NCBI RefSeq assembly: GCF_004146235.1
Contig: NZ_SELO01000014.1
Coordinates: 1-64,000, forward strand
DNA length: 64,000 nt
DNA from: Tropicimonas sp. IMCC6043
GTDB taxonomy: Bacteria > Pseudomonadota > Alphaproteobacteria > Rhodobacterales > Rhodobacteraceae
Reading direction: 5' to 3'
The position numbers and the translations under genes were made by a program. Below are positions 1 through 64,000 of the stretch, one piece after another. Numbering within the stretch: position 1 is the first letter of the stretch; every line of letters starts with the position of its first letter. The notes beneath the pieces are model-generated. The model was not told the origin of the DNA, ran no database searches, and worked only from the letters and a program-made list of their open reading frames with translations.

Positions 1-1
1 C

Positions 2-127
2 TTCGCCCGAAGGCTCAAGACCCTCAGCGGTCTCACGCCATACGAATACATCTGCAAGATCTGGACTTCAGAGCCAGACAGATTCAATGTCGATCCGATC
101 CACCAAATGCCGGGACTGAACACCTAG
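2..127 (+). mobile_element. IS481-family transposase, C-terminal tail only (cut by left edge)
   Basis: An open frame enters from the left edge and stops at 125-127, giving 41 residues. It contains RRLKTLSGLTPYEYIC followed by WTSEPDRFN and ends HQMPGLNT. This is the very conserved C-terminus of IS481-type DDE transposases (the RLKTLxGLTPYEYIC and PxHxxxGLNT blocks). The catalytic core would lie to the left of the window, so intactness cannot be judged. I could not find the terminal inverted repeat in the 150 bases downstream. Marks the left end as accessory DNA. Confidence 0.8.
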
Positions 128-278
128 GATCCGCGCCCGCGCCACGCGATACCGGCCCGGAACCGCTCCTTGCACGGGACGTCTCCCGAGACCCGGTAAA
201 AAAGAATCCTTGCGGCAGCGAGGATATCGGAGTCATCGTTCCGTTTACTCTAGGGAAACTTTTGAACAGGAGCGAAAG

Positions 279-611
279 ATGGCAATCTTCGACGCAATGA
301 ACGAGGCTGTACAGAACAAGGACACGCAGGCCTATATCGACCTCTATGCGGACGACGCCGTCTTCGTGCGGCACCAAAGCGGAAAGTCGATGAGCAAGGC
401 GGAATTTGCCGACATGATCGGCAAGATGATGGCCTCGGACAAGACGGTCATGCGCGAGCGGCGCAAGATCTACGAGAACGATGACATTCTCGTGGTCCAT
501 TCGGTCAACGACTATCCCGACGGGACGCGGGAAGCGGTGCTGATGGCCTGCATGCTGAAGGACGGCAAGATCACCCGGGTCGAGACCGGGGCGACACCAC
601 TGGAGAAGTGA
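279..611 (+). CDS. Small SnoaL/NTF2-like (DUF4440-type) protein
   Basis: A 110-residue protein starting at ATG 279, with AGGAGCGAAAG just upstream as ribosome binding site; the longer frame starting at 210 has no such site. The pattern AMNEAVQNKD.. YIDLYADDAVFVRH at residues 4-30, followed by alternating short strands (ILVVHSV, TREAVLMACML), is typical of the cone-shaped SnoaL/NTF2 fold used by small ketosteroid-isomerase-like enzymes and ligand-binding proteins. No signal peptide, so cytosolic. It stands alone between a transposase tail and a lepA remnant, so its context says nothing on function. The substrate is unknown. Confidence 0.75.
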   Translation: MAIFDAMNEAVQNKDTQAYIDLYADDAVFVRHQSGKSMSKAEFADMIGKMMASDKTVMRERRKIYENDDILVVHSVNDYPDGTREAVLMACMLKDGKITRVETGATPLEK

Positions 612-621
612 AGAAGCGGCG

Positions 622-771
622 TCAGGACTCCATCTTCAGCGCGGTGATGAAGGCTTCCTGAGGGATGTCCACCTGGATGGACTGGCGCATCCGCTTCTGG
701 CCCCCCATCTGCTGTTCCAACAACTTTCTCTTCCGGGCGGCGTGGCGGCGCTTACTCGGATTGCCCGGCAT
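622..771 (-). pseudogene. Vestigial second copy of the lepA 3' end
   Basis: Read on the minus strand this 49-codon frame ends [16 protein letters not shown], then ITALKMES and TGA. The intact LepA 460 bases away ends [24 protein letters not shown]. The match starts around RKRKLLEQQ (intact: RKKKLLEKQ) and is lost upstream of the CYGGD motif, where the remnant reads [11 protein letters not shown]. At nucleotide level the two tails are clearly diverged, so this is not a recent tandem duplication. The C-terminal segment alone cannot be a GTPase. It is either an old duplicate remnant or the tail of a lepA replaced by transfer. Confidence 0.7.
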
Positions 772-1218
772 CCCTTTGGCTAGCTGCTGAAAAGGATCTT
801 GGACGGCCTCTCTGGTCGACCTGCGCCATGTCTACGACGGCATGTTTCCTTCAGTTCAACGAGAGAGATTCTGAAGGCACGGTTCTGGCGCTAATCGGCC
901 TTGCCGAGTGAGTGCTTCGGCAGCCTGTTAAACCCCATCGTCGGATAGCCTCGTTCCGCCCGGCCGCAGGCCGGGCCGCGCCCGACCCTCCCCCCGGGAG
1001 GGCGCATGGTCGACGTCCCGCACCGAAGCAGCGATTTGCAGAGCGACGCCGCCTCGCACCGGTCGAGCGTTGCCTGCGCCCACCCAGGGTCGGGCGCGGC
1101 CCTTTGCGCTTTGATCGGGCGTTGGGAAGGGCGCGAGCTGAGACGGTGCGCTGCGCTTCGACGGTATTGGCACGCAATTGGCTGCGCCAATCGCTTTCGC
1201 CCACCTTCAAAAATGCAG
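772..1218. other. Gene-poor stretch
   Basis: No frame here looks like a real protein: overlapping frames on both strands are Arg/Ala/Pro-rich, as expected for random translation of GC-rich DNA. The stretch contains the inverted-repeat element at 973-1102 (annotated separately). The sequence just right of it, ending near 1205, has no recognisable gene. It lies between the lepA remnant and the terminator of intact lepA. Confidence 0.6.
973..1102. repeat. 130-bp element bounded by a 17-bp perfect inverted repeat
   Basis: The left arm 973-989 and right arm 1086-1102 are perfect reverse complements (GGGCCGCGCCCGACCCT / AGGGTCGGGCGCGGCCC). After a six-base offset the arms continue inward with one mismatch (GGGAGGGCGCA on the left against GGGTGGGCGCA read inward from the right). 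A short hairpin CCCTCCC-CCC-GGGAGGG sits in the left arm. No coding capacity and no obvious target-site duplication. A related GACC(C)TCCCCC-GGGAGGGCGC core occurs at 42877-42898. It may be a non-autonomous mobile repeat or an RNA-structured dispersed repeat. Confidence 0.5.
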
Positions 1219-1245
1219 AAAATGGACAGTCTAGCTGTCCATTTT
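1219..1245 (-). terminator. lepA terminator; stop codon lies in the hairpin loop
   Basis: An 11-bp perfect stem (AAAATGGACAG / CTGTCCATTTT) with a 5-base loop. On the minus strand the descending arm is followed by TTCTGCATTTTTG, a T-rich run. The lepA stop codon TAG (1233-1231) falls partly inside the loop, so the rising arm encodes the last LepA residues. Confidence 0.65.
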
Positions 1246-3030
1246 CAAGGCATTTATGAACGCTTCCTGCGGAATATCTACTTTCCCGAACTGCCGCATC
1301 CGCTTCTTGCCGGCCTTTTGCTTCTCCAGAAGCTTCTTCTTCCGGGTGGCGTCGCCGCCATAGCATTTCGCCGTGACGTCCTTGCGCATCGCCGAGAGCG
1401 TCTCGCGGGCGATCACGCGGCCGCCGATGGCCGCCTGGATCGGGATCTTGAACATGTGGCGCGGGATCAGCTCCTTGAGCTTCTCGCACATGGCCCGGCC
1501 GCGCATCTCGGCGCGGTCGCGGTGGACCATCATCGACAGCGCGTCGACCGGCTCCTCGTTCACCAGCACCTGCATCTTGACGAGGTTGTCGGTGCGGTAG
1601 CCCGCGAGCTGGTAGTCGAAGCTGGCATAGCCCTTGGTGACGGATTTCAGCCGGTCGTGGAAATCGAAGACGACCTCGTTCAACGGCAGGTCGTAGACCA
1701 CCATGGCGCGGGTACCGGCATAGGACAGGTCGAGCTGGACGCCGCGGCGGTCCTGGCAGAGCTTCAGAACGTCGCCCAGATACTCGTCCGGCACCATGAT
1801 GGTCGCCTTGATGCGCGGCTCCTCGATATGGTCGATATCGGCGGGGTCGGGCATGTCCGCCGGGTTGTGCAGTTCGATCTGCGCGCCCGACCGCAGATGG
1901 ATCTGGTAGATCACCGAAGGCGCGGTGGTGATGAGGTCGATATCGTATTCGCGTTCGATCCGGTCGCGCACGACTTCGAGATGCAGCAGGCCGAGGAAAC
2001 CGCAGCGGAATCCGAAGCCGAGCGCGGCGGAGGTCTCCATCTCGTATGTGAAGGAGGCGTCGTTGAGGGCGAGCTTCTCGATCGCCGTGCGCAGGTCCTC
2101 GAACTCGGCATTGTCGACCGGGAAAAGGCCGCAGAAGACGACCGGCTGCGCCGGCTTGAAGCCCGGCAGCGGCGCCGCGCAGGGTTTCTTCTGATGCGTG
2201 ATCGTGTCGCCGACGCGGGTGTCACGGACCTGCTTTATCGAGGCCGTGAGAACGCCGATCTCGCCCGGGCCGAGCTCGGCGATGTCCTGCATCTGCGGGC
2301 GCAGCACGGCGAGCTTGTCGACGCCGTATTTCGCGCCCGTCTGCATCATCAGGATATTGTCGCCCTTGCGGATGACCCCGTCCATCACGCGGATCATGAC
2401 GACAACGCCAAGATAGGAATCATACCAACTGTCGACGAGCATCGCCTTGAGCGGCGCATCCCGGTCGCCCTTGGGCGCGGGCAGACGGGTGACGATGGCC
2501 TCCAGCACCTCGGGGATGCCGACGCCGGTCTTGGCGGAGATCAGGCAGGCATCGGAGGCGTCGATGCCGATCACGTCCTCGATCTGGGTGGCAATGCGCT
2601 CGGGCTCTGCCGCCGGCAGGTCGATCTTATTAAGGACGGTGACGATCTCGTGGTCGGCGTCGATGGCGGTATAAACATTGGCCAGCGTCTGAGCCTCGAC
2701 GCCCTGCGTGGCATCGACCACCAAGAGCGATCCCTCGACCGCCCGCATCGAGCGGGAGACCTCGTAGGCGAAATCGACGTGGCCCGGCGTGTCGATAAGG
2801 TTCAGGATATAGGTCTGACCGTCCCGCGCGGGGTATTCGATGCGCACCGCGTTGGCCTTGATGGTGATGCCGCGCTCGCGCTCGATATCCATTGCGTCGA
2901 GCATCTGCTCCTTCATGTCGCGCTCGGCCACCGTTCCGGTGAGCTGGATCAACCGGTCGGCAAGGGTGGACTTGCCGTGGTCGATATGGGCGACGATGGA
3001 AAAATTGCGGATATGGGCGAGATCGGTCAT
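1231..3030 (-). CDS. lepA: Elongation factor 4 (LepA), ribosome back-translocating GTPase
   Basis: A 599-residue translational GTPase, the usual length. G1 is AHIDHGKST (residues 14-22), G3 DTPGHVDF, G4 NKIDLP; the EF-G-like domains follow, and the LepA-specific C-terminal domain contains CYGGD and ends [14 protein letters not shown]. Acts on ribosomes, peripheral to the membrane, helping translation fidelity under stress. I place the start at ATG 3030 ([13 protein letters not shown]), matching family N-termini; upstream in-frame ATGs at 3039 and 3105 would add a non-conserved extension and none has a clear ribosome binding site. Monocistronic, with its own terminator. Confidence 0.97.
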
Positions 3031-3281
3031 GGCCGGCATATGAGGAGAATCCGGGCTCTGGTCAAGCAGGATCGGTGCAGGAAGCGCCGGGGCGCGGCGC
3101 GGCATCGGCGCCGTCCCGGCACGGGTTCCCGGAACCAGAATTTCAACGGGTTAGAGAAACGTTTCGAGGGGCTGTCGGGCCTGTCCCCGACCGGGAGGCG
3201 GAAGGCCGGGCGGCTTTGCGCACAAGATTGCCGTGTGCCAGGGTGGGTCGGGACGCCGGATGCGCAGGAAAGGAGACCGGA

Positions 3282-3560
3282 ATGGCGGAACGGGTGACGA
3301 TGGCGGTCCGGGTGCGCGGCCGGGTTCAGGGCGTGGGCTTTCGCGCCTGGACGGCGGCGGAGGCGCGAGGGCACGGGCTCGACGGCTGGGTCAGGAACGA
3401 GGCGGACGGCTCGGTCCGCGCGCTGGTTGCCGGGCCGCAGGATCGCGTGGCCCGCCTCCTCGTGGCGCTGGAACAGGGACCGCCTGCGGCGCGGGTGGCG
3501 TCGGTGGAAACCGAGGAAGCGGCAGAGGACGCGGGGTCGGGGTTCCGGGTGACGCGGTAA
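3282..3560 (+). CDS. Acylphosphatase
   Basis: A 92-residue protein. [18 protein letters not shown] at residues 10-27 is the acylphosphatase signature, with the phosphate-binding loop and catalytic Arg in VQGVGFR; the conserved Asn is in [10 protein letters not shown]. Hydrolyses acyl phosphates in the cytosol. Start ATG 3282 is preceded by AAAGGAGA. It stands divergently from lepA and about 200 bases ahead of hisB; the 251 bases between lepA and this gene show no other gene. Confidence 0.92.
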
Positions 3561-3760
3561 GGCGCGCTTTCAGGCAGGGCACCCCGGCCGTCTCACGGGC
3601 TGCCGTCCAGCCATGCCGGGTGACAGGGAAGGTGCCGGTCCTGCCCCCGTCGGGGCTTCCGCAGCGACGCATTCGCCACAACGCCCCGCGCAGCGTCTGC
3701 TTTCTCTTGGAACGGCAGGCCGGCGGCGCTATGGAACCCGGGTCAGACCGGAGGGACGGC

Positions 3761-4348
3761 ATGCGCAAGGCGACACTCGAACGGGCCACGACCGAGACGA
3801 AGATCTCGGTCGAGATCGACCTGGATGGAACGGGGCGTTACGACGTCGCGACCGGGGTCGGCTTCTTCGACCATATGCTGGAACAGCTCGCCCGCCATTC
3901 GCTGATCGACATGGTGGTGCGCGCCGAGGGCGACCTGCATATCGACGATCACCATACCGTCGAGGACACCGGCATCGCGCTCGGCCAGGCGCTCGTCGCG
4001 GCTCTCGGCGACAAGCGCGGCATCCGCCGCTATGGATCCTGCATGTTGCCGATGGACGACGCGCTGGTCCGTGCCGCGCTCGACCTCTCGGCGCGGCCCT
4101 GGCTCGTCTTCAATGTGGAGTTCCCGAGCGCGAAAATCGGGACGTTCGACACCGAGCTGGTCCGCGAGTTCTTCCAGGCGCTCTCGACTCACGGCGGCAT
4201 CACGCTCCACATCGACGCGCTGCACGGGCTCAACAGCCACCACATCACCGAGGCCGCCTTCAAGGCGGTGGCACGCAGCCTGCGCGAGGCGGTCGAGCCC
4301 GACCCGCGCAAGGCCGATGCGATTCCGTCCACCAAGGGGATGCTCTGA
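3761..4348 (+). CDS. hisB: Imidazoleglycerol-phosphate dehydratase
   Basis: A 195-residue stand-alone IGPD, step six of histidine synthesis (imidazole glycerol phosphate to imidazole acetol phosphate). The metal-binding blocks are present: [35 protein letters not shown]. It is monofunctional, lacking the histidinol-phosphatase domain found in the enterobacterial fusion. Start ATG 3761 follows GGAGGGACGGC. Its stop shares one base with the hisH start (TGATG), so hisB and hisH are probably translationally coupled. First gene of a hisB-H-A-F-E cluster. Confidence 0.96.
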
Positions 4349-4989
4349 TGCCACTGACGGTGGTGGTCGATTACGAGAGCGGCAACCTGCACTCGGCCGA
4401 GAAGGCCTTCCAGAGAATGGCGGCGGAGACGGGCGCGGGCGAGGTCATCGTCTCCGGCCGCCCCGAGGACGTGGCGCGCGCGGACCGCATCGTGCTGCCC
4501 GGCGACGGCGCCTTCCCGTCCTGCAAGGCGGCGCTGGAGGGGCATTCGGGGTTGCAGGAGGCGATAGAGGAGGCCGTTATCGGCCGCGGCCGGCCGTTCA
4601 TGGGCATCTGCATCGGCATGCAGATGATGGCGAGCGTCGGCCGGGAATACCGCGATACGCCCGGTTTCGGCTGGATCGGCGGTGAGGTGGTCCTCATCGA
4701 ACCCTCCGACCCGACGCTCAAAGTGCCGCATATGGGCTGGAACGACCTCGTGGTGACCGAACGGCACCCGGTGCTCGAGGGCATAGAAACCGGCGATCAC
4801 GCCTATTTCGTCCATTCCTACCAGGTCCGGGTGGAGAACCCCGCCCATCGGTTGGCCCATGCCGATTATGGCGGCGAGGTCACCGCGATCATCGGTCGGG
4901 ACACCGTGATCGGCACGCAGTTCCACCCCGAGAAGAGCCAACGGGCGGGGCTGCGGATGATCTCCAACTTCCTGACCTGGGCGCCCTGA
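4348..4989 (+). CDS. hisH: Imidazole glycerol phosphate synthase, glutaminase subunit
   Basis: A 213-residue class I glutamine amidotransferase. The nucleophile is Cys88 in GICIGMQ, with the His-Glu of the triad in GTQFHPEKSQ near the C-terminus and the oxyanion loop VLPGDGAF around residue 50. It supplies ammonia to HisF in the HisHF complex. It overlaps the hisB stop by one base. Downstream, 120 bases with a 9-bp hairpin separate it from hisA. Confidence 0.96.
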   Translation: MPLTVVVDYESGNLHSAEKAFQRMAAETGAGEVIVSGRPEDVARADRIVLPGDGAFPSCKAALEGHSGLQEAIEEAVIGRGRPFMGICIGMQMMASVGREYRDTPGFGWIGGEVVLIEPSDPTLKVPHMGWNDLVVTERHPVLEGIETGDHAYFVHSYQVRVENPAHRLAHADYGGEVTAIIGRDTVIGTQFHPEKSQRAGLRMISNFLTWAP

Positions 4990-5014
4990 AGACTTGGCGA
5001 AATCGGCATCCGGC

Positions 5015-5036
5015 TCCGTGTCGCGGCCGACACGGA
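5015..5036. other. Stem-loop between hisH and hisA
   Basis: TCCGTGTCG and CGACACGGA form a perfect 9-bp stem with a CGGC loop. There is no T-run after it on either strand, so it is unlikely to be a simple intrinsic terminator. It lies in the longest gap of the his cluster and could separate two transcripts or stabilise the hisBH message. Confidence 0.4.
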
Positions 5037-5109
5037 CGTCAGGTCACTTTGCATTCGTGCGCGCGCCGTGGCAGAGAACGGCGCGTGGGAGAAAGAAAGG
5101 ACCGGAAGT

Positions 5110-5829
5110 ATGATCCTCTACCCCGCCATCGACCTCAAGGACGGCCATTGCGTCCGGCTGCTCAAGGGCGACATGGAGAAGGCGACGATCTTTGGCGACG
5201 ATCCCGCCGCACAGGCGCGACAGTTCGCCGAGGCCGGCTGCAAATGGCTGCATCTGGTGGATCTCAACGGCGCTTTCGCCGGTCGACCGGTCAATGCGGA
5301 GGCGGTCGAGGCGATCCTCAGAGCCGTCAAAGTGCCAGTGCAGCTCGGCGGCGGCATACGCGATATCGCCACGATCGAGATGTGGCTCGCGAAGGGCGTC
5401 TCCCGGGTGATCCTCGGCACCGTCGCGGTCGAAAACCCCGAACTCGTGCGCGAGGCGGCCTCGCTTTTCCCCGGCAAGGTGGCCGTCGGGCTCGACGCGC
5501 GAGGCGGCAAGGTGGCGACCCGCGGCTGGGCGGAGGAAACCAACATGACCGTCACCGCGCTTGCCGACCGGCTGGAGGATGCAGGGATCGCCGCGATCAT
5601 CTATACCGACATCGACCGGGATGGTGCCATGCAGGGCCCCAACGTGGCCGCAACGGCGAAGCTGGCGCGCTCGACGACAATCCCGGTGATCGCCTCCGGC
5701 GGCGTCTCCTCGCTCAAGGACATCATCGCGCTGCGCGATGCCGCCGAGATCGCTGGCGTGATCTCGGGGCGGGCGCTTTATGACGGCGCGCTGGACCTAG
5801 GCGAGACGCTCTCCGCGCTGGCCGCCTGA
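5110..5829 (+). CDS. hisA: ProFAR isomerase (HisA)
   Basis: A 239-residue (beta-alpha)8 barrel that opens the ribose ring of ProFAR to give PRFAR in histidine synthesis. It shows [17 protein letters not shown] with the catalytic Asp of strand 1, the phosphate-binding VQLGGGIRD, and [14 protein letters not shown] with the second catalytic Asp, then VIASGGVSS. Start ATG 5110 with GAAAGGACCGGAAG upstream; the upstream in-frame ATG at 5068 would add a non-conserved leader. hisF follows 31 bases later. Confidence 0.96.
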
Positions 5830-5860
5830 GCCCGCGCCCGATCGAGGAACACAAGACAGC

Positions 5861-6622
5861 ATGTTGAAAACCCGCATCATCCCCTGCCTCGACGTCAAGG
5901 AGGGCCGCGTCGTCAAGGGCGTCAACTTCGTCGACCTGATCGACGCAGGCGACCCGGTGGAGGCGGCCAAGGCCTATGATGCGGCCGGCGCCGACGAGCT
6001 CTGTTTCCTCGACATCAACGCCACGCATGAGAACCGCGGCACGATGTACGACCTCGCGACGCGGACGGCGGAGCAATGCTTCATGCCGCTGACCATCGGC
6101 GGCGGGGTGCGCTCGCCAGAGGACGTGCGCGCGCTGCTGCTCGCCGGCGCCGACAAGGTGAGCTTCAACTCCGCGGCGGTGGCCGACCCGGACGTGGTGG
6201 CGCGCTCGGCCGAGCGTTTCGGCAGCCAGTGCATCGTGGTGGCGATCGACGCCAAGACTGTCGCTCCGGGAAAGTGGGAGATCTTCACCCATGGCGGGCG
6301 TCGGCCGACCGGGATCGACGCGGTGGAGTTCGCGCGGACGGTGGTTGCCAAGGGGGCCGGCGAGATCCTTCTTACCTCGATGGATCGGGACGGCACGCGG
6401 GCCGGTTTCAATATCCCGCTGACCCGCGCGATCTCGGACGCTGTCCATGTTCCGGTGATCGCTTCGGGAGGGGTGGGCACGCTCGACCATCTCGTGGAGG
6501 GCGTGACCGAGGGCGGCGCAAGCGCGGTGCTCGCCGCCTCGATCTTTCATTTCGGGGATTTCACGATCCGCGAAGCCAAGGAGCACATGGACGCGGCGGG
6601 GATTCCGGTCCGGCTCGACTGA
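5861..6622 (+). CDS. hisF: Imidazole glycerol phosphate synthase, cyclase subunit
   Basis: A 253-residue barrel paralogous to His[21 protein letters not shown] carries the first catalytic Asp; [14 protein letters not shown] and IASGGVGT bind phosphate; [13 protein letters not shown] carries the second Asp. It condenses PRFAR with ammonia from HisH to give imidazole glycerol phosphate and AICAR. GAGGAAC lies upstream of the ATG. hisE follows after 62 bases. Confidence 0.97.
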
Positions 6623-6684
6623 GGCCGAACGATGTCCGGTGGGCCAGTCCCGCGGGATATTTTCGAACAGAAGAAGAGGCAGGG

Positions 6685-6999
6685 ATGAGCGCGATCGAGC
6701 GGCTTGCGGACGTGATAGAGGCGCGGAAAGGCGCCGATCCGGATTCGTCCTGGACGGCGAAGCTCCTGGCAAAGGGGCCCGAGAAATGCGCCGAGAAATT
6801 CGGCGAGGAGGCCGTCGAGGCGATCATCGAGGCGGTGAAGGGCGACAGGGCGCGGCTGACCGCGGAAGCGGCGGACGTGCTCTACCACTTGCTGGTCATG
6901 CTGGCGGCGCGCGATGTGCGCCTGGCCGATGTCGAGGCGGAACTGGCGCGGCGCGAGGGGACGTCCGGCATCGCGGAGAAGGCAGCGCGCCCGGAGTGA
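6685..6999 (+). CDS. hisE: Phosphoribosyl-ATP diphosphatase
   Basis: A 104-residue all-helical protein of the MazG/HisE fold. The signature is [20 protein letters not shown] followed by EAVEAIIEA and [12 protein letters not shown], which supplies the acidic metal-binding residues. It removes pyrophosphate from PR-ATP, the second step of histidine synthesis. It is stand-alone here, not fused to HisI as in enterobacteria. ATG 6685 with GAAGAGGCAGGG upstream; the convergent gene ends 3 bases after it. Confidence 0.93.
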
Positions 7000-7002
7000 G
7001 GC

Positions 7003-7440
7003 TCAGGCGACCCGCCAGCCGGGCGGGAAGAGCCGCGGGATGTCGATCATTGGACAGCGGTTCTCGATGACATCAACGCCCTGCGCCCGTGCCAGAGCAG
7101 CGGCCTCGGCATTGGCAAGACCGAGTTGCATCCAGATCGTCCCAAGCCCCGGAAGATGTGCCAGTGCCGCGGCGACCGTGGCCGGAATCTCCTCGGAGCG
7201 GCGGAAGATGTCGACCATGTCGACTGGGTCGGTGATGTCGGAGAGGCTGGCGACCACGGTCTCGCCAAAGAGCGTCTGGCCCGCGAGGCCGGGATTGACG
7301 CCGATCACGCGATAGCCGCGGTCGACGAGGAAGCGCGAGACATAATGGCTGGGCCGCGTGGGATTGGCGGAGGCGCCGACGCAGGCAATGGTGCGGGTGC
7401 GCTCCAGGACGGCGCGCAAGGTCGGATCAGGATCGGTCAT
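7003..7440 (-). CDS. CoA-binding domain protein (YccU family)
   Basis: A 145-residue Rossmann-fold protein. IACVGASANPTRPSHYVSRF at residues 18-37 followed by GYRVIGVNPG is the CoA-binding fold of succinyl-CoA synthetase alpha and the YccU family; IWMQLGLAN and VIENRCPMID complete the pattern. Members bind CoA in crystal structures, but no reaction is known. ATG 7440 is chosen because conservation begins there; the frame runs on to 7623 without a conserved extension. It converges on hisE with a 3-base gap. Confidence 0.88.
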   Translation of the reverse strand: MTDPDPTLRAVLERTRTIACVGASANPTRPSHYVSRFLVDRGYRVIGVNPGLAGQTLFGETVVASLSDITDPVDMVDIFRRSEEIPATVAAALAHLPGLGTIWMQLGLANAEAAALARAQGVDVIENRCPMIDIPRLFPPGWRVA

Positions 7441-7470
7441 GTGCCTCGCATGCCCACAGTCTGGTCGAAA

Positions 7471-7496
7471 GAAAAGCGCCCGGACGAACCGGGCGC
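7471..7496 (-). terminator. Intrinsic terminator, minus strand
   Basis: GCGCCCGG and CCGGGCGC form a perfect 8-bp stem around a 5-base loop (7476-7496); on the minus strand this is followed by TTTTCTTTC. It lies about 145 bases beyond the stop of the zinc-ribbon gene and about 30 bases before the CoA-binding start, so it should end the rlmB transcript. It could alternatively end a short RNA or attenuate the next gene. Confidence 0.6.
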
Positions 7497-7640
7497 AAGT
7501 TGCGGAACGAGGGACAGTGCAGCGAGTTGCGTTGTTCCAAAACGTCAACTCATAACAAGGATGTAGGTCGAAAACCGCGATATCCAAGGGAATGTAATAT
7601 AAGTGTGAACGAAACGGTAACACGGCGCGAGAGCAGAGCC

Positions 7641-7907
7641 TCAGTCGAAGAGGTCGCCGATCTCGTCGAGAATGTCTTCGAATAGTTTCCCAACCTTCTT
7701 CTTTCCGATTTTCTTCTTATATTTCTTTGGTTTGGAGATATTTTTCGAAGGGGATTTCCGGCCGGTCTTCTGCGGACGGAACGACTTAAGCTCGCTCAGC
7801 GGTGCACCGCAGGCAGCGCAGGCCAGTTCGTGCCGGCCCTGATCGAGGACCAACGCCGCACGGGTGCCGCAGTAGCAGCATGTCGCGACCTTGGTGTTGC
7901 GATACAT
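7641..7907 (-). CDS. Small basic zinc-ribbon protein
   Basis: An 88-residue protein. Two CxxC knuckles, CCYCG (about residue 10) and CAACG (about residue 33), predict one zinc ribbon; then follows a Lys-rich stretch (KKYKKKIGKKKVGK, about residues 61-74) and an acidic tail FEDILDEIGDLFD. The Lys-rich half is encoded by DNA much richer in A+T than its neighbours. It starts one base after the stop of the rRNA methyltransferase gene, so co-expression is likely and a role in RNA or nucleic acid binding is plausible, but function is unknown. Confidence 0.8.
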   Translation of the reverse strand: MYRNTKVATCCYCGTRAALVLDQGRHELACAACGAPLSELKSFRPQKTGRKSPSKNISKPKKYKKKIGKKKVGKLFEDILDEIGDLFD

Positions 7908-7908
7908 C

Positions 7909-8697
7909 TCAGGCTCCGTCTTGCGTCTGTCTGGTTGCATATAGGGCGATCGCGGCAGCGTTGGAGACGTTGAGCGAGCCGAAACTGCCCGCCGCTTCGA
8001 TTCGGACGAGCCCGTCGCAGGTATCCCGGGTGCGGGCACGCAGCCCCGGTCCTTCGGCGCCCATGACGAGGCCGAGCGGGCGGGCGGTGGCCCCGACGGC
8101 GGCCTCGGCGATGCCCTGGTCCGCCTCGCCGTCGAGACCGATGAGCCAGTAGCCCATCTCGCGCAGCTCCAGCATCGCGTCGGCGAGGTTGCGCACCCGC
8201 AGATAGGGTTGGCGCTCCAGCGCGCCCGATGCGGCCTTGGCCAGCGCCCCGGTCTCGGGGGCCGAGTGGCGCAGGGTTCCGATCACCGCGCGCGCGCCGA
8301 AGACTTCGGCCGAGCGCAGGATGGCGCCGACATTATGCGGGTCAGTGACCCGGTCGAGCAGCACAACGCGGGGCGCGCCCGGCCCCGGCGCGCAGAGATC
8401 TGCGAGCTTTCCCCAGTCGAGCGGACGGACTTCAAGGGCCGCGCCCTGGTGGACGGAGCCTTCGTCGAGCGGCACCGGGAACTTGCGCGCATCCGCGATC
8501 TCGGGGTCCATGCCACTTGCGCCTATGGCCTCCGCCAGCTTGTCGGCGGCATTCTTGGTCACAACGAGGCGCAGCCGCTCGCGGGCGGGGTTCTCCAGCG
8601 CGTCGCGCACCGCGTGCAGGCCGAACAGCCAGAGCGTTTCGGCGCTCGCGGCGCGTCTGGCACGTTCCTTTTCGACGACCCAGGCAGGTTTTTTCAT
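7909..8697 (-). CDS. rlmB: 23S rRNA (guanosine-2'-O-) methyltransferase, TrmH/RlmB family
   Basis: A 262-residue SPOUT methyltransferase. The N-terminal substrate-binding domain has LFGLHAVRDALENPAR. The knot domain shows motif 1 DRVTDPHNVGAILRSAEVFG, motif 2 LGLVMGAEGPGL and motif 3 GSFGSLNVSNAAAIALY. By similarity it methylates G2251 of 23S rRNA, but other TrmH-family specificities cannot be excluded. ATG 8697; the upstream frame to 8784 is not conserved. First gene of a pair with the zinc-ribbon protein. Confidence 0.9.
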   Translation of the reverse strand: MKKPAWVVEKERARRAASAETLWLFGLHAVRDALENPARERLRLVVTKNAADKLAEAIGASGMDPEIADARKFPVPLDEGSVHQGAALEVRPLDWGKLADLCAPGPGAPRVVLLDRVTDPHNVGAILRSAEVFGARAVIGTLRHSAPETGALAKAASGALERQPYLRVRNLADAMLELREMGYWLIGLDGEADQGIAEAAVGATARPLGLVMGAEGPGLRARTRDTCDGLVRIEAAGSFGSLNVSNAAAIALYATRQTQDGA

Positions 8698-8761
8698 ATT
8701 CGCATCCTTCCGCCTCCCCCCCTGCCCGCGCATGGGCGAAATGGCAAGCCGGTCCGCGCGG

Positions 8762-9367
8762 TCAGCGGCCGGTACGGCGGACATAAAGATAGAGCAGGAT
8801 GACCCAGTTGGTGAGAAAATGGATGGCGAGGCTGCCCAGGGTGACGAAGAGGATCCAGAGCGTTTCCGTCCCGCTCATCGCCACCCAGTCCGCGGCAATG
8901 GCCCGGAGCGCATAGCCCAGCGCCACGAGCGGCATGGCCCGGACCGCTTCGGCGTCTCGCGTGGCCCAGACAGACGGAAAGTGGTGGATGTCCTCCGGCC
9001 AGAAACGCAACACCGCAAGGATGCAGGCGGACATGGCGAGCAAGTAGACCGTGTAGCACTTCTGGACTGTCGCGGCGTCGGGCGAAAACAGCAGAGCGGC
9101 ACAGAGGAATATCCCGAGCGTGTAGAGCGCCATCCAGCCGGAGAGGTCGTCGGGACGTAGCTCCTCCTTCAGGTTGAAGAGAACGTTCCGGACGATCAGC
9201 ACGGCAAAGCCCGACGCTGCGGCAATGGGCAACGGCGCGAGGGGCCGACCGAGCAGCGTGCCCGTCCAGCCGCGGAAGACCAGGAACGTCACAAGTGTCA
9301 CCAGGAACGGTGCCGCACCGATGGCTGTCGGGCGAGGCACGAGGGTGATCGTACGCAGGAACCACAT
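8762..9367 (-). CDS. Conserved integral membrane protein of unknown function
   Basis: A 201-residue protein with about five hydrophobic segments, for example PFLVTLVTFLVF, YTLGIFLCAALLF, YTVYLLAMSACILAVL and LAIHFLTNWVILLYLY. There is no enzyme motif I recognise. ATG 9367 with CAGGGAAA upstream marks the start; a long frame continues upstream but is Arg/Pro-rich and overlaps the neighbouring promoter region. It lies divergent from the MTA phosphorylase gene, so the two may share a control region (9368-9477). Confidence 0.7.
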   Translation of the reverse strand: MWFLRTITLVPRPTAIGAAPFLVTLVTFLVFRGWTGTLLGRPLAPLPIAAASGFAVLIVRNVLFNLKEELRPDDLSGWMALYTLGIFLCAALLFSPDAATVQKCYTVYLLAMSACILAVLRFWPEDIHHFPSVWATRDAEAVRAMPLVALGYALRAIAADWVAMSGTETLWILFVTLGSLAIHFLTNWVILLYLYVRRTGR

Positions 9368-9477
9368 GCGCTTTCCCTGCCGCGTCAATCCGGCGAAATT
9401 AGGGAAGCCGCGCGGCTTTCCTACCCCAATCGGGCGCAGTATGGTCCGGCCAGATCGGGCAGGGAATGGGTCGTGAC

Positions 9478-10347
<870 letters not shown>

Positions 10348-10363
10348 TTCCGGAGCACCGAAG

Positions 10364-11266
10364 TCACAGGCGGAGTTCCCAGCTCTGGTCCACGGCATCG
10401 CGGCCGAACGCCCGGGCCGGCTTGCTGACCACCAGGCGGAAGCCGTTTCTTTCGTAGAGCCTGCAAGCGGATTCGAGCCCCTGTTGGGTCCAGAGAACCA
10501 TCGTCTCGAAGCCCTGGGCACGCGCATGGCGGATGGCGGTGTCGACCAGCATCTGTCCGATTCCCTTTCCGCGCGCAAAGGGCTCCACCAGCATCAGCCT
10601 CAGGCGCGCGGTCGTGTCGTCTTCGCGCACCACGAACACGCTCCCGAGCCTCAGCCCCTCCGACTCGGCGATCCAGCCCTTCTCGGCCGGCTCCTCCCTG
10701 TTCGCAACGAAACCGGACAGGATGCCGGCCACGAGCGCCTCGAAGCTCATGTCGAAACCCTCGCTGGCGGCGTAGAGTTCGCCATGCCTCTTGATGATCC
10801 AGCCAATATCCCCGGTCTCGATCTCCCTGATCCGGACCTCGGCCTCGGGCGGCCAGGAGAGAACGCCCTCGATGGTGTTCATGGCCTCCAGTACCTGGTC
10901 GACCGTCGCGTCGGGCAGAGTCGCGATCATCTCCCCCACTGCCTCTGACGCCGTCCGGACCAGTCGCGCAAATGTCGTCCTGCCGTCTTCGGTGAGGCCG
11001 AGCAGGTTGACGCGCGCATCTCGCGGCGACGGAGTTCGCGTGATCAGGCCGCGCCGCTCCAGCTTCTTGATGACGCGGCTCATATACCCCTCGTCGAATC
11101 CGAGCACTCCGGCCAGCTCGCGGGCGCTCGTCCTCTCCCGGCTGCCGATCTCGAAGAGGAGCCTGGCGTTGGTCAGGCCGAGCCCGTCGAAGCTCACACG
11201 ATCCAGCAACCCGATCCGGGTCGTGTAGAAGCGGTTGAATGCGCGAATGCGACCGATCTTGTCCAT
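10364..11266 (-). CDS. MarR-type regulator fused to a GNAT acetyltransferase
   Basis: About 300 residues in two domains. Residues 1-145 are a winged-helix MarR domain (TSARELAGVLGFDEGYMSRV as recognition region, then the wing SPRDARVNLLGLT). Residues 150-300 are a GNAT domain with motif A LVEPFARGKGIGQMLVDTA and the C-terminal GLESACRLYERNGFRL. Such fusions are known in bacteria; the acetyl-acceptor is unknown. ATG 11266 is my preferred start; a GTG at 11284 is also possible. A 25-bp palindrome lies just upstream (11285-11309), suggesting autoregulation. Confidence 0.9.
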   Translation of the reverse strand: MDKIGRIRAFNRFYTTRIGLLDRVSFDGLGLTNARLLFEIGSRERTSARELAGVLGFDEGYMSRVIKKLERRGLITRTPSPRDARVNLLGLTEDGRTTFARLVRTASEAVGEMIATLPDATVDQVLEAMNTIEGVLSWPPEAEVRIREIETGDIGWIIKRHGELYAASEGFDMSFEALVAGILSGFVANREEPAEKGWIAESEGLRLGSVFVVREDDTTARLRLMLVEPFARGKGIGQMLVDTAIRHARAQGFETMVLWTQQGLESACRLYERNGFRLVVSKPARAFGRDAVDQSWELRL

Positions 11267-11284
11267 GGCGGGAATGACTGTCAC

Positions 11285-11309
11285 GAATACTTGCTAAAGG
11301 CAAGTATTC
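11285..11309. promoter_or_regulatory. Palindromic operator upstream of the MarR-GNAT gene
   Basis: GAATACTTGC-TAAAG-GCAAGTATTC: a perfect 10-bp inverted repeat with a 5-base spacer, 18 bases before the likely ATG. The size and AT-rich arms fit a dimeric winged-helix regulator such as MarR. The arm TACTTGC resembles half-sites seen for MarR proteins that control their own gene. Confidence 0.7.
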
Positions 11310-11353
11310 TCATGACCCGCCAACGCCCGCCGAAGCGCGCGGATTTCTTGACA

Positions 11354-11459
11354 GCCCCGCGCGAGGGGCCTAAAGACCGCGGCGATACCCGGAAGTGCGA
11401 GCTTCCGGTCCCTCGGTCGCGAGGGATCGCCACCAGTCAGCGCGTTGCGCCCACTGGTG
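11354..11459 (+). promoter_or_regulatory. Cluster of stem-loops in the ffh leader
   Basis: Four hairpins lie in a row. GCCCC-6-GGGGC at 11354-11369; a perfect 7-bp stem CCGGAAG/CTTCCGG at 11389-11408; a perfect 7-bp stem TCCCTCG/CGAGGGA at 11409-11426; and CACCAGT/ACTGGTG at 11431-11459 with an inner GCGC/GCGC stem. They end 75 bases before the ffh ATG. There is no T-run, and the conserved GGAAGCAGCC loop of SRP RNA is absent, so this is not 4.5S RNA. It is likely a structured 5' leader. Confidence 0.5.
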
Positions 11460-11534
11460 CGTTTGTCGTTTCGGAACCGGCTCCCTACATCGGGGCCAAG
11501 GGCAGCAACCAGGAGGCCGAAGGAGGGCCGGGGC

Positions 11535-13052
11535 ATGTTCGAGACACTATCTGATCGCCTCTCCGGCGTGTTCGAGCGGCTGACGAAGCAGGGCGCGCTC
11601 TCCGAGGAAGACGTCAAGACCGCGCTGCGCGAGGTCCGCGTGGCGCTGCTGGAGGCGGACGTGTCGCTGCCTGTGGCGCGCGAGTTCATCAAGGCGGTTC
11701 AGGGCAAGGCCACCGGTCAGGCGGTGACCAGATCGGTCACACCGGGCCAGCAGGTGGTCAAGATCGTCCATGACGAGCTGGTGCATTTCCTCGCCGGCGA
11801 CACCGAGACACCGGGCGAGCTCAAGATCGACAACCCGCCCGCGCCGATCCTGATGGTCGGCCTGCAGGGCTCGGGCAAGACGACGACCACCGCCAAGCTC
11901 GCCAAGCGACTCTCCGAACGGAGCGATAAGCGGGTGCTGATGGCCTCGCTCGACGTCAACCGCCCGGCGGCCATGGAGCAGCTCGAGATCCTCGGCCGGC
12001 AGGTCGGCGTCGACACGCTGCCGATCGTGAAGGGCCAGTCGCCGGTGGAGATCGCCAAGCGCGCGAAACAACAGGCGACGCTCGGCGGCTACGACGTCTA
12101 CATGCTCGACACCGCCGGCCGGCTCTCGATCGACGAGGCGCTGATGTCCGAGGTCGAGGCGGTGCGCGACGCCACATCGCCGCGCGAGACGCTGCTGGTG
12201 GTCGACGGCCTCACCGGCCAGGACGCCGTGCACACGGCGGAAAATTTCGACCAGCGGATCGGCATTTCCGGCGTTGTGCTCACCCGGATGGACGGCGACG
12301 GCCGCGGCGGCGCGGCGCTCTCGATGCGCTTCGTGACCGGCCAGCCAATCAAGTTCGTCGGCCTCGGCGAAAAGATGGACGCGCTCGAGGAGTTCCACCC
12401 CGAGCGGATCGCCGGCCGCATCCTCGGCATGGGCGACATCGTCTCCCTCGTCGAAAAGGCGCAGGAAACGCTCGAGATCGAGCAGGCCGAGCGCATGATG
12501 AAGCGCTTCCAGAAGGGTCAGTTCAACATGAACGACCTTCGGAGCCAGCTCGAACAGATGCTCAAGATGGGCGGGATCGAGGGCGTGATGGGCATGATGC
12601 CCGGCATGGCCAAGATGAAGAACCAGGTCGCCGAGGCGGGGTTCGACGATTCCATCCTGCGCCGGCAAATCGCACTCATCCAGTCGATGACCAAGAAGGA
12701 GCGCGCCGCGCCGCAGATCCTTCAGGCGAGCCGCAAGAAGCGGATCGCCCAGGGCGCGGGGCTCGAGGTCAGCGAGCTGAACAAGCTTCTGAAACAGCAC
12801 CGCCAGATGGCGGACATGATGAAGAAGATGGGCAAGAAGGGCCTGCTGAAACAGGCCATGGGCTCGATGTTCGGCAAGGGCGGCGGGATGCCCAAGGATC
12901 TCGGCGACATGAACCCTGCCGACATGGAAAAGGCCGCCAAGGCGCTCGGCAAGCTGCCGGGCGGCATGGGCGGCATGGGAGGCGGCGGCCTGCCCGGCCT
13001 CGGTGGCGGAGCATTGCCGCCGGGCCTCGCCGGCTTCGGGAAGAAGAAGTAG
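11535..13052 (+). CDS. ffh: Signal recognition particle GTPase (Ffh)
   Basis: A 505-residue SRP54-type protein. The N domain opens MFETLSDRLSGVFERL; the G domain has GLQGSGKTTTTAKLAKRL (G1, about residue 115), DTAGRLS (G3) and TRMDGDGRGGA (G4); the Met-rich M domain has MMPGMAKMKNQ and KRIAQGAGLEVSELNKLLKQ. It binds signal sequences and 4.5S RNA and targets ribosomes to FtsY. The C-terminus carries a Gly/Met-rich, then Gly/Leu/Pro-rich tail. ATG 11535 follows GGAGGGCCGGGGC. The downstream GNAT gene begins 5 bases after the stop. Confidence 0.97.
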   Translation: MFETLSDRLSGVFERLTKQGALSEEDVKTALREVRVALLEADVSLPVAREFIKAVQGKATGQAVTRSVTPGQQVVKIVHDELVHFLAGDTETPGELKIDNPPAPILMVGLQGSGKTTTTAKLAKRLSERSDKRVLMASLDVNRPAAMEQLEILGRQVGVDTLPIVKGQSPVEIAKRAKQQATLGGYDVYMLDTAGRLSIDEALMSEVEAVRDATSPRETLLVVDGLTGQDAVHTAENFDQRIGISGVVLTRMDGDGRGGAALSMRFVTGQPIKFVGLGEKMDALEEFHPERIAGRILGMGDIVSLVEKAQETLEIEQAERMMKRFQKGQFNMNDLRSQLEQMLKMGGIEGVMGMMPGMAKMKNQVAEAGFDDSILRRQIALIQSMTKKERAAPQILQASRKKRIAQGAGLEVSELNKLLKQHRQMADMMKKMGKKGLLKQAMGSMFGKGGGMPKDLGDMNPADMEKAAKALGKLPGGMGGMGGGGLPGLGGGALPPGLAGFGKKK

Positions 13053-13056
13053 AGCC

Positions 13057-13578
13057 ATGCGCACGCCCGTTCTCGAAACCGCCCGCCTGTTCCTGCGCCG
13101 CCCGACCCGCTCGGATCTTGGCACCGTCTTTGCCCGGCTGAAGGCCGGCGACCGGCATGTCGCGAGCGCGGCCCTCGCCGGAGAAGGCGCACTGGCCCAG
13201 GCGGTGATGATCGCCTGTCATTGGGACCTCAGCGGCACCGGCCTCTTCGCGGTGCTGCCCAAGGGAAGCGACGCGCCGATCGGGCTCACGGGCCCCTGGA
13301 AGGCCACCGGCTGGGCGCAGCCCGAGTTGGGCTTCCTGTTCCACGACACACCCGATGCCGACACGCTGGCGCCCGAGGCGCTGCGATGTGCCCGAGGCTA
13401 TAGCGAAGCGGTGATCGGCTGGCGCGAGATCACCACCCTTGTCCGCAGCGAAGACCGTCGCGCGGCGGCGCTTCTCCGTGCCAGCGGTGCAATCGCCGAC
13501 CCGTTCGGCGACGCACCGGAGGGCGCGCTGAGCTTCTGCCACCCGGTCCGCAGCAGCGACCGGAGACGCGCGGCGTGA
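13057..13578 (+). CDS. GNAT-family protein, divergent (array member 1)
   Basis: A 173-residue protein with the RimJ/RimL-like opening VLETARLFLRRPTRSD. The acetyl-CoA motif A (R/Q-x-x-G-x-G/A) expected after the ELGFLF strand is not visible: the stretch reads HDTPDADTLAPEALRCARGY. This member may therefore have lost acetyl-CoA binding or be a structural relative. It begins 5 bases after ffh. It is the first of an array of GNAT genes lying between ffh and chorismate mutase. Confidence 0.8.
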   Translation: MRTPVLETARLFLRRPTRSDLGTVFARLKAGDRHVASAALAGEGALAQAVMIACHWDLSGTGLFAVLPKGSDAPIGLTGPWKATGWAQPELGFLFHDTPDADTLAPEALRCARGYSEAVIGWREITTLVRSEDRRAAALLRASGAIADPFGDAPEGALSFCHPVRSSDRRRAA

Positions 13579-13623
13579 CAGGCCGCAGCCGTCATAACAC
13601 CCGCGATGCGGGAGGGACGCGCC

Positions 13624-14139
13624 ATGGCTGACGCGCCCGTGCTCACCACCGAGCGGCTCGTTCTGCGCGCCCAGCGGATGGAGGATTTCGAGCCTTTTGC
13701 CGCCATGCTCGCCTCCGAGCGCGCCGTCTACATGGGCGGCCCCTGCTCGCGCCGCAAAGCCTGGCTGTGGTTCGCTGCCGACACCGGGTCCTGGGCGCTG
13801 CGAAATCTCGGCGGCTGGAGCGTCGAACGGCGCGAGGATGGCGCTGTGGTCGGCCAGGTCGCCGTCAACCAGCCGGATTTCTACCCCGAGGTCGAGATAG
13901 GCTGGATGCTCTACCCCGCCTACCTGCGCAGCGGCTACGCGCTGGAGGCCGCAACAGCGGCGCGGAACTGGGCCTTCGGCCCACGCGGGCTCGACACGCT
14001 GGTGAGCTATATCGATCCGCCCAATGCCCGCTCGATCCATCTCGCCGAACGCCTCGGGGCAGTTCGCGACGATGAAGCCGCGCGGCCGGACTCGAACGAT
14101 CTCGTCTATCGCCACCCGGATCCCGGAGGCAGTGCATGA
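13624..14139 (+). CDS. GNAT acetyltransferase (array member 2)
   Basis: 171 residues, RimJ/RimL-like. It opens APVLTTERLVLRAQRMEDF, then the YMGGPCSRRKAW block, strand EVEIGWMLYPAYLRSGYALEAA (acetyl-CoA region, with S-G-Y-A in place of the usual G-x-G/A) and LVSYIDPPNARSIHLAERLG. Protein N-terminal or small-molecule acetylation is the family role; the target is unknown. It overlaps the next gene by ATGA, so translation is coupled. Confidence 0.88.
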   Translation: MADAPVLTTERLVLRAQRMEDFEPFAAMLASERAVYMGGPCSRRKAWLWFAADTGSWALRNLGGWSVERREDGAVVGQVAVNQPDFYPEVEIGWMLYPAYLRSGYALEAATAARNWAFGPRGLDTLVSYIDPPNARSIHLAERLGAVRDDEAARPDSNDLVYRHPDPGGSA

Positions 14140-14669
14140 ACCGGATCCATGTCGATGTCCCCGTGCTCGAGACGGAACGCCTGTGCCTGCGGGCGCCGCG
14201 GCCCGAAGACTACGCAGGGTTTCGGGATTACTACGCCTCGGAAAGGTCCATCTACACCGGCGGCCCGCTCGGCGAGCGCGACGCCTGGCGCGGTTTCGCA
14301 GGCCAGCTTGGTCACTGGGTGATTCATGGCTACGGGATGTGGACGATCACCTTGCGTGGCGACACGGTTCCGCTGGGCTTCGCGGGACTGTGGAACCCGG
14401 GGACATGGCCCGAGGCGGAAATCGGCTGGAGCCTCTACGAGGGCGCCGAAGGCCGCGGGATCGCGTTCGAGGCCGCGAGGGCCGCGCTCGGCCATATCTT
14501 CGGACCGCTCGGCTGGGAGACCGTGGTCAGCTATATCCACAGGGACAATGCCCGCTCTATCACGCTGGCCGAACGCCTCGGCGCAACTCGCGACGACAGC
14601 GCGGCGCGCCCGGCCCACGCCCCGGACTGCCTGGTCTACCGCCACCCCCGCCCGGGAGGCGCCGCATGA
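14136..14669 (+). CDS. GNAT acetyltransferase (array member 3)
   Basis: 177 residues with the same layout as its neighbours: VLETERLCLRAPRPEDYAGF, YTGGPLGERDAW, YGMWTITLRGD, EAEIGWSLYEGAEGRGIAFEA with a good acetyl-CoA loop (G-A-E-G-R-G-I-A), and VSYIHRDNARSITLAERLG. ATGA overlaps exist at both ends. Clearly paralogous to members 2, 4b and 5. Confidence 0.9.
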   Translation: MNRIHVDVPVLETERLCLRAPRPEDYAGFRDYYASERSIYTGGPLGERDAWRGFAGQLGHWVIHGYGMWTITLRGDTVPLGFAGLWNPGTWPEAEIGWSLYEGAEGRGIAFEAARAALGHIFGPLGWETVVSYIHRDNARSITLAERLGATRDDSAARPAHAPDCLVYRHPRPGGAA

Positions 14670-15760
14670 TCGAACGGCTCGAGACCGACCGGCTCATCCT
14701 GCGCCGCCCGACGCCCGAGGATGCGCAGGCCTATATCGCCTACTACGCCTCCGACTGGCGCGCCACGCATGGCCCGGTGATGCAGGCAAGCGGCGCACGG
14801 CGGCGCTATCAGCGCATCCTCGCCCATTGGGAGAAGAACGGCTACGGCCGCTTCGTGATCGAGCGAAAGGGAGAGGACGGCGCCCTCGGCCTCGCCGGGC
14901 CGCACTGGCCGGATTCCTACCCCGAGGCCGAACTGACGGGCCAGCTCTGGACCCGCGATGCAACCGGCAAGGGATACGGCGTGGAAGCTGTGATCGCCGC
15001 GCGCAGCCATGCCTACACGGCCCTCGGCTGGACATCGGCCGTCACCTATGTCCATTCAGAGAACCACCTTGCGGTCAGAATGGCGCGCAAGCTGGGTGCG
15101 CGGATCGACGCCTCGGTGCATGCCCCTGCCGCGCTCTACGGCCACGACGCCTGGCGCCACCCCTCGCCGGAGGAGCTCTCCTCCACCGGCGTTCACCACC
15201 CCGTGCGCCGCAGCCGCATCGCCCGGCCGCGCAAGCCCGCCGCACCGGTGCTCACGACGCCGCGGCTCACGCTGCGGCCCTACCGCTTCGAGGATTTCGA
15301 ACCCGTCGCTGCCTTCCTTGCCTCCGACCGCGCCCGGCCGATGCACGGGCCCTATTCGCGCGAGGCCGCCTGGGCCTGGTTCACCAACAACGTCGCCCAG
15401 TGGTCGCTCTTCGGCTATGGGGGGCTGATGATCGAGGCGCAGGGGCGCACGGTCGGTCAGGTGTCGATCAATTCCGGACTGGCGTTTCCCGAACCGGAAC
15501 TCGGCTGGTTCCTCTTCGACGGCAACGAAGGCCAGGGCTTTGCCACCGAGGCGGCTCGCGCTTTGCGCGACTTCGCCTACGAGAGCGCCGGGCTGGAAAC
15601 GCTGGTGAGTTATTGCACACCGGAGAACGCCGCCTCGATCGCACTGGCCGAGCGCCTTGGTGCGACCCTGGACCCTGAGGCTCCGCGCCCGGCCCCTTCG
15701 GTTGTCGTCTATCGCCATCCGGCGGCGGATGCCGATGGCAGCCCGGAGGCCTATGCATGA
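14666..15760 (+). CDS. Two GNAT domains fused in one protein (array member 4a/4b)
   Basis: A 364-residue protein holding two complete RimJ/RimL-like GNAT domains joined by a Pro/Arg-rich linker near residues 175-192. Domain a (about 1-170) has LETDRLILRRPTPEDAQAY and WTRDATGKGYGVEAV. Domain b (about 193-355) has VLTTPRLTLRPYRFEDFEP, PMHGPYSREAAW, ELGWFLFDGNEGQGFATEA and SYCTPENAASIALAERLG. Domain b resembles member 2 most. It looks like a gene fusion of adjacent paralogues. It overlaps members 3 and the 50-codon remnant by ATGA. Confidence 0.88.
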   Translation: MIERLETDRLILRRPTPEDAQAYIAYYASDWRATHGPVMQASGARRRYQRILAHWEKNGYGRFVIERKGEDGALGLAGPHWPDSYPEAELTGQLWTRDATGKGYGVEAVIAARSHAYTALGWTSAVTYVHSENHLAVRMARKLGARIDASVHAPAALYGHDAWRHPSPEELSSTGVHHPVRRSRIARPRKPAAPVLTTPRLTLRPYRFEDFEPVAAFLASDRARPMHGPYSREAAWAWFTNNVAQWSLFGYGGLMIEAQGRTVGQVSINSGLAFPEPELGWFLFDGNEGQGFATEAARALRDFAYESAGLETLVSYCTPENAASIALAERLGATLDPEAPRPAPSVVVYRHPAADADGSPEAYA

Positions 15761-15909
15761 GACGACGTCTTTGCACCCCCCTGCAGGTCCCTTCGAAGAG
15801 ACGTGCCAAAGAGGCTCGAGTTTCCTTTGCCGCCTGGAACGTTTCGCCGACCGCTCTCGCCGACGCGAGTGTCCCCCATGTCTATCGCCACGGGAAGGGA
15901 GTCGCCTGA
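15757..15909 (+). pseudogene. 50-codon remnant of a further GNAT gene
   Basis: An open frame whose ATG overlaps the fusion-gene stop (ATGA) and whose stop overlaps the next ATG (TGATG), so it keeps the coupling geometry of the array. The N-terminal part is not recognisable, but the C-terminus reads DASVPHVYRHGKGVA, which lines up with the array's shared ending (NDVVYRHPSPA, DCLVYRHPRPGGAA, SVVVYRHPAAD). Probably the scar of an internally deleted paralogue. A genuine small peptide gene is the alternative. Confidence 0.55.
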
Positions 15910-16514
15910 TGGGCCATCGCGACATCCCCGTCCTCTCTTCCGAACGCCTCGTCCTGCGCGGGCCGGAACCGGACGACTACCCGAATTTCCGCTCCACCTT
16001 CTCCTCCTACCGCTCGCGCTTCATGGGGGGGCCGCTCAACGCCTACGAGATCTGGATGCTCTACGCCGCCGAGATCGGCCATTGGGAGATCCGCGGTTTC
16101 GGCATGTGGATGATCCACCTGCGTGAGACCGACCAGACGCTCGGCATGGCCGGCGGCTGGTTCCCGCCCAAATGGCCCGAGCGCGAGATCGCCTGGTTCA
16201 TCTGGCCGGAGGTCACCGGTCATGGCTACGCGCTGGAAGCCACCCATCTGGCGCGCAAGTATTTCTACGAGAAGGCCGGCTGGGACACCGCCGTTTCCTA
16301 TCTCGACCCGAAGGACCTCGACTCCATCCGGCTGGCCGAACGGCTCGGCGCGGTCAAGGACAAGGACGCCGCCTCGGTCGATGGCAACGACGTCGTCTAT
16401 CGCCATCCGAGCCCGGCGCGGCTCCGCGACGGTCAGCTCCGCGACGGCATCGAGTTCGAGATCCGCTCCTATTACGACCCGCTGTTCAAGCCGAAAGGAT
16501 ACGCCATTGACTGA
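15909..16514 (+). CDS. GNAT acetyltransferase (array member 5)
   Basis: 201 residues: VLSSERLVLRGPEPDDYPNF, FMGGPLNAYEIW, GFGMWMIHLRETD, EREIAWFIWPEVTGHGYALEA (acetyl-CoA loop) and SYLDPKDLDSIRLAERLG. It has a C-terminal extension of about 30 residues (ending FKPKGYAID) that the others lack. Strong GGGAAGGGAG site before ATG 15909. Its last codons overlap the TTG start of chorismate mutase. Confidence 0.9.
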   Translation: MGHRDIPVLSSERLVLRGPEPDDYPNFRSTFSSYRSRFMGGPLNAYEIWMLYAAEIGHWEIRGFGMWMIHLRETDQTLGMAGGWFPPKWPEREIAWFIWPEVTGHGYALEATHLARKYFYEKAGWDTAVSYLDPKDLDSIRLAERLGAVKDKDAASVDGNDVVYRHPSPARLRDGQLRDGIEFEIRSYYDPLFKPKGYAID

Positions 16515-16803
16515 CGCAGCAGCCAAGGCCGCGGCGCTCCTCAAGGAGCACCGCGCGAGCATCGACAGGCTCGACGCGATCCTCGTCTACACGCTCGCCG
16601 AGCGTTTTGCCCATACCCAGGCGGTGGGCAAGCTCAAGGCGGCGCACGACCTTCCGCCGTCCGATCCCGCGCGCGAGGCGCAGCAGATCGAACGTCTCGA
16701 AGATCTGGCGAAAGAGGCCGACCTGGATCCCGATTTCGCCAAGGCCTTCCTGAATTTCGTCATTCAGGAGGTCATCCGACACCACAGGAAACACCAGGAA
16801 TGA
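16507..16803 (+). CDS. Chorismate mutase, AroQ type
   Basis: A 98-residue all-helical protein. [20 protein letters not shown] at residues 15-34 gives the first long helix, with the active-site Arg; [20 protein letters not shown] and [18 protein letters not shown] follow. It converts chorismate to prephenate for Phe/Tyr synthesis. The start appears to be TTG 16507, inside the last codons of the preceding gene and 8 bases after GAAAGGA; no ATG or GTG fits the conserved N-terminus. Confidence 0.9.
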
Positions 16804-16849
16804 CGACCGGACACCCGGTCCAATCACAGCCATTCAAAGGAGAAACACA

Positions 16850-17266
16850 ATGGCCATGAAAATCCGACTCGCCCGTGGCGGTTCCAAGAAACGCCCCTTC
16901 TACTCGATCGTCGCCGCCGACAGCCGCATGGCCCGCGACGGCCGCTTCATCGAGAAGCTGGGCTCCTACAACCCGCTTCTGCCGAAGGATTCGGAAGATC
17001 GCGTGAAGATGAACATGGAGCGCGTGCAATACTGGCTCGACCAGGGCGCCCAGCCGACCGACCGGATCACCCGCTTCCTCGAGGCCGCGGGCGTGAAGGA
17101 GAAGACCGAGCGCTCGAACCCGAACAAGGCGAAGCCGGGCAAGAAAGCCACCGAGCGCGCCGAGGAGAAGGCTGCCAAGGCTGCCGCTGCCGCCGAGGCC
17201 GAGGCTGCGGCCGCGGACGAACCCGAGGCGCCCGCCGAGGAAGCCGAAGAGGCGTCGGCCGAGTAA
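16850..17266 (+). CDS. rpsP: 30S ribosomal protein S16
   Basis: 138 residues. [20 protein letters not shown] is the S16 signature, with [13 protein letters not shown] and [13 protein letters not shown]. The conserved domain ends near residue 85; beyond it is a long Lys then Ala/Glu-rich tail (about 50 residues), as in many alphaproteobacteria. A strong AAAGGAGAAAC site precedes the ATG. It heads the rpsP-rimM-trmD block. Confidence 0.97.
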
Positions 17267-17284
17267 TCGGCCGGCCCGCGCGGC

Positions 17285-17437
17285 ATGATCCGGCTGGCGA
17301 TATGGGGCCTGCTCTTCGGGGCCGGCCTCTGGTGGGGCATCAGGTTGCATGGCATCGTCATGGACGACCGCTGTCTCGATGCCGGCGGCCGGATCTCTGA
17401 CCGCGGGATATGCCTGGGAGTGAGCGAGGATGGCTGA
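17285..17437 (+). CDS. 50-residue single-pass membrane protein
   Basis: Too short for routine gene calls, but plausible. [18 protein letters not shown] (about residues 4-21) is a membrane helix with Gly and Trp; it is followed by a short Cys-containing tail [20 protein letters not shown], where two Cys flank a Gly/Arg turn and could form a disulfide or bind metal. It ends 8 bases inside rimM. Function unknown; no ribosome binding site stands out. Confidence 0.55.
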
Positions 17438-17936
17438 TCGCGTCTGCGTCGGTGCCATCGCCGGCGCCTTCGGTGTCGCGGGGGAGGTGCGGCTGAAGAG
17501 CTTCTGCGCCAATCCCGACGACATCGCCTCCTATGGGGCGCTCTACACCGAGGATGGTGATCGGTCCTTTACCGTGACCATCTCCCGACCGGTCAAGAAC
17601 GGCCTCGCGGCGCGCCTTTCGGGCATCGCCACGAAGGAACAGGCGGATGCGCTCCGGGGCATCCGCCTGATGGCCGACCGCGCACGCATGCCCGACCTGC
17701 CCGAGGACGAGTTCTACCATGCCGACCTGATCGGGTTGGAGGTGCGCGACACCGGCGGCGCGCTTCTCGGCCATGTTCGCGCGGTGCAGGAATTCGGCGC
17801 CGGCGACATGCTGGAGGTTCACGGCCCCGGCCTCAAAACCACGGTGCTCCTGCCCTTCACCCGCGAAGCGGTGCCCACCGTCGACATCGCCGCCGGCCGC
17901 ATCGTCGCCGACCCGCCCGAGGGGCTTTTCGAATGA
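17430..17936 (+). CDS. rimM: Ribosome maturation factor RimM
   Basis: A 168-residue 16S processing factor. The N-terminal domain has [21 protein letters not shown]; the PRC-barrel domain has [16 protein letters not shown] and the conserved [14 protein letters not shown]. It binds S19 and the 30S head during maturation. ATG 17430 overlaps the small membrane gene by 8 bases; the stop overlaps the next ATG (ATGA). Confidence 0.95.
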
Positions 17937-18862
17937 GGCGTGAGGGCCTCTGGCTCGCCAGCGCGCTCTTCTATGCCGCGCCGGTCGGGGCGGGGCTCTC
18001 TGGTGCGAGCTATTTCGCGGCGCTGCCCTTTGCGGCCCTGTTCCTGCTCTGGGTCCTCGTGATGCGCGCCGAGCCGTTTCGGGACGGCGCGGCCTTCGTG
18101 TTGCCGACCCTCGTGCTGCATGTCGCCTTGGCCTCGATGCTCCTCGGCTTCGGACAGTTGCTGCGTGCCCTTCTCGGTGTCGAGGCGCAGTCCAGGCTCT
18201 CGCCCTGGCTGGCAATGGGACTCGGCGGGGTCGCGCTCGGGCGCCTTCTCTGGCAGCCGAAGAAGGAAGCGGAGATCGAGTTTTTGATCGAGATCGCCCT
18301 GAAGAAGCTCAACGATTTCGCCGACGATGCCGAGGAGATCCTCGAGCAGGAGCCGGACCTCCCGCTCAGCCACCCGACCGAGGCGGAGGCCGCGGCGCTG
18401 GCGCAGGCGATTGGCAAGCTGGATGCGCTTGCGCCGGAGGGGGCGCCGGAGGCCGCGTTGCGCAGGTATCTGCGCCCGCTCGAACGGGAAGTGCGGGCGC
18501 ATGTCCTCCTCGATGCGGTGCTCGCCCGCGCCGAGGCCAGCGGCACGCGGCGGGACCGGCAGGCGGCGCTCCTGCTGGCCACAAACGGCCCGCTCGCCTG
18601 GTCCGAGCTGGGCCGGCGACGGGTCGCCGCGGTCTTTGACCTGATCGTGGCGGCGGCCGACGTGCCAGAGCTTGCCCGGTTTCTGACCCGGGCTCCGGAC
18701 CTGCTCGCGGCGTATCCCGCGACCGTGCAGGACTTCCCCGCCGTGCCGCGGCTCCTAGACATCGCTGACCAGATCGAGGCATCCGAACCCGACCTCGCGG
18801 AGGCGCTTGTGCAGCTGGCGCATGATATCGAGGATCTTGGGCGGGAGCCGGAAGATGGTTGA
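17933..18862 (+). CDS. Membrane protein of unknown function inserted between rimM and trmD
   Basis: 309 residues. The first 110 hold four hydrophobic segments ([66 protein letters not shown]). The remaining 200 are charged and Ala/Leu-rich with helical patterns ([24 protein letters not shown]), likely cytosolic and possibly coiled. No known motif. It is translationally coupled to rimM (ATGA) and overlaps the trmD start by 8 bases, so it is part of the operon. Confidence 0.7.
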
Positions 18863-19685
18863 GCGTGCAAAATCCCATGGGCGGCTGTCGATCCGCCCGA
18901 GCCTCGTGCCACGCGACCTGATGGACGAGACGACCGAGCTTGCCGGCGCCTGGCGGGCGACGATCATCACGCTCTTCCCCGACGCATTTCCCGGCGTGCT
19001 GGGGGAATCGCTCACCGGCAAGGCACTGAATGACGGGCTCTGGGCGCTGCGGACGATCGACCTGCGACGCTTCGGCGAGGGCCGGCACCGCAATGTCGAC
19101 GACACGCCGACCGGCGGCGGCGCCGGCATGGTGCTCCGCCCGGACGTGGTGGCGCGCGCTCTCGACGAGGCGGCGCGCGGCACGCCGGTCGACCGGGCGC
19201 ATTGGCCCGTGGTCTATCTCTCGCCGCGGGGGCGGCGTTTCGACCAGGCAACCGCGCGGGCCTGGGCCGCGGCCGAGGGCGTGACGCTGCTCTGCGGCCG
19301 TTTCGAGGGCGTCGACCAGCGGGTGCTCGACGCTTATGGGGTCGAAGAGGTGAGTCTCGGCGATTTCGTCCTTACCGGAGGCGAGATCGCGGCACAGGCG
19401 ATGATCGACGCCGTGGTGCGGCTCCTTCCCGGTGTGCTCGGCAATCAGGCCTCGACCGAGGAGGAAAGCTTCTCCGAGGGCCTGCTGGAGCATCCGCAAT
19501 ACACGCGCCCGAACGACTGGCAGGGTCGGCAAGCGCCGGAGGTGCTGCTCTCGGGACACCATGCCCGGATCTCCGAATGGCGCCACGCTCAGGCAAGGGC
19601 GCTAACGCGGGAGCGGCGGCCGGACCTCTGGAAAGCCTGGTGCACGGCGCACGGAATCGACCCCGAGAGCGGCGAACCCGGCTGA
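18855..19685 (+). CDS. trmD: tRNA (guanine-37-N1) methyltransferase
   Basis: 276 residues, a knotted SPOUT enzyme that makes m1G37 to prevent frameshifting. Key blocks are [53 protein letters not shown] and [19 protein letters not shown]. There is an N-terminal extension of about 33 residues before the usual start of the family; the ATG at 18855 has GGAGCCGGAAG upstream, so I keep it, though a later start near the ATG encoding MDETTELAG is possible. Confidence 0.95.
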
Positions 19686-19783
19686 CGAGCCCCTCGCGCA
19701 CAGGCTGAAACCGCAGGAAGCGGGTCGCGCCGGCGGGCACGCCGCGGCTATCCGTTCACCGAACAGATGCCGAGGAATATCCC

Positions 19784-20257
19784 ATGCCTTTCCAGATCCA
19801 GGCCCTGCCCATGACCCCCTTTCTCCCGCTTGTCGGAGCTTCCGACGCGGAACTCGCGGCGCGGAATGGCCGCCGCGTCGTCGCCGAGAGCGACTCCGGC
19901 TACCCCTGCCGTGTGAGCCTGCGGGACGCCGCGGCCGGCGAGACGCTCCTGCTGGTGAATTTCGAGCATCTGCCGGGCGCCTCGCCCTTTCGCGCCTCCC
20001 ACGCGATCTTTGTCCGCGAGGCGGCGGTTGAGGCCAGCCCGGCGCCAGGAGACATCCCCGCTTCCATTGCTTCGCGCCTCCTGTCGGTTCGCGGATTCGA
20101 CGCGGCGGATATGCTGCAGGACGCCGATGTCGTGGAGGGAGCGGCGCTTGCCGAGCGTCTCGAACGGATGTTCGCCGCCCCCGAGATCGACTACATCCAC
20201 GTTCATTACGCGAAGCAGGGCTGCTTTGCCGCGAAGGTCACGCGCACGGAGGGATGA
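19784..20257 (+). CDS. DUF1203 protein
   Basis: 157 residues. MPFQIQALPMTPFLPLVGAS, the GYPCRVSLRDAAAGE block, LLLVNFEHLPGASPFRASHAIF and the Cys-containing C-terminus YAKQGCFAAKVTR match the pattern of the DUF1203 family. The function is unknown. It lies between trmD and rplS, separated by 98 bases from trmD and by a likely promoter from rplS, so it may be a separate insertion into the ribosomal block. Confidence 0.8.
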   Translation: MPFQIQALPMTPFLPLVGASDAELAARNGRRVVAESDSGYPCRVSLRDAAAGETLLLVNFEHLPGASPFRASHAIFVREAAVEASPAPGDIPASIASRLLSVRGFDAADMLQDADVVEGAALAERLERMFAAPEIDYIHVHYAKQGCFAAKVTRTEG

Positions 20258-20272
20258 CCGCATCCGCGAGGC

Positions 20273-20301
20273 TTGCAAAGCAGGGACGGCTGGCCTAAAC
20301 A
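20273..20301 (+). promoter_or_regulatory. Likely promoter and structured leader for rplS-rpmE
   Basis: TTGCAA (20273-20278), 17 bases, then TAAACA (20296-20301) fits a housekeeping promoter. The roughly 220-base leader before rplS holds a GC-rich fold near 20360-20395 (GGGCGGGCC-TTCTTC-GGCC..CCCGCC), which could be an autoregulatory r-protein leader; this is an inference. Confidence 0.5.
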
Positions 20302-20527
20302 GCGCCATCCCGAGCGGGCGACCGACTCGGGTGGTTTCGTTTTGACGCCGGATCGAACGGGCGGGCCTTCTTCGGCCCCTACCCGCCGGCGCCCGAAACG
20401 CGGCCACGAAAGGAAAGACGACCTGACCTCCGGCGGGCGCAGATGCGGACCCGATGAAGACCAGGAGCTCCGGGGCGGCGCAAACACTTTGCGGAGCAAC
20501 CGCAAGCAGTCACAAGGAGCGTTTCAG

Positions 20528-20899
20528 ATGGATCTGATCGCGGAACTGGAGGCCGAACAGATCGCCTCCCTCGGGAAGGAAATTCCCGATTTCAAGGCCG
20601 GCGACACGGTGCGCGTCGGCTACAAGGTCACCGAGGGCACGCGGAGCCGGGTGCAGGCCTATGAAGGCGTCTGCATTTCGCGCAAGAACGGGTCCGGCAT
20701 CGCCGGTTCTTTCACTGTCCGCAAGATCTCCTTCGGCGAAGGCGTGGAGCGTGTGTTCCCGCTCTACTCGACCAATATCGAAAGCATCACCGTCGTGCGC
20801 CGCGGTCGCGTCCGCCGCGCCAAGCTCTATTACCTGCGCTCGCGCCGCGGCAAGTCGGCCCGGATTGCGGAAGACAGCACCTACAAGCCGAAGTCGTAA
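20528..20899 (+). CDS. rplS: 50S ribosomal protein L19
   Basis: 123 residues. [55 protein letters not shown] and [19 protein letters not shown] are the family blocks. It lies at the 30S-50S interface. AAGGAGCG precedes the ATG. rpmE follows after 11 bases. Confidence 0.97.
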
Positions 20900-20910
20900 G
20901 GAGCGCCGCG

Positions 20911-21132
20911 ATGAAAAAGAACCTGCATCCCGAGTACCACCTCATCGACGTCAAGCTGACCGATGGCACGGTGGTCCAGATGAAATCGACCTGGGGCAAG
21001 GAAGGCGACCAGCTGTCGCTCGACATCGACCCCTCCGTCCACCCCGCCTGGACCGGCGGCTCGACCAAGCTGATGGACAGCGGCGGCCGGGTGTCGAAGT
21101 TCAAGAAAAAATACGAGGGCCTTGGCTTCTGA
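20911..21132 (+). CDS. rpmE: 50S ribosomal protein L31
   Basis: 73 residues. [19 protein letters not shown] and [21 protein letters not shown] match L31. The CxxC zinc site of the zinc-binding L31 form is absent here, so this is the Cys-minus type. It is followed by a strong terminator. Confidence 0.95.
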
Positions 21133-21156
21133 GCCACGGATCCTTGACGGAACGAA

Positions 21157-21184
21157 GCGCCGCCCCTCGGGGCGGCGTTTTCGT
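21157..21184 (+). terminator. Terminator after rpmE
   Basis: CGCCGCCCC / GGGGCGGCG with a tight TC turn (the innermost pairs probably open), followed by TTTTCGTTTC on the plus strand. It ends the rplS-rpmE message. Confidence 0.85.
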
Positions 21185-21305
21185 TTCGGGGGCCAGCCGG
21201 AGGGAGAAAGGGCCGGAGTGCGACAGGCGGCATTTGGCGATTCAACGACCGCCGCAAATGCTGTAGAGCGGAGGCCGACATGCATTGCCTGAAGTGGATC
21301 ACGCC

Positions 21306-22346
21306 ATGAATATCGACCTTCTCAAACGCCTTTGCGAAACGCCCGGCGTGCCCGGCCACGAGCACCGCGTGCGCGAGTTGATCCTAGCGGAGACCGAGGG
21401 CCTCTTCGACCATGTCGAAACCGACCCGATGGGCTCGCTTCTCTGCCGACGCGACGCGCGCGGCGGCGCGGCGGCGCCGCTCAAGGTCATGCTGCTCTGC
21501 CACATGGACGAGATCGGTTTTCTCGTGAGTCACATCACCAAGGAAGGCTTCCTGCACGTCCAGCCGGTCGGCGGCTTCGACCCGCGCACGCTCTTCGCCC
21601 GAAGGGTGCTGGTCTGCACCGAGGCGGGCGACCTGCCCGGCGTGATGAACGCCTCCGGGCCGGGCGTGCACATCACCAAGCCCGACGACCGAAAGAAGGT
21701 CCCCGACACGCACGAGTTCATCGTCGACATCGGGCTCGGCGCCGCGGCGGCCGAGCGGGTGAAGATCGGCGACATGGTGGTGATGGACGAGCCCTTTGTG
21801 GAAATGGGCGAGAAATGCGTCTCCAAGGCGCTGGACAATCGCGTCGCCTGCTGGCTCGGGATCGAGGCCATGCGCGGCCTCGGCGAGGCCGCCAACGCGG
21901 CCGAGATCCACGTCGCCTTTACCGCGCAGGAAGAGGTCGGCCTCCGGGGCGCACGCACCGCCGCCTTCCGGGTGCAGCCCGATATCGGGCTCGGCGTCGA
22001 CACGACGCTGGCCTGCGACACCCCCGGCGTGCCGGAACAGGATCGGACCACCGAGCAGGGCAAGGGATTCGGCCTGCATGTCCGCGACAGTTCCTTCATC
22101 GCCGATACCGGGCTGGTTGCCGAGATCGACGCCCTAGCCCGCGCCGAGGGTATCCCGTTCCAGCGCACCATGCTGCGCTCGGGCGGACAGGACGGCGCGG
22201 CGGCACAACAGGCCGCTGCCGGCGCCCGTGCTGTGGGGATCGTCGTCGGCACGCGCTACATCCACACGATCTGCGAGATGATCGACCTGCGCGACCTTGC
22301 GGCGGCGCGCGACATCCTCGTCGCCTATCTCAAGCAGGCGGGGTAA
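21306..22346 (+). CDS. M42 family metallopeptidase (glutamyl aminopeptidase-like)
   Basis: 346 residues. Metal ligands and catalytic acids sit in CHMDEIGFLVSH, KALDNRVACWLGIEAM, AQEEVGLRGART, GVDTTLACDTPGV and the C-terminal HTICEMIDLRD. These dinuclear aminopeptidases (PepA/TET/FrvX group) trim peptides in the cytosol, usually as large tetrahedral assemblies. ATG 21306; the preceding in-frame ATG at 21285 is less likely. Its 3' end overlaps the convergent apbE gene by 17 bases. Confidence 0.92.
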   Translation: MNIDLLKRLCETPGVPGHEHRVRELILAETEGLFDHVETDPMGSLLCRRDARGGAAAPLKVMLLCHMDEIGFLVSHITKEGFLHVQPVGGFDPRTLFARRVLVCTEAGDLPGVMNASGPGVHITKPDDRKKVPDTHEFIVDIGLGAAAAERVKIGDMVVMDEPFVEMGEKCVSKALDNRVACWLGIEAMRGLGEAANAAEIHVAFTAQEEVGLRGARTAAFRVQPDIGLGVDTTLACDTPGVPEQDRTTEQGKGFGLHVRDSSFIADTGLVAEIDALARAEGIPFQRTMLRSGGQDGAAAQQAAAGARAVGIVVGTRYIHTICEMIDLRDLAAARDILVAYLKQAG

Positions 22347-23313
22347 CGGCGGCAGGTCGTTCAGGCTGCCCGAACGCCGCAAAGACCGGACCGGTGCGCG
22401 TCTGCGCGAGCTGCGCTCCGTCCCGGTCGAGAAACAGCACGGAGAGGCCGAGGCGCTGCGCCAGTTCGGAGCCACGGTCGCGGCCGAGCACCATCATCGC
22501 CGTTGCCCAGGCATCGGCCAGAAGGCAGGTCGGCGCGACCACCGTGACCGAAGCCGGGCTGTCGGCCAGCGGCGCGCCGCGGGCAGGATCCATGGTGTGT
22601 GACCATCGCCGGCCGCCAAGGTCGATCCAGTGCCGATAGTCGCCCGAGGTGGCGACGGCGGCGTCGCCGAGGGTCAGGACCGAATGCGCGGCACGATGGC
22701 CATGGTCGGGTCGTTCCACGCCGATGCACCACGGCGCGCCGCCCGGTTGCGACCCGAGCGCACGGAGCTCACCGTCGATCGAGAGGAGCGCATGCGCGAT
22801 GCCGAAGCTGCATGCGGTCTCGGTCAGCCGGTCCACGCCAAAGCCCTTGGCGATCCCGCCTAGGTCGAGCACCAGCGGCGCGTGCTTGCGGGCTCGGCCC
22901 CGGGCTATGTCGATCTCCAGCACCTCATAGGTCGGGCGGCGCGGCGCGTGCAGCGCGGCGCGGATCCGGTCCTCCGCCGCCTCGGCCGCGCCGAACCCCC
23001 AGGCCCGGACCGCATCGCCCAGCCCCATGTCGAAGGCTCCGCCCGATGCGCGGCCGATCGCGAGCCCGGCGTCGAGGACGGTGAGAAGACCGGCCGGTCC
23101 GTCGACCCACCGGCCGGTCTCGGCGCGGTTCAGCCGCATCAGGTCGCTGTCCTCCGACCAGGTCGACATCTGGCGGTCAACATCGCCGACAGCAGCCGCC
23201 AACGCCGCCCGGAGTCGGGCCGGTTCGAGATCTGGTGCGGCATAGACAATCGCAGACCAGCGCGTGCCCATCGTCGGACCGTTGAGCGCGTGGCGGACGA
23301 GATCAGTAGACAT
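22330..23313 (-). CDS. apbE: FAD:protein FMN transferase (ApbE), without signal peptide
   Basis: 327 residues. ApbE blocks are present: LNGPTMGTRWSA, GGAFDMGLGDAVRAWGFG, DLGGIAKGFGVDRL, SIDGELRALG and the Mg/FAD-site SHTMDPARGAPLADS. ApbE transfers FMN from FAD to a Thr/Ser of target proteins, normally outside the inner membrane, but this protein starts MSTDLVRHALNG with no signal or lipobox, so it looks cytosolic. ATG 23313 overlaps the reductase stop by 11 bases and has GGGAAGG at good spacing; ATG 23322 is the alternative. Likely targets lie in the same cluster. Confidence 0.93.
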   Translation of the reverse strand: MSTDLVRHALNGPTMGTRWSAIVYAAPDLEPARLRAALAAAVGDVDRQMSTWSEDSDLMRLNRAETGRWVDGPAGLLTVLDAGLAIGRASGGAFDMGLGDAVRAWGFGAAEAAEDRIRAALHAPRRPTYEVLEIDIARGRARKHAPLVLDLGGIAKGFGVDRLTETACSFGIAHALLSIDGELRALGSQPGGAPWCIGVERPDHGHRAAHSVLTLGDAAVATSGDYRHWIDLGGRRWSHTMDPARGAPLADSPASVTVVAPTCLLADAWATAMMVLGRDRGSELAQRLGLSVLFLDRDGAQLAQTRTGPVFAAFGQPERPAAVTPPA

Positions 23314-25504
23314 CTTCGACATACCTTCCCTGCGCCTTGAGGGCGATCGGTCCGAGATTGGATGGGGCAAGGATATCCTCGAGCGCGGCGGCAACGCCCG
23401 CGGCCATGTCGCGGCCGCCACAGACCATGATCCGTGCGCCATCGGCAATCCGCCGGCGCAGGGCGTCGGCATCCCGGCGCAGCGCGTCCTGAACGTAGGA
23501 ACGATCCACGCTGCGGGAGAAGGCTGTCACGACCGAGCTGAGCTTGCCCTCCTTCTGCCAGCGGTGGAGATCCTCGCCATAGAGCAGGTCGCTGGACCTG
23601 TCGCGGGCGCCGAAATAGAGGTGCATCGGCCGGCGCGCGGTATTGGCGCGGGCAAAGCCCGCCAGCGGGCCGATCCCGGTGCCCGCGCCAATCAGGATCA
23701 GCGGCGCTTTGTCCTCGACCGGGTGGAACCCGGCATTCCGGCGCAGGAAGGCGCGGATCGTCTCGCCCGGCTCCAGCGCGGTCAACTGACCGGAGCAGAG
23801 GTCGCCCGGATGCCTGCGCACGCAGATCTCGATGAACCCGTCGGTGCTGCCGGAGGCGAGCGAGTAGTAGCGCGGCACCGTGTCGCCTTCGGGAATGACG
23901 CCGATAAGATCGCCGGCCTGGAACCGCGCAAAGCCGCGTCCCGTCAGACGGGCCCAGAACGAGCAGCGCGGCAACGCGAAACGCAGGATCGCGGTGGGCG
24001 CCTGCACCGCCTCGCCATAGTCGCGACGCGACAGGAGCGGCAGCAGGACACCGCGCGTCTCGGCGGCCTCGCCGTCGAGCGGCAACGCGACCCCGAGGGC
24101 CTCGGCAAGCGTGGCGCCCCAGCGGGCAAAGTCCTCGTGCGATTGCCTGTCCACGCGGCCGAGCGGCATCATCTCGCGCCGGCCGGCCGCGCGGACCGCG
24201 CTCCGGACCTGCTCGGTGAAGGCGCAGAAGCGTGGAAAGGCGCTGTCACCGAAGCCCAGGATCGCAACCGGGGCGGCGGGTGGCCGTGGCAAAGCGTCGA
24301 GCCGATTGAGGAAGCCCCGGGCCGAGGCCGGTGCGTCGCCATCGCCGGAGGTCGCGGCGAAGATCAGGATACGGGTGGCGCGGAGGTAGCGTTCAGGCGC
24401 GAAGTCCGACATGGCGGCGACATGGGTGGCGCTGCCGGTCCCGGTCAGCGCCTTGCGCAGCGAGTCGGCGAAGCCCCAGGTGGTGCCGCCCTCGGAACCG
24501 ACGAGGAGGATCGTGTCGGCCTCTTCCGCGGTAACCCGGACCTTTCTGCCTCTCGGCAGCAGCGACCGGCCGGATTGCAGCAACCAACCTGTCAGCGACA
24601 GAACCGGAACGCTCAATGCGCAGAGCCCGAGGACCATGCCGAGCCAAGCCGCGCCCTCGCCTTTATGCAGCATCTGGATCGTGTCGGAGACCCGGTCGAG
24701 CCGCGTTTTCCCGGCCCATGCCAGCAGCGCGCCGCTGCCTTGGTCGACGTAGCCGATGCCGGCTGTAGTCTCGATGGTGAAGACATCGCGCAGGTCCCCG
24801 ATCCGGGGCAGGGTCAGCGCGCGAAGATCCGCCAGCTGGATCTCCTTCAGTGCCGTCAGCATGGCCGGAGAGACCCCGCCCACACCGCTCACCGGAGGCA
24901 GCGCCGGTAGTGCGCCACCATGCGGAACAAGGCCGGTATAGCCGGCGAAGAGCCAGAGCCCGGTGAGCGCCGAGAGCAGGAGGCCGATCCCGGCTGCGCG
25001 CGCAATCTCGAGATGCAGCCGCTGTGGCAACGGCCCTTTCAGCGGTCCGAAGAGCCGGCGCCAGCCGCCCATCCGGCGCGCGGCGAGCAGGAAGCCGGAG
25101 ACCGAAAGGATCACCATGAAGAGGCTGACAAGCGCCACGGCGATCCGGCCCGCGTCCCCGGCGAAGAACGCGCGGTGCATGTCGACGAACCAGCTTTCCA
25201 CCGGTGAGCGGACAAGCGGGGCAAGGATCGTCCCATTCGCCGGGTCGATGACCCATTGCGACGCGGTGCCGTCGTCATAGGCGTAGGCGGTGATCCGGCC
25301 CGAGGGCGCGCGCCGGATCTGTTCCAGGCCCGGCACCACATTCTGAACCTGCGCGACGAAGCTGCCGACATCGGTCACCGGAGTGGCCGGCGTCGACACC
25401 GCCTCTGCTGCCGGATAGAGCGAAAGGACGGCACCGCTCAGCGCCGTGACGGAGACCAGCAGGGCGAGGACGAGCCCTGCCCAACGGTGCAGCGGACGGA
25501 TCAT
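23303..25504 (-). CDS. PepSY membrane protein fused to flavodoxin and FAD/NADPH reductase domains
   Basis: 733 residues. Residues 8-30, 120-141, 168-189 and 286-309 are membrane helices; a PepSY-like domain fills the loop 40-115. A flavodoxin-like FMN domain spans about 331-470 (ILLVGSEGGTTW as the phosphate loop at 332-343). The FAD site RYYSLAS is at 545-551 and the NADPH site GAGTGIGPLAG at 607-617; the chain ends GRYVEDVY as in CPR-type reductases. Predicted to pass electrons from cytosolic NADPH through FAD and FMN to an acceptor at or across the membrane. It follows the DUF2271 gene by 11 bases and overlaps apbE. Confidence 0.9.
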   Translation of the reverse strand: MIRPLHRWAGLVLALLVSVTALSGAVLSLYPAAEAVSTPATPVTDVGSFVAQVQNVVPGLEQIRRAPSGRITAYAYDDGTASQWVIDPANGTILAPLVRSPVESWFVDMHRAFFAGDAGRIAVALVSLFMVILSVSGFLLAARRMGGWRRLFGPLKGPLPQRLHLEIARAAGIGLLLSALTGLWLFAGYTGLVPHGGALPALPPVSGVGGVSPAMLTALKEIQLADLRALTLPRIGDLRDVFTIETTAGIGYVDQGSGALLAWAGKTRLDRVSDTIQMLHKGEGAAWLGMVLGLCALSVPVLSLTGWLLQSGRSLLPRGRKVRVTAEEADTILLVGSEGGTTWGFADSLRKALTGTGSATHVAAMSDFAPERYLRATRILIFAATSGDGDAPASARGFLNRLDALPRPPAAPVAILGFGDSAFPRFCAFTEQVRSAVRAAGRREMMPLGRVDRQSHEDFARWGATLAEALGVALPLDGEAAETRGVLLPLLSRRDYGEAVQAPTAILRFALPRCSFWARLTGRGFARFQAGDLIGVIPEGDTVPRYYSLASGSTDGFIEICVRRHPGDLCSGQLTALEPGETIRAFLRRNAGFHPVEDKAPLILIGAGTGIGPLAGFARANTARRPMHLYFGARDRSSDLLYGEDLHRWQKEGKLSSVVTAFSRSVDRSYVQDALRRDADALRRRIADGARIMVCGGRDMAAGVAAALEDILAPSNLGPIALKAQGRYVEDVY

Positions 25505-25515
25505 CGGCCCCTCCC

Positions 25516-25986
25516 CTACATGTCGTAGCTGAACTGGGAGATGTAGGTCCGGCCCGTCACGAGCTGGCCGGCGCCGTCCGTGGTCAACGGCACCACGATC
25601 TCGGAGGGGCTGTTGCGCATGTCCTCGACCGAAGCGTCGATATGCAGCTCGTACCCGGCATCGAACAGCGCGTCGGCAAGATCGAAGCTCACCGTAAGGG
25701 TCTTGCCGGACCCGACGCTGGCTCCGGTGATCCCGTTCACCTCTGCCGTATTGCCGCCGGTGGCGCGGTACCAGTCGGTGAGGCTTTCGTAATACTTGGC
25801 TTTCGGACCGGCCATCCACAGCGAGCCAACATAAGCCCCTCCGGCGTCTGTGACGTAGTAGGCCAGATAGGCCCCGTTACCACCGTACTCGTTCAGCGTC
25901 GTGGTAAATGCCACGTCCCTGGCCAGGGCAATGCCGGGCGCGGTAAGCGCGGTGGTCAGCGCAAGGGCGGCAAGTAGCGTCTTCAT
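25516..25986 (-). CDS. Secreted DUF2271 protein with a flavinylation-like motif
   Basis: 156 residues with a Sec signal peptide (cleavage near ALA-RD, residue 22). The mature part is beta-rich (VAFTTTLNEYGGNGAYLAYYV; SDLADALF-like strands) and typical of DUF2271. N84-G-I-T-G-A-S90 resembles the ApbE target motif Dxx(S/T)GA(T/S), with Asn for Asp, so S90 is a candidate flavinylated residue. AAAGGAGATACC precedes the ATG. It is the middle gene of the minus-strand cluster with the PepSY reductase and apbE. Confidence 0.85.
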   Translation of the reverse strand: MKTLLAALALTTALTAPGIALARDVAFTTTLNEYGGNGAYLAYYVTDAGGAYVGSLWMAGPKAKYYESLTDWYRATGGNTAEVNGITGASVGSGKTLTVSFDLADALFDAGYELHIDASVEDMRNSPSEIVVPLTTDGAGQLVTGRTYISQFSYDM

Positions 25987-26025
25987 TGTCTGGTATCTCC
26001 TTTGGTCGGAATGGTCTTGGCGGGT

Positions 26026-26421
26026 TCAGTTCGTCTGCACCCTCGGCGCCGTATCGCTGTTGAAGAGGCCGTTGGTGGGCGGTGGCGTGGTGCCCGCCCG
26101 CGCCGGGCCGGCGCCGCCGCGACGATAGTCGTCGTCGTCATCATCTTCATCGTCGTGATCGTCGTCCCAGAAGCGGCCGAAGAACCAGCCATGGTCGTGG
26201 ACGTCCCTCTCGCGATGGCCGTGCCGCTCGCCATGTCCATGCGTCCCGGAGCGTTTCCACGCGTCCCCGTCGGCGGGCGCGCTGGCAGAGGTGGTGGCAC
26301 AGGGCGCGACCGCGGCCTGATCGCCCAATGGTTGACCTGTTACCGGGCTCTGCGCCTGAGCCGAGGCGCTCAGGGTCGTGACGGCAAGTGTTGCAAGAAG
26401 CAGTCTTGGAAGGGTCGGCAT
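26026..26421 (-). CDS. Small secreted His/Asp-rich protein
   Basis: 131 residues with a signal peptide (cleaved after AQA, about residue 23). The centre is dense in metal ligands: HGHGERHGHRERDVHDHG (about 61-78) and DDDHDDEDDDDDD (about 86-98), with aromatic FFGRFW between them. No enzyme motif; metal buffering or metal sensing are plausible. GCAGGAGACTCAC is upstream of ATG 26421. It is transcribed away from the two-component genes and probably with the DUF2271 gene, 40 bases downstream. Confidence 0.8.
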   Translation of the reverse strand: MPTLPRLLLATLAVTTLSASAQAQSPVTGQPLGDQAAVAPCATTSASAPADGDAWKRSGTHGHGERHGHRERDVHDHGWFFGRFWDDDHDDEDDDDDDYRRGGAGPARAGTTPPPTNGLFNSDTAPRVQTN

Positions 26422-26463
26422 GTGAGTCTCCTGCGTGATCTGATGCCCACTGGATCGCCTCCC

Positions 26464-26481
26464 TTCCTGATCGCTTCCTGA
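26464..26481. promoter_or_regulatory. Direct repeat, candidate response-regulator box
   Basis: TTCCTGA-TCGC-TTCCTGA: two 7-bp half-sites repeated with an 11-bp period, the spacing OmpR-type regulators use for tandem dimers. It sits in the 137-bp divergent region between the His/Asp-rich gene and the response regulator, so it could control both. Confidence 0.55.
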
Positions 26482-26558
26482 CGAGGCCGCGGAAATCGCG
26501 TCAGCTTCCCGTAAGGTTTCGGGCGCATTAGGGTGCCCGAGGAAATCCGGAGCCACGC

Positions 26559-27218
26559 ATGCGCATCCTGTTGATCGAAGACGACACGGTTCTCGGGGCC
26601 GCGGTCCATGACCAGCTCAAGGCGGACGGACATTCCGCCGACTGGGCCACACGGCTCGACATGGCGCAGGACGCACTGGCCGTCGGCCCGTTCGAACTCG
26701 TGCTGCTGGACCTGATGCTGCCCGACGGGCGCGGCATCCCATTTCTCAGGGTCATGCGGGCGCGGGGCGACGTCACGCCGGTGATCATCCTGACCGCGCT
26801 CGACCAGGTGTCGGACCGGATCGAGGGGCTGAACGCGGGGGCGGACGACTACATGGTCAAACCCTTCGACCTCTCCGAACTGTCGGCGCGCATCGGTTCG
26901 GTGGCGCGGCGCTATGCCGGCAATCCGAATCCACTCGTTCATGTCGGCCCGCTTGAGATCGACCTTGCCGCCCGAACGATCCGGCGCGAGGGCAGGCCCG
27001 TCGTGCTGACCGCCCGGGAATGGGCACTGTTCGAGGCGCTCGTCCAGGCTCCGAGCCAGGTGCTGTCCAAAGGTCAGCTCGAGGAACATCTCTACAGCTT
27101 CGACGACAGTATCGAGAGCAATACGATCGAGGCGCATGTGAGCCGCCTGCGCAAGAAACTCGGCCGCACGGCGATCGAGACCGAGCGCGGGCTCGGCTAC
27201 CGGCTGGGTCGGTCATGA
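26559..27218 (+). CDS. OmpR-family response regulator
   Basis: 219 residues. Receiver domain: acidic pair EDD (7-9), phosphoacceptor Asp51 in VLLDLMLPDG, and the conserved Lys in DDYMVKPFD. The C-terminal winged helix has TAREWALFEALV and SNTIEAHVSRLRKKLG. It is closest in style to the QseB/PmrA/TctD group. ATGA overlap with the sensor kinase gene. Confidence 0.93.
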   Translation: MRILLIEDDTVLGAAVHDQLKADGHSADWATRLDMAQDALAVGPFELVLLDLMLPDGRGIPFLRVMRARGDVTPVIILTALDQVSDRIEGLNAGADDYMVKPFDLSELSARIGSVARRYAGNPNPLVHVGPLEIDLAARTIRREGRPVVLTAREWALFEALVQAPSQVLSKGQLEEHLYSFDDSIESNTIEAHVSRLRKKLGRTAIETERGLGYRLGRS

Positions 27219-28612
27219 CAGGGCCGCGCTCGCTCCAGCTTCGGCTCGCGCTCGCGATCGGGCTGGCGGTCACCCTGCTGTGGCTCGCTGCGGCCGGTGT
27301 CACGGCGCACCGGCTGCGGCACGAACTGGACGCGGAATTCGACGGCGCGCTGCGCGACACGGCGCACCGTCTGCTGCTGCTGACCGGACGCGAGGAGAGC
27401 AACTTTCGCGTCCGCACGCATGGCCACGAGCGGGATGACCGGTCCGACCATGACGACGATTTCGACGACGACGATGAAGCCAGCAAGGAGGATGCGGGCA
27501 AGGCGCTTTCCGGCGACGCCTACAGCTATCTCATCCGCGACGAGTCCGGAGCGGTCATAGTGGCCTCCGAGGGCGCCGACCCGGCCGATTTCCCGCCTTT
27601 CGAGCACGAAGGCTTCCTCCGCACCGGCGACCGAACCCTCTTCTACGACCGCGCCCGACGTGGCGACACGGTCCTGACCATCGCCGTGTCCGAGCCCAGC
27701 TCGCGCCGCACCATGGTCGCCGGCGAGATCGCGGTGAGCCTGAGCCTGCCGTTGCTGCTGGTGATCCCGCTGAGCCTCGTGGCCATCTTCCTCGTGGTCA
27801 GGCACAGCCTGGCGCCGATGCGACAATTGCGCGACGACCTTGGCCAGCGGAGCGCCAATAACCTCGCCCCGCTCGACGATCGCGGCCTCCCGGCCGAGCT
27901 GACGCCCATCGTCGGCAGCCTCAACGCCCTCCTCGCGCGGCTCGGCGGTGCCTTCGAGGCCGAGCGCAGCTTTGCCGCCAACGCGGCGCACGAGTTGCGC
28001 ACGCCGGTGGCCGGCGCCATCGCCCAGGCGCAGCGACTGAAGGCCGAGACGGAGGATGCCGCGGCGGCGGCACGCGCGGGCGAGATTGAAACCACGCTGA
28101 AGCGGCTGAACAACCTGTCGGAGAAACTCATGCAACTGGCCCGCGCCGAAGGCGCGCGGCTGCGCACTGGACAGCCGACCGACCTGCGCCCGGTCCTGCG
28201 CATGATCGTCGACGATTTCGAACGGCTCGGCGCCTCCGGGCGAATGGAGACAAGCCTCGTAGAGCGACCGGTCCTGTCGGATCTCGACCCGGACGCTTTC
28301 GGGATCCTCTCCCGGAACCTGATCGAGAACGCGCTGAAGCACGGCGCTCCCGGCGAGCCGGTTGCCGTCTCGCTGTCGGACCGTGCGGTCCTCACGGTCT
28401 CGAACCACGGCGCTGTCATCCCGCCCGACGCGCTCGAGCGGCTGACCACCCGGTTCACCCGCGCCAATGGCAAGGTCGGCGGCAGCGGGCTCGGCCTCGC
28501 CATTGTTCGAATCATCGCGGACAGGGCCGATGCGACACTCGAATTTCATTCGCCCGTGCCGGGCGGTCCGGACGGCCTTGAGGTGCGCGTGTCCTTTCCC
28601 TCTGCCGGATAG
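27215..28612 (+). CDS. Sensor histidine kinase with a His/Asp-rich periplasmic loop
   Basis: 465 residues. TM1 about 11-32, periplasmic region 33-170, TM2 about 172-195, then HAMP, the H-box with His259 in NAAHELRTP, N-box NLIENALKHG and G-box GGSGLGLAIV. The periplasmic region has THGHERDDRSDHDDDFDDDD at about 68-87, similar to the neighbouring secreted protein. PmrB-like kinases use acidic loops for Fe(III), so a metal cue is plausible. It is translated with the regulator (ATGA). Confidence 0.92.
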   Translation: MTGPRSLQLRLALAIGLAVTLLWLAAAGVTAHRLRHELDAEFDGALRDTAHRLLLLTGREESNFRVRTHGHERDDRSDHDDDFDDDDEASKEDAGKALSGDAYSYLIRDESGAVIVASEGADPADFPPFEHEGFLRTGDRTLFYDRARRGDTVLTIAVSEPSSRRTMVAGEIAVSLSLPLLLVIPLSLVAIFLVVRHSLAPMRQLRDDLGQRSANNLAPLDDRGLPAELTPIVGSLNALLARLGGAFEAERSFAANAAHELRTPVAGAIAQAQRLKAETEDAAAAARAGEIETTLKRLNNLSEKLMQLARAEGARLRTGQPTDLRPVLRMIVDDFERLGASGRMETSLVERPVLSDLDPDAFGILSRNLIENALKHGAPGEPVAVSLSDRAVLTVSNHGAVIPPDALERLTTRFTRANGKVGGSGLGLAIVRIIADRADATLEFHSPVPGGPDGLEVRVSFPSAG

Positions 28613-28773
28613 GCGCGCGCCGCGACGGGACGTGACGCTGTCGGCAATCAGAGGGGCAGGATCGGCGGCCCGAAACCCGCTTGGCGGACTCGCAATCCAT
28701 GTTACCCTTTCGCTACGGAATGCGGGCTGGTCGCACACAGGGCCGCTGATCCGAGCCGAACAGGGAGGCCACC

Positions 28774-30699
28774 ATGATCCGTCGCATCTCTGTCGCCGCA
28801 ATCCTCGCAAGTCTTGCGATGCCTGCGGCGGCACAGTTTCACCCCAACCCCGAAACGCTCGAAGGGCTCTATCCGGGCCGGGCCTATTCGCCCTATGCCA
28901 GCCGGGGCTTTCCGAGCCGGGTGTTCTGGGGCGACACGCACCTGCACACGGGCTATTCAATGGATGCCGGGCTCTTCGGCAACACCACCGGGCATGACAC
29001 CGCGTATCGCTTTGCGCGCGGCGAGGAAGTTACTGCTGCTTCCGGTCAACCGGTCAAGCTCTCGCGGCCGCTGGACTGGCTGGTGCTGGCCGACCATTCC
29101 GACGGCATGGGCATGATCTTCGACCTGCAGAAGGGTACGCAGAACATTCTCGCCTCCGAACAGGGACGGCGCTGGCACGATGCGATGGTGGCCGGCGGCG
29201 AAGAATCCGCCATGGCGGCGCTGGACCTCATCACCAATTTCTCGCAAGGCACGATGGACGAGGCCCTGCTTCTCGACTACTCGCCCGGCTCGCCGATCTA
29301 TTCCTCGATCTGGGACACGGTGGTCGCCAAGGCCGAGGAGTACAACGATCCGGGCAGTTTTACGGCCTTCATCGGCTATGAATGGACCGCGCTGGTCGCG
29401 GGCAACAACCTGCACCGGAACGTGGTCTACCGCGACAACGGAGACAGGGCGCTGATGATGGAGCCGATGGTCACGCAGGCGCCGGTTGGCTCGACAGACC
29501 CGCTGGATCTCTACGCGTGGCTGGAAACCTTCGAGGAGAAGACCGGCGGCAACGTCTTCGCGCTTGCGCACAACGGCAACCTGTCGAACGGGATTATGTT
29601 CCCGACCGAGGCGCAATATACCGGCGCGCCGATCGACGAAAACTATGTGCAACTGCGCGCGAAATGGGAGCCGCTCTACGAATACACCCAGATCAAGGGC
29701 GACGGCGAGGCCCACCCCTACCTCTCGCCCGAGGACCCGTTCGCGAATTACGAGACCTGGGATGTCGGCAACCTGGACCTGACCCAGGCCAAGACGCCGG
29801 AAATGCTCAAGCACGAATACGCCCGCGAAGCGCTCAAGCAGGGCATGGCGCTGGAGACGAAGCTTGGCACAAACCCCTACAAGTTCGGGGCGGTGGGCTC
29901 GACCGATAGCCACACTTCGCTGGCGACGGCGGATTCCGACAACTATTTCGGCAAGGCCACCAATGCCGAACCCTCGCCGACCCGGATGATGCATCCCTTC
30001 ACCAAGACCGATATCGGCGCCTTCGAGGGCTATCAGCTCGTGGCGTCCGGCTATACCGGCGTCTGGGCCGAAGAGAACACCCGCGCATCGCTCTGGGACG
30101 CAATGGCCCGCCGCGAGACCTATGCCACCACCGGCCCACGGATGATGGTGCGCTTCTTCGGTGGATGGGATTTCACCGAAAACGACCTGCGGAGCCGGCA
30201 GCCCGCCTTTGCCGGCTATGAACGCGGCGTGCCGATGGGCGGAGACCTGCGCCCGGCTCCGGACGGGGCGGCTGCCCCCACCTTCATGGCCTATGCGCTG
30301 CGGGATCCGATCGGCGCCAATCTGGACCGCATCCAGATCGTGAAGGGCTGGTTGGATGCCGACGGCGAGTTGCATGAGCAGGTCTACAACGTCGCCTGGT
30401 CCGAGGGCCGCGAGCCAGATGCCGACGGCGCACTGCCGCCGGTCGGCAACACCGTCGACCTGGAGGCGGCGGGATATCTCAACACCATCGGCGCCGCCGA
30501 ACTGGCCGCGGTCTGGACCGACCCGGATTTCGACCCCGCCGAGAAGGCGTTCTACTACGTCCGGGTACTCGAGATCCCGACGCCACGCTGGGTGGTCTAC
30601 GACGCGGTGCGCTTCGGCGTCGAGATCCCCGAGGGCGCAGAGACCACGCATCAGGAACGCGCCTATACCTCGTCGATCTGGTACACGCCCGAAGGCTGA
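28774..30699 (+). CDS. Secreted DUF3604 protein (PHP-like)
   Basis: 641 residues with a signal peptide (AAA-Q, residue about 20). Metal-site motifs typical of PHP-superfamily hydrolases appear in order: [10 protein letters not shown] (HxH), [21 protein letters not shown] and [13 protein letters not shown]3604 proteins are abundant in marine bacteria, but the substrate is unknown; a periplasmic metal-dependent phosphoesterase or hydrolase is the inference. AGGGAGG precedes the ATG. The downstream hairpin and two coupled genes suggest a three-gene unit. Confidence 0.88.
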
Positions 30700-30730
30700 A
30701 CCGCCGGGTTTCGTCCCACCCCGCTTCACC

Positions 30731-30764
30731 GGCCGGGCCGCTGCCTTCAAGGTGCGGCCCGGCC
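30731..30764 (+). other. Intergenic hairpin after the DUF3604 gene
   Basis: GGCCGGGCCGC and GCGGCCCGGCC form a perfect 11-bp stem around a 12-base loop. No T-run follows; instead CTTGAC, a possible -35 element, starts one base after it (30765-30770). It may end or stabilise the upstream message while a new transcript starts, or set expression ratios within an operon. Confidence 0.5.
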
Positions 30765-30823
30765 CTTGACGTCGGCGAGCAAGCGTCGGAACCATGGGAG
30801 CTATTCAGTCCGAGGCGCCCTGC

Positions 30824-31666
30824 ATGCGACTTTTTCGAGAACCGCTCTTTCACTTCTTCCTGCTCGGACTGGCGATCTTTGGCTGGTACGCCTGGATCAA
30901 CCCAACGGAACCCTCCGCCGGCGACGCCGGCACCATCGTCCTCGACACAAGCGATGCCGAGCGGCTGGCCGCGCAATTCCGCGCGACCTGGCAGCGCCCG
31001 CCTACGGAGGCAGAGCTCGCCGGCCTTTTGCAGGCGCTGGTGCGGGAGGAAGTGCTGGTGCGGGAGGCCCGTTCGCTCGGACTCGACCGCGGCGACGGTG
31101 TGGTGCGCAATCGGCTGGCCCAGAAAATGGAGTTCCTGACCAGCTCCGTCGCCAGCGCGATGCAGCCGGAGGACGAAGTGCTTCGGAAACATCTGGAGCG
31201 CTATCCGGAACGGTTCACGGCGCCCGGCCGGCTGGCTCTCGAACAGGTCTATCTCGGCGAGGCGCCCGGCCCCGGGAACATGTCAACCGCGCTCGGCGCG
31301 CTCCGGGACGGCGCCGACCCGGCGGAGATCGGCATGCGCAGCCTGTTGCCCGCAACGGTGCCGCTGTCGCCTGCGCCGGCCGTCGAGGCGATCTTCGGCG
31401 GCGGTTTCGCCGAGGCGCTGGACGCGCAACCCCAGGGCGAATGGTCCGGCCCAATCGGTTCGGCCTATGGCGCGCATCTGGTGCGTGTCACCAACCGAAC
31501 CGCGCCACTGCTGCCGCCCTTCGACGAGATCCGCGACCGGGTGCTGCTCGACTGGCGCCGGGAGATGACGGAGGAACTCGCCCGCAGCCGCTACGAAGCA
31601 CTTGTAGCGCAATATGAGGTGATCCTGCCGGACCTCTCCGAGCTACCGGACGGAACTGTCAGATGA
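30824..31666 (+). CDS. Membrane-anchored PpiC-type peptidyl-prolyl isomerase
   Basis: 280 residues. MRLFREPLFHFFLLGLAIFGWYAW is an N-terminal anchor. The middle helical part (REEVLVREARSLGLDRGD, VVRNRLAQKMEFL) is SurA/PpiD-like, and the parvulin-like part follows (RLALEQVYLG, WSGPIGSAYGAHLVRV). It likely acts as a periplasmic folding helper for its neighbours. I use ATG 30824, not 30794, since conservation in this family starts MRLFREP. ATGA overlap with the HupE-like gene. Confidence 0.82.
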   Translation: MRLFREPLFHFFLLGLAIFGWYAWINPTEPSAGDAGTIVLDTSDAERLAAQFRATWQRPPTEAELAGLLQALVREEVLVREARSLGLDRGDGVVRNRLAQKMEFLTSSVASAMQPEDEVLRKHLERYPERFTAPGRLALEQVYLGEAPGPGNMSTALGALRDGADPAEIGMRSLLPATVPLSPAPAVEAIFGGGFAEALDAQPQGEWSGPIGSAYGAHLVRVTNRTAPLLPPFDEIRDRVLLDWRREMTEELARSRYEALVAQYEVILPDLSELPDGTVR

Positions 31667-32673
31667 TCCTGCGCCGCGCCGCCCTCGCCCTTCTCCTGCT
31701 TCTGGGCTCGCTTGCCGAGGTATCCGGCCACGCTCTTCAGCCCGGCTATCTCGACCTGCGGCAGCTCACGGCAGACACCTGGCAGGTGTTCTGGCGCAAG
31801 CCGGATGTCAATGGCGCACCGATGGCGATCGACGCCGCGCTGCCTGACAGCTGCATGCCGGCTGTCGGTCCCGACCCCGCTTTCGACGGGTCGGCCTGGG
31901 TCTCGGCCTGGGTCGCAGACTGCCCCGGCGGACTCGGCGGGCGCGAGATCGCCATTCCCGGGCTCGAGCTTCAGCGCACGGACGTGCTGGTGCGCCTTCA
32001 GCCGCACGACCGCAGCGCGACGACGCAACGGCTCACCCCCGAGGCGCCGAGCCATGTCCTGCCAGAAACCCCCAGTACCTGGGGCGTGTTCCAGAGCTAT
32101 TTCCGGCTCGGTTTCGCCCATATCCTAGAGGGGCTCGACCACCTGCTCTTCGTGTTTGCGCTTATCATCCTGGTGCGCGACCGCTGGCGGCTGATCGGCG
32201 CGATCACCGCTTTCACCGTGGCGCATTCGATCACGCTGGCATTGGCGGCACTTGGCCGGATCTCGGTTCCTGGCCCGCCGGTGGAGGCGACAATAGCCCT
32301 CTCGATCGTTTTTCTGGCGGTGGAGATCCTCAAGCACGAGGACGGGGCACTCCGTCTCTCGGAGCGAGCCCCCTGGCTGGTTTCCTTCGCCTTCGGCCTG
32401 CTGCACGGGCTGGGATTTGCCGGGGCGCTGACCGAGATCGGCCTGCCCGAGGGCGAGATCCCGGCCGCGCTGCTGGCGTTCAATCTCGGTGTCGAGGGCG
32501 GCCAGCTCGCCTTTGTCGCCGCTGTGCTCGCTGCCGGTGCCGCGCTCCGGCTGGCCGTTCCGCGGGTCCTTGCGCAGGCCCGCAGGGCGCATTCCGCCGG
32601 CAGCATGCTCACCGGCTACGCGATCGGCGGCACCGCCACATACTGGCTCGTGCAGCGGGTGATTGCGTTCTGA
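31663..32673 (+). CDS. HupE/UreJ-like membrane protein
   Basis: 336 residues. A signal peptide, then a periplasmic domain of about 120 residues, then about six membrane helices. The membrane part opens FAHILEGLDHLLFVFAL and has VAHSITLAL and LLHGLGFAGAL, the His motifs of the HupE/UreJ family. HupE proteins have been linked to nickel uptake, but this long-N-terminal subgroup is uncharacterised. Translationally coupled to the isomerase. Confidence 0.85.
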   Translation: MILRRAALALLLLLGSLAEVSGHALQPGYLDLRQLTADTWQVFWRKPDVNGAPMAIDAALPDSCMPAVGPDPAFDGSAWVSAWVADCPGGLGGREIAIPGLELQRTDVLVRLQPHDRSATTQRLTPEAPSHVLPETPSTWGVFQSYFRLGFAHILEGLDHLLFVFALIILVRDRWRLIGAITAFTVAHSITLALAALGRISVPGPPVEATIALSIVFLAVEILKHEDGALRLSERAPWLVSFAFGLLHGLGFAGALTEIGLPEGEIPAALLAFNLGVEGGQLAFVAAVLAAGAALRLAVPRVLAQARRAHSAGSMLTGYAIGGTATYWLVQRVIAF

Positions 32674-32687
32674 ACCGCCACAGGGAA

Positions 32688-32705
32688 CGGATCGCCTCCG
32701 ATCCG
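32688..32705. terminator. Weak hairpin between convergent genes
   Basis: CGGATCG-CCTC-CGATCCG, a perfect 7-bp stem between the ends of the HupE-like and DUF2160 genes. It lacks a T-run on both strands, so it is at best a weak bidirectional terminator. Confidence 0.3.
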
Positions 32706-32751
32706 CCGGCCCGGTGCCCATTCGCTCATTCCCGCAGTTGCCAAAGACGCG

Positions 32752-33170
32752 TCAGACTTTCCAGAAGCAGAAGGCGATCCAGGCGATGGCAATTCCCAGC
32801 GGCACCCAGAGCGGCGTTCCGATGAGCCCGAGCCAGGCCAGGAAGACATAGGCCGACCCGAGGAGGCTCATGAACAGCCGATCGCCCCGCGTCGTGGTGA
32901 GCCCGAGTATGCCGTCCCGCTCCGCGCCGCCCGGCCAGCGCCATTCCAGCAGCGCCATGATGCCGATGCTGCCGAAGATGAAGACGAAGAAGGCGAGCGT
33001 GGCGCGCGTCCAGGCCATCCAGAATCCGGAGAAGATCGGCTCCGTCCACCATTTCGCCCAGGAGAAGACCTCGGCCTGTTGCGCGCCGACATTTCCCCAG
33101 CCTGATTGCTGGGCAAGCGCGGCAACGGGGATCGGCAGCAGAGCGAGGGCGGGGTAGAGCAGGCGACGCA

Positions 33171-33171
<1 letters not shown>
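32752..33171 (-). CDS. DUF2160 membrane protein of a glycerol-type transporter operon
   Basis: 139 residues. It opens with a signal-like segment (MRRLLYPALALLPIPVAALAQ) and then carries the DUF2160 core FSGFWMAWTRATLAFFVFIF, RWPGGAERDGILGLTTTRGD and LGIAIAWIAFCFW, with three membrane helices. In rhizobial glycerol uptake operons a DUF2160 gene accompanies the ABC genes (glpU). It shares one base with the upstream permease stop (TGATG). Last gene of the operon. Confidence 0.8.
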
Positions 33172-33964
<793 letters not shown>

Positions 33965-33968
<4 letters not shown>

Positions 33969-34825
33969 TGCTCGTCCCTCGTCATGATGGTGTAGAAGAG
34001 CCAGGACACCAGAAGGGTGAAGGCAAAGTAGATCAGCGACATCGCCGCCGCCGGGCCAAGATCGAACTGCCCGAGCGCCACCTTCACGAGGTCGATGGAG
34101 AGGAAGGTGGTGGAATTGCCGGGGCCGCCGCCGGTCAGCACGAAGGGCTCGGTGTAGATGTTGAAGCTGTCCATGAAGCGCAGAAGGATCGCGATGGTCA
34201 GCACGCGTTTCATCTTCGGCAGCTGGATGTGCCGGAACACCGCCCAGCCCGACGCCGCGTCGATCTTCGCCGCCTGGTAATAGGCATCCGGGATCGAGAT
34301 CAGCCCGGCATAGGCCAGCAGCACCACCAGCGAGGTCCAGTGCCAAACATCCATAACGATCACGGTGACCCAGGCGGCGAGAGGGCTCTGGGTCATGTTG
34401 TAGTCGATGCCGACGACATTGTTCAGGAAATAGCCGAGAAGGCCGATATCGGGCAGGGTGAAGATGTTCCACATCGCGCCGACGACGTTCCAGGGGATCA
34501 AGAGCGGCAGCGACATGAGCACAAGGCAGACCGGCACCCAGAAGCCCTTGCGCGGCATCGTGAGTGCGATGGCGACGCCGAGCGGCACCTCGATGATGAG
34601 GATCGTCGCGGTGAACAGCACCTGCCGGCCGAGCGCGGCGTGGAAACGCTCGGATCGCAGCACGTCTTCGAACCAGCCGAGCCCGTGCCAGAAGAAGAGG
34701 TTGTCCCCGAAGGTCTCCTGCACCGAATAGTTGACCACCGTCATCAACGGCACCAGCGCGTTGAAGGCGACGAGGATCAGCACCGGCAGGACGAAGAGCC
34801 ATCCGCGCTGGTTCTGGGTCTTCAT
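33965..34825 (-). CDS. ABC transporter permease, glycerol/carbohydrate type (GlpP-like)
   Basis: 286 residues, MalF-like, about six helices. The EAA loop is SIPDAYYQAAKIDAASGWAVF. The LPLLIPWNVVGAMWNIF region and QNQRGWLFVLPVLILVAFN start are typical. Overlaps both flanking genes by ATGA. Confidence 0.87.
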
Positions 34826-35901
34826 GTCGTTGACTCCTGCATTGCCAGCCATCCGTCGGCATAGACGCGGGTGTGGGCCGGGTTGAAGACGAGGTGGATC
34901 TCGCTTCCCGGCTCGGGCGCCGCGCCGTCGATGATGGCGCTGACCGGGACGTCGCCCGCCATCGCGTCGAGAACGGTGTGCCGGCCGATATCGGCCGCCT
35001 TGCGCACCCGGGCCGGAATGCCCGTGGCGCCGAGCGAGACGAATTCGGGCCGGATGCCGATCTCGGTCCGCGCGCCCGCCGGGGCCGCCGGCGTGCCGGC
35101 GGTCTCCACCGTGACGCCCTGGAACGTGGCGCGCCCGCCGTCCATCTCGCAGGGCAGAATGTTCATTCCCGGCGAGCCGATGAAATGGCCGACGAAGGTG
35201 TGTCGGGGGCATTCGAACAGGTCCACCGGAGTGCCGATCTGCACGATTTCGCCATCCTGCATCACCACCACCTGGTCCGCGAAGGTGAGCGCCTCGGTCT
35301 GGTCATGGGTGACGTAGATCATCGTCACGCCGATCTTCTGGTGCAGTTCCTTGACCTTGGAACGTAGTTTCCACTTCTGCGCCGGGTCGATGACCGTCAG
35401 CGGCTCGTCGAACATGATCACGTTGACGTCGTTGCGCACCAGCCCGCGGCCCATCGAGATCTTCTGCTTGTCGTCGGGGCCAAGGCCGGAGGCGCGCGTG
35501 CGCAGCCGGTTCGAGAGGTCGAGTATCTCAGCGATCTCGCGCACCCGGGCGTCGACCTGATCCTCCGGCACGCCGCGGTTGCGCAGCGGGAACGCGAGGT
35601 TGTTGTAGACCGACATGGTGTCGTAGATCACCGGGAACTGGAACACCTGCGCGATGTTGCGTCGGTCCGGCGGCTCGTCGGTGACGTCGCGCTCGTCGAA
35701 GAGAACGCGGCCCTCGCTCGGCGTCAGCAGGCCCGAGATGATATTCAGGAGTGTGGTCTTGCCGCAGCCGGACGGTCCCAGCAGCGCATAGGCGCCGCCA
35801 TCCTTCCATTCGAGATCCATGCGTTTGAGCGCGAAGTCGTCGTCTCCCGCGGGCGCGTCGAGATAGCTGTGGCGGAGGCTGTCGAGCGTGATCTTAGCCA
35901 T
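34822..35901 (-). CDS. ABC transporter ATP-binding protein (GlpT-like)
   Basis: 359 residues, MalK-like. Walker A LLGPSGCGKTTLL, Walker B VIMFDEP and the H-loop THDQTEAL are present. The signature reads LGPDDKQKISMGRGL rather than LSGGQ, which is typical of one of the two ATPases in glycerol-type systems and suggests asymmetric ATP sites. The C-terminal regulatory domain contains GIRPEFVSLGA. It overlaps the other ATPase gene by 8 bases. Confidence 0.88.
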   Translation of the reverse strand: MAKITLDSLRHSYLDAPAGDDDFALKRMDLEWKDGGAYALLGPSGCGKTTLLNIISGLLTPSEGRVLFDERDVTDEPPDRRNIAQVFQFPVIYDTMSVYNNLAFPLRNRGVPEDQVDARVREIAEILDLSNRLRTRASGLGPDDKQKISMGRGLVRNDVNVIMFDEPLTVIDPAQKWKLRSKVKELHQKIGVTMIYVTHDQTEALTFADQVVVMQDGEIVQIGTPVDLFECPRHTFVGHFIGSPGMNILPCEMDGGRATFQGVTVETAGTPAAPAGARTEIGIRPEFVSLGATGIPARVRKAADIGRHTVLDAMAGDVPVSAIIDGAAPEPGSEIHLVFNPAHTRVYADGWLAMQESTT

Positions 35902-36976
35902 GGGCACTCCCCCGCGCGGCAAGCTGCCCATCGCGTGCGAAATAGAAGCATTCCGCCGGCACCATGTGGAACTCATGGGTCTGGCCGACAAAGAACTGGG
36001 TCACGCCGGGGCTCTGGGAGACCCAGACCCGGTCGGCGATGGAGAAATGTGCGACGCTCTCCGAGCCGGAGAGCTCGGTGATCCGCACCGTGCCGGTGAT
36101 CGGGACCGCGGCCGCGGCGGGGGCTACGGGCGTAACGTGATGCGGGCGGATTCCGACGACATACTCGCCGTCGGACAGCCCGGCGGCCTCTCCCTCGACC
36201 GGCCAGTCGAGCGCCGTGCCGAGATGCATTCGGTCGCCGCGCTTTTCCACCGGCGCGATATTGATCGGCGGGTCGGAGAAGACCTGCGCCGAGTGCAGGT
36301 CGGCCGGGGCGCGGTAGATTTCCGCCGTCGAGCCGAACTGGGTCACCCGACCCTCATACATCAGCGCGGTGTTGCCACCGAGAAGCAGCGCCTCGGTGGG
36401 CTCCGAGGTGGCGTAGACGATCACGGTACCGCGCCCGGCGAGAAGCTCGGGAAGCTGCTCGCGCAGCTCCTCACGCAGCTTGTAGTCGAGATTGGCGAGC
36501 GGCTCGTCGAGAAAGATCGCAGTGCTCTCCTTGACGATCGCTCGCGCGAGCGCGGTGCGTTGCTGCTGGCCGCCCGAGAGTTCCTGCGGGCGGCGGTGCA
36601 GCATCGGGCGCAACTGGAGGATGTCGGCCGCCGCCTCGACACGGCCGGCGATCTCTGACGTTGGGACGCCGGATACCTTCAGTGGCGACGCGATGTTCTC
36701 GAAGACGGTCATGTGCGGGTAGTTGACGAAGAACTGGTGCACCAGCGAGATGTTCCGCTTCTGCGGGCTGCGGCCGGTCACGTCCTGACCATCCACCCGG
36801 ATCGAACCGCGGGTCGGCCGCTCGAGCCCGGCCATCAGGCGGATGAGCGTGCTCTTTCCGGCGCCGGTCGCTCCAAGCAGGATGTTGAAGGAACCGACCT
36901 CGAGCCGGAGCGTCGTCGGATAGATATGCATGTCTGCGCCGACACGCAGAGACAGGTCCGTCAGTTCCAGTGTCAT
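35894..36976 (-). CDS. ABC transporter ATP-binding protein (GlpS-like)
   Basis: 360 residues. Walker A LLGATGAGKSTLI, canonical signature LSGGQQQRTALARA, Walker B AIFLDEP; but the H-loop position reads YATSEPTEALLL, lacking the usual His. Together with the degenerate signature of its partner this points to a heterodimeric ATPase with one impaired site. The C-terminal domain shows VVGIRPHHVTPV. Confidence 0.88.
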   Translation of the reverse strand: MTLELTDLSLRVGADMHIYPTTLRLEVGSFNILLGATGAGKSTLIRLMAGLERPTRGSIRVDGQDVTGRSPQKRNISLVHQFFVNYPHMTVFENIASPLKVSGVPTSEIAGRVEAAADILQLRPMLHRRPQELSGGQQQRTALARAIVKESTAIFLDEPLANLDYKLREELREQLPELLAGRGTVIVYATSEPTEALLLGGNTALMYEGRVTQFGSTAEIYRAPADLHSAQVFSDPPINIAPVEKRGDRMHLGTALDWPVEGEAAGLSDGEYVVGIRPHHVTPVAPAAAAVPITGTVRITELSGSESVAHFSIADRVWVSQSPGVTQFFVGQTHEFHMVPAECFYFARDGQLAARGSAHG

Positions 36977-37038
36977 CCAAGTTCCCGATGCAGTTCGGAG
37001 CCGCAGCCGAATGGCGCTTCGCGGCGCCCGTCAGGGAA

Positions 37039-37062
37039 ACCGGGGCGCCGCAACGCCCCGGT
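37039..37062 (-). other. Hairpin between the binding-protein gene and the ATPase genes
   Basis: ACCGGGGCG-6-CGCCCCGGT, a 9-bp stem with no T-run. Intercistronic hairpins placed just after a binding-protein gene commonly protect its mRNA and give higher expression of the binding protein than of the membrane components. Confidence 0.55.
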
Positions 37063-37089
37063 CCGGTTCAGATCAACTCCGGAGAGCGA

Positions 37090-38826
37090 TCAGTTCGCTT
37101 GCCATTGCTTGATGAGATCCTCGTAGGCGATCGTCTCGCCCTGCGGTTTCTCGTTCTCGAGCTTGGCCTTGGCACCGCCCTTGCCGATCCATTCGGACGG
37201 GTCCTTGGGCTCGTTGAGCCGCGGGCCACAGCCACCGTAGACATTGGCCGCCTCGTCCGCCTGCTGCATCCGCGCCATGGTGATGTCCATCTCCTCGGCG
37301 AGGCGGTCCATCGCCTGCTGCGGAGTGAAGGTGCCGGCGTTCACGTCGCCGATCTGCTGCCACCAGATCTGCGCCAGCTTCGGATAGTCGGGCACGTTGA
37401 TCCCCGTCGGCGTCCAGACCACCCGGTCCGGCGAACGGTAGAATTCCACCAGGCCGCCAAGCTTCGGCGCCCGCTCGGTGAAGCTCTCGTCATTGACCGA
37501 GCTGTTGCGGATGAAGGTCAGGCCGACATGGCTCTTCTTGGTGTCGACCGTTTTCGACGTCACGAACTGGGCGTAAAGCCAGGCGGCCTTGGCGCGGTCC
37601 ATCGGCGTCGATTTCAGGAAGGTCCAGGAACCCACGTCCTGATATCCGACCTTCATGCCCTCTTCCCAATAGGGGCCGTGCGGCGACGGGGCCATTTTCC
37701 AGAGCGGCATTCCGTCTTCGTCGACCGTGTTGTTGCCGGCCGAACGCGGTGCGACCACGTCCGGAACGAAAGCGGTGTACCAGAAGATCTGCTGGGCCAC
37801 GTTGCCCTGTGCGAGGGCCGGAAGCGACTGGTAGAAGTCATAGGAGGCGGCGCCCGGCGGGGCGTACTTCCGCAGCCATTCGTCCCATTTGCGAATCGCA
37901 TATACCGCCGCCGGCCCGTTCGTCGCGCCGCCGCGGCTCACCGAGGCGCCGACCGGGTTGCAGGTTCCTTCCTCCATGCGGATGCCCCATTCGTCGATCG
38001 GGACACCGTTCGGCAGGCCCTTGGAGCCCGCGCCGGCCATCGACAGCCAGGCGTCCGTCATCCGCCAGCCGAGGTCGGGCGCGCGCTTGCCATAGTCCAT
38101 GTGGCCGTAGATCTGAACGCCGTCGATCTCCTTCACGTCCTCGGTGAAGAACTCGGCGATGTCCTCGTAGGCCGACCAGTTGATCGGAACGCCGAGATCG
38201 TAGCCGTATTTCTCCTTGAAGGCGGCCTGAAGATCCTCGCGGTCGAACCAATCCTTGCGGAACCAGTAGAGGTTCGCGAATTGCTGGTCGGGCAACTGAT
38301 AGATCTTGCCGTCCGGACCGGTCGTGAACTGGATGCCGATGAAATCGTCGAGATCGAGCGTCGGGCTCGTCACGTCGGACCAGTCGCCTTCCATCATGTC
38401 GCTGAGCGGGTAAGCCTGCTGCAGGCGCGCGTGGGTGCCGATCAGGTCGCTGTCGTTGACATAGCCGTCATAAAGGTTGCGGTTGGTCTGCATCTGCGTC
38501 TGGACCGCCTGCACCACCTCGCCCTCGCCGAGGATCTGGTGGTTCACCTTGATCCCGGTGATCTCCTCGAACGCCTTGGTCAGGACCTCGGACTCGTAGG
38601 TATGCGTCGGCACACCCTCCGAAAGCACGTTGATCTCCATGCCGGCATAGGGCGCGGCGGCGTCGATGAACCATTGCATCTCTGCTTTCTGTTCGTCGAC
38701 GGAGATCGCCGAGGGCTGGAATTCCTCGTTGATCCATTTCTCCGCTGCGGCCATGTCTGCATGCGCAACCGGCGCGCCAAGCGTCAGCGCAAAGGCTGAC
38801 GTGGCGGATAGAAGTGTCTTCCGCAT
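37090..38826 (-). CDS. Periplasmic solute-binding protein, glycerol-type ABC transporter
   Basis: 578 residues, with a signal peptide (AHA-D, residue about 23). Its length and blocks (EWINEEF-like opening, MEINVLSEGVPTHTYESEV, QILGEGEVVQAVQTQMQT, QFANLYWFRKDWFDR) match the large glycerol-binding GlpV-like proteins, not short sugar binders. Substrate by analogy glycerol or a related polyol; no glpD or glpK is in view. First gene of the operon. Confidence 0.88.
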   Translation of the reverse strand: MRKTLLSATSAFALTLGAPVAHADMAAAEKWINEEFQPSAISVDEQKAEMQWFIDAAAPYAGMEINVLSEGVPTHTYESEVLTKAFEEITGIKVNHQILGEGEVVQAVQTQMQTNRNLYDGYVNDSDLIGTHARLQQAYPLSDMMEGDWSDVTSPTLDLDDFIGIQFTTGPDGKIYQLPDQQFANLYWFRKDWFDREDLQAAFKEKYGYDLGVPINWSAYEDIAEFFTEDVKEIDGVQIYGHMDYGKRAPDLGWRMTDAWLSMAGAGSKGLPNGVPIDEWGIRMEEGTCNPVGASVSRGGATNGPAAVYAIRKWDEWLRKYAPPGAASYDFYQSLPALAQGNVAQQIFWYTAFVPDVVAPRSAGNNTVDEDGMPLWKMAPSPHGPYWEEGMKVGYQDVGSWTFLKSTPMDRAKAAWLYAQFVTSKTVDTKKSHVGLTFIRNSSVNDESFTERAPKLGGLVEFYRSPDRVVWTPTGINVPDYPKLAQIWWQQIGDVNAGTFTPQQAMDRLAEEMDITMARMQQADEAANVYGGCGPRLNEPKDPSEWIGKGGAKAKLENEKPQGETIAYEDLIKQWQAN

Positions 38827-38871
38827 AGTGTTCCTCCCTTGGATAGCCGCGTTCGTTGGCGGCTGGGAAGA

Positions 38872-38900
38872 TGTTGGTCTGCGAAATGACGTTGTGTCAA
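38872..38900 (-). promoter_or_regulatory. Possible promoter of the glycerol-type ABC operon
   Basis: A perfect TTGACA -35 element (38900-38895) on the minus strand; the -10 at 17-18 bases (CCAACA/CAACAT) is weak, which suggests an activator or partial repressor control. A short inverted repeat TGAC-N5-GTCA overlaps the -35. Confidence 0.4.
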
Positions 38901-38975
38901 CAGGACGCTCACGCCGCGCTGCCGCGTCCGATGCGGCGGGCTTTCCGCGCGCTGGCCAATCGTCCAGGCGCGGCG

Positions 38976-39851
38976 TCAGCGCGTGTTGGGCGCGCCCTGC
39001 ATGCCGAGCAGATTGCGCACCGTCGTCCAGTAGCCCGGCAGTCGCGGCGGCTCGGAGAGCTCGGCCTCGATGGTCTCGGGGGGGATCGCCATCCGGCTGG
39101 CCGCAAACTCGCGGCCCCAGACGAGGAAATCCTCGCTGTCTTCGGGCCGCAGCCGGCAGGCGCTGCCGACAAGGCCGACCAGTGTGTCCATCGGGACATA
39201 CCATTCGTTCTGGATGCCCTCGATGCGCCGGCGCAGGAGAGGCGCCGCGGCGCGCAGCCAGCGGTTCGACGAGAAGTCGACCAGCACCTTGCCCATCTCC
39301 GCATGCGAATAGCCGATGAGCGGCGGGAAGGTGTCGAAGAACACACCCTCGCCATCGACCACCGCAAGGTTCCGGATCGATGGATGGAAACCGACGCGCT
39401 CGGGGCGGCCCTGGGCAAAGGACCAGAACCGGGCGATCACCTCGCCCGCGGCCTGCATCACCTCCAGAGCCTCCGGCAGCGGTGAGCCAATCATAAGGGC
39501 GCGCATCATCGTCTCCGGTTCGAGCGCCTGCTGCACGATCACCGGCACCCGGCTGCCCTCGACCGGCACAAGGAGAAACCGCGTCTCCGGCACCCGGACG
39601 CCGCTCGCGTGCAGGAAATCCAGATAGGCGTCATGGGCCCGGGCAAGCCGGTCGAGCTCGGCACCGGCAGCGCCGCGATAGACCTTGATGACCTTGTCGG
39701 AAAAGATTCCCGAGGGCGGCCGGTAGGGCTCGCAGAAATACCCCAGGCGCGACACTTTCTGACCGCGCGCCGTCTCGCCGGAGGCGAGCATGGCGGTCAG
39801 CGCGTCGGTCCAGGCCTGGGTCTTTGGGGCGGATTGCGGAGTCGGAACCAT
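38976..39851 (-). CDS. Kinase-fold (phosphotransferase-like) protein lacking the catalytic Asp
   Basis: 291 residues. It has the two-lobe layout of aminoglycoside/choline kinases: DKVIKVYRG with a likely ATP-binding Lys (about 53-56), the catalytic-loop region F-H156-P-S-I-R-N161 and the metal-binding FFDTFPP with Asp173. The usual H-x-D reads H-P-S, so the catalytic base is missing while Asn161 and Asp173 remain. It could be an atypical kinase or a pseudokinase. It is upstream of and colinear with the transporter operon (149-bp gap). Confidence 0.7.
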   Translation of the reverse strand: MVPTPQSAPKTQAWTDALTAMLASGETARGQKVSRLGYFCEPYRPPSGIFSDKVIKVYRGAAGAELDRLARAHDAYLDFLHASGVRVPETRFLLVPVEGSRVPVIVQQALEPETMMRALMIGSPLPEALEVMQAAGEVIARFWSFAQGRPERVGFHPSIRNLAVVDGEGVFFDTFPPLIGYSHAEMGKVLVDFSSNRWLRAAAPLLRRRIEGIQNEWYVPMDTLVGLVGSACRLRPEDSEDFLVWGREFAASRMAIPPETIEAELSEPPRLPGYWTTVRNLLGMQGAPNTR

Positions 39852-39978
39852 GGGCGTTGCCTCATCGCGGAGCTTGCCCTCCGGTCCCTACAGGCTCCCG
39901 CGCAGGACGTTCAAGCCGAAACACCGGGCACGGCTCGACCAAAGCTTTCGATCGCTGTGGAGCAACGAAGGCGGCCGC

Positions 39979-40344
39979 TCAGCGCTCCAGCTTGCCACCG
40001 GCGTTCGCCCAGGCGTTCAGGCCGCCGAGATCGAACACCGACTCGTGGCCAAACTTGCGGAACATCTTCCCTGCCATGCCGGAGCGCGCGCCCGAGGCAC
40101 AATAAAGGATCACCGCCCGCCCGTTCTTCAGCGCCGGTTCGCAGGCCGGGCTCGCCGGATCGGCACGCCGGGCGAGGTCACCCATGGGCAGGTTGATCGC
40201 GCCCTTCGCGCGCCCGCCCGCGAATTCATTGGCCTCGCGCACATCCACCAGGACCGCCTTGCCGTTCTTCACCATCGTGATCGCTTCGACCGGGTCGATC
40301 CGGTCTGCGCCCGGGGCGAAGGGGTTGAACATCGTCAGGAACAT
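39979..40344 (-). CDS. Rhodanese-like sulfurtransferase
   Basis: 121 residues, single rhodanese domain. ILYCASGARSGMAGKMFRK contains active-site Cys82; VLVDVREANEFAGGRAKGAINLP is the CH2A-like block. No signal peptide. ATG 40344 with AAGGCGAGACAG upstream; the family's usual role is sulfur transfer from thiosulfate or persulfide carriers. Between it and the kinase-like gene are 127 bases without a gene. Confidence 0.88.
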   Translation of the reverse strand: MFLTMFNPFAPGADRIDPVEAITMVKNGKAVLVDVREANEFAGGRAKGAINLPMGDLARRADPASPACEPALKNGRAVILYCASGARSGMAGKMFRKFGHESVFDLGGLNAWANAGGKLER

Positions 40345-40500
40345 CTGTCTCGCCTTTGCATTCCGTTTCGCGCATATATCGCGCTTCTTCCGCAAAGTTC
40401 AATGGTCCGCGCAGGTGATTAGGGTTGCACAACCTGCAAAGCATGCGGCAGGCGCGTGTTACGATCACGGACCCGCCCTGCAGCCACCCCTGCTCTCAAC

Positions 40501-40533
40501 AAAAAAGGGGCCGCATCCCGAAGGACGCGGCCC
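40501..40533 (-). terminator. Terminator of the Liv-type operon
   Basis: On the minus strand GGGCCGCGTCC-TTCG-GGATGCGGCCC (11 pairs with one G-U) followed by CTTTTTT. A stable TTCG-closed loop and T-run make this a strong intrinsic terminator. Confidence 0.88.
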
Positions 40534-40535
40534 GC

Positions 40536-40572
40536 GTCCGGCGGCCGGGCCTCCCCTCCCGGCCGGCCGGAC
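40536..40572 (-). other. Second hairpin, directly after the livF-like stop
   Basis: GTCCGGC-GGCCGGG / CCCGGCC-G-GCCGGAC: a 14-bp stem with one bulged base and an 8-base loop, one base past the stop codon and next to the terminator at 40501-40533. Probably mRNA 3'-end protection together with termination. Confidence 0.6.
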
Positions 40573-40573
40573 C

Positions 40574-41401
40574 TCAGCTCAGCCAGCGTTTGCGGCGCCG
40601 GTAGGAGCGAACGTCCCGGAAGCTCTTGCGACCCTGATCGCTCATGCCGAGGTAGAATTCCTTCACGTCGGGATTCTCGCGCAACTCCGCGGCCGGCCCG
40701 TCCATTACCACCCGGCCGCTCTCGAGGATATAGCCGAAATGGGCGAAGCGCAGCGCCACGTTGGTGTTCTGCTCGGCCAGCAGGAAGCTCACGCCCTCGC
40801 CCTCGTTCACGGCCTTTACGATCTCGAAGATCTGCTCGACGAGCTGCGGCGCAAGGCCCATCGAGGGCTCGTCGAGCAGGATCGTCTCGGGCCGGCTCAT
40901 CAACGCCCGGCCGATGGCGCACATCTGCTGCTCGCCGCCCGAGGTATAGCCGGCCTGGCTCTTCCGCCGCTCCTTCAGCCGCGGGAAGTAGCTGTAGACC
41001 ATCTCGAGGTCGGCCTCGATTGCCCCCTTGCCGTCGGTCCGCGTGTAGGCGCCCGTGCGCAGGTTGTCCTCGACGGTGAGATGCTCGAAGCAATGCCGCC
41101 CTTCCATCACCTGGATGACGCCCTTCCGCACGAGCCGCGCGGGGTCGAGATTCTGCACCGCCTCGCCCTTGTATTTTACCGATCCCTTGGTGACCTCGCC
41201 GCGTTCGGACCGCAGAAGGTTCGAGATCGCTTTGAGCGTCGTCGTCTTTCCCGCCCCGTTGCCCCCCAGAAGCGCCGTGATGCCGCCCTGCGGCACCGAG
41301 AGCGAAACGCCCTTCAGCACGAGGATGACATGGTTGTAGATCACCTCGATATTGTTGACCTCGAGGAGCAACTCCGGGGCATCGGCGGCGGAATCGGGCA
41401 T
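40574..41401 (-). CDS. livF: ABC transporter ATP-binding protein, LivF type
   Basis: 275 residues. Walker A LLGGNGAGKTTTLKAI, signature YTSGGEQQMCAIGRAL, Walker B TILLDEPSMGLAP, and LLAEQNTNVAL, the LivF-type H-loop with Gln in place of His. A C-terminal extension of about 30 residues ends in basic YRRRKRWLS. It is the last gene of the operon; the likely substrate is not an amino acid given the acyl-CoA ligase in the same operon. Confidence 0.92.
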   Translation of the reverse strand: MPDSAADAPELLLEVNNIEVIYNHVILVLKGVSLSVPQGGITALLGGNGAGKTTTLKAISNLLRSERGEVTKGSVKYKGEAVQNLDPARLVRKGVIQVMEGRHCFEHLTVEDNLRTGAYTRTDGKGAIEADLEMVYSYFPRLKERRKSQAGYTSGGEQQMCAIGRALMSRPETILLDEPSMGLAPQLVEQIFEIVKAVNEGEGVSFLLAEQNTNVALRFAHFGYILESGRVVMDGPAAELRENPDVKEFYLGMSDQGRKSFRDVRSYRRRKRWLS

Positions 41402-41464
41402 CGTGACCTCGCGTGTGTTCTGTCGCGCCGACAACCGTGCTGGCTGCCGGCGCGCGCATGGGGC

Positions 41465-42751
41465 CTATTCGCAGCTCTCGTTCACCGGCCAGGGCGCGTT
41501 GGCCTCGGCATATTCAGCTGCCTTTTCTTCCTCGAGCGGGGTGATGAAGGAGGCATCGGCAGCCAGCAGGTCGGAAGCCTGAACGAACTTCTCGCCGTCC
41601 CATTCCAGCATCCATGCGCCAGAGTGGCCGGTGTGGTTGGAGCAGGAGGTCGAGAAGGGCGGGACCATGCCGGTCATGCCAAGTTCCTCCAGCCGTTCGG
41701 CGGTGATGTTCAGGTTCTCCAGTCCGTCACGCAACTGCGCGGCAGTGATCTCGGTCACGCCATGCATTTCCTGCGCCGCACGGATGGCCTCGGCGAGCAT
41801 CATCGAGATCACCAGGCCGCGCTGGTAGAAGACCGAGTTGAGGTCCTCCTGCTGGCTGAGGCCCGCGTCGACGACATATTCCTTGATATCGGCCATCAGC
41901 GGCGCGTCGGGCTGCGGCATCGACCAGGAGATCGACTTGTAGCCCTTGCCGTCCTGCCCGACCTGTTTGAGGTCCTCGTCATGCCCGGCCCACCAGACGC
42001 CGATGAAGTTCTCCATCGGGAACTTGGTCTTCACGGCCTCGGTGATGGCGCCGGCATTCATCGCGCCCCAGCCCCACATGACCACGTTATCGGGCCGCTC
42101 GCGGCGGATCTGCAGCCATTGCGCGGACTGGTTCTGCATTTCCTTGAGGCCGACCGGGATCGGCACGAGCTCGAAATCGTAGGCCTCCGCCATCGCCTCC
42201 AGAACGGGCAGCGGCTCCTTGCCGAAGGGGTGATCGAGATGCAGCAGGACGATCTTCTTGCCCTTCAGGCTCTCCATGTCGCCATCGGCGATATACTGCA
42301 TGATCATCGAGGCCGCGTCCCAGTAGGAGGCGGGCGGATTGAAGGCCCACTGGAAGACCTTGCCGTTGGCCATCGGCGAGAAGCCGTAGCCGGGGGCAAG
42401 GATCGGGATCATGTCGACATTGGTCTTCGGCAGGACCTGGAGCGTGATGCCGGTCGACCAGGGCTGGGTGACGACCGCCTCGGCCTTGGTCCGCTCGTAG
42501 CATTCCACGCCCTTCTCGGTGGAGTAGCCCGTCTCGCATTCCTCGAAATCGATCATCGCGCCGCCGATGCCGCCATCGCGGGCGTTCAGCATGGTCATGT
42601 AGTCCGCCTGGCCGTTCATGATCGGGATGCCGGTGGCGGCGAAGGGGCCGGTCCGGTAGCTGAGATTGGGCGTGTAGATCCCCTCGGCGGTTGCGGCGCT
42701 GCCTGCGAGGCCGATTGCGGCGGCGAGCGCCAGCCTGGTCAATGTCTTCAT
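41465..42751 (-). CDS. Periplasmic binding protein of the Liv-type transporter
   Basis: 428 residues with a signal peptide (TAE-G, residue about 23). Type I periplasmic-binding fold, LivJ-like: GIPIMNGQADYMTMLNARDGGIGG and VVTQPWSTGITLQVLP. It belongs to the subgroup encoded with AMP-forming acyl-CoA ligases; ligand unknown, aromatic or fatty acids are plausible. It precedes livF by 63 bases. Confidence 0.88.
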   Translation of the reverse strand: MKTLTRLALAAAIGLAGSAATAEGIYTPNLSYRTGPFAATGIPIMNGQADYMTMLNARDGGIGGAMIDFEECETGYSTEKGVECYERTKAEAVVTQPWSTGITLQVLPKTNVDMIPILAPGYGFSPMANGKVFQWAFNPPASYWDAASMIMQYIADGDMESLKGKKIVLLHLDHPFGKEPLPVLEAMAEAYDFELVPIPVGLKEMQNQSAQWLQIRRERPDNVVMWGWGAMNAGAITEAVKTKFPMENFIGVWWAGHDEDLKQVGQDGKGYKSISWSMPQPDAPLMADIKEYVVDAGLSQQEDLNSVFYQRGLVISMMLAEAIRAAQEMHGVTEITAAQLRDGLENLNITAERLEELGMTGMVPPFSTSCSNHTGHSGAWMLEWDGEKFVQASDLLAADASFITPLEEEKAAEYAEANAPWPVNESCE

Positions 42752-42942
42752 GTTTCTCCTCCCTGATGAAACTGGTTGACGGTTGTGGTTGGAAGGGGAT
42801 GTCCCCCTTTCGAATTATTCTGGTTGGTTCATTGGATCGGTGCGCCCATTTTCGATGTCAGGCCCGCGCCGCGCGCGACCTCCCCCAAGGGAGGGCGCGG
42901 CGCTCATCTCTTTGTTTCGGCGGGGCGCCATCGCGCGTCTCC
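42752..42942 (-). other. Intercistronic stretch with a structured repeat
   Basis: 191 bases between the livM and binding-protein genes. It contains GCGCCGCGC / GCGCGGCGC (9-bp stem, 42866-42903) enclosing an inner CCTCCC-CCAA-GGGAGG stem. The inner core resembles the arms of the element at 973-1102. It probably protects or limits the message at this point. Confidence 0.55.
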
Positions 42943-44019
42943 TCAATGCGGGAATGGCCAGATGATCAGCTTCTCGCGAATGAGCCGCCAGAGCTGGTTC
43001 AGCCCGTGCGGTTCGACCACGAGAAAGAAGATGATGAGCGTTCCGACGATCATGATGTTGAGATGCTCGACCAGCGCCGAGTCGATCTCGATCCCGATCG
43101 CCCGCGGCACCGTGTTGAGCACCACCGGCAGGCCGACGATCAGGATCGCGCCGAGGTAATTTCCCAGGACAGATCCGAGCCCCCCGATGATGGCGATGAA
43201 GAGCACGCGGAAGGAGAGCGGAATGTCGAAGAGGTTCGGCTCCGCCGCGCCCCGCCACATGAAGACGAAAAGCGCCCCCGCCACGCCCACCACGTAGGAG
43301 GAAACGGCAAAGGCGGTGAGCTTGGAGCGCATCAGGTCGATGCCGATGAGCTCCGCGGCGATGTCCATGTCGCGCGTCGCCTTCCAGGTGCGGCCGAGCG
43401 TGCCGCGGGTGAGGTTGATGCAGATCCAGGTAAGGAGGCAGGTGATGCCGAGGACAAGGTAATATTGCGTCATCGAACTGGCCTGGGGGCCGGCGACATA
43501 GAGGCCGAACATGTCGAGATTGGGCACTTGGATCGCACCCGAGGAATTGAAATTGTAGAGCCAGGCCCATTTCTCGAAGAGCCAGACGAGGAAGAACTGC
43601 GCCGCGAGTGTCGCGATGGCGAGGTAGAAGCCCTTGATCCGCAGGCTGGGAATGCCGAAGAGAACGCCGACGCCGGCCGAGAACACTCCCGACATAAGGA
43701 TCGCCACGACCGGGTTCAGCCAGGGCATCAGCGTGATGAGCTTGTAGCAGGCATAGGCGCCGACCCCCATGAAGGCACCGGTACCGAGCGAGAGCTGGCC
43801 GGCAAAGCCGGTCAGGATGTTGAGCCCGAGCGCGGCCAGCGAATAGATCAGGATTGGCGTCAGGATCGTCTGGAAGGTGAATTCGCTCGCGGTCAGCGGG
43901 AAGATCACCCAGGCACAGAGAAGGATGACCCCGAGCAGGAATGCATCCTGCCGGATCGGGAACAGCGCCTGATCGGCCCGGTAGGAGGTCTTGAACTGGC
44001 CTGCGGTGCGGTACAGCAT
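42943..44019 (-). CDS. livM: ABC transporter permease, LivM type
   Basis: 358 residues, about nine to ten helices. LGLNILTGFAGQLSLGTGAFMGVGAYA and GIPSLRIKGFYLAIATLA are LivM blocks; FIAIIGGLGSVLGNYLGA is the conserved C-terminal motif. Starts in the TGATG overlap with the small membrane gene. Confidence 0.92.
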   Translation of the reverse strand: MLYRTAGQFKTSYRADQALFPIRQDAFLLGVILLCAWVIFPLTASEFTFQTILTPILIYSLAALGLNILTGFAGQLSLGTGAFMGVGAYACYKLITLMPWLNPVVAILMSGVFSAGVGVLFGIPSLRIKGFYLAIATLAAQFFLVWLFEKWAWLYNFNSSGAIQVPNLDMFGLYVAGPQASSMTQYYLVLGITCLLTWICINLTRGTLGRTWKATRDMDIAAELIGIDLMRSKLTAFAVSSYVVGVAGALFVFMWRGAAEPNLFDIPLSFRVLFIAIIGGLGSVLGNYLGAILIVGLPVVLNTVPRAIGIEIDSALVEHLNIMIVGTLIIFFLVVEPHGLNQLWRLIREKLIIWPFPH

Positions 44020-44285
44020 CAGGCCCCGTCCCCGTTCTCGGCGTATTTCTCGGGCTCGCGGTACTGCTCGGGAACCGCCTGTTTCGGCTTCTCGGCATAG
44101 CCGGTGCGCTCGCTGAACCGCACCAGCCAGAGATAGGCCCAGATGCCAGCGGCCGCGCCGAGGATCGCGAGAACCATCGCGACCACCAGCCGGCCGGACT
44201 CGCCAACACTGGTGAGCGCGAGGTAGCCGAAGGCCCAGAAGCCGGACCATGCGACCACGTTCAGGATTGCGACGAGCTTTGCCAA
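44019..44285 (-). CDS. Small two-helix membrane protein in the Liv-type operon
   Basis: 88 residues. Two hydrophobic helices (AILNVVAWSGFWAFGYLAL and VVAMVLAILGAAAGIWAYLWL), then a charged tail ending EKYAENGDGA. It sits between livH and livM and shares a base with livM, so it is likely an accessory subunit of this transporter. No known motif. Confidence 0.7.
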   Translation of the reverse strand: MAKLVAILNVVAWSGFWAFGYLALTSVGESGRLVVAMVLAILGAAAGIWAYLWLVRFSERTGYAEKPKQAVPEQYREPEKYAENGDGA

Positions 44286-44320
44286 TTCAGTGTCCTCTCA
44301 ACTTGCCCTGCCACACGGGC

Positions 44321-45280
44321 TCACACCCTCTCGATGATCTTCTCGCCGAAGAGCCCTTGCGGCCGGAACAGCAGCACGAGGAGCGCCAGCACATAGGCGA
44401 ACCAGCTCTCGGTGTTTCCTCCGAGAAGCGGACCGCCCCAGTAGATTTCGAATAGCTTCTCCAGCATACCGATCATCAGCCCACCGATGATCGCGCCGGA
44501 GATCGACTCGAGCCCGCCCAGCATGAGGACGGGAAGCGCCTTGTAAGCGATCACCTCGAGCGCGAAGGAAACGCCGGCGCGAGAGCCCCAGGCGATGCCC
44601 GTCACCAGCGCGATGATCCCGGCGATGAACCAGACAAGCACCCAGATCGTCTGGAGCGAGATGCCGACCGAGAGCGCCGCCTGGTGGTCGTCGCCGAGCG
44701 CGCGAATGGCCCGGCCCATCCGGGTCTTTCCCAGGAAGAGCAACAGCGCAAGCACAAGCGCCGCCGCCACCAGAACCACGGTGATGTCGCCATGTTGCAG
44801 GATCAGGAGCCCGCCCCAGGGTTCGAGGACCGTGTCGCCGGTGGGGATGCCGAGTTCCTCGGTGATCATCACCTTGTTTTCGCCGCCGAAGATGATTTCG
44901 CCCGCGCCGATCAGGAAGAGCGTGATGCCGATCGTCGCCATGAAGAGGATGATGTCCGGCTGGCCGACAAGCGGACGCAGCACCGCCCGCTCGATCGCGA
45001 CCGCGAGGCCGAACATCACCACCAGCGTCAACGCCACTGCGATCCAGGCCGGCACGCCCTTCTCGTGAAGGCCGACCATTGTCAGCGCGGCGAAGACGAC
45101 CATGATGCCCTGGGCGAAGTTGAGGATCCGGCTCGAACGGAAGATCAGAACGAAGCCGAGCGCGATCAGCGCGTAGAGCACGCCGGAGACCAGCCCCTCC
45201 CAGAGCACCTGCAACAGGAAGTCGGGCGCCGCGACCATATCGGCGAAGGGCGCCACGAAGATCTCATTCAAAAGCTCCAT
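44321..45280 (-). CDS. livH: ABC transporter permease, LivH type
   Basis: 319 residues, about eight to nine helices. LVSGVLYALIALGFVLIFRSSRILNFAQG is cut here to its key parts: YALIALGFVLIFR and ILNFAQG, the LivH N-terminal signature; GLESISGAIIGGLMIG is the C-terminal block. Ten bases after livG. Confidence 0.92.
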   Translation of the reverse strand: MELLNEIFVAPFADMVAAPDFLLQVLWEGLVSGVLYALIALGFVLIFRSSRILNFAQGIMVVFAALTMVGLHEKGVPAWIAVALTLVVMFGLAVAIERAVLRPLVGQPDIILFMATIGITLFLIGAGEIIFGGENKVMITEELGIPTGDTVLEPWGGLLILQHGDITVVLVAAALVLALLLFLGKTRMGRAIRALGDDHQAALSVGISLQTIWVLVWFIAGIIALVTGIAWGSRAGVSFALEVIAYKALPVLMLGGLESISGAIIGGLMIGMLEKLFEIYWGGPLLGGNTESWFAYVLALLVLLFRPQGLFGEKIIERV

Positions 45281-45289
45281 CCTGCCTCC

Positions 45290-46105
45290 TCAGCCATGCG
45301 CCACGCCCAGATAGGCGTCGATCACGTCCTGGTCGTTGCGCACCTCGTCGGGCGTGCCGTCGCCGATCTTGCGACCGTAATCCATCACCACCACCCGGTC
45401 GGAGAGATCCATCACCACGCCCATGTCGTGCTCGATCAGGGCGATTGTAGTGCCGAACTCGTCATTCACATCGAGGATGAAGCGGGACATGTCCTCCTTC
45501 TCCTCGACATTCATCCCCGCCATCGGCTCGTCGAGCAGCAGGAGCGACGGTTCGGCTGCCAGCGCGCGGGCGAGCTCGACGCGCTTCTTCAGCCCGTAGG
45601 GCAGCCGTCCGACCGGCGTCCTCCGGATCGCCTGGATCTCGAGGAAGTCGATGATCTTCTCGACCTGCTCGCGGTTGTAGATCTCCTCCCGCTCCGCCTT
45701 GCCCCACCACAGCGCCTGCTGCCAGAACGAGGCATGCATATGGGTCAGCCGCCCGGTCATCACGTTGTCGAGCACGCTCATTCCTTCAAAGAGCGCAATG
45801 TTCTGGAATGTGCGGCCGACACCCATGCGGGCGACCTCATAGGGCTTCATCGCCGGGCGCGGCGCGCCCTTGTACCAGACCTCGCCCTCCTGGGGATGGT
45901 AGAAACCGGAAATGATGTTCAGCATCGAGGACTTTCCGGCGCCGTTCGGCCCGATGATGGCACGGATCTCGCCCTCGCGGATATCGAAGGAGATGTCCCT
46001 GATCGCCTCCACGCCGCCGAAGCGCAGGGTGATGTTCTTCATCTCCATCAGCACGCCGCCGATGGTCCGGCCGTCCGTGGTGGTATAGGGCTCGTAGGCG
46101 GTCAT
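45290..46105 (-). CDS. livG: ABC transporter ATP-binding protein, LivG type
   Basis: 271 residues. Walker A IIGPNGAGKSSMLNI, the signature region LPYGLKKRVELARAL (YGLKK in place of LSGGQ, as usual in this subgroup), Walker B LLLLDEPMAGMN and IEHDMGVVMDLSDRV. ATGA overlap with the ligase gene. Confidence 0.92.
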   Translation of the reverse strand: MTAYEPYTTTDGRTIGGVLMEMKNITLRFGGVEAIRDISFDIREGEIRAIIGPNGAGKSSMLNIISGFYHPQEGEVWYKGAPRPAMKPYEVARMGVGRTFQNIALFEGMSVLDNVMTGRLTHMHASFWQQALWWGKAEREEIYNREQVEKIIDFLEIQAIRRTPVGRLPYGLKKRVELARALAAEPSLLLLDEPMAGMNVEEKEDMSRFILDVNDEFGTTIALIEHDMGVVMDLSDRVVVMDYGRKIGDGTPDEVRNDQDVIDAYLGVAHG

Positions 46106-48075
46106 GCGGCGGCCACCTCGTGATGGCGCGGCGTCACGGTCGCGGCATCGACCAGCTTCAGCGTGGCCCTGATCCTGCCCTTCCGCCCGTCCTCGTACGT
46201 CACCTCGGTCTCGGTCTGGACGCTGTCCGACCCGTCATAGAGCGCCTCGATAAGGTCGGCATATTTCTCCGCGATGATGCCGCGGCGCACTTTCCGCGTC
46301 CGGGTCATCTCTCCGTCGTCGGCGTCGAGCTCCTTATGCAACACCAGGAAGCGGTGGATCTGGCAGGCCGAAAGCATGTCGTCCTGCGCCACAGAGCGGT
46401 TGACCTCCTCGACATGCGCCTTGATCGTCTCGAGCACGCGCGGGTGGCCGGCGAGTTCCTGATAGGACGCATAGGCGATGTTGTTGCGCTCGGCCCAGTT
46501 GCCGACGGCGGTGAGGTCGATATTGATAAAGGCGGTGCAGGTCTCGCGGCCATTTCCGAAGACCACCGCCTCCAGGATGTCGGGATAGAACTTCAGCTTG
46601 TTCTCGACATATTTGGGCGCGAACATGTGCCCGTCGGCCATCTTGCCCACGTCCTTTGCGCGGTCGATGATCCGCAGGTGGCCGGTGTCCTCCTCGAAGA
46701 AGCCGGCATCGCCCGTTGCGACCCAGCCCGCTTCATCCTTGGTCGAAGCGGTGCTTTCGGGGTTCTTGTAATATTCAACGAAAGTGCCGGGCGAGCGGTA
46801 GAAGATCTCGCCGCTGTCGCCGATCCTGATCTCCACGCCCGGCGATGTCACACCCACGGTATCGGCGCGGACCTCGTGGTCGGGCTGCTGGGCGATGAAC
46901 ACGCTGGCCTCGGTCTGGCCGTAGAGCTGCTTCAGGTTGATTCCCAGTGAGCGGTAGAAATCGAAGATCTCCGGCCCGATCGCCTCGCCCGCGGTGTAGC
47001 CGACGCGCACGCGGGAGAAGCCGAGCGTGTTCTTCAGCGGCCCGTAGATCGCGATTTCGCCCATCGCATAGCGCAGCCGGTCGACGAGGCCCACCTTCCT
47101 GCCGTCGAGGATCGCCGGGCCGACGCGGCGGGCGAGGTCCATGAAGTGGCGGAAGAGCCAGCGCTTGACGGTCCCGGCATCTTCCATGCGGATCATCACG
47201 CTGGTGAGCTGGCTCTCGAAGACCCTGGGTGGAGCGAAGTAATAGGTCGGCGCGATCTCCTTGAGATCGCTCATCATCGTGTCGGCGCTCTCGGGGCAGT
47301 TGACGCAGAAGCCGTTCCAGAGCGCCTGCCCCATCGAGAAGATGAAGTCGCCCACCCACGCCATCGGCAGATAGGCGAGGATCTCCTCCCGCGGCCCGAG
47401 CCGGTCGAACTCGCTCGAGTTCTTCGCGGTCTCGATGATGTTGCGGTTGCTGAGCACCACGCCTTTCGGCTTACCGGTGGTGCCCGAGGTATAGAGCATC
47501 ACGCAGGTCGAGTCGTAGTCGAGCTCCGCCTCGCGCAGAGCCAGCTCGTGCTCGTGGCGGTAGTGCGACGCCCGGCCCTCCTCCCGGATGTCATGCAGCC
47601 AGTTCAGGTGCTCGTGGTCGTATTTCCGCATGCCACGCTTGTCGTGGTAGAGCACGTGGTCGATCTGGTGCAGCTGGTCCTGGATGTCGATCACCTTGTC
47701 GACCTGCTCCTGGTCGCCGCAGACGACGAAGCGCGCGCCGCAATGGCCGAGCACATAGGCCATCTCCTCGGCCACCGCGTCCTGGTAGAGCGGCACCGGA
47801 ATGGCGCCGCACATCTGCGCGGCGACCATCGCCCAGTAATGGTCGGGACGGTTGCGGCCAATGATGGCGACATGGTCTCCCCGCGCCATGCCGAGCGCGA
47901 GAAAGCCGAATGCCAGCCACTCGATCTCCCGAAGCGCCTCCGACCAGGTCCAGCTCTGCCAGATGCCGTATTCCTTCTCCCGGTAGGCCGGGCGGTCGGC
48001 GAATGCCCGCGCATTTCGGCGCAGGAGTGCCGGCATGGAACACAGATCGCCCGTGGGCGTCGCCGTCGCGGTCAA
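46102..48075 (-). CDS. AMP-forming acyl-CoA ligase coupled to the Liv-type transporter
   Basis: 657 residues, long-chain-acyl-CoA-synthetase type. P-loop YTSGTTGKPKGVVLSNRNI, YGQTEASVFIAQQ (A5), GWVATGDAGFFEED (A7) and the C-terminal KDVGKMADGHMFAPKYVE (A8) are present. It activates an imported acid to its CoA ester. The start appears to be TTG 48075, with GGGGAGGA 6 bases upstream; no ATG fits. First gene of the seven-gene operon. Confidence 0.92.
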   Translation of the reverse strand: MTATATPTGDLCSMPALLRRNARAFADRPAYREKEYGIWQSWTWSEALREIEWLAFGFLALGMARGDHVAIIGRNRPDHYWAMVAAQMCGAIPVPLYQDAVAEEMAYVLGHCGARFVVCGDQEQVDKVIDIQDQLHQIDHVLYHDKRGMRKYDHEHLNWLHDIREEGRASHYRHEHELALREAELDYDSTCVMLYTSGTTGKPKGVVLSNRNIIETAKNSSEFDRLGPREEILAYLPMAWVGDFIFSMGQALWNGFCVNCPESADTMMSDLKEIAPTYYFAPPRVFESQLTSVMIRMEDAGTVKRWLFRHFMDLARRVGPAILDGRKVGLVDRLRYAMGEIAIYGPLKNTLGFSRVRVGYTAGEAIGPEIFDFYRSLGINLKQLYGQTEASVFIAQQPDHEVRADTVGVTSPGVEIRIGDSGEIFYRSPGTFVEYYKNPESTASTKDEAGWVATGDAGFFEEDTGHLRIIDRAKDVGKMADGHMFAPKYVENKLKFYPDILEAVVFGNGRETCTAFINIDLTAVGNWAERNNIAYASYQELAGHPRVLETIKAHVEEVNRSVAQDDMLSACQIHRFLVLHKELDADDGEMTRTRKVRRGIIAEKYADLIEALYDGSDSVQTETEVTYEDGRKGRIRATLKLVDAATVTPRHHEVAAA

Positions 48076-48130
48076 GTGATGTCCTCCCCTGGCGTCCCTC
48101 GGACGCCGCAGCCTTCGCAGCTTTGCAGGG

Positions 48131-48161
48131 AGTATAGGACGGTGGCACGGCGGTTCGTCAA
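48131..48161 (-). promoter_or_regulatory. Promoter of the acyl-CoA ligase/Liv operon
   Basis: On the minus strand TTGACG (48161-48156), 19 bases, TATACT (48136-48131); start codon about 55 bases further. The spacer is slightly long, which would suit regulation. Confidence 0.6.
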
Positions 48162-48169
48162 ATATTTTA

Positions 48170-48183
48170 TGAACGCACGTTCA
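48170..48183. promoter_or_regulatory. TetR-like palindromic operator
   Basis: TGAACG-CA-CGTTCA, a perfect 6-bp inverted repeat with AT-rich flanks, 8 bases upstream of the -35 element. Its shape matches operators of TetR/FadR-type regulators that respond to acyl-CoA esters. The regulator gene is not in the window next to it. Confidence 0.6.
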
Positions 48184-48236
48184 AATAATCGTCGCCGCAT
48201 CGCGGCGCGCGCATCCTTCGCAAATGCAGAGAATTC

Positions 48237-48809
48237 TCAGTCGCGCGGGTAGTGGATGGTGACCTTGGTGCCGACGGGAACGCGCGGGTAGAGGTCGATC
48301 ACCGCCTCGTTGGTGAGACGGATGCAGCCAGAGGAGACAGAGCTGCCGATGGTCCAGGGCTGCGGCGTGCCGTGGATGCGGTAGCGCGTGTCGCGGCCAC
48401 CCCGGTAAAGATAGAGCGCCCGGGCGCCGAGCGGGTTCTCGGGCCCGCCGGGCAACCCGCCGGCCCATTTGGCATAGACCTGCGGCTCGCGGCGGATCAT
48501 GTTCGCGGTCGGCGTCCAGCTCGGCCACTCGGCCTTTCGCCCGACCGTGGCACTACCTTTCAGGTTGCGCCCCTCCTCGCCAATCGCAACGCCATAGCGG
48601 ATCGCGCGCTCCGGCTCGAGGATGAAATAGAGGAAATACCGTCCGAGCTCGACATGGATCGTTCCGGGCTGAAACTGCGGGCGGACCTTTACGATCTTGG
48701 GCTGGAACTGTTTGTCCAGCCTGAACTCGCTCCCGGTCGCAGCCCGTGCGAGGCCTGGAGCGGCGAGCCCCGTAGACAGGCCGGCGAAGAAAGCTCTGCG
48801 CGAAATCAT
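48237..48809 (-). CDS. L,D-transpeptidase (YkuD domain)
   Basis: 190 residues. The N-terminus MISRRAFFAGLSTGLAAPG is a Tat-like signal (RR-x-F-F). The YkuD active site is HGTPQPWTIGSSVSSGCIRL with His146 and Cys162. It cross-links peptidoglycan (3-3 links) or attaches proteins to it in the periplasm. ATG 48809; the frame upstream to 48929 is not conserved. Confidence 0.92.
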   Translation of the reverse strand: MISRRAFFAGLSTGLAAPGLARAATGSEFRLDKQFQPKIVKVRPQFQPGTIHVELGRYFLYFILEPERAIRYGVAIGEEGRNLKGSATVGRKAEWPSWTPTANMIRREPQVYAKWAGGLPGGPENPLGARALYLYRGGRDTRYRIHGTPQPWTIGSSVSSGCIRLTNEAVIDLYPRVPVGTKVTIHYPRD

Positions 48810-48947
48810 GTTGCCTCCGAATGCCTTGCGGGACGTCGTGTTGGGCCAGCCTGCCACGGGGACGCTCCCGAAACAACTGCCCGGCGGCAAAAATGGCAGA
48901 AGCCCCGCCCGGTGGCGAGGCTCCTGCACAATGAACCGCCGCAGCGA

Positions 48948-49604
48948 TCAGGCCGGAGAGCGAGTGGTCCGCAGATAGGGAAGCTTGACGTTTATCTCGC
49001 CAAAGGTCTCGCGTGCCGCGTCATCGTCGAGCGACAACGAGACGATCACGTCCTGGCCCATCGTCCAGTTGGCCGGCGTGGCGATCGGCGTCTGGCTGGT
49101 TGCCTGAAGCGCGTCGAGCGCACGCAGAACCTCGGCAAAGTTCCGGCCGACCGACATCGGGTAGGTCATCGACAGTTTCAGCTTCTTGTCCGGGCCGATG
49201 ATGAAGACGACACGCACCGAGGCGCTGTCCGCCGCGGTCCGGCCATCCGGCAGGTAAGCCTCGGCCGGCAGCATGTCGAGCGCCTTGGAGATTTCGAGAT
49301 CGTCATCGGCAATGATCGGAAAGGAGACCTCCGCGCCTGCGAACGTCTCGATATCGCCGATCCACTTCATGTGCTCGTCCACGGTATCGACCGAAAGGCC
49401 GATCACCTTGGTGTTGCGCGCGGCCCATTCCTCGGTGAGCTGCGCCACGGCACCGAATTCGGTGGTGCAGACCGGGGTAAAATCCTTCGGGTGCGAGAAC
49501 AGGATCGCCCAGCTGTCGCCGATCCAGTCGTGGAACGAGGCAATCTCGCCCTGGCTGGTTTTGAGTTTCAGGTCGGGGAAGGTGTCGTTGATACGAAGAC
49601 CCAT
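48948..49604 (-). CDS. 1-Cys peroxiredoxin (Prx6 type)
   Basis: 218 residues. Peroxidatic Cys46 in FTPVCTTE; the C-terminal Prx6 extension with PYLRT is present and no resolving Cys is evident. Cytosolic; reduces hydrogen and organic peroxides. Divergent from the aldehyde dehydrogenase with a palindrome in the shared region. Confidence 0.93.
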   Translation of the reverse strand: MGLRINDTFPDLKLKTSQGEIASFHDWIGDSWAILFSHPKDFTPVCTTEFGAVAQLTEEWAARNTKVIGLSVDTVDEHMKWIGDIETFAGAEVSFPIIADDDLEISKALDMLPAEAYLPDGRTAADSASVRVVFIIGPDKKLKLSMTYPMSVGRNFAEVLRALDALQATSQTPIATPANWTMGQDVIVSLSLDDDAARETFGEINVKLPYLRTTRSPA

Positions 49605-49644
49605 GATTTGGCTCCTGAGAGTTGGACTTAGGCGCGTTCCAGAA

Positions 49645-49661
49645 TTTAGATAGATTCTAAA
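49645..49661. promoter_or_regulatory. Palindrome between peroxiredoxin and aldehyde dehydrogenase genes
   Basis: TTTAGA-TAGAT-TCTAAA, a perfect 6-bp inverted repeat spanning 17 bases, the size of a LysR-type site (T-N11-A is present). It lies 40 bases before the peroxiredoxin start and 84 before the aldehyde dehydrogenase. Confidence 0.5.
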
Positions 49662-49744
49662 CCGGCTCTCTCATGCCCCATCTTGCGGCTGCGTTCAAGC
49701 AGTGACACTGTCCGCCAAATTTTGCATCTTTGAAGGAGCCGAAC

Positions 49745-51184
49745 ATGATCGAGAAACGCCAATTCTTCATCGGCGGCGCCTGGGTTGACCCCGCAACGCC
49801 GCGCGATTTTCCGGTAATCGATCCCTCCACCGAGGAAGAGGTCGCCGTGATCTCACTGGGAAGCCAGGCCGATACCGATGCCGCCGTCGCTGCGGCCAAT
49901 GCCGCGTTCCCGGCCTGGTCGGAGACGGCGCCTGCCGAACGCATCGCGCTGGTGGAGCGGATTCTCGAGGTCTACAACGCCCGCGCCGAGGAGATGGCGC
50001 AGGCGATGACGCTGGAGATGGGCGCGCCGCTCGACCTCTCGCGCAAGAGCCAGGTCAACTCGGGCCGTAGCCACATCAAGGGCTTTCTGGAGGCGGCGAA
50101 GGGTTTCGAGTTCATCCGGCCGCTGAACGACCATTCGCCCAATGACCGGATCCTCTACGATCCGATCGGCACGGTGGCGATGATCACGCCCTGGAACTGG
50201 CCGATGAACCAGGTGTCGCTCAAGGTCATCCCGGCGCTGCTCGCCGGCTGCACGATGGTGCTGAAACCGTCCGAGATCGCGCCGCTTTCCTCGATCCTCT
50301 GGAGCGAGATCCTCGAGGAGGCGGGCGTGCCTGCTGGCGTCTACAACATGGTCAACGGCGACGGGCCTGGCGTCGGCAACCAGCTCTCCAGCCATCCCGG
50401 CATCGACATGGTGAGCTTTACCGGCTCGACCCGTGCCGGAATCGCGATCTCCAAGGCGGCCGCCGACACGATCAAGCGCGTGAGTCTCGAACTCGGCGGC
50501 AAGGGGGCGAACCTGATCTTCGCGGATTCCGACGCCGACGCAGTCAGGCGCGGCGTCAAGGACATGATGCAGAACACCGGTCAGTCCTGCAACGCGCCGT
50601 CGCGCATGCTTGTCGAGCGCCGGATCTATGACGAGGCGGTCGAGATAGCCCGCGAGGCCGCCGAGGCGACGGCGGTGGCGAATGCGCATGAGGAGGGCCC
50701 GCATATCGGCCCGCTGGTGAGCCAGGCACAATGGGACAAGGTGCAGGGCCTGATCGAGACAGGTATCGCCGAGGGTGCGCGGCTCGTCGCCGGCGGCCCG
50801 GGGCGGCCCGAGGGCCTGAACCGGGGGTATTTCGCACGGCCGACGGTTTTTGCCGACGTGACCAGCGACATGACCATCGCGCGGGAGGAAATTTTCGGCC
50901 CGGTGCTCTCGATGATGCCCTTCGACACCGAAGAGGAGGCCGTGCGCATTGCCAACGACACGGTCTACGGGCTGACCAACTACGCGCAGACGCAGGATCC
51001 CGACCGGCTTCGCCGTCTCGCCCGCAGCCTGCAGTCGGGCATGGTCGAGTTCAACGGAGAGGACCGTTCGCGCGGGGCGCCCTTCGGCGGCATCAAGCAG
51101 TCGGGCAACGGCCGCGAGGGTGGCCTCTTCGGCCTGGAGGATTTCCTGGAGGTCAAGGCTGTGGGCGGCTACCCGGCGGCGTAG
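49745..51184 (+). CDS. NAD(P)-dependent aldehyde dehydrogenase
   Basis: 479 residues. Catalytic Cys282 in NTGQSCNAPSRM, general base Glu249 in LELGGKGANL, and coenzyme site TPWNWPMNQV; FTGSTRAG follows. Oxidises an aldehyde to an acid; the substrate cannot be told from sequence. GAAGGAG before ATG 49745 decides the start over ATG 49730. Confidence 0.94.
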   Translation: MIEKRQFFIGGAWVDPATPRDFPVIDPSTEEEVAVISLGSQADTDAAVAAANAAFPAWSETAPAERIALVERILEVYNARAEEMAQAMTLEMGAPLDLSRKSQVNSGRSHIKGFLEAAKGFEFIRPLNDHSPNDRILYDPIGTVAMITPWNWPMNQVSLKVIPALLAGCTMVLKPSEIAPLSSILWSEILEEAGVPAGVYNMVNGDGPGVGNQLSSHPGIDMVSFTGSTRAGIAISKAAADTIKRVSLELGGKGANLIFADSDADAVRRGVKDMMQNTGQSCNAPSRMLVERRIYDEAVEIAREAAEATAVANAHEEGPHIGPLVSQAQWDKVQGLIETGIAEGARLVAGGPGRPEGLNRGYFARPTVFADVTSDMTIAREEIFGPVLSMMPFDTEEEAVRIANDTVYGLTNYAQTQDPDRLRRLARSLQSGMVEFNGEDRSRGAPFGGIKQSGNGREGGLFGLEDFLEVKAVGGYPAA

Positions 51185-51415
51185 AACCGCTTGTCCTGCT
51201 ATCGGCGCAGAGCGCCAATTGAACAGGAGTGCCTCGTGCCTGTGGCGGCGACAGAGCGTCTCTGTCGCGCCGGTCCGGAATGCGTTCCGAAGGGTCCACG
51301 CGGATCCCGGACGGCGGCGATCGGGGCGGGGCGCTCCGGCACCTCGGGAAAGCTGAGATTTGATTTTGCGAGCGTCTTGGCTAGGTTGCCGTTTGACGGT
51401 CCTTTGGGAGTAGCC

Positions 51416-52756
51416 ATGCAATCAACAGCCAAATCCTTCTCGCCAGGTCGTGCCGGCCTCCGACTCGCAGCGCTTCTGCTTGCGTTGACAACCGTGTTTG
51501 CACCGCCGGTGACGGCTCAGGAGGAAGCACCGGCGGACCAGGTGGTTGCCGAGACGGAAGGCGATGCCGGCCCCGCCTTTCCGGCGGGTCTCGACGATCC
51601 GGGCATCGACCTCGAAGAGCTCGAGCTTCGGCTCATCCCCCTGACCGCCGACGAGCTCTCTGCCCTCGCGAAGCGCTGGCAGGAGATCGTTCAGGAACAG
51701 ACCACTGAAGTCATCGACGCCACAATCGCGGCCAGAAGCAGCGACACAGGGCCGACGCAGGAGGATACCGACAGCATCGTTAGCCTGTCGGAACTGCGCG
51801 GTCAGGGGTTCAACCGGTTTTCTGCGGTCGTACGCAACCTCGAAAAGAAGGGCGGAGACGAGGCCGAGGTGGCGAAGTATCGCGCCTATCGCAGCGCGAT
51901 CCTCCTCGAGGAGAAGCAACGCGCGGACTGGAGCACCCTCGTCCGGCAGACCGTGAACTGGGCCCGATCGTCCGATGGCGGGATCAAGGTCGCGCGCAAT
52001 GTCGGTGTGGTCCTGCTGTCGCTGGTGGCCCTGTTTCTTGTCGCACGTATCGTTCGGGGCTATGCGCGCCGCGCCCTGGAGCGTGTGCCGGACCTGTCTC
52101 GCCTGTTGCAGGCGTTTCTGGCGATGGTGGCCTACTGGATCACGGTCGCGATCGGGCTGATGGTGGTCCTGGCGGCGCTCGGCATCGACATCACCCCGCT
52201 CTTCGCGGTCGTGGGCGGCGCCTCCTTCATCCTCGCCTTCGCCATGCAGGACACGCTCGGCAACCTCGCCGCGGGGCTGATGATCATGTTCAACCGACCC
52301 TTCGACGAGGGCGACTACATCACCGCTGCGGGCACCGCGGGCACCGTCAAGTCGGTCTCCATCGTCTCAACCACGGTGACCACGCCAGACAACCAGGTCA
52401 TCGTCGTTCCGAACGCGAAGGTCTGGGGCGACGTCATCACCAATGCCACGGCATCGGACCGGCGTCGGGTCGACCTCGTCTTCGGCATCGACTACGCGGA
52501 CGATCCGGACAAGGCGATCGAGATCATCCTCGAGGAGGCGCGTGCGGACGGCCGCGTTCTGGACGACCCGGAGCCCTGGGTGCGCGTGACCAATCTCGGT
52601 AGCAGTTCGGTCGACCTCACCGCGCGGCTCTGGTGCAATGCAAGCGACTACTGGGAGCTGAAATTTGCCCTGACCCGGGCGGTCAAGCTCGCGTTCGACC
52701 GGAACGGGATCTCGATTCCCTACCCGCACAGCGTCGAGATCCACAAGCAGGCCTGA
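51416..52756 (+). CDS. MscS-type mechanosensitive channel
   Basis: 446 residues. A signal-like N-terminus, a periplasmic coiled-coil region of about 150 residues (RSDTGPTQEDTD, LSELRGQGF), then membrane helices and the MscS pore TM3 (VVGGASFILAFAMQDTLGNLAAG), of which FAMQDTLGNLAAG is key, and the beta domain IMFNRPFDEGDYI. It opens on osmotic downshock. The 231-base gap before it holds no gene. Confidence 0.9.
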   Translation: MQSTAKSFSPGRAGLRLAALLLALTTVFAPPVTAQEEAPADQVVAETEGDAGPAFPAGLDDPGIDLEELELRLIPLTADELSALAKRWQEIVQEQTTEVIDATIAARSSDTGPTQEDTDSIVSLSELRGQGFNRFSAVVRNLEKKGGDEAEVAKYRAYRSAILLEEKQRADWSTLVRQTVNWARSSDGGIKVARNVGVVLLSLVALFLVARIVRGYARRALERVPDLSRLLQAFLAMVAYWITVAIGLMVVLAALGIDITPLFAVVGGASFILAFAMQDTLGNLAAGLMIMFNRPFDEGDYITAAGTAGTVKSVSIVSTTVTTPDNQVIVVPNAKVWGDVITNATASDRRRVDLVFGIDYADDPDKAIEIILEEARADGRVLDDPEPWVRVTNLGSSSVDLTARLWCNASDYWELKFALTRAVKLAFDRNGISIPYPHSVEIHKQA

Positions 52757-52790
52757 CAGCCGCGTGGCGTTGCGGAACGCATGGCAGCGC

Positions 52791-53438
52791 CTAGAACGGG
52801 CAGGCCGCCTCGAACTGCATCACCGCTCCGCCCTCCGGATGCCGGAGGTTCAATCGCTCCGAATGCAGCATCAGCCGCGGCGCCGCCCGGGCCGGACCCT
52901 CCGCATAGAGCGGGTCGCCGAGGATCGGGTGGCCGATCTCGGCCATGTGGACCCGGAGCTGGTGGCTGCGCCCGGTCTCGGGCAGAAGCTCGACCCGCGT
53001 TTCCCCTGCGCCGCGCTCCCGTACTCGCCAGCGCGTCCGCGCCGGCCGGCCGCGGTCGACATCCACCCTCTGTTTGGGCCTGTTGGGCCAGTCGGCTGCG
53101 AGCGGAAAGTCGATGACTCCCTCCTCCGCGTCCATCCGCCCGAAGACCCGGGCGACATATCCCTTCGACAGGTGCCGCCGCTCGAACTGAAGCCCGAGAT
53201 GCCGCTGCGCCGCGCGTGTCCGCGCGAAGACCATCACGCCCGACGTGTCGCGGTCCAGCCGGTGGACCAGGAGCGTGCCCGGATAGGCCACCTCAAGCCG
53301 CGCGAGCAGGCAATCGGCCAGTTGCGGCCCCTTGCCCGGAACCGAGAGCAGGCCCGTGGGCTTGTCCACAACCAGAAGCTGTGCATCGAGATGCAGCACC
53401 ACGAGAGGCGCCGTCGGAGGGGCGTAGGGCTCGTTCAC
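52791..53438 (-). CDS. RluA-family RNA pseudouridine synthase
   Basis: 215 residues. Catalytic Asp62 in HRLDRDTSGVMVFA; further blocks LSKGYVARVFG and TGRSHQLRVHM. The GTG start at 53438 overlaps the preceding stop (GTGA). It lacks the S4 domain, as in the RluA/TruC subset; the RNA target is unknown. Confidence 0.9.
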   Translation of the reverse strand: MNEPYAPPTAPLVVLHLDAQLLVVDKPTGLLSVPGKGPQLADCLLARLEVAYPGTLLVHRLDRDTSGVMVFARTRAAQRHLGLQFERRHLSKGYVARVFGRMDAEEGVIDFPLAADWPNRPKQRVDVDRGRPARTRWRVRERGAGETRVELLPETGRSHQLRVHMAEIGHPILGDPLYAEGPARAAPRLMLHSERLNLRHPEGGAVMQFEAACPF

Positions 53439-53821
53439 GGCGATCGCGGCACGCCGTCCTCGCCGATCTCGTAATAATCGCCCTTGTCGTCGCAAAAGAT
53501 GTGTTTCTCGATCCGGAGGTCCGTCGGCGCATCGAGCGCCCCGAGCGAGAAGGACAGCATTTCCGACCCCGACTCGTTCCAGAACAGGAAGGACCCGCAG
53601 CGCGGGCAGAACCCGCGCGTGGCGATCTCGCTGGCGGCGTACCATTGCACGTTGCCCCGGATGTCGATCGCCGCCCGCGGCGCCAGCGCCGAAGCCCAGA
53701 GATGGCCGCTCTGCCGCCGGCACTGACCGCAATGGCAGATCGAGGCGCCCGAGACGGGGCCATGGACTGTGAAATTCACCGCGCCGCAGAGGCAGTGGCC
53801 GTGCCGCGTTTCATCCGACAT
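53435..53821 (-). CDS. GFA/CENP-V family zinc protein
   Basis: 128 residues. Zinc ligands CLCGAV, CHCGQCRR and CPRCGSF mark the glutathione-dependent formaldehyde-activating (GFA)-like fold. Its start overlaps the fRMsr stop by 11 bases, and its stop overlaps RluA. Enzymatic role in this subgroup is unproven. Confidence 0.9.
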   Translation of the reverse strand: MSDETRHGHCLCGAVNFTVHGPVSGASICHCGQCRRQSGHLWASALAPRAAIDIRGNVQWYAASEIATRGFCPRCGSFLFWNESGSEMLSFSLGALDAPTDLRIEKHIFCDDKGDYYEIGEDGVPRSP

Positions 53822-54269
53822 TCGCAAACACTTTCTCGAGGATCGTTCCCAGCCCCGCAGCATCCACCGGCGTGAAGGCCGCGGGGAGGTCGCTGTCGAT
53901 ATCGAGCACGGCGATCAGCGTCCCGGTCCGGTCACGGACCGGCAGGACGATCTCGGAGCGCGTCGAACTGGCACAGGCGATATGGCCGGGGAAGGCGTCG
54001 ACATCTTCGACCAGCTGCACCTCGCCGGTCCGCGCCGCCGCGCCGCAGACGCCGCGGTCAAAGGGGATGGTGAGGCAGCCATGCCCGCCTTGATACGGCC
54101 CGATCTTCAGGAGCCCCGGCGCCACGACCCGATAGAAACCGGTCCAGTCGAACCGCGCGTCGGCGTGATGGATTTCGCAGGCGAGCGTTGCCATGAGCGC
54201 CAGCGCGTCGGTCTCGCCCTCCGACAGCGCCAGAACCCGCGCTTCCAGATCCGCATAATCGAGCCGCAT
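53811..54269 (-). CDS. Free methionine-(R)-sulfoxide reductase (GAF domain)
   Basis: 152 residues. A GAF fold with FDWTGFYRVV, and three Cys in GHGCLTIPF, RGVCGAA and HIACASSTRSEIVLPV that match the fRMsr (YebR) catalytic set. It reduces free Met-R-O using thioredoxin. ATG 54269; part of a tightly overlapped operon with the thiolase. Confidence 0.88.
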   Translation of the reverse strand: MRLDYADLEARVLALSEGETDALALMATLACEIHHADARFDWTGFYRVVAPGLLKIGPYQGGHGCLTIPFDRGVCGAAARTGEVQLVEDVDAFPGHIACASSTRSEIVLPVRDRTGTLIAVLDIDSDLPAAFTPVDAAGLGTILEKVFANVG

Positions 54270-54279
54270 CGTTTTCCTC

Positions 54280-55440
54280 CTATGGCCGCTCGATGGCAAT
54301 GGCCGTGCCTTCGCCTCCGCCGATACAGATCGCCGCCACGCCACGCTTCAGGCCGTGCCGTTCCAGCGCGTGCAGCAGTGTGACCAGAATACGTGCGCCC
54401 GAGGCGCCGATCGGATGGCCAAGTGCGCAGGCGCCGCCATGGATGTTCATCCTCTCGCGCGGCACCGACATCTCGCGCATGAAGGCCATGGGCACAACCG
54501 CGAAAGCCTCGTTGACCTCCCATAGGTCGACATCGCCGACAGACCAGCCGGTCCGGTCGAGCAGCTTGCGCGCCGCCGGTGCCGGAGCGGTGGTGAACCA
54601 TCCCGGCGCCTGGGCGTGGCTCGCATGGCCGAGGATTCGCGCGCGTACAGGTAGGCCGGCATCCTCCGCCGCCAATACCAGCGCTGCCGCGCCATCAGAG
54701 ATCGAGGAGGAATTGGCCGCCGTCACGCTGCCGCCGTCACGAAAGGCTGGCTTCAGTTGCGGGATCCTGTCCGGCCGCGCCTTGGCCGGCTGTTCGTCCT
54801 CGGAGAAGACGGTGTCGCCCTTGCGTCCGCGCACCTTCACCGGGACGATCTCCGCCGAGAGGGCCCCGCTCCGCTGTGCCTCCAGAGCGTTCGAGAGCGA
54901 CGCCAGCGCATAGGCGTCCTGGTCCGCGCGGGTGAAACCGAAATGATCCGCGCAGTCCTCGGCGAAACTGCCCATCAGCCGCCCGGTGTCATAGGCATCC
55001 TCGAGCCCGTCGAGGAACATCGAGTCCTGGACGACCTGGTGGCCGATCCGCGCGCCCGCGCGCATTTTCGGCAGCAGGTAGGGCGCGTTGGTCATGCTCT
55101 CCATGCCGCCCGCCACCATCACCCGCGCCTGCCCGAGCGCGATCCGGTCATAGGCCAGCATCGCCGCCGCCATCCCCGAGCCGCACATCTTGTTGAGCGT
55201 CGTCGCCGGCACCGACGCGTCCAGTCCGGCGCCGAAGCCCGCCTGCCGCGCCGGCGCCTGCCCCTGCCCGGCCGGCAACACGCAGCCCATGACGAGCTCC
55301 TCCGCACCCGCCGTGCGCGCATTCTCCAGCGCTCCGCGAATTGCCACCGCGCCCAGCTCATGCGCTGTCAGCGGCGCGAATGCCCCTTGGAACCCGCCCA
55401 TCGGCGTGCGCACCGCGCCGGCTATAACCACTTGGTTCAT
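54280..55440 (-). CDS. Acetyl-CoA C-acetyltransferase (thiolase)
   Basis: 386 residues. Nucleophile Cys86 in NKMCGSGM, His in GGACALGHPIGASG and second Cys in AICIGGGEG. Biosynthetic-type thiolase, possibly acetoacetyl-CoA formation for polyhydroxybutyrate. First gene of the four-gene minus operon, 10 bases ahead of fRMsr. Confidence 0.93.
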   Translation of the reverse strand: MNQVVIAGAVRTPMGGFQGAFAPLTAHELGAVAIRGALENARTAGAEELVMGCVLPAGQGQAPARQAGFGAGLDASVPATTLNKMCGSGMAAAMLAYDRIALGQARVMVAGGMESMTNAPYLLPKMRAGARIGHQVVQDSMFLDGLEDAYDTGRLMGSFAEDCADHFGFTRADQDAYALASLSNALEAQRSGALSAEIVPVKVRGRKGDTVFSEDEQPAKARPDRIPQLKPAFRDGGSVTAANSSSISDGAAALVLAAEDAGLPVRARILGHASHAQAPGWFTTAPAPAARKLLDRTGWSVGDVDLWEVNEAFAVVPMAFMREMSVPRERMNIHGGACALGHPIGASGARILVTLLHALERHGLKRGVAAICIGGGEGTAIAIERP

Positions 55441-55529
55441 GATCTTCTCCCTCTGCCCGACGACACATACCGAATGGTAAGGTTTTTCGTCCAGTTTGAC
55501 CGGCGTCCGGAATGGTCAGGAGGCACGCT

Positions 55530-55874
55530 ATGGAGTTCGAAACGACCCGCCAGGGTGGCATCCTGCGGATCAACGTTCTGGCCGAACGCATTGATGCCGC
55601 CTGCGCGATCGAGTTCAAGGACCGGATCCGGGAGCTTTGCGGGGAGGAGCCGCCCCGGGTGATCCTGGACATGCAGAGGGTCGACTTTCTCGATTCCTCC
55701 GGCCTCGGCGCCGTCGTCGCGGTGATGAAGATCCTCGGCAAGGACCGTTCGCTCGAACTGGCCGGGCTGAGCACCAAGGTCTCCAAAGTGTTCCGGCTGA
55801 CACGGATGGACTCGGTCTTCAAGATCCACCCTTCGGCCGCAGCGGTCATGAAATCGAACGCCAGCGCCGCGTGA
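55530..55874 (+). CDS. STAS anti-sigma factor antagonist
   Basis: 114 residues, SpoIIAA/RsbV-like. The phosphorylatable Ser56 is in VDFLDSSGLGAVV. Preceded by CAGGAGG. Pairs with the kinase encoded immediately downstream (TGATG overlap). Part of a partner-switching module that would control a sigma factor or other effector. Confidence 0.9.
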   Translation: MEFETTRQGGILRINVLAERIDAACAIEFKDRIRELCGEEPPRVILDMQRVDFLDSSGLGAVVAVMKILGKDRSLELAGLSTKVSKVFRLTRMDSVFKIHPSAAAVMKSNASAA

Positions 55875-56416
55875 TGAAACCAGATCGTGCCCCCCGCGGT
55901 GTCCCCAGCCGGAAGGATCCTGCCGATGCGGCCGGTTCGAAAAGCCGGACCAGCGACGGCAGAGACACGCCGCCCCCCCAACCTGCCCGAAGCCTGAGCC
56001 GGAGCATCGAGTCGACGCCGCGTGACGTCCGCCGGGCACTGAAAACCATTTCCGGCGAACTCGCGTTGCAGGGAATTGGCGAAACGGATCGCGAGGCGAT
56101 CGAGGTCGTGCTTGCCGAGTGCATGAACAATGTCGTGGAACACGCCTTCGGGGAGACGCCGGGCAGACGGTTCGACTTGCGCCTGCATATCGCCGACGAC
56201 CAACTCTTCTGCCGGGTGGAGGACCGAGGCAAGCCGATGCCCGGTCTCGCCCCGCCCGCGGGACGATTGCCGGATCTCCCGGTGAGACTCGAGGACCTGC
56301 CCGAGGGCGGTTTCGGTTGGTTCCTGATAAGGGAGTTGACGTGTGATTTGCGCTATTGCCGGCGGGATGACCGAAACAGCCTGACGTTCCAGATTCCGCT
56401 CGGCCGCTGCGACTGA
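55874..56416 (+). CDS. Anti-sigma-factor-like serine kinase (RsbW/SpoIIAB type)
   Basis: 180 residues. GHKL ATPase: N-box ECMNNVVEHAF (Asn85/86), G1 VEDRGKPMP and G2 GGFGWFLI. It has an extra Pro/Arg/Ser-rich N-terminal arm of about 40 residues. It would phosphorylate the neighbouring STAS protein; no phosphatase or sigma gene is adjacent. Confidence 0.88.
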   Translation: MKPDRAPRGVPSRKDPADAAGSKSRTSDGRDTPPPQPARSLSRSIESTPRDVRRALKTISGELALQGIGETDREAIEVVLAECMNNVVEHAFGETPGRRFDLRLHIADDQLFCRVEDRGKPMPGLAPPAGRLPDLPVRLEDLPEGGFGWFLIRELTCDLRYCRRDDRNSLTFQIPLGRCD

Positions 56417-56552
56417 CACCGCCGCGGCATGGGGTCCTCGAATTGCCCCGCCACCGGATCAGGCCGAGCGCGGCCGCGGCGGCCGGACGCACCTCCTAGC
56501 GGCTGGACGAACTCCTCTTCCCTGCGCAGGATGCCGGCGAAAGGAGAAGACA

Positions 56553-58133
<1,581 letters not shown>

Positions 58134-58165
58134 GATCGCTCAGGAAAGGAAGTCTACGGCGCGCG

Positions 58166-58492
58166 TCAGTTCAGTTGGAAATGCAGCGGGTAGACGCCGT
58201 CTTCGAACTCGCCGAAAAGATCCGGAAGGTCGGGATGATCCACCGGCTCGCCGGAGTTATCGGGTACAAGGTTCTGTTCGGAGACGTAGGCGACGTAGTA
58301 GCTCTGATCGTTTTCCGCCAGAAGGTGGTAGAACGGCTGCTCCTTCTCGGGGCGCGCGTCCTCGGGAATCGAGTCGTACCACTCCTCGCTATTGGAGAAC
58401 ATCGCGTCGACATCAAACACCACGCCCCGGAAGGGATGCTTCCGGTGCCGGACGACCTGTCCGAGATGGTATTTGGCATGACTCTTAAACAT
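58166..58492 (-). CDS. hspQ: HspQ-type heat shock protein (YccV-like)
   Basis: 108 residues. AKYHLGQVVRHRKHPFRGVVFDVD, a hemimethylated-DNA-binding/YccV fold start, then PEKEQPFYHLLAEND and YVSEQNLV. In E. coli HspQ guides proteolysis by Lon. Converges on the gamma-glutamyltransferase. Confidence 0.88.
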   Translation of the reverse strand: MFKSHAKYHLGQVVRHRKHPFRGVVFDVDAMFSNSEEWYDSIPEDARPEKEQPFYHLLAENDQSYYVAYVSEQNLVPDNSGEPVDHPDLPDLFGEFEDGVYPLHFQLN

Positions 58493-58884
58493 AGTTCGTA
58501 GTCCCCACCTCCCCTGAGTAAGCCTTCGACAGGCGCGTGTCCATGCTATGGGGCGGAAAACATGGGAAACAGACTGTGAACCAAGGTCCGACAGTGCTCG
58601 AAATCGTCGTACCCAATTCCGACATCGGTCCTGCGAAGGCGCGCGCCGGCAGCCGAACCCGCCGCACGGCAGGACGGACGAAATGAGGGGTGCGCGGCTC
58701 GGTCCGTCTGGTCATCGAATTGATGCGTCCGACCAGTGCAATCCTGTCGCGAACGCATGCATTTCCCGTCCAGATGACGGCTTTTTGCTTCCATTGTTGG
58801 CGGTTTGACATTTCCTCGCGGCCGGATTTGCCCTAAAGTCGGACGCAATAACGAGCAGTGAAAAAACAATGATTGGACAGGCGG
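58493..58884. other. 392-bp gap upstream of the lysozyme-like lipoprotein gene
   Basis: No convincing gene is seen; the frames are short and Arg-rich. TTGACA at 58805-58810 and TAAAG at 58834-58838 resemble promoter parts but the spacing is longer than usual. Confidence 0.4.
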
Positions 58885-59466
58885 ATGACCCGGATATTCT
58901 GCGCCCTGTGCCTTGTCGCGGCCCTCGCCGGTTGCGGCGGCGGCAAGCATTCCCCCAGAAACCTCGACAATGCCTGCAGCATCGTCGACCAGCGCCCGAA
59001 TTACCTGCGGGCGATGAAATCCACCGAGCGCAAATGGGGCGTTCCGGTGCCGGTGCAGATGGCAATCATCCACCAGGAAAGCAAGTTCGACGGCGACGCG
59101 CGCACACCCTATCAATGGTCGCTCGGCGTGATCCCGATGGGGCGGCAAAGCTCGGCCTATGGCTATAGCCAGGCGCTCGACGGCACTTGGGACCACTACC
59201 GCGACGAGACCCGAAATCGCGGCGCCAAGCGGGACAATATCCGCGACGCCACCGATTTCATGGGCTGGTACATGAACAAGACCAAAGAGAAGCTCGGCAT
59301 TCCGCTCTCGGATGCGCGCGACCAGTATCTCGCCTATCACGATGGCTGGACCGGCTACAGCCGCGGCACCTACCGTTCCAAGAGCTGGCTCCTGACGGTC
59401 TCGGCGAATGTCGGTGCCCGCGCGGAACTCTACGAGCAGCAGCTGCGGTCCTGCGGCAAGATCTGA
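58885..59466 (+). CDS. Lysozyme-like (SLT-type) lipoprotein
   Basis: 193 residues. The lipobox LAALAGC gives Cys17. The domain shows VQMAIIHQESKF, with the Glu expected for a lytic transglycosylase, and GYSQALDGTWDHY. It probably acts on peptidoglycan from the membrane. ATG 58885 is favoured; a TTG at 58873 is possible. Confidence 0.85.
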   Translation: MTRIFCALCLVAALAGCGGGKHSPRNLDNACSIVDQRPNYLRAMKSTERKWGVPVPVQMAIIHQESKFDGDARTPYQWSLGVIPMGRQSSAYGYSQALDGTWDHYRDETRNRGAKRDNIRDATDFMGWYMNKTKEKLGIPLSDARDQYLAYHDGWTGYSRGTYRSKSWLLTVSANVGARAELYEQQLRSCGKI

Positions 59467-59476
59467 GGACCGTTCG

Positions 59477-60070
59477 CTACTGCCGCCGCGCTTCCTCGTG
59501 GCGGATGTTGAAGAGGCTGGGCTGGAGCGTCACGCCCTTGGCCAGCTCTCCCAGCACGACCGTGGTCTGGTCGCCGCCGCCGTCGGTGATCACCCACTGG
59601 CGGAGCTCGATCGGATTGGCTGTGAAAACGAGACGGATGTTGCCGTATTCGGGATGCTCCGGGTCCTGGGCGATAACGGTCGTGGTTTTGCCGTCGCTCT
59701 GATGACCGACGACCATGGAGCGCCGCGCGAGGTTCACGTTTCTCTCGAGGATCAGGTTCAGCGGCGTCTGACTGAGCGGAAACTGCTCGGCCGAACTGTT
59801 CGACTTGCCGTCGAAGATCGCCACCGTACCGCCGCCGGCCATCACGAGCGAATTCTCCGGCGGGTTGTATTCGAAGCGGATCCGTCCCGGGCGCTTTATG
59901 TAGAGCCGGCCCGTCGAGATCGTGCCGTCGGCGTTGATCTGGGTGAACTCCCCCGACGCCGTCTGGAAAGAGTTGAGATAGCCCGAAATGGCGTTGAGCG
60001 AAAGCTTCTCCGCCATCGCCGGAGCGGCGAGCAGCAGCACGGCCGCGAGGGACATCAGGATCTTGCGCAT
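59477..60070 (-). CDS. lolA: Outer-membrane lipoprotein carrier LolA
   Basis: 197 residues, with a signal peptide (AMA-E, residue about 20). FQTASGEFTQINADG, GRIRFEYNPPENSLVMAGG and VAIFDGKSNS are LolA blocks. It ferries lipoproteins to the outer membrane. Two adjacent ATGs (60073, 60070). It lies downstream of ftsK, as in relatives. Confidence 0.92.
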   Translation of the reverse strand: MRKILMSLAAVLLLAAPAMAEKLSLNAISGYLNSFQTASGEFTQINADGTISTGRLYIKRPGRIRFEYNPPENSLVMAGGGTVAIFDGKSNSSAEQFPLSQTPLNLILERNVNLARRSMVVGHQSDGKTTTVIAQDPEHPEYGNIRLVFTANPIELRQWVITDGGGDQTTVVLGELAKGVTLQPSLFNIRHEEARRQ

Positions 60071-60202
60071 CATGTGATCTGAGTAGGGGCTGGCCACGCG
60101 GCTGACCAGTGGCAAAACCATCAAACAGCCGTGACCGGCGGTGGTCCGCCACAGCGTATCACGCGTCGTGTTGCGCAGGTCGTCGCGGCAATCCGCCCGT
60201 GC

Positions 60203-63073
60203 TTAGCTCTGTTCCGGAACGAGGATCTCTCGCTTGCCGACATGGTTCGACGCGCTGACGAGTCCCTCTTCCTCCATCTGCTCCACCAAGCGCGCCGCCT
60301 TGTTATAGCCGATCGCGAGCTTACGCTGGATGTAGGAGGTCGAGCACTTGCGGTCCCGGATGACGATCTGCACCGCCTGGTCGTAGAGCGCGTCCTCGCC
60401 GTCGGTGTTGCCGCCGAGGCCGAGCACGAGGTCTATGTCGCTTTCGGCATCCTCGTCCGGGCCCTCGACCACGCCGCCGACATAGGAGGGCGGGCCGAAG
60501 GCCTTGAGGTGGGTCACGATCTCCTCGACCTCCTCGTCGGAGACGAACGGGCCATGCACGCGGGTGAGCTTGCCGCCGCCGGCCATGTAAAGCATGTCGC
60601 CCATGCCGAGGAGCTGTTCGGCGCCCATCTCGCCCAGGATCGTCCGGCTGTCGATCTTGGAGGTCACCTGGAAGGAGATCCGGGTCGGGAAGTTCGCCTT
60701 GATCGTGCCGGTGATGACGTCGACCGATGGACGCTGTGTTGCCATGATCAGGTGGATGCCCGACGCTCGCGCCATCTGCGCAAGCCGCTGGATGCAGGCC
60801 TCGATCTCCTTGCCCGCGACCATCATCAGGTCGGCCATCTCGTCGACCACGACGACGATGAAGGGCAGAAGCTCGGGAGCGAATTCCTCGGTCTCGAAGA
60901 CCGGTTCACCCGTCTCGTCGTCGAAACCGGTCTGTACGGTGCGCGAGAACATCTCGCCCCTGGCGAGGGCCTCGCGGACCCGGCCGTTATAGCCCTCGAT
61001 GTTGCGCACGCCCATCTTGGACATCTTCCGGTAGCGATCCTCCATCTCGCCGACGACCCATTTCAGCGCCACCACAGCCTTCTTGGGGTCGGTGACGACG
61101 GGCGAGAGCAGGTGCGGGATGCCGTCATAGACGGAGAGTTCCAGCATTTTCGGGTCGATCATGATCAGCCGACATTCCTCGGGGCTGAGCCGATAGAGCA
61201 GCGAAACGATCATCGTATTGATGGCGACCGACTTGCCCGATCCGGTGGTGCCGGCGATGAGCAGGTGGGGCATCTTGGCGAGGTTGGCCACGATAGGCGC
61301 GCCCCCAATATCCTTGCCGAGCGCCAGCGGCAGCGGCATGGAGCTGTCGCCGAACTCGCGCGCCGAGAGGATCTCGCGCAGGACCACCTTCTCGCGGTTG
61401 GCATTGGGCAGTTCGATGCCGATGACCGAGCGGCCCGGAACCGTAGAGACCCGCGCCGAGAGGGCGGACATCGAGCGGGCGATGTCGTCGGCAAGGCCGA
61501 TCACGCGGCTGGCCTTGAGGCCCGGGGCGGGCTCGAGCTCATACATCGTGACCACCGGGCCGGGACGGACCGAGACGATCTCACCCTTTACGCCGTAGTC
61601 GTCGAGCACGTTCTCGAGCATCCGGGCGTTCTCCTCGAGCGCCTCGTCGGAGAGGACGTGGCGCGTGATCGAGGCAGGGTTGGTCAGCAGCGACAGTGGC
61701 GGTGCCTCGTAGACCTCGGCCTCGACTGGCTCGAAGGCGAGCGCGGGCTGCGCCTCGGCCTGCGCCTGGCGCGAGGGTTTGGGCACACCCCGTACCGGAT
61801 GCTGCACCATCGGCTTGGGGTCCTCGGCCGGACCGGATGCGGCACGCGGCAGGATGCGCGGGGAGACCAGCGGGCCGGTGTCGCCGCTTTCCGGCATCGC
61901 CGCGGCTGTCGGCGAAGCGGAGAGCGGATGTTGCAAGGCCGAAACCGGAATCGGCGGCATGTCGTCGATCTCGGCCATCGGCGCCGGCGGAACGGCGCCG
62001 GGAACCTTGAGGATCAGCGGATCGGGCTTGCGCTTGCGGACCACCGGCGGTTCGGTGCGGCCGACTTGCGGCTGCGGGCGCGCCGTGGCGTTGCGGGCGC
62101 GAAGCTTGATCGCATCGGCGATGCGGGCCTTGATCCGGTCCTCGCTCGGCGCTTCCAGGTCATCCAACGCCTCGGCCATCTCCGAAACTGCGGCGGGATC
62201 CACGATCTCGGGTTCGGGCGCACGGCGCACCAGGGTCGACACCGAGGAGAACAGACCTCCGGGCCGGGACGTCCGGGCGGGCGGAACGGGCTCGGCACGG
62301 CGCGCGGTCAGCGGCGGCTCGAGAACCGCCGCCTCCTCGGCCGCCGCGGCACGGGCCTCTGCGCGGCGGGCGCGGTGCGCGCTGCCCCTCTCCGCGGCGC
62401 CGCGGGCCACCGCGCTCGCGCCGGAGAGACCACGGCCGAACAGCCTCAGCAGCCCGTCATAGAGCAGGACGATGCCGACGACGAGGAAGCGGAGGACGCG
62501 GCGCAGCTCCTGCGGCGTGAAGCCTGTGACGTAAGCGAGGAGAACCAGCGCGCCGAGGAAGATCGGCAGAGAAATAAGTCGCACGCCGAAACTCGCGGAA
62601 ATCGGCAGGATGTTCAGCAGCGCGCCAAGCACGGTATCGCCGAACAGCCCGCCGAGGCCGAAACTGTGGCCCCAGGACTCGGGTGGCGCGATCGAGGAGG
62701 CAAAGACCGCGACGGCCGCAACGGCGACAGGGGCGAAGAGGATGCGGCCGAGCGCGCGCTCGGCGCCCTGATGGGCGATGAGCCGGAGCCCCCAGGCCAG
62801 CGTCAGCGCCGCCAGCACCCAGGCGCCGAAACCGACGACAATGAAGAGCGGCGCTGCGACCGAGGCGCCGAAACGGCCGAGCATGTTCTGCACCGGCGCG
62901 TCGGAGACCGAGAAATACGAAGGATCCTGCGGCGCGTAGCTTGCCAGCATCGCCCCGATGCCGACCGCAGTCAGCAGCAATGCGACGCCGATCAGTTCGC
63001 GGCCGCGCTTCTCGATCGCTTCCTGCATGCTCGCATCCAGGAGAGGGTCGCGCTGTCGGGTCTGAAATGCCAT
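60203..63073 (-). CDS. ftsK: DNA translocase FtsK
   Basis: 956 residues. Four membrane helices in about 30-200, a variable Pro/Ala/Arg linker of about 250 residues, then the motor with Walker [13 protein letters not shown] (about 605) and Walker [17 protein letters not shown], and the C-terminal gamma winged helix ([20 protein letters not shown]). It anchors at the septum and drives chromosome dimer resolution through XerCD at dif. Confidence 0.97.
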
Positions 63074-63090
63074 TCGCTCTGTCGTCCTTG

Positions 63091-64000
63091 TTACTTGAAG
63101 AGGCCGTCGCGGAGCCGCGTCAACCCGCGCCGCACCTCGTCCAGATCCGCCACCATGGCGACACGGATGAACCCCGCGCCGGGATTCCCGTCGCCCGCAT
63201 CGCGTCCGAGATAGGCGCCCGGAAGGACCCGGACGCCGGATGCGCCGTAAAGCTTGCGCGCTGCCGCCTCGCCATCTTCGACGGGCAACCAGAGAAAGAA
63301 CCCGCCCTCGGGGCCGGCATAGCCCGGCACGCCTTCGAAGATCCGGTCGGCGAGGCGGTATTTCTCCTGGTAGAGTTCAAGCGACGCCGCAACATGCGTC
63401 TCGTCGGCCCAGACGCGCTCGGCCACGCGCTGGAGCGGCAATGGGAGCGGCGCTCCGGCATAGGCGCGGAGCTGACGGATGCGCGCGAGGCTGGTCGGAC
63501 CGCCGGCGACGAAGCCCGAACGCAGGCCCGGCAGGTTGGACCGCTTGGAAAGCGAGTGGAAGATCACCACCCGCTCGGGGTCCGCGCCACGGTCCGAGGC
63601 AACTTGGAGCGCGCCGACGGGCGGGGTGTCGCGGTAGATCTCGGAATAGCATTCGTCGGCGAAGATCCTGAAATCGTGCCGCTCCGCGAGATCCAGCAGG
63701 CGCATCCAGTAGGCCCGGTCGGCCACCGCGCCTTGCGGGTTCGAGGGCGAGCAGACATAGGCGATGGCGACCCGGTCGAGCAGCTCGGGCGGAAGCGCAG
63801 CATAATCGGGCAGGAAGCCGGTCTCGGCGGCCGCCGGAACATAGACCGGCTCCGCAGCGACGCTCAGTGCGGCCACCGCATAGACCTGGTAAAACGGGTT
63901 CGGCACCAGCACCACGGGCGCACGCCCATGCTTCTGTTCCGGACAGAGGGCGATCGCGGCGCCGAAGAGCCCCTCGCGCGTGCCGTTCAGCGCCATGACC
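63091..64000 (-). CDS. Class I/II aminotransferase, N-terminus outside the window
   Basis: About 302 residues are visible; the gene runs past the right edge. [25 protein letters not shown] and the PLP-Lys region [17 protein letters not shown] (Lys in SLSKRS) mark fold type I. Related to DapC-like N-succinyl-diaminopimelate aminotransferases, but specificity cannot be fixed. It lies 17 bases upstream of ftsK in the same direction. Confidence 0.9.

Follow-up and report, generated by a model that had tools for sequence, protein, structure and literature searches.

The six genes located between positions 22330 and 28612 of the window, by which we mean the entire stretch of 64,000 nucleotides that was analysed, form one module, which is probably (with a probability of about 0.6) a self-regulated transmembrane electron-export module that passes electrons from NADPH to a periplasmic flavin for the homeostasis of iron or another metal. 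An ORF check of the window confirmed all six genes, none of which contains internal stops. Four genes are encoded on the minus strand: an ApbE-family FAD:protein FMN transferase of 327 aa (22330..23313; PF02424, 243.8 bits), a PepSY_TM-flavodoxin-NADPH-reductase fusion of 733 aa (23303..25504; Pfam models PepSY_TM, 98.8 bits, Flavodoxin_1, 47.9 bits, and NAD_binding_1, 46.4 bits), a DUF2271 protein of 156 aa with a Sec-like signal peptide (25516..25986; PF10029, 112.6 bits) and a secreted, His/Asp-rich protein of 131 aa (26026..26421), hereafter called the tail protein. The plus strand encodes an OmpR-type, PmrA/QseB-like response regulator of 219 aa (26559..27218), which was assigned using Pfam and whose best NCBIfam models, PmrA and QseB, both scored below the cut-off, and a membrane sensor histidine kinase of 465 aa with an Asp/His-rich periplasmic insertion (27215..28612). 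The kinase matches HisKA and HATPase_c in Pfam, and its best NCBIfam models (QseC, CztS/SilS/CopS and PmrB) all remained below the cut-off. The apbE and fusion genes overlap by 11 bases, the fusion and DUF2271 genes are separated by 11 bases, the DUF2271 and tail protein genes by 39 bases, and the regulator and kinase genes overlap by 4 bases. Thus, the tight packing and the divergent control region that had been put forward in a preliminary description were found as claimed, and the six genes do belong together. A Pfam scan of nine proteins at or beside the locus revealed no DUF4198 neighbour. Moreover, tblastn searches with one representative each detected no P1B ATPase, VIT1, cytochrome b561, ferric-reductase-like or small PepSY_2 genes in the window, and the argument for a metal therefore leans on the relatives of the module.

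The neighbourhood comparison was based on a family set, which comprises 92 stretches around other DUF2271 places from the same bacterial family as the window, and on a named set of 80 named loci picked by reductase similarity. The window protein as a lone query gave no matches against genome contigs; relatives were obtained with alignment A2 as the query. The viral contigs contained no relative. The core trio of ApbE, DUF2271 and the PepSY-reductase fusion is present in 86 of the 92 family loci and in all 80 named loci, and the regulator, the kinase and DUF2271 occur together in 74 of the 92 and 74 of the 80 loci, with a divergent arrangement in every such case. The association of these genes is therefore not due to chance in the family set, the proposed co-occurrence is strong, and the module regularly includes the two-component pair. 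A strain of Rhodobacter capsulatus (L260), for example, possesses both the core and the two-component pair, and a further locus (L242) lies in Rhizobium johnstonii 3841. The core as such is already known, since it falls within the PepSY-like flavinylation systems described by Meheust et al. (2021; PMC8238504). These PepSY/DUF2271 systems are widespread, with 3220 PepSY-like clusters and 1077 PepSY genes with an NAD-binding domain, and they are defined there by PF03929 or PF16357 within five genes of ApbE/DUF2271 and at least one target gene with a signal peptide. The window fits this definition because it contains the PF03929 match next to ApbE and DUF2271, with the signal peptide called from sequence and hydrophobicity. 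The PepSY_TM protein, ApbE and the DUF2271 protein, which is presumably flavinylated here too, are common to both, and iron reduction was proposed for the published systems, some of which contain VIT1 or MsrQ-like genes (PMC8238504). In contrast to the systems as presented in that source, the module described here includes a tail protein, an ApbE lacking a signal peptide and a divergently encoded two-component system with a predicted operator of its own; the main text of PMC8238504 contains none of the terms 'P-type ATPase', 'lack a signal' and 'cytosolic ApbE', and 'two-component' only within the title of a cited reference. What is added beyond the published core is a predicted, dedicated control site and an unnamed family of secreted helper proteins.

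The structure model of the fusion (mean pLDDT 82.4, pTM 0.50) can be read as four long, presumably transmembrane helices with two periplasmic PepSY parts, followed by a cytosolic diflavin reductase. The latter resembles CysJ and cytochrome P450 reductase in sequence and fold, and the profile match to the sulfite reductase flavoprotein in the PDB reached 4.4e-47. Unlike in these enzymes, the reductase is joined to a membrane PepSY_TM module. The N-terminal 320 residues share with FoxB (PDB 7abw) a profile match and paired membrane histidines; the match was 2.8e-08 for the whole sequence and only 0.006 for the best single stretch, and FoxB was found by the profile search but missed when the N-terminal half served as a single-sequence query. 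In contrast to FoxB, the PepSY part continues into a diflavin NADPH reductase and has DUF2271 as its partner. Among 34 sequences, H6, H110, H164 and H280 of the fusion are invariant, and the model suggests that H6 pairs with H164 and H110 with H280. The domain order, the helix model and the four histidines fit the previously suggested direction of electron flow from NADPH to a periplasmic flavin. In a table of the Brucella flavoproteome, PepSY_TM, flavodoxin and reductase pieces are named sulphite reductase alpha component, and judged by their locus tags these pieces lie near an ApbE (PMC9045290).

The two operons diverge from a predicted operator at positions 26467 to 26515, 45 bp from the start of the tail protein gene and 43 bp from the start of the regulator gene. 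It is a 49-bp palindrome of two pairs with the layout pentamer-N6-pentamer-N17-pentamer-N6-pentamer and the pentamers KTCAG/GTCAG. A matrix derived from 49 distinct sites of the relatives, with the window left out, recognised this one site in the 64 kb with a score of 31.6; the next independent place scored -5.6 and no other match reached at least 5. An operator score of at least 17/20 was obtained for 73 of 75 upstream regions of the family set (window included), for all 74 of the named set and for 1 of 1480 shuffled controls. The family count refers to spacers of N17 or N18 (51/75 with N17 only), and the operator is absent from the regions of L032 and L117. In addition to the divergent site, 33 of 90 family loci and 43 of 80 named loci have a second one in front of the tail protein or DUF2271 gene. 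Furthermore, the regulator shares 53-84% identity with those co-located regulators that scored at least 150 bits. The conserved predicted operator between the divergent operons thus supports, indirectly, the suggested link between the two-component system and the redox genes, and we infer that the regulator may bind to it.

In reports on the BqsRS and DbfQRS systems (PMC12666569, PMC4682146 and PMC12714742 group), the Fe(II)-responsive BqsR box is given as TTAAG-N6-TTAAG, the ExxE motif of the Fe(II) sensor BqsS as residues 45-48, and the activity of DbfQRS is described as responding to membrane integrity. As far as these systems are characterised there, the direct-repeat pentamers spaced by 6 bp in the window and its relatives have the same geometry as the BqsR box of BqsRS/CarRS; however, the pentamer is KTCAG/GTCAG instead of TTAAG, two pairs form the palindrome, and the presumed target is an operon for flavin electron transfer. 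An ExxE motif in the periplasmic part is common to BqsRS/CarRS and to most kinases of the relatives (100/132, directly after the first membrane helix), whereas the window kinase has ELDAE, i.e. ExxxE, at this place. Similarly, many relatives encode a small secreted PepSY protein next to the two-component system, as known for DbfQRS, whereas the window lacks the small PepSY_2 gene. The acidic Asp/His loop of the kinase is strong in the window, in L098, L100 and L261 and in several Rhizobiales, and a role as a conserved metal sensor was rejected because the loop is lineage-specific and short in most relatives. The loop by itself does not demonstrate metal sensing. The earlier interpretation is partly supported, its metal-sensing kinase and ferric reduction being the tentative parts; the ExxE motif may be the better hint at a metal. 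An RExxE-like motif (REHDE) in the middle of the kinase loop (25/76) was dropped in favour of ExxE because it is not positioned just after the first membrane helix, where the BqsS motif sits. It is also not claimed that the acidic loop substitutes for the missing small PepSY_2 protein: the difference between 30 loci without and 102 loci with PepSY_2 (p = 0.013, Mann-Whitney) is uncorrected for relatedness, and the PepSY_2 motif missed tblastn-positive loci.

In the preferred reading, the fusion would accept electrons from cytosolic NADPH at its FAD/FMN reductase domains, and two hemes, one bound by H6/H164 on the cytosolic side and one by H110/H280 on the periplasmic side, would carry them over the inner membrane to FMN that ApbE has covalently attached to DUF2271. 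The reduced flavin would then hand the electrons on to a metal in the periplasm, with ferric iron as the most likely acceptor. This step would take place near the acidic tail protein, which may bind or buffer cations. The kinase would respond to cations in the envelope, probably Fe(II) or an ion like it, and the regulator would act on the operator between the divergent operons to drive its own gene as well as the redox operon, a circuit that would serve envelope iron or metal homeostasis rather than siderophore uptake. Several features count against this explanation, namely the window kinase, which lacks the ExxE motif of most relatives and differs in its acidic loop, the absence from the window of the metal transporter genes named above, the two family upstream regions without the operator, and the ApbE lacking a signal peptide, which is paired with a Sec-exported substrate.

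P1B ATPases and VIT1 are kinds of transporters usually held to export metals. Genes for these proteins lie downstream of apbE in 29 of 92 and 24 of 92 family loci, respectively; a metal P-type ATPase, VIT1 or both extend the module in about one third of the relatives, in some cases on conjugative plasmids. Such transporters, the local two-component control with its BqsR-like box and the lack of a match to the TonB-receptor barrel (PF00593) in the organism's own genome make it rather unlikely that the module serves iron acquisition, with ferric chelates being reduced in the periplasm for the import of Fe(II), as for other PepSY/DUF2271 clusters. For these clusters, such a role has been proposed with reference to clusters that Fur represses in Shewanella and Caulobacter and to 231 clusters with TonB receptors (PMC8238504), and it also agrees with the work on Caulobacter, Alteromonas and HiuB/FoxB.

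A TPC motif in the transport site marks P1B-5 ATPases for Fe/Ni, and an ATPCP (TPCP) motif was found in 20 of 31 and 24 of 33 of the ATPases scored. Together with the P1B ATPases and VIT1 and the acidic, low-complexity secreted proteins, this motif points to metals and makes it improbable that the flavin primarily feeds oxidised envelope proteins or quinones, with metals being secondary and the two-component system sensing damage like DbfRS/QseBC. This alternative is favoured by the reported dependence of DbfQRS on membrane integrity and by ferric-reductase/MsrQ-like or cytochrome b561 genes, which are present somewhere in 46 of the 92 family stretches. The plasmids would also suit a plasmid-spread detoxification of a non-iron metal (e.g. 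Cu, Ni, Zn or Cd): relatives of the reductase occur in 197 of 72,556 plasmid records (92 at a coverage of at least 80%), and five of the six annotated plasmids inspected were typed as conjugative, with a metal P-type ATPase and VIT adjoining the module. However, iron is suggested by the ExxE motif and the BqsR-like features, the stretch of the sixth plasmid (Hoeflea, typed as non-mobilizable) contains neither transporter, and the ATPase of L177, the sole one scanned, passed the cut-off of no models other than the general P-type, heavy-metal and Cd-family ones, so that we regard this possibility as doubtful. Pfam detected no hemerythrin domain in the one ATPase to which it was applied.

ApbE had been expected to act outside the cytosol, which does not fit the window enzyme because it has neither a signal peptide nor a hydrophobic N-terminus, as judged from sequence and hydrophobicity. 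It thereby differs from the secreted ApbE lipoproteins, which are defined by an N-terminal secretion signal. A hydrophobic N-terminus is also absent in 79 of 79 family relatives (at least 180 bits) and in 79 of 79 anchored named relatives; by the same hydrophobicity rule, 81 of 89 DUF2271 leaders do qualify, as does the lipoprotein-type ApbE of the own genome. Among 14 class-level ApbEs, 12 were anchored (with start codons unfixed outside L164-L166, the three module-like members), and one of the 12 reached the hydrophobicity limit. Thus, ApbEs lacking a signal may also occur outside this branch. The DUF2271 protein carries the flavinylation motif ITGAS, [ST]GA[ST] is conserved in 89 of 90 relatives scored, and DUF2271 has been experimentally flavinylated by ApbE elsewhere (PMC8238504), making covalent flavinylation plausible here as well. 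Its model (mean pLDDT 83.4) gave no Foldseek match at E <= 0.001, and no PDB sequence match was obtained up to E = 1. That the signal-less ApbE serves another, cytosolic substrate while a secreted ApbE modifies DUF2271 would agree with two further ApbE genes in the own genome, one with the lipoprotein-type start, and with the cytosolic ApbE and cytosolic substrate of Klebsiella, but is unlikely given that ApbE accompanies DUF2271 and the fusion in 86/92 and 80/80 loci.

The tail protein, searched in a version longer by one upstream codon (to 26424), had no match in Pfam or NCBIfam at E <= 0.01 and none in PHROGs at E <= 1. It belongs to an unnamed secreted family that has a conserved C-terminal tail (tail profile A7, 54.7 bits at 26029-26133) and is nearly confined to this module. 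As a tentative and on balance doubtful extension of the electron-export reading, the cytosolic ApbE could load FMN on DUF2271 before Sec export, the tail protein could use its conserved C-terminal motif to dock on DUF2271 or the PepSY domain and offer metal to the flavin there, and the module could be the local regulon of one BqsR-like regulator. If this is true, flavinylation would be a pre-export step requiring no periplasmic FAD, and the flavoprotein would cross SecYEG already modified.

The signal-less ApbE thus poses the testable question of whether covalent flavinylation before Sec export is possible, and the tail protein offers a new handle on the destination of the electrons or the metal beyond the flavin. 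Since this branch carries its own sensor and a specific predicted operator, the signal should be findable by a simple reporter and the regulon should be predictable. That the module also occurs on conjugative plasmids points to a benefit that can be selected for, perhaps under metal stress.

The six open reading frames of the preliminary description were found at their positions, with open frames and with the domains that it claimed (sequence check, Pfam and NCBIfam), and the minus-strand spacing (overlap of 11 bases, gaps of 11 and 39 bases) also agrees with it. The divergent response regulator and sensor kinase genes overlap by 4 bases. The His/Asp-rich protein with a conserved C-terminal tail, encoded at 26026-26421 (minus strand; start at 26421 by ORF reading) and hereafter called the tail protein, has no match in Pfam, NCBIfam or PHROGs. 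On one side, the 3' end of an M42 peptidase gene (21285-22346, plus strand) falls inside the end of apbE. The other flank, 3' of the kinase gene, starts with a DUF3604 gene; directly after the kinase gene, the plus strand at 28774-32673 encodes the DUF3604 protein, a PPIC-type rotamase and a HupE/UreJ-like membrane protein in succession.

The core of the module is already known. PepSY_TM/flavodoxin/reductase parts near ApbE have been tabulated as a sulphite reductase in Brucella ovis, and the available portion of that article does not mention DUF2271 (PMC9045290). Another article, as far as its available text goes, is unrelated to the module (PMC6710368). Among the matches listed, no PMC title or abstract combined a PepSY flavin module with a two-component system, in a search covering few subscription papers.

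A profile search for DUF2271 (PF10029) matched 86 of 394 same-family genomes. The stretches compared here number 92, which is 94 listed rows minus the window's own row and the second of two rows from one genome. Their genes were called by tblastn with the window proteins, and some stretches stop at contig ends. By this measure, DUF2271 was found in 90, the PepSY_TM/flavodoxin/NADPH-reductase fusion in 91 and ApbE in 87 of the 92 stretches, with all three together in 86. Regulator, kinase and DUF2271 genes co-occur in 74 of the 92 and are divergent in all 74. A second set of named loci, taken from a reductase-only search as the best 80 of 260 relatives and sharing part of its genomes with the family set, has the core trio in 80/80 and a divergent two-component system in 74/80 loci. 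According to the record titles, it spans Rhodobacterales, Rhizobiales (including Rhizobium johnstonii 3841), Rhodobacter capsulatus and some Burkholderiales. Eleven stretches from distant class members with DUF2271 (L153-L163) each match ApbE, though weakly in L163 (32 bits), and any regulator or kinase matches in them stay at or below 42 bits; two other class members (L164, L165) carry the entire module.

The fusion protein resembles diflavin reductases in sequence (6efv, 4.4e-47) and in fold, and its N-terminal 320 residues match FoxB (7abw; 2.8e-08 for the whole sequence, 0.006 for the best single stretch). Its structural model (mean pLDDT 82.4, pTM 0.50) contains long helices at residues 2-37, 116-145, 159-190 and 286-315. 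H6, H110, H164 and H280, which are invariant in 34 sequences, lie at helix ends in the model and would fit two hemes, one per membrane side. The [ST]GA[ST] site of the DUF2271 protein is kept in 89 of 90 relatives, and flavinylation at this site has been demonstrated for the Amantichitinum protein (PMC8238504).

According to a review, most ApbEs of bacteria and archaea seem to be secreted, and one bacterial case of a cytosolic ApbE with a cytosolic substrate is described in the part available (PMC12052999). A hydrophobic 11-mer upstream of the conserved GxxMG motif served as signal test. It was found in none of the 79 family ApbEs of at least 180 bits (87 found) and in none of the 79 named ApbEs that could be anchored (of 80); the open frame starts within 35 residues of GxxMG in 73/79 and 72/79 cases, respectively. 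By the same rule, 81 of 89 DUF2271 leaders pass, as does the lipoprotein-type ApbE of the own genome. The dipeptide RR is absent from the first 15 residues of all 90 DUF2271 leaders as read from sequence, a few frames being partial. Since the signal may be missing from some outgroup ApbEs of the class as well, the signal-less state may be more general among DUF2271-linked ApbEs. Two more ApbE genes, one with a lipoprotein-type start, lie elsewhere in the own genome (G000, C293:59338-60186 and C249:192794-193570).

Besides the window, 64 of the 92 family loci have an ORF with the tail motif at its end; the motif is also matched in 59 of the 80 named loci, where the L258 match looks spurious. 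By eye, the motif is carried by an Asp-rich stretch or a small PepSY_2 domain, one of each having been domain-scanned. The cleaned tail profile A7 (E <=0.001) matches at least 62 of 388 family genomes, with up to 20 candidates scored per genome, and 61 of these 62 are also DUF2271-positive. At least 68 tail places were located: one in the window, 64 inside fetched DUF2271 stretches and three outside. The latter are on a separate short contig (G095), about 29 kb off on the same contig (G252), and a weak match (4.2e-6) in G152, a genome with no DUF2271 match. In G252 (contig C6), the tail is at 35227-35328 and DUF2271 at 64777-65154, in a stretch (L033) where no two-component system was found; the arrangement is perhaps a split module. 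Among 230 class-wide genomes, the profile is convincing only in the window genome and, at its DUF2271 locus, in G479, with four further genomes at E 0.003 to 0.05. In L101, near 7276, a PepSY_2-like protein ends in tandem copies of the motif, as though the motif were a countable docking unit. Far longer frames enclose the tail protein in L053 (407 aa) and L068 (282 aa), with repeated PepSY_2-like domains by eye.

A 49-bp layout, CTGAC-N6-CTGAM-N17-KTCAG-N6-GTCAG, recurs in the regions upstream of the regulator gene; in it, two direct-repeat pairs face each other (pentamer offsets 0, 11, 33 and 44). This predicted operator has the same pentamer-N6-pentamer geometry as the BqsR box TTAAG-N6-TTAAG described in the accessible text of PMC4682146. 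With N17 or N18 allowed, 73 of 75 family regions, including the window, score at least 17/20 (L032 and L117 fall below), as do 74/74 named regions; 1 of 1480 first-order shuffles of the named regions attained 17. All 57 named loci whose first 60 upstream bases are not shared by the family set also score at least 17. With a matrix built from 49 distinct relative sites, the window being left out, the window site (26467-26515) scores 31.6, and no other place in the 64 kb exceeds -5.6 save the same site on the opposite strand. The window, where the tail gene opens its operon, has a single operator site. Across 2.89 million positions in the family loci (limit 20; hits collapsed, then assigned to genes), the matrix gave 50 sites in the divergent gap, for the most part those that it was trained on. 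A further 49 sites precede the tail gene, 13 precede DUF2271, one precedes PepSY_2, and four are other sites. The corresponding numbers for the named loci are 63, 42, 17, one and six; of the ten other sites in the two sets, nine are also located between the regulator and DUF2271 genes. The divergent site is accompanied by an internal one in 33/90 family and 43/80 named loci, counted with a matrix fixed at N17 that misses N18 sites.

A heavy-metal P-type ATPase gene follows apbE in 29/92 family and 29/80 named loci, VIT1 in 24/92 and 24/80, and a cytochrome b561 or ferric-reductase-like protein is encoded anywhere in the stretch in 46/92 and 38/80. In the window, tblastn with one representative of each detected none of them; its genome has one partial VIT1 match elsewhere than the module and no PF00593 match. 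Reductase relatives occur on 197 of 72,556 plasmid records (at least 80% cover in 92; Pseudosulfitobacter, 38 of the 197). Of six annotated plasmids examined, five were typed conjugative and carry both transporters, and one is neither conjugative nor transporter-bearing. These five (L177-L181) are RepABC plasmids from five genera, and on them the module, together with its P-type ATPase and VIT genes, starts some 2 to 4 kb away from the replication genes.

The best NCBIfam models for the window kinase are QseC, CztS/SilS/CopS and PmrB, each under its cut-off. In most relatives, the periplasmic part of the kinase is short and has ExxE directly after TM1; this motif is present in 100 of 132 deduplicated kinases, the window kinase not being among the 100. 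In BqsS, a motif of this kind is used to bind Fe(II), the second Glu being essential and the first auxiliary, as stated in the accessible part of PMC12666569. The window kinase has ELDAE in place of ExxE and its own Asp/His-rich insertion; other acidic insertions occur in L098, L100, L261 and several Rhizobiales kinases. Thus, judged from these motifs, the kinase group is likely to sense metal, and the window kinase is an outlier.
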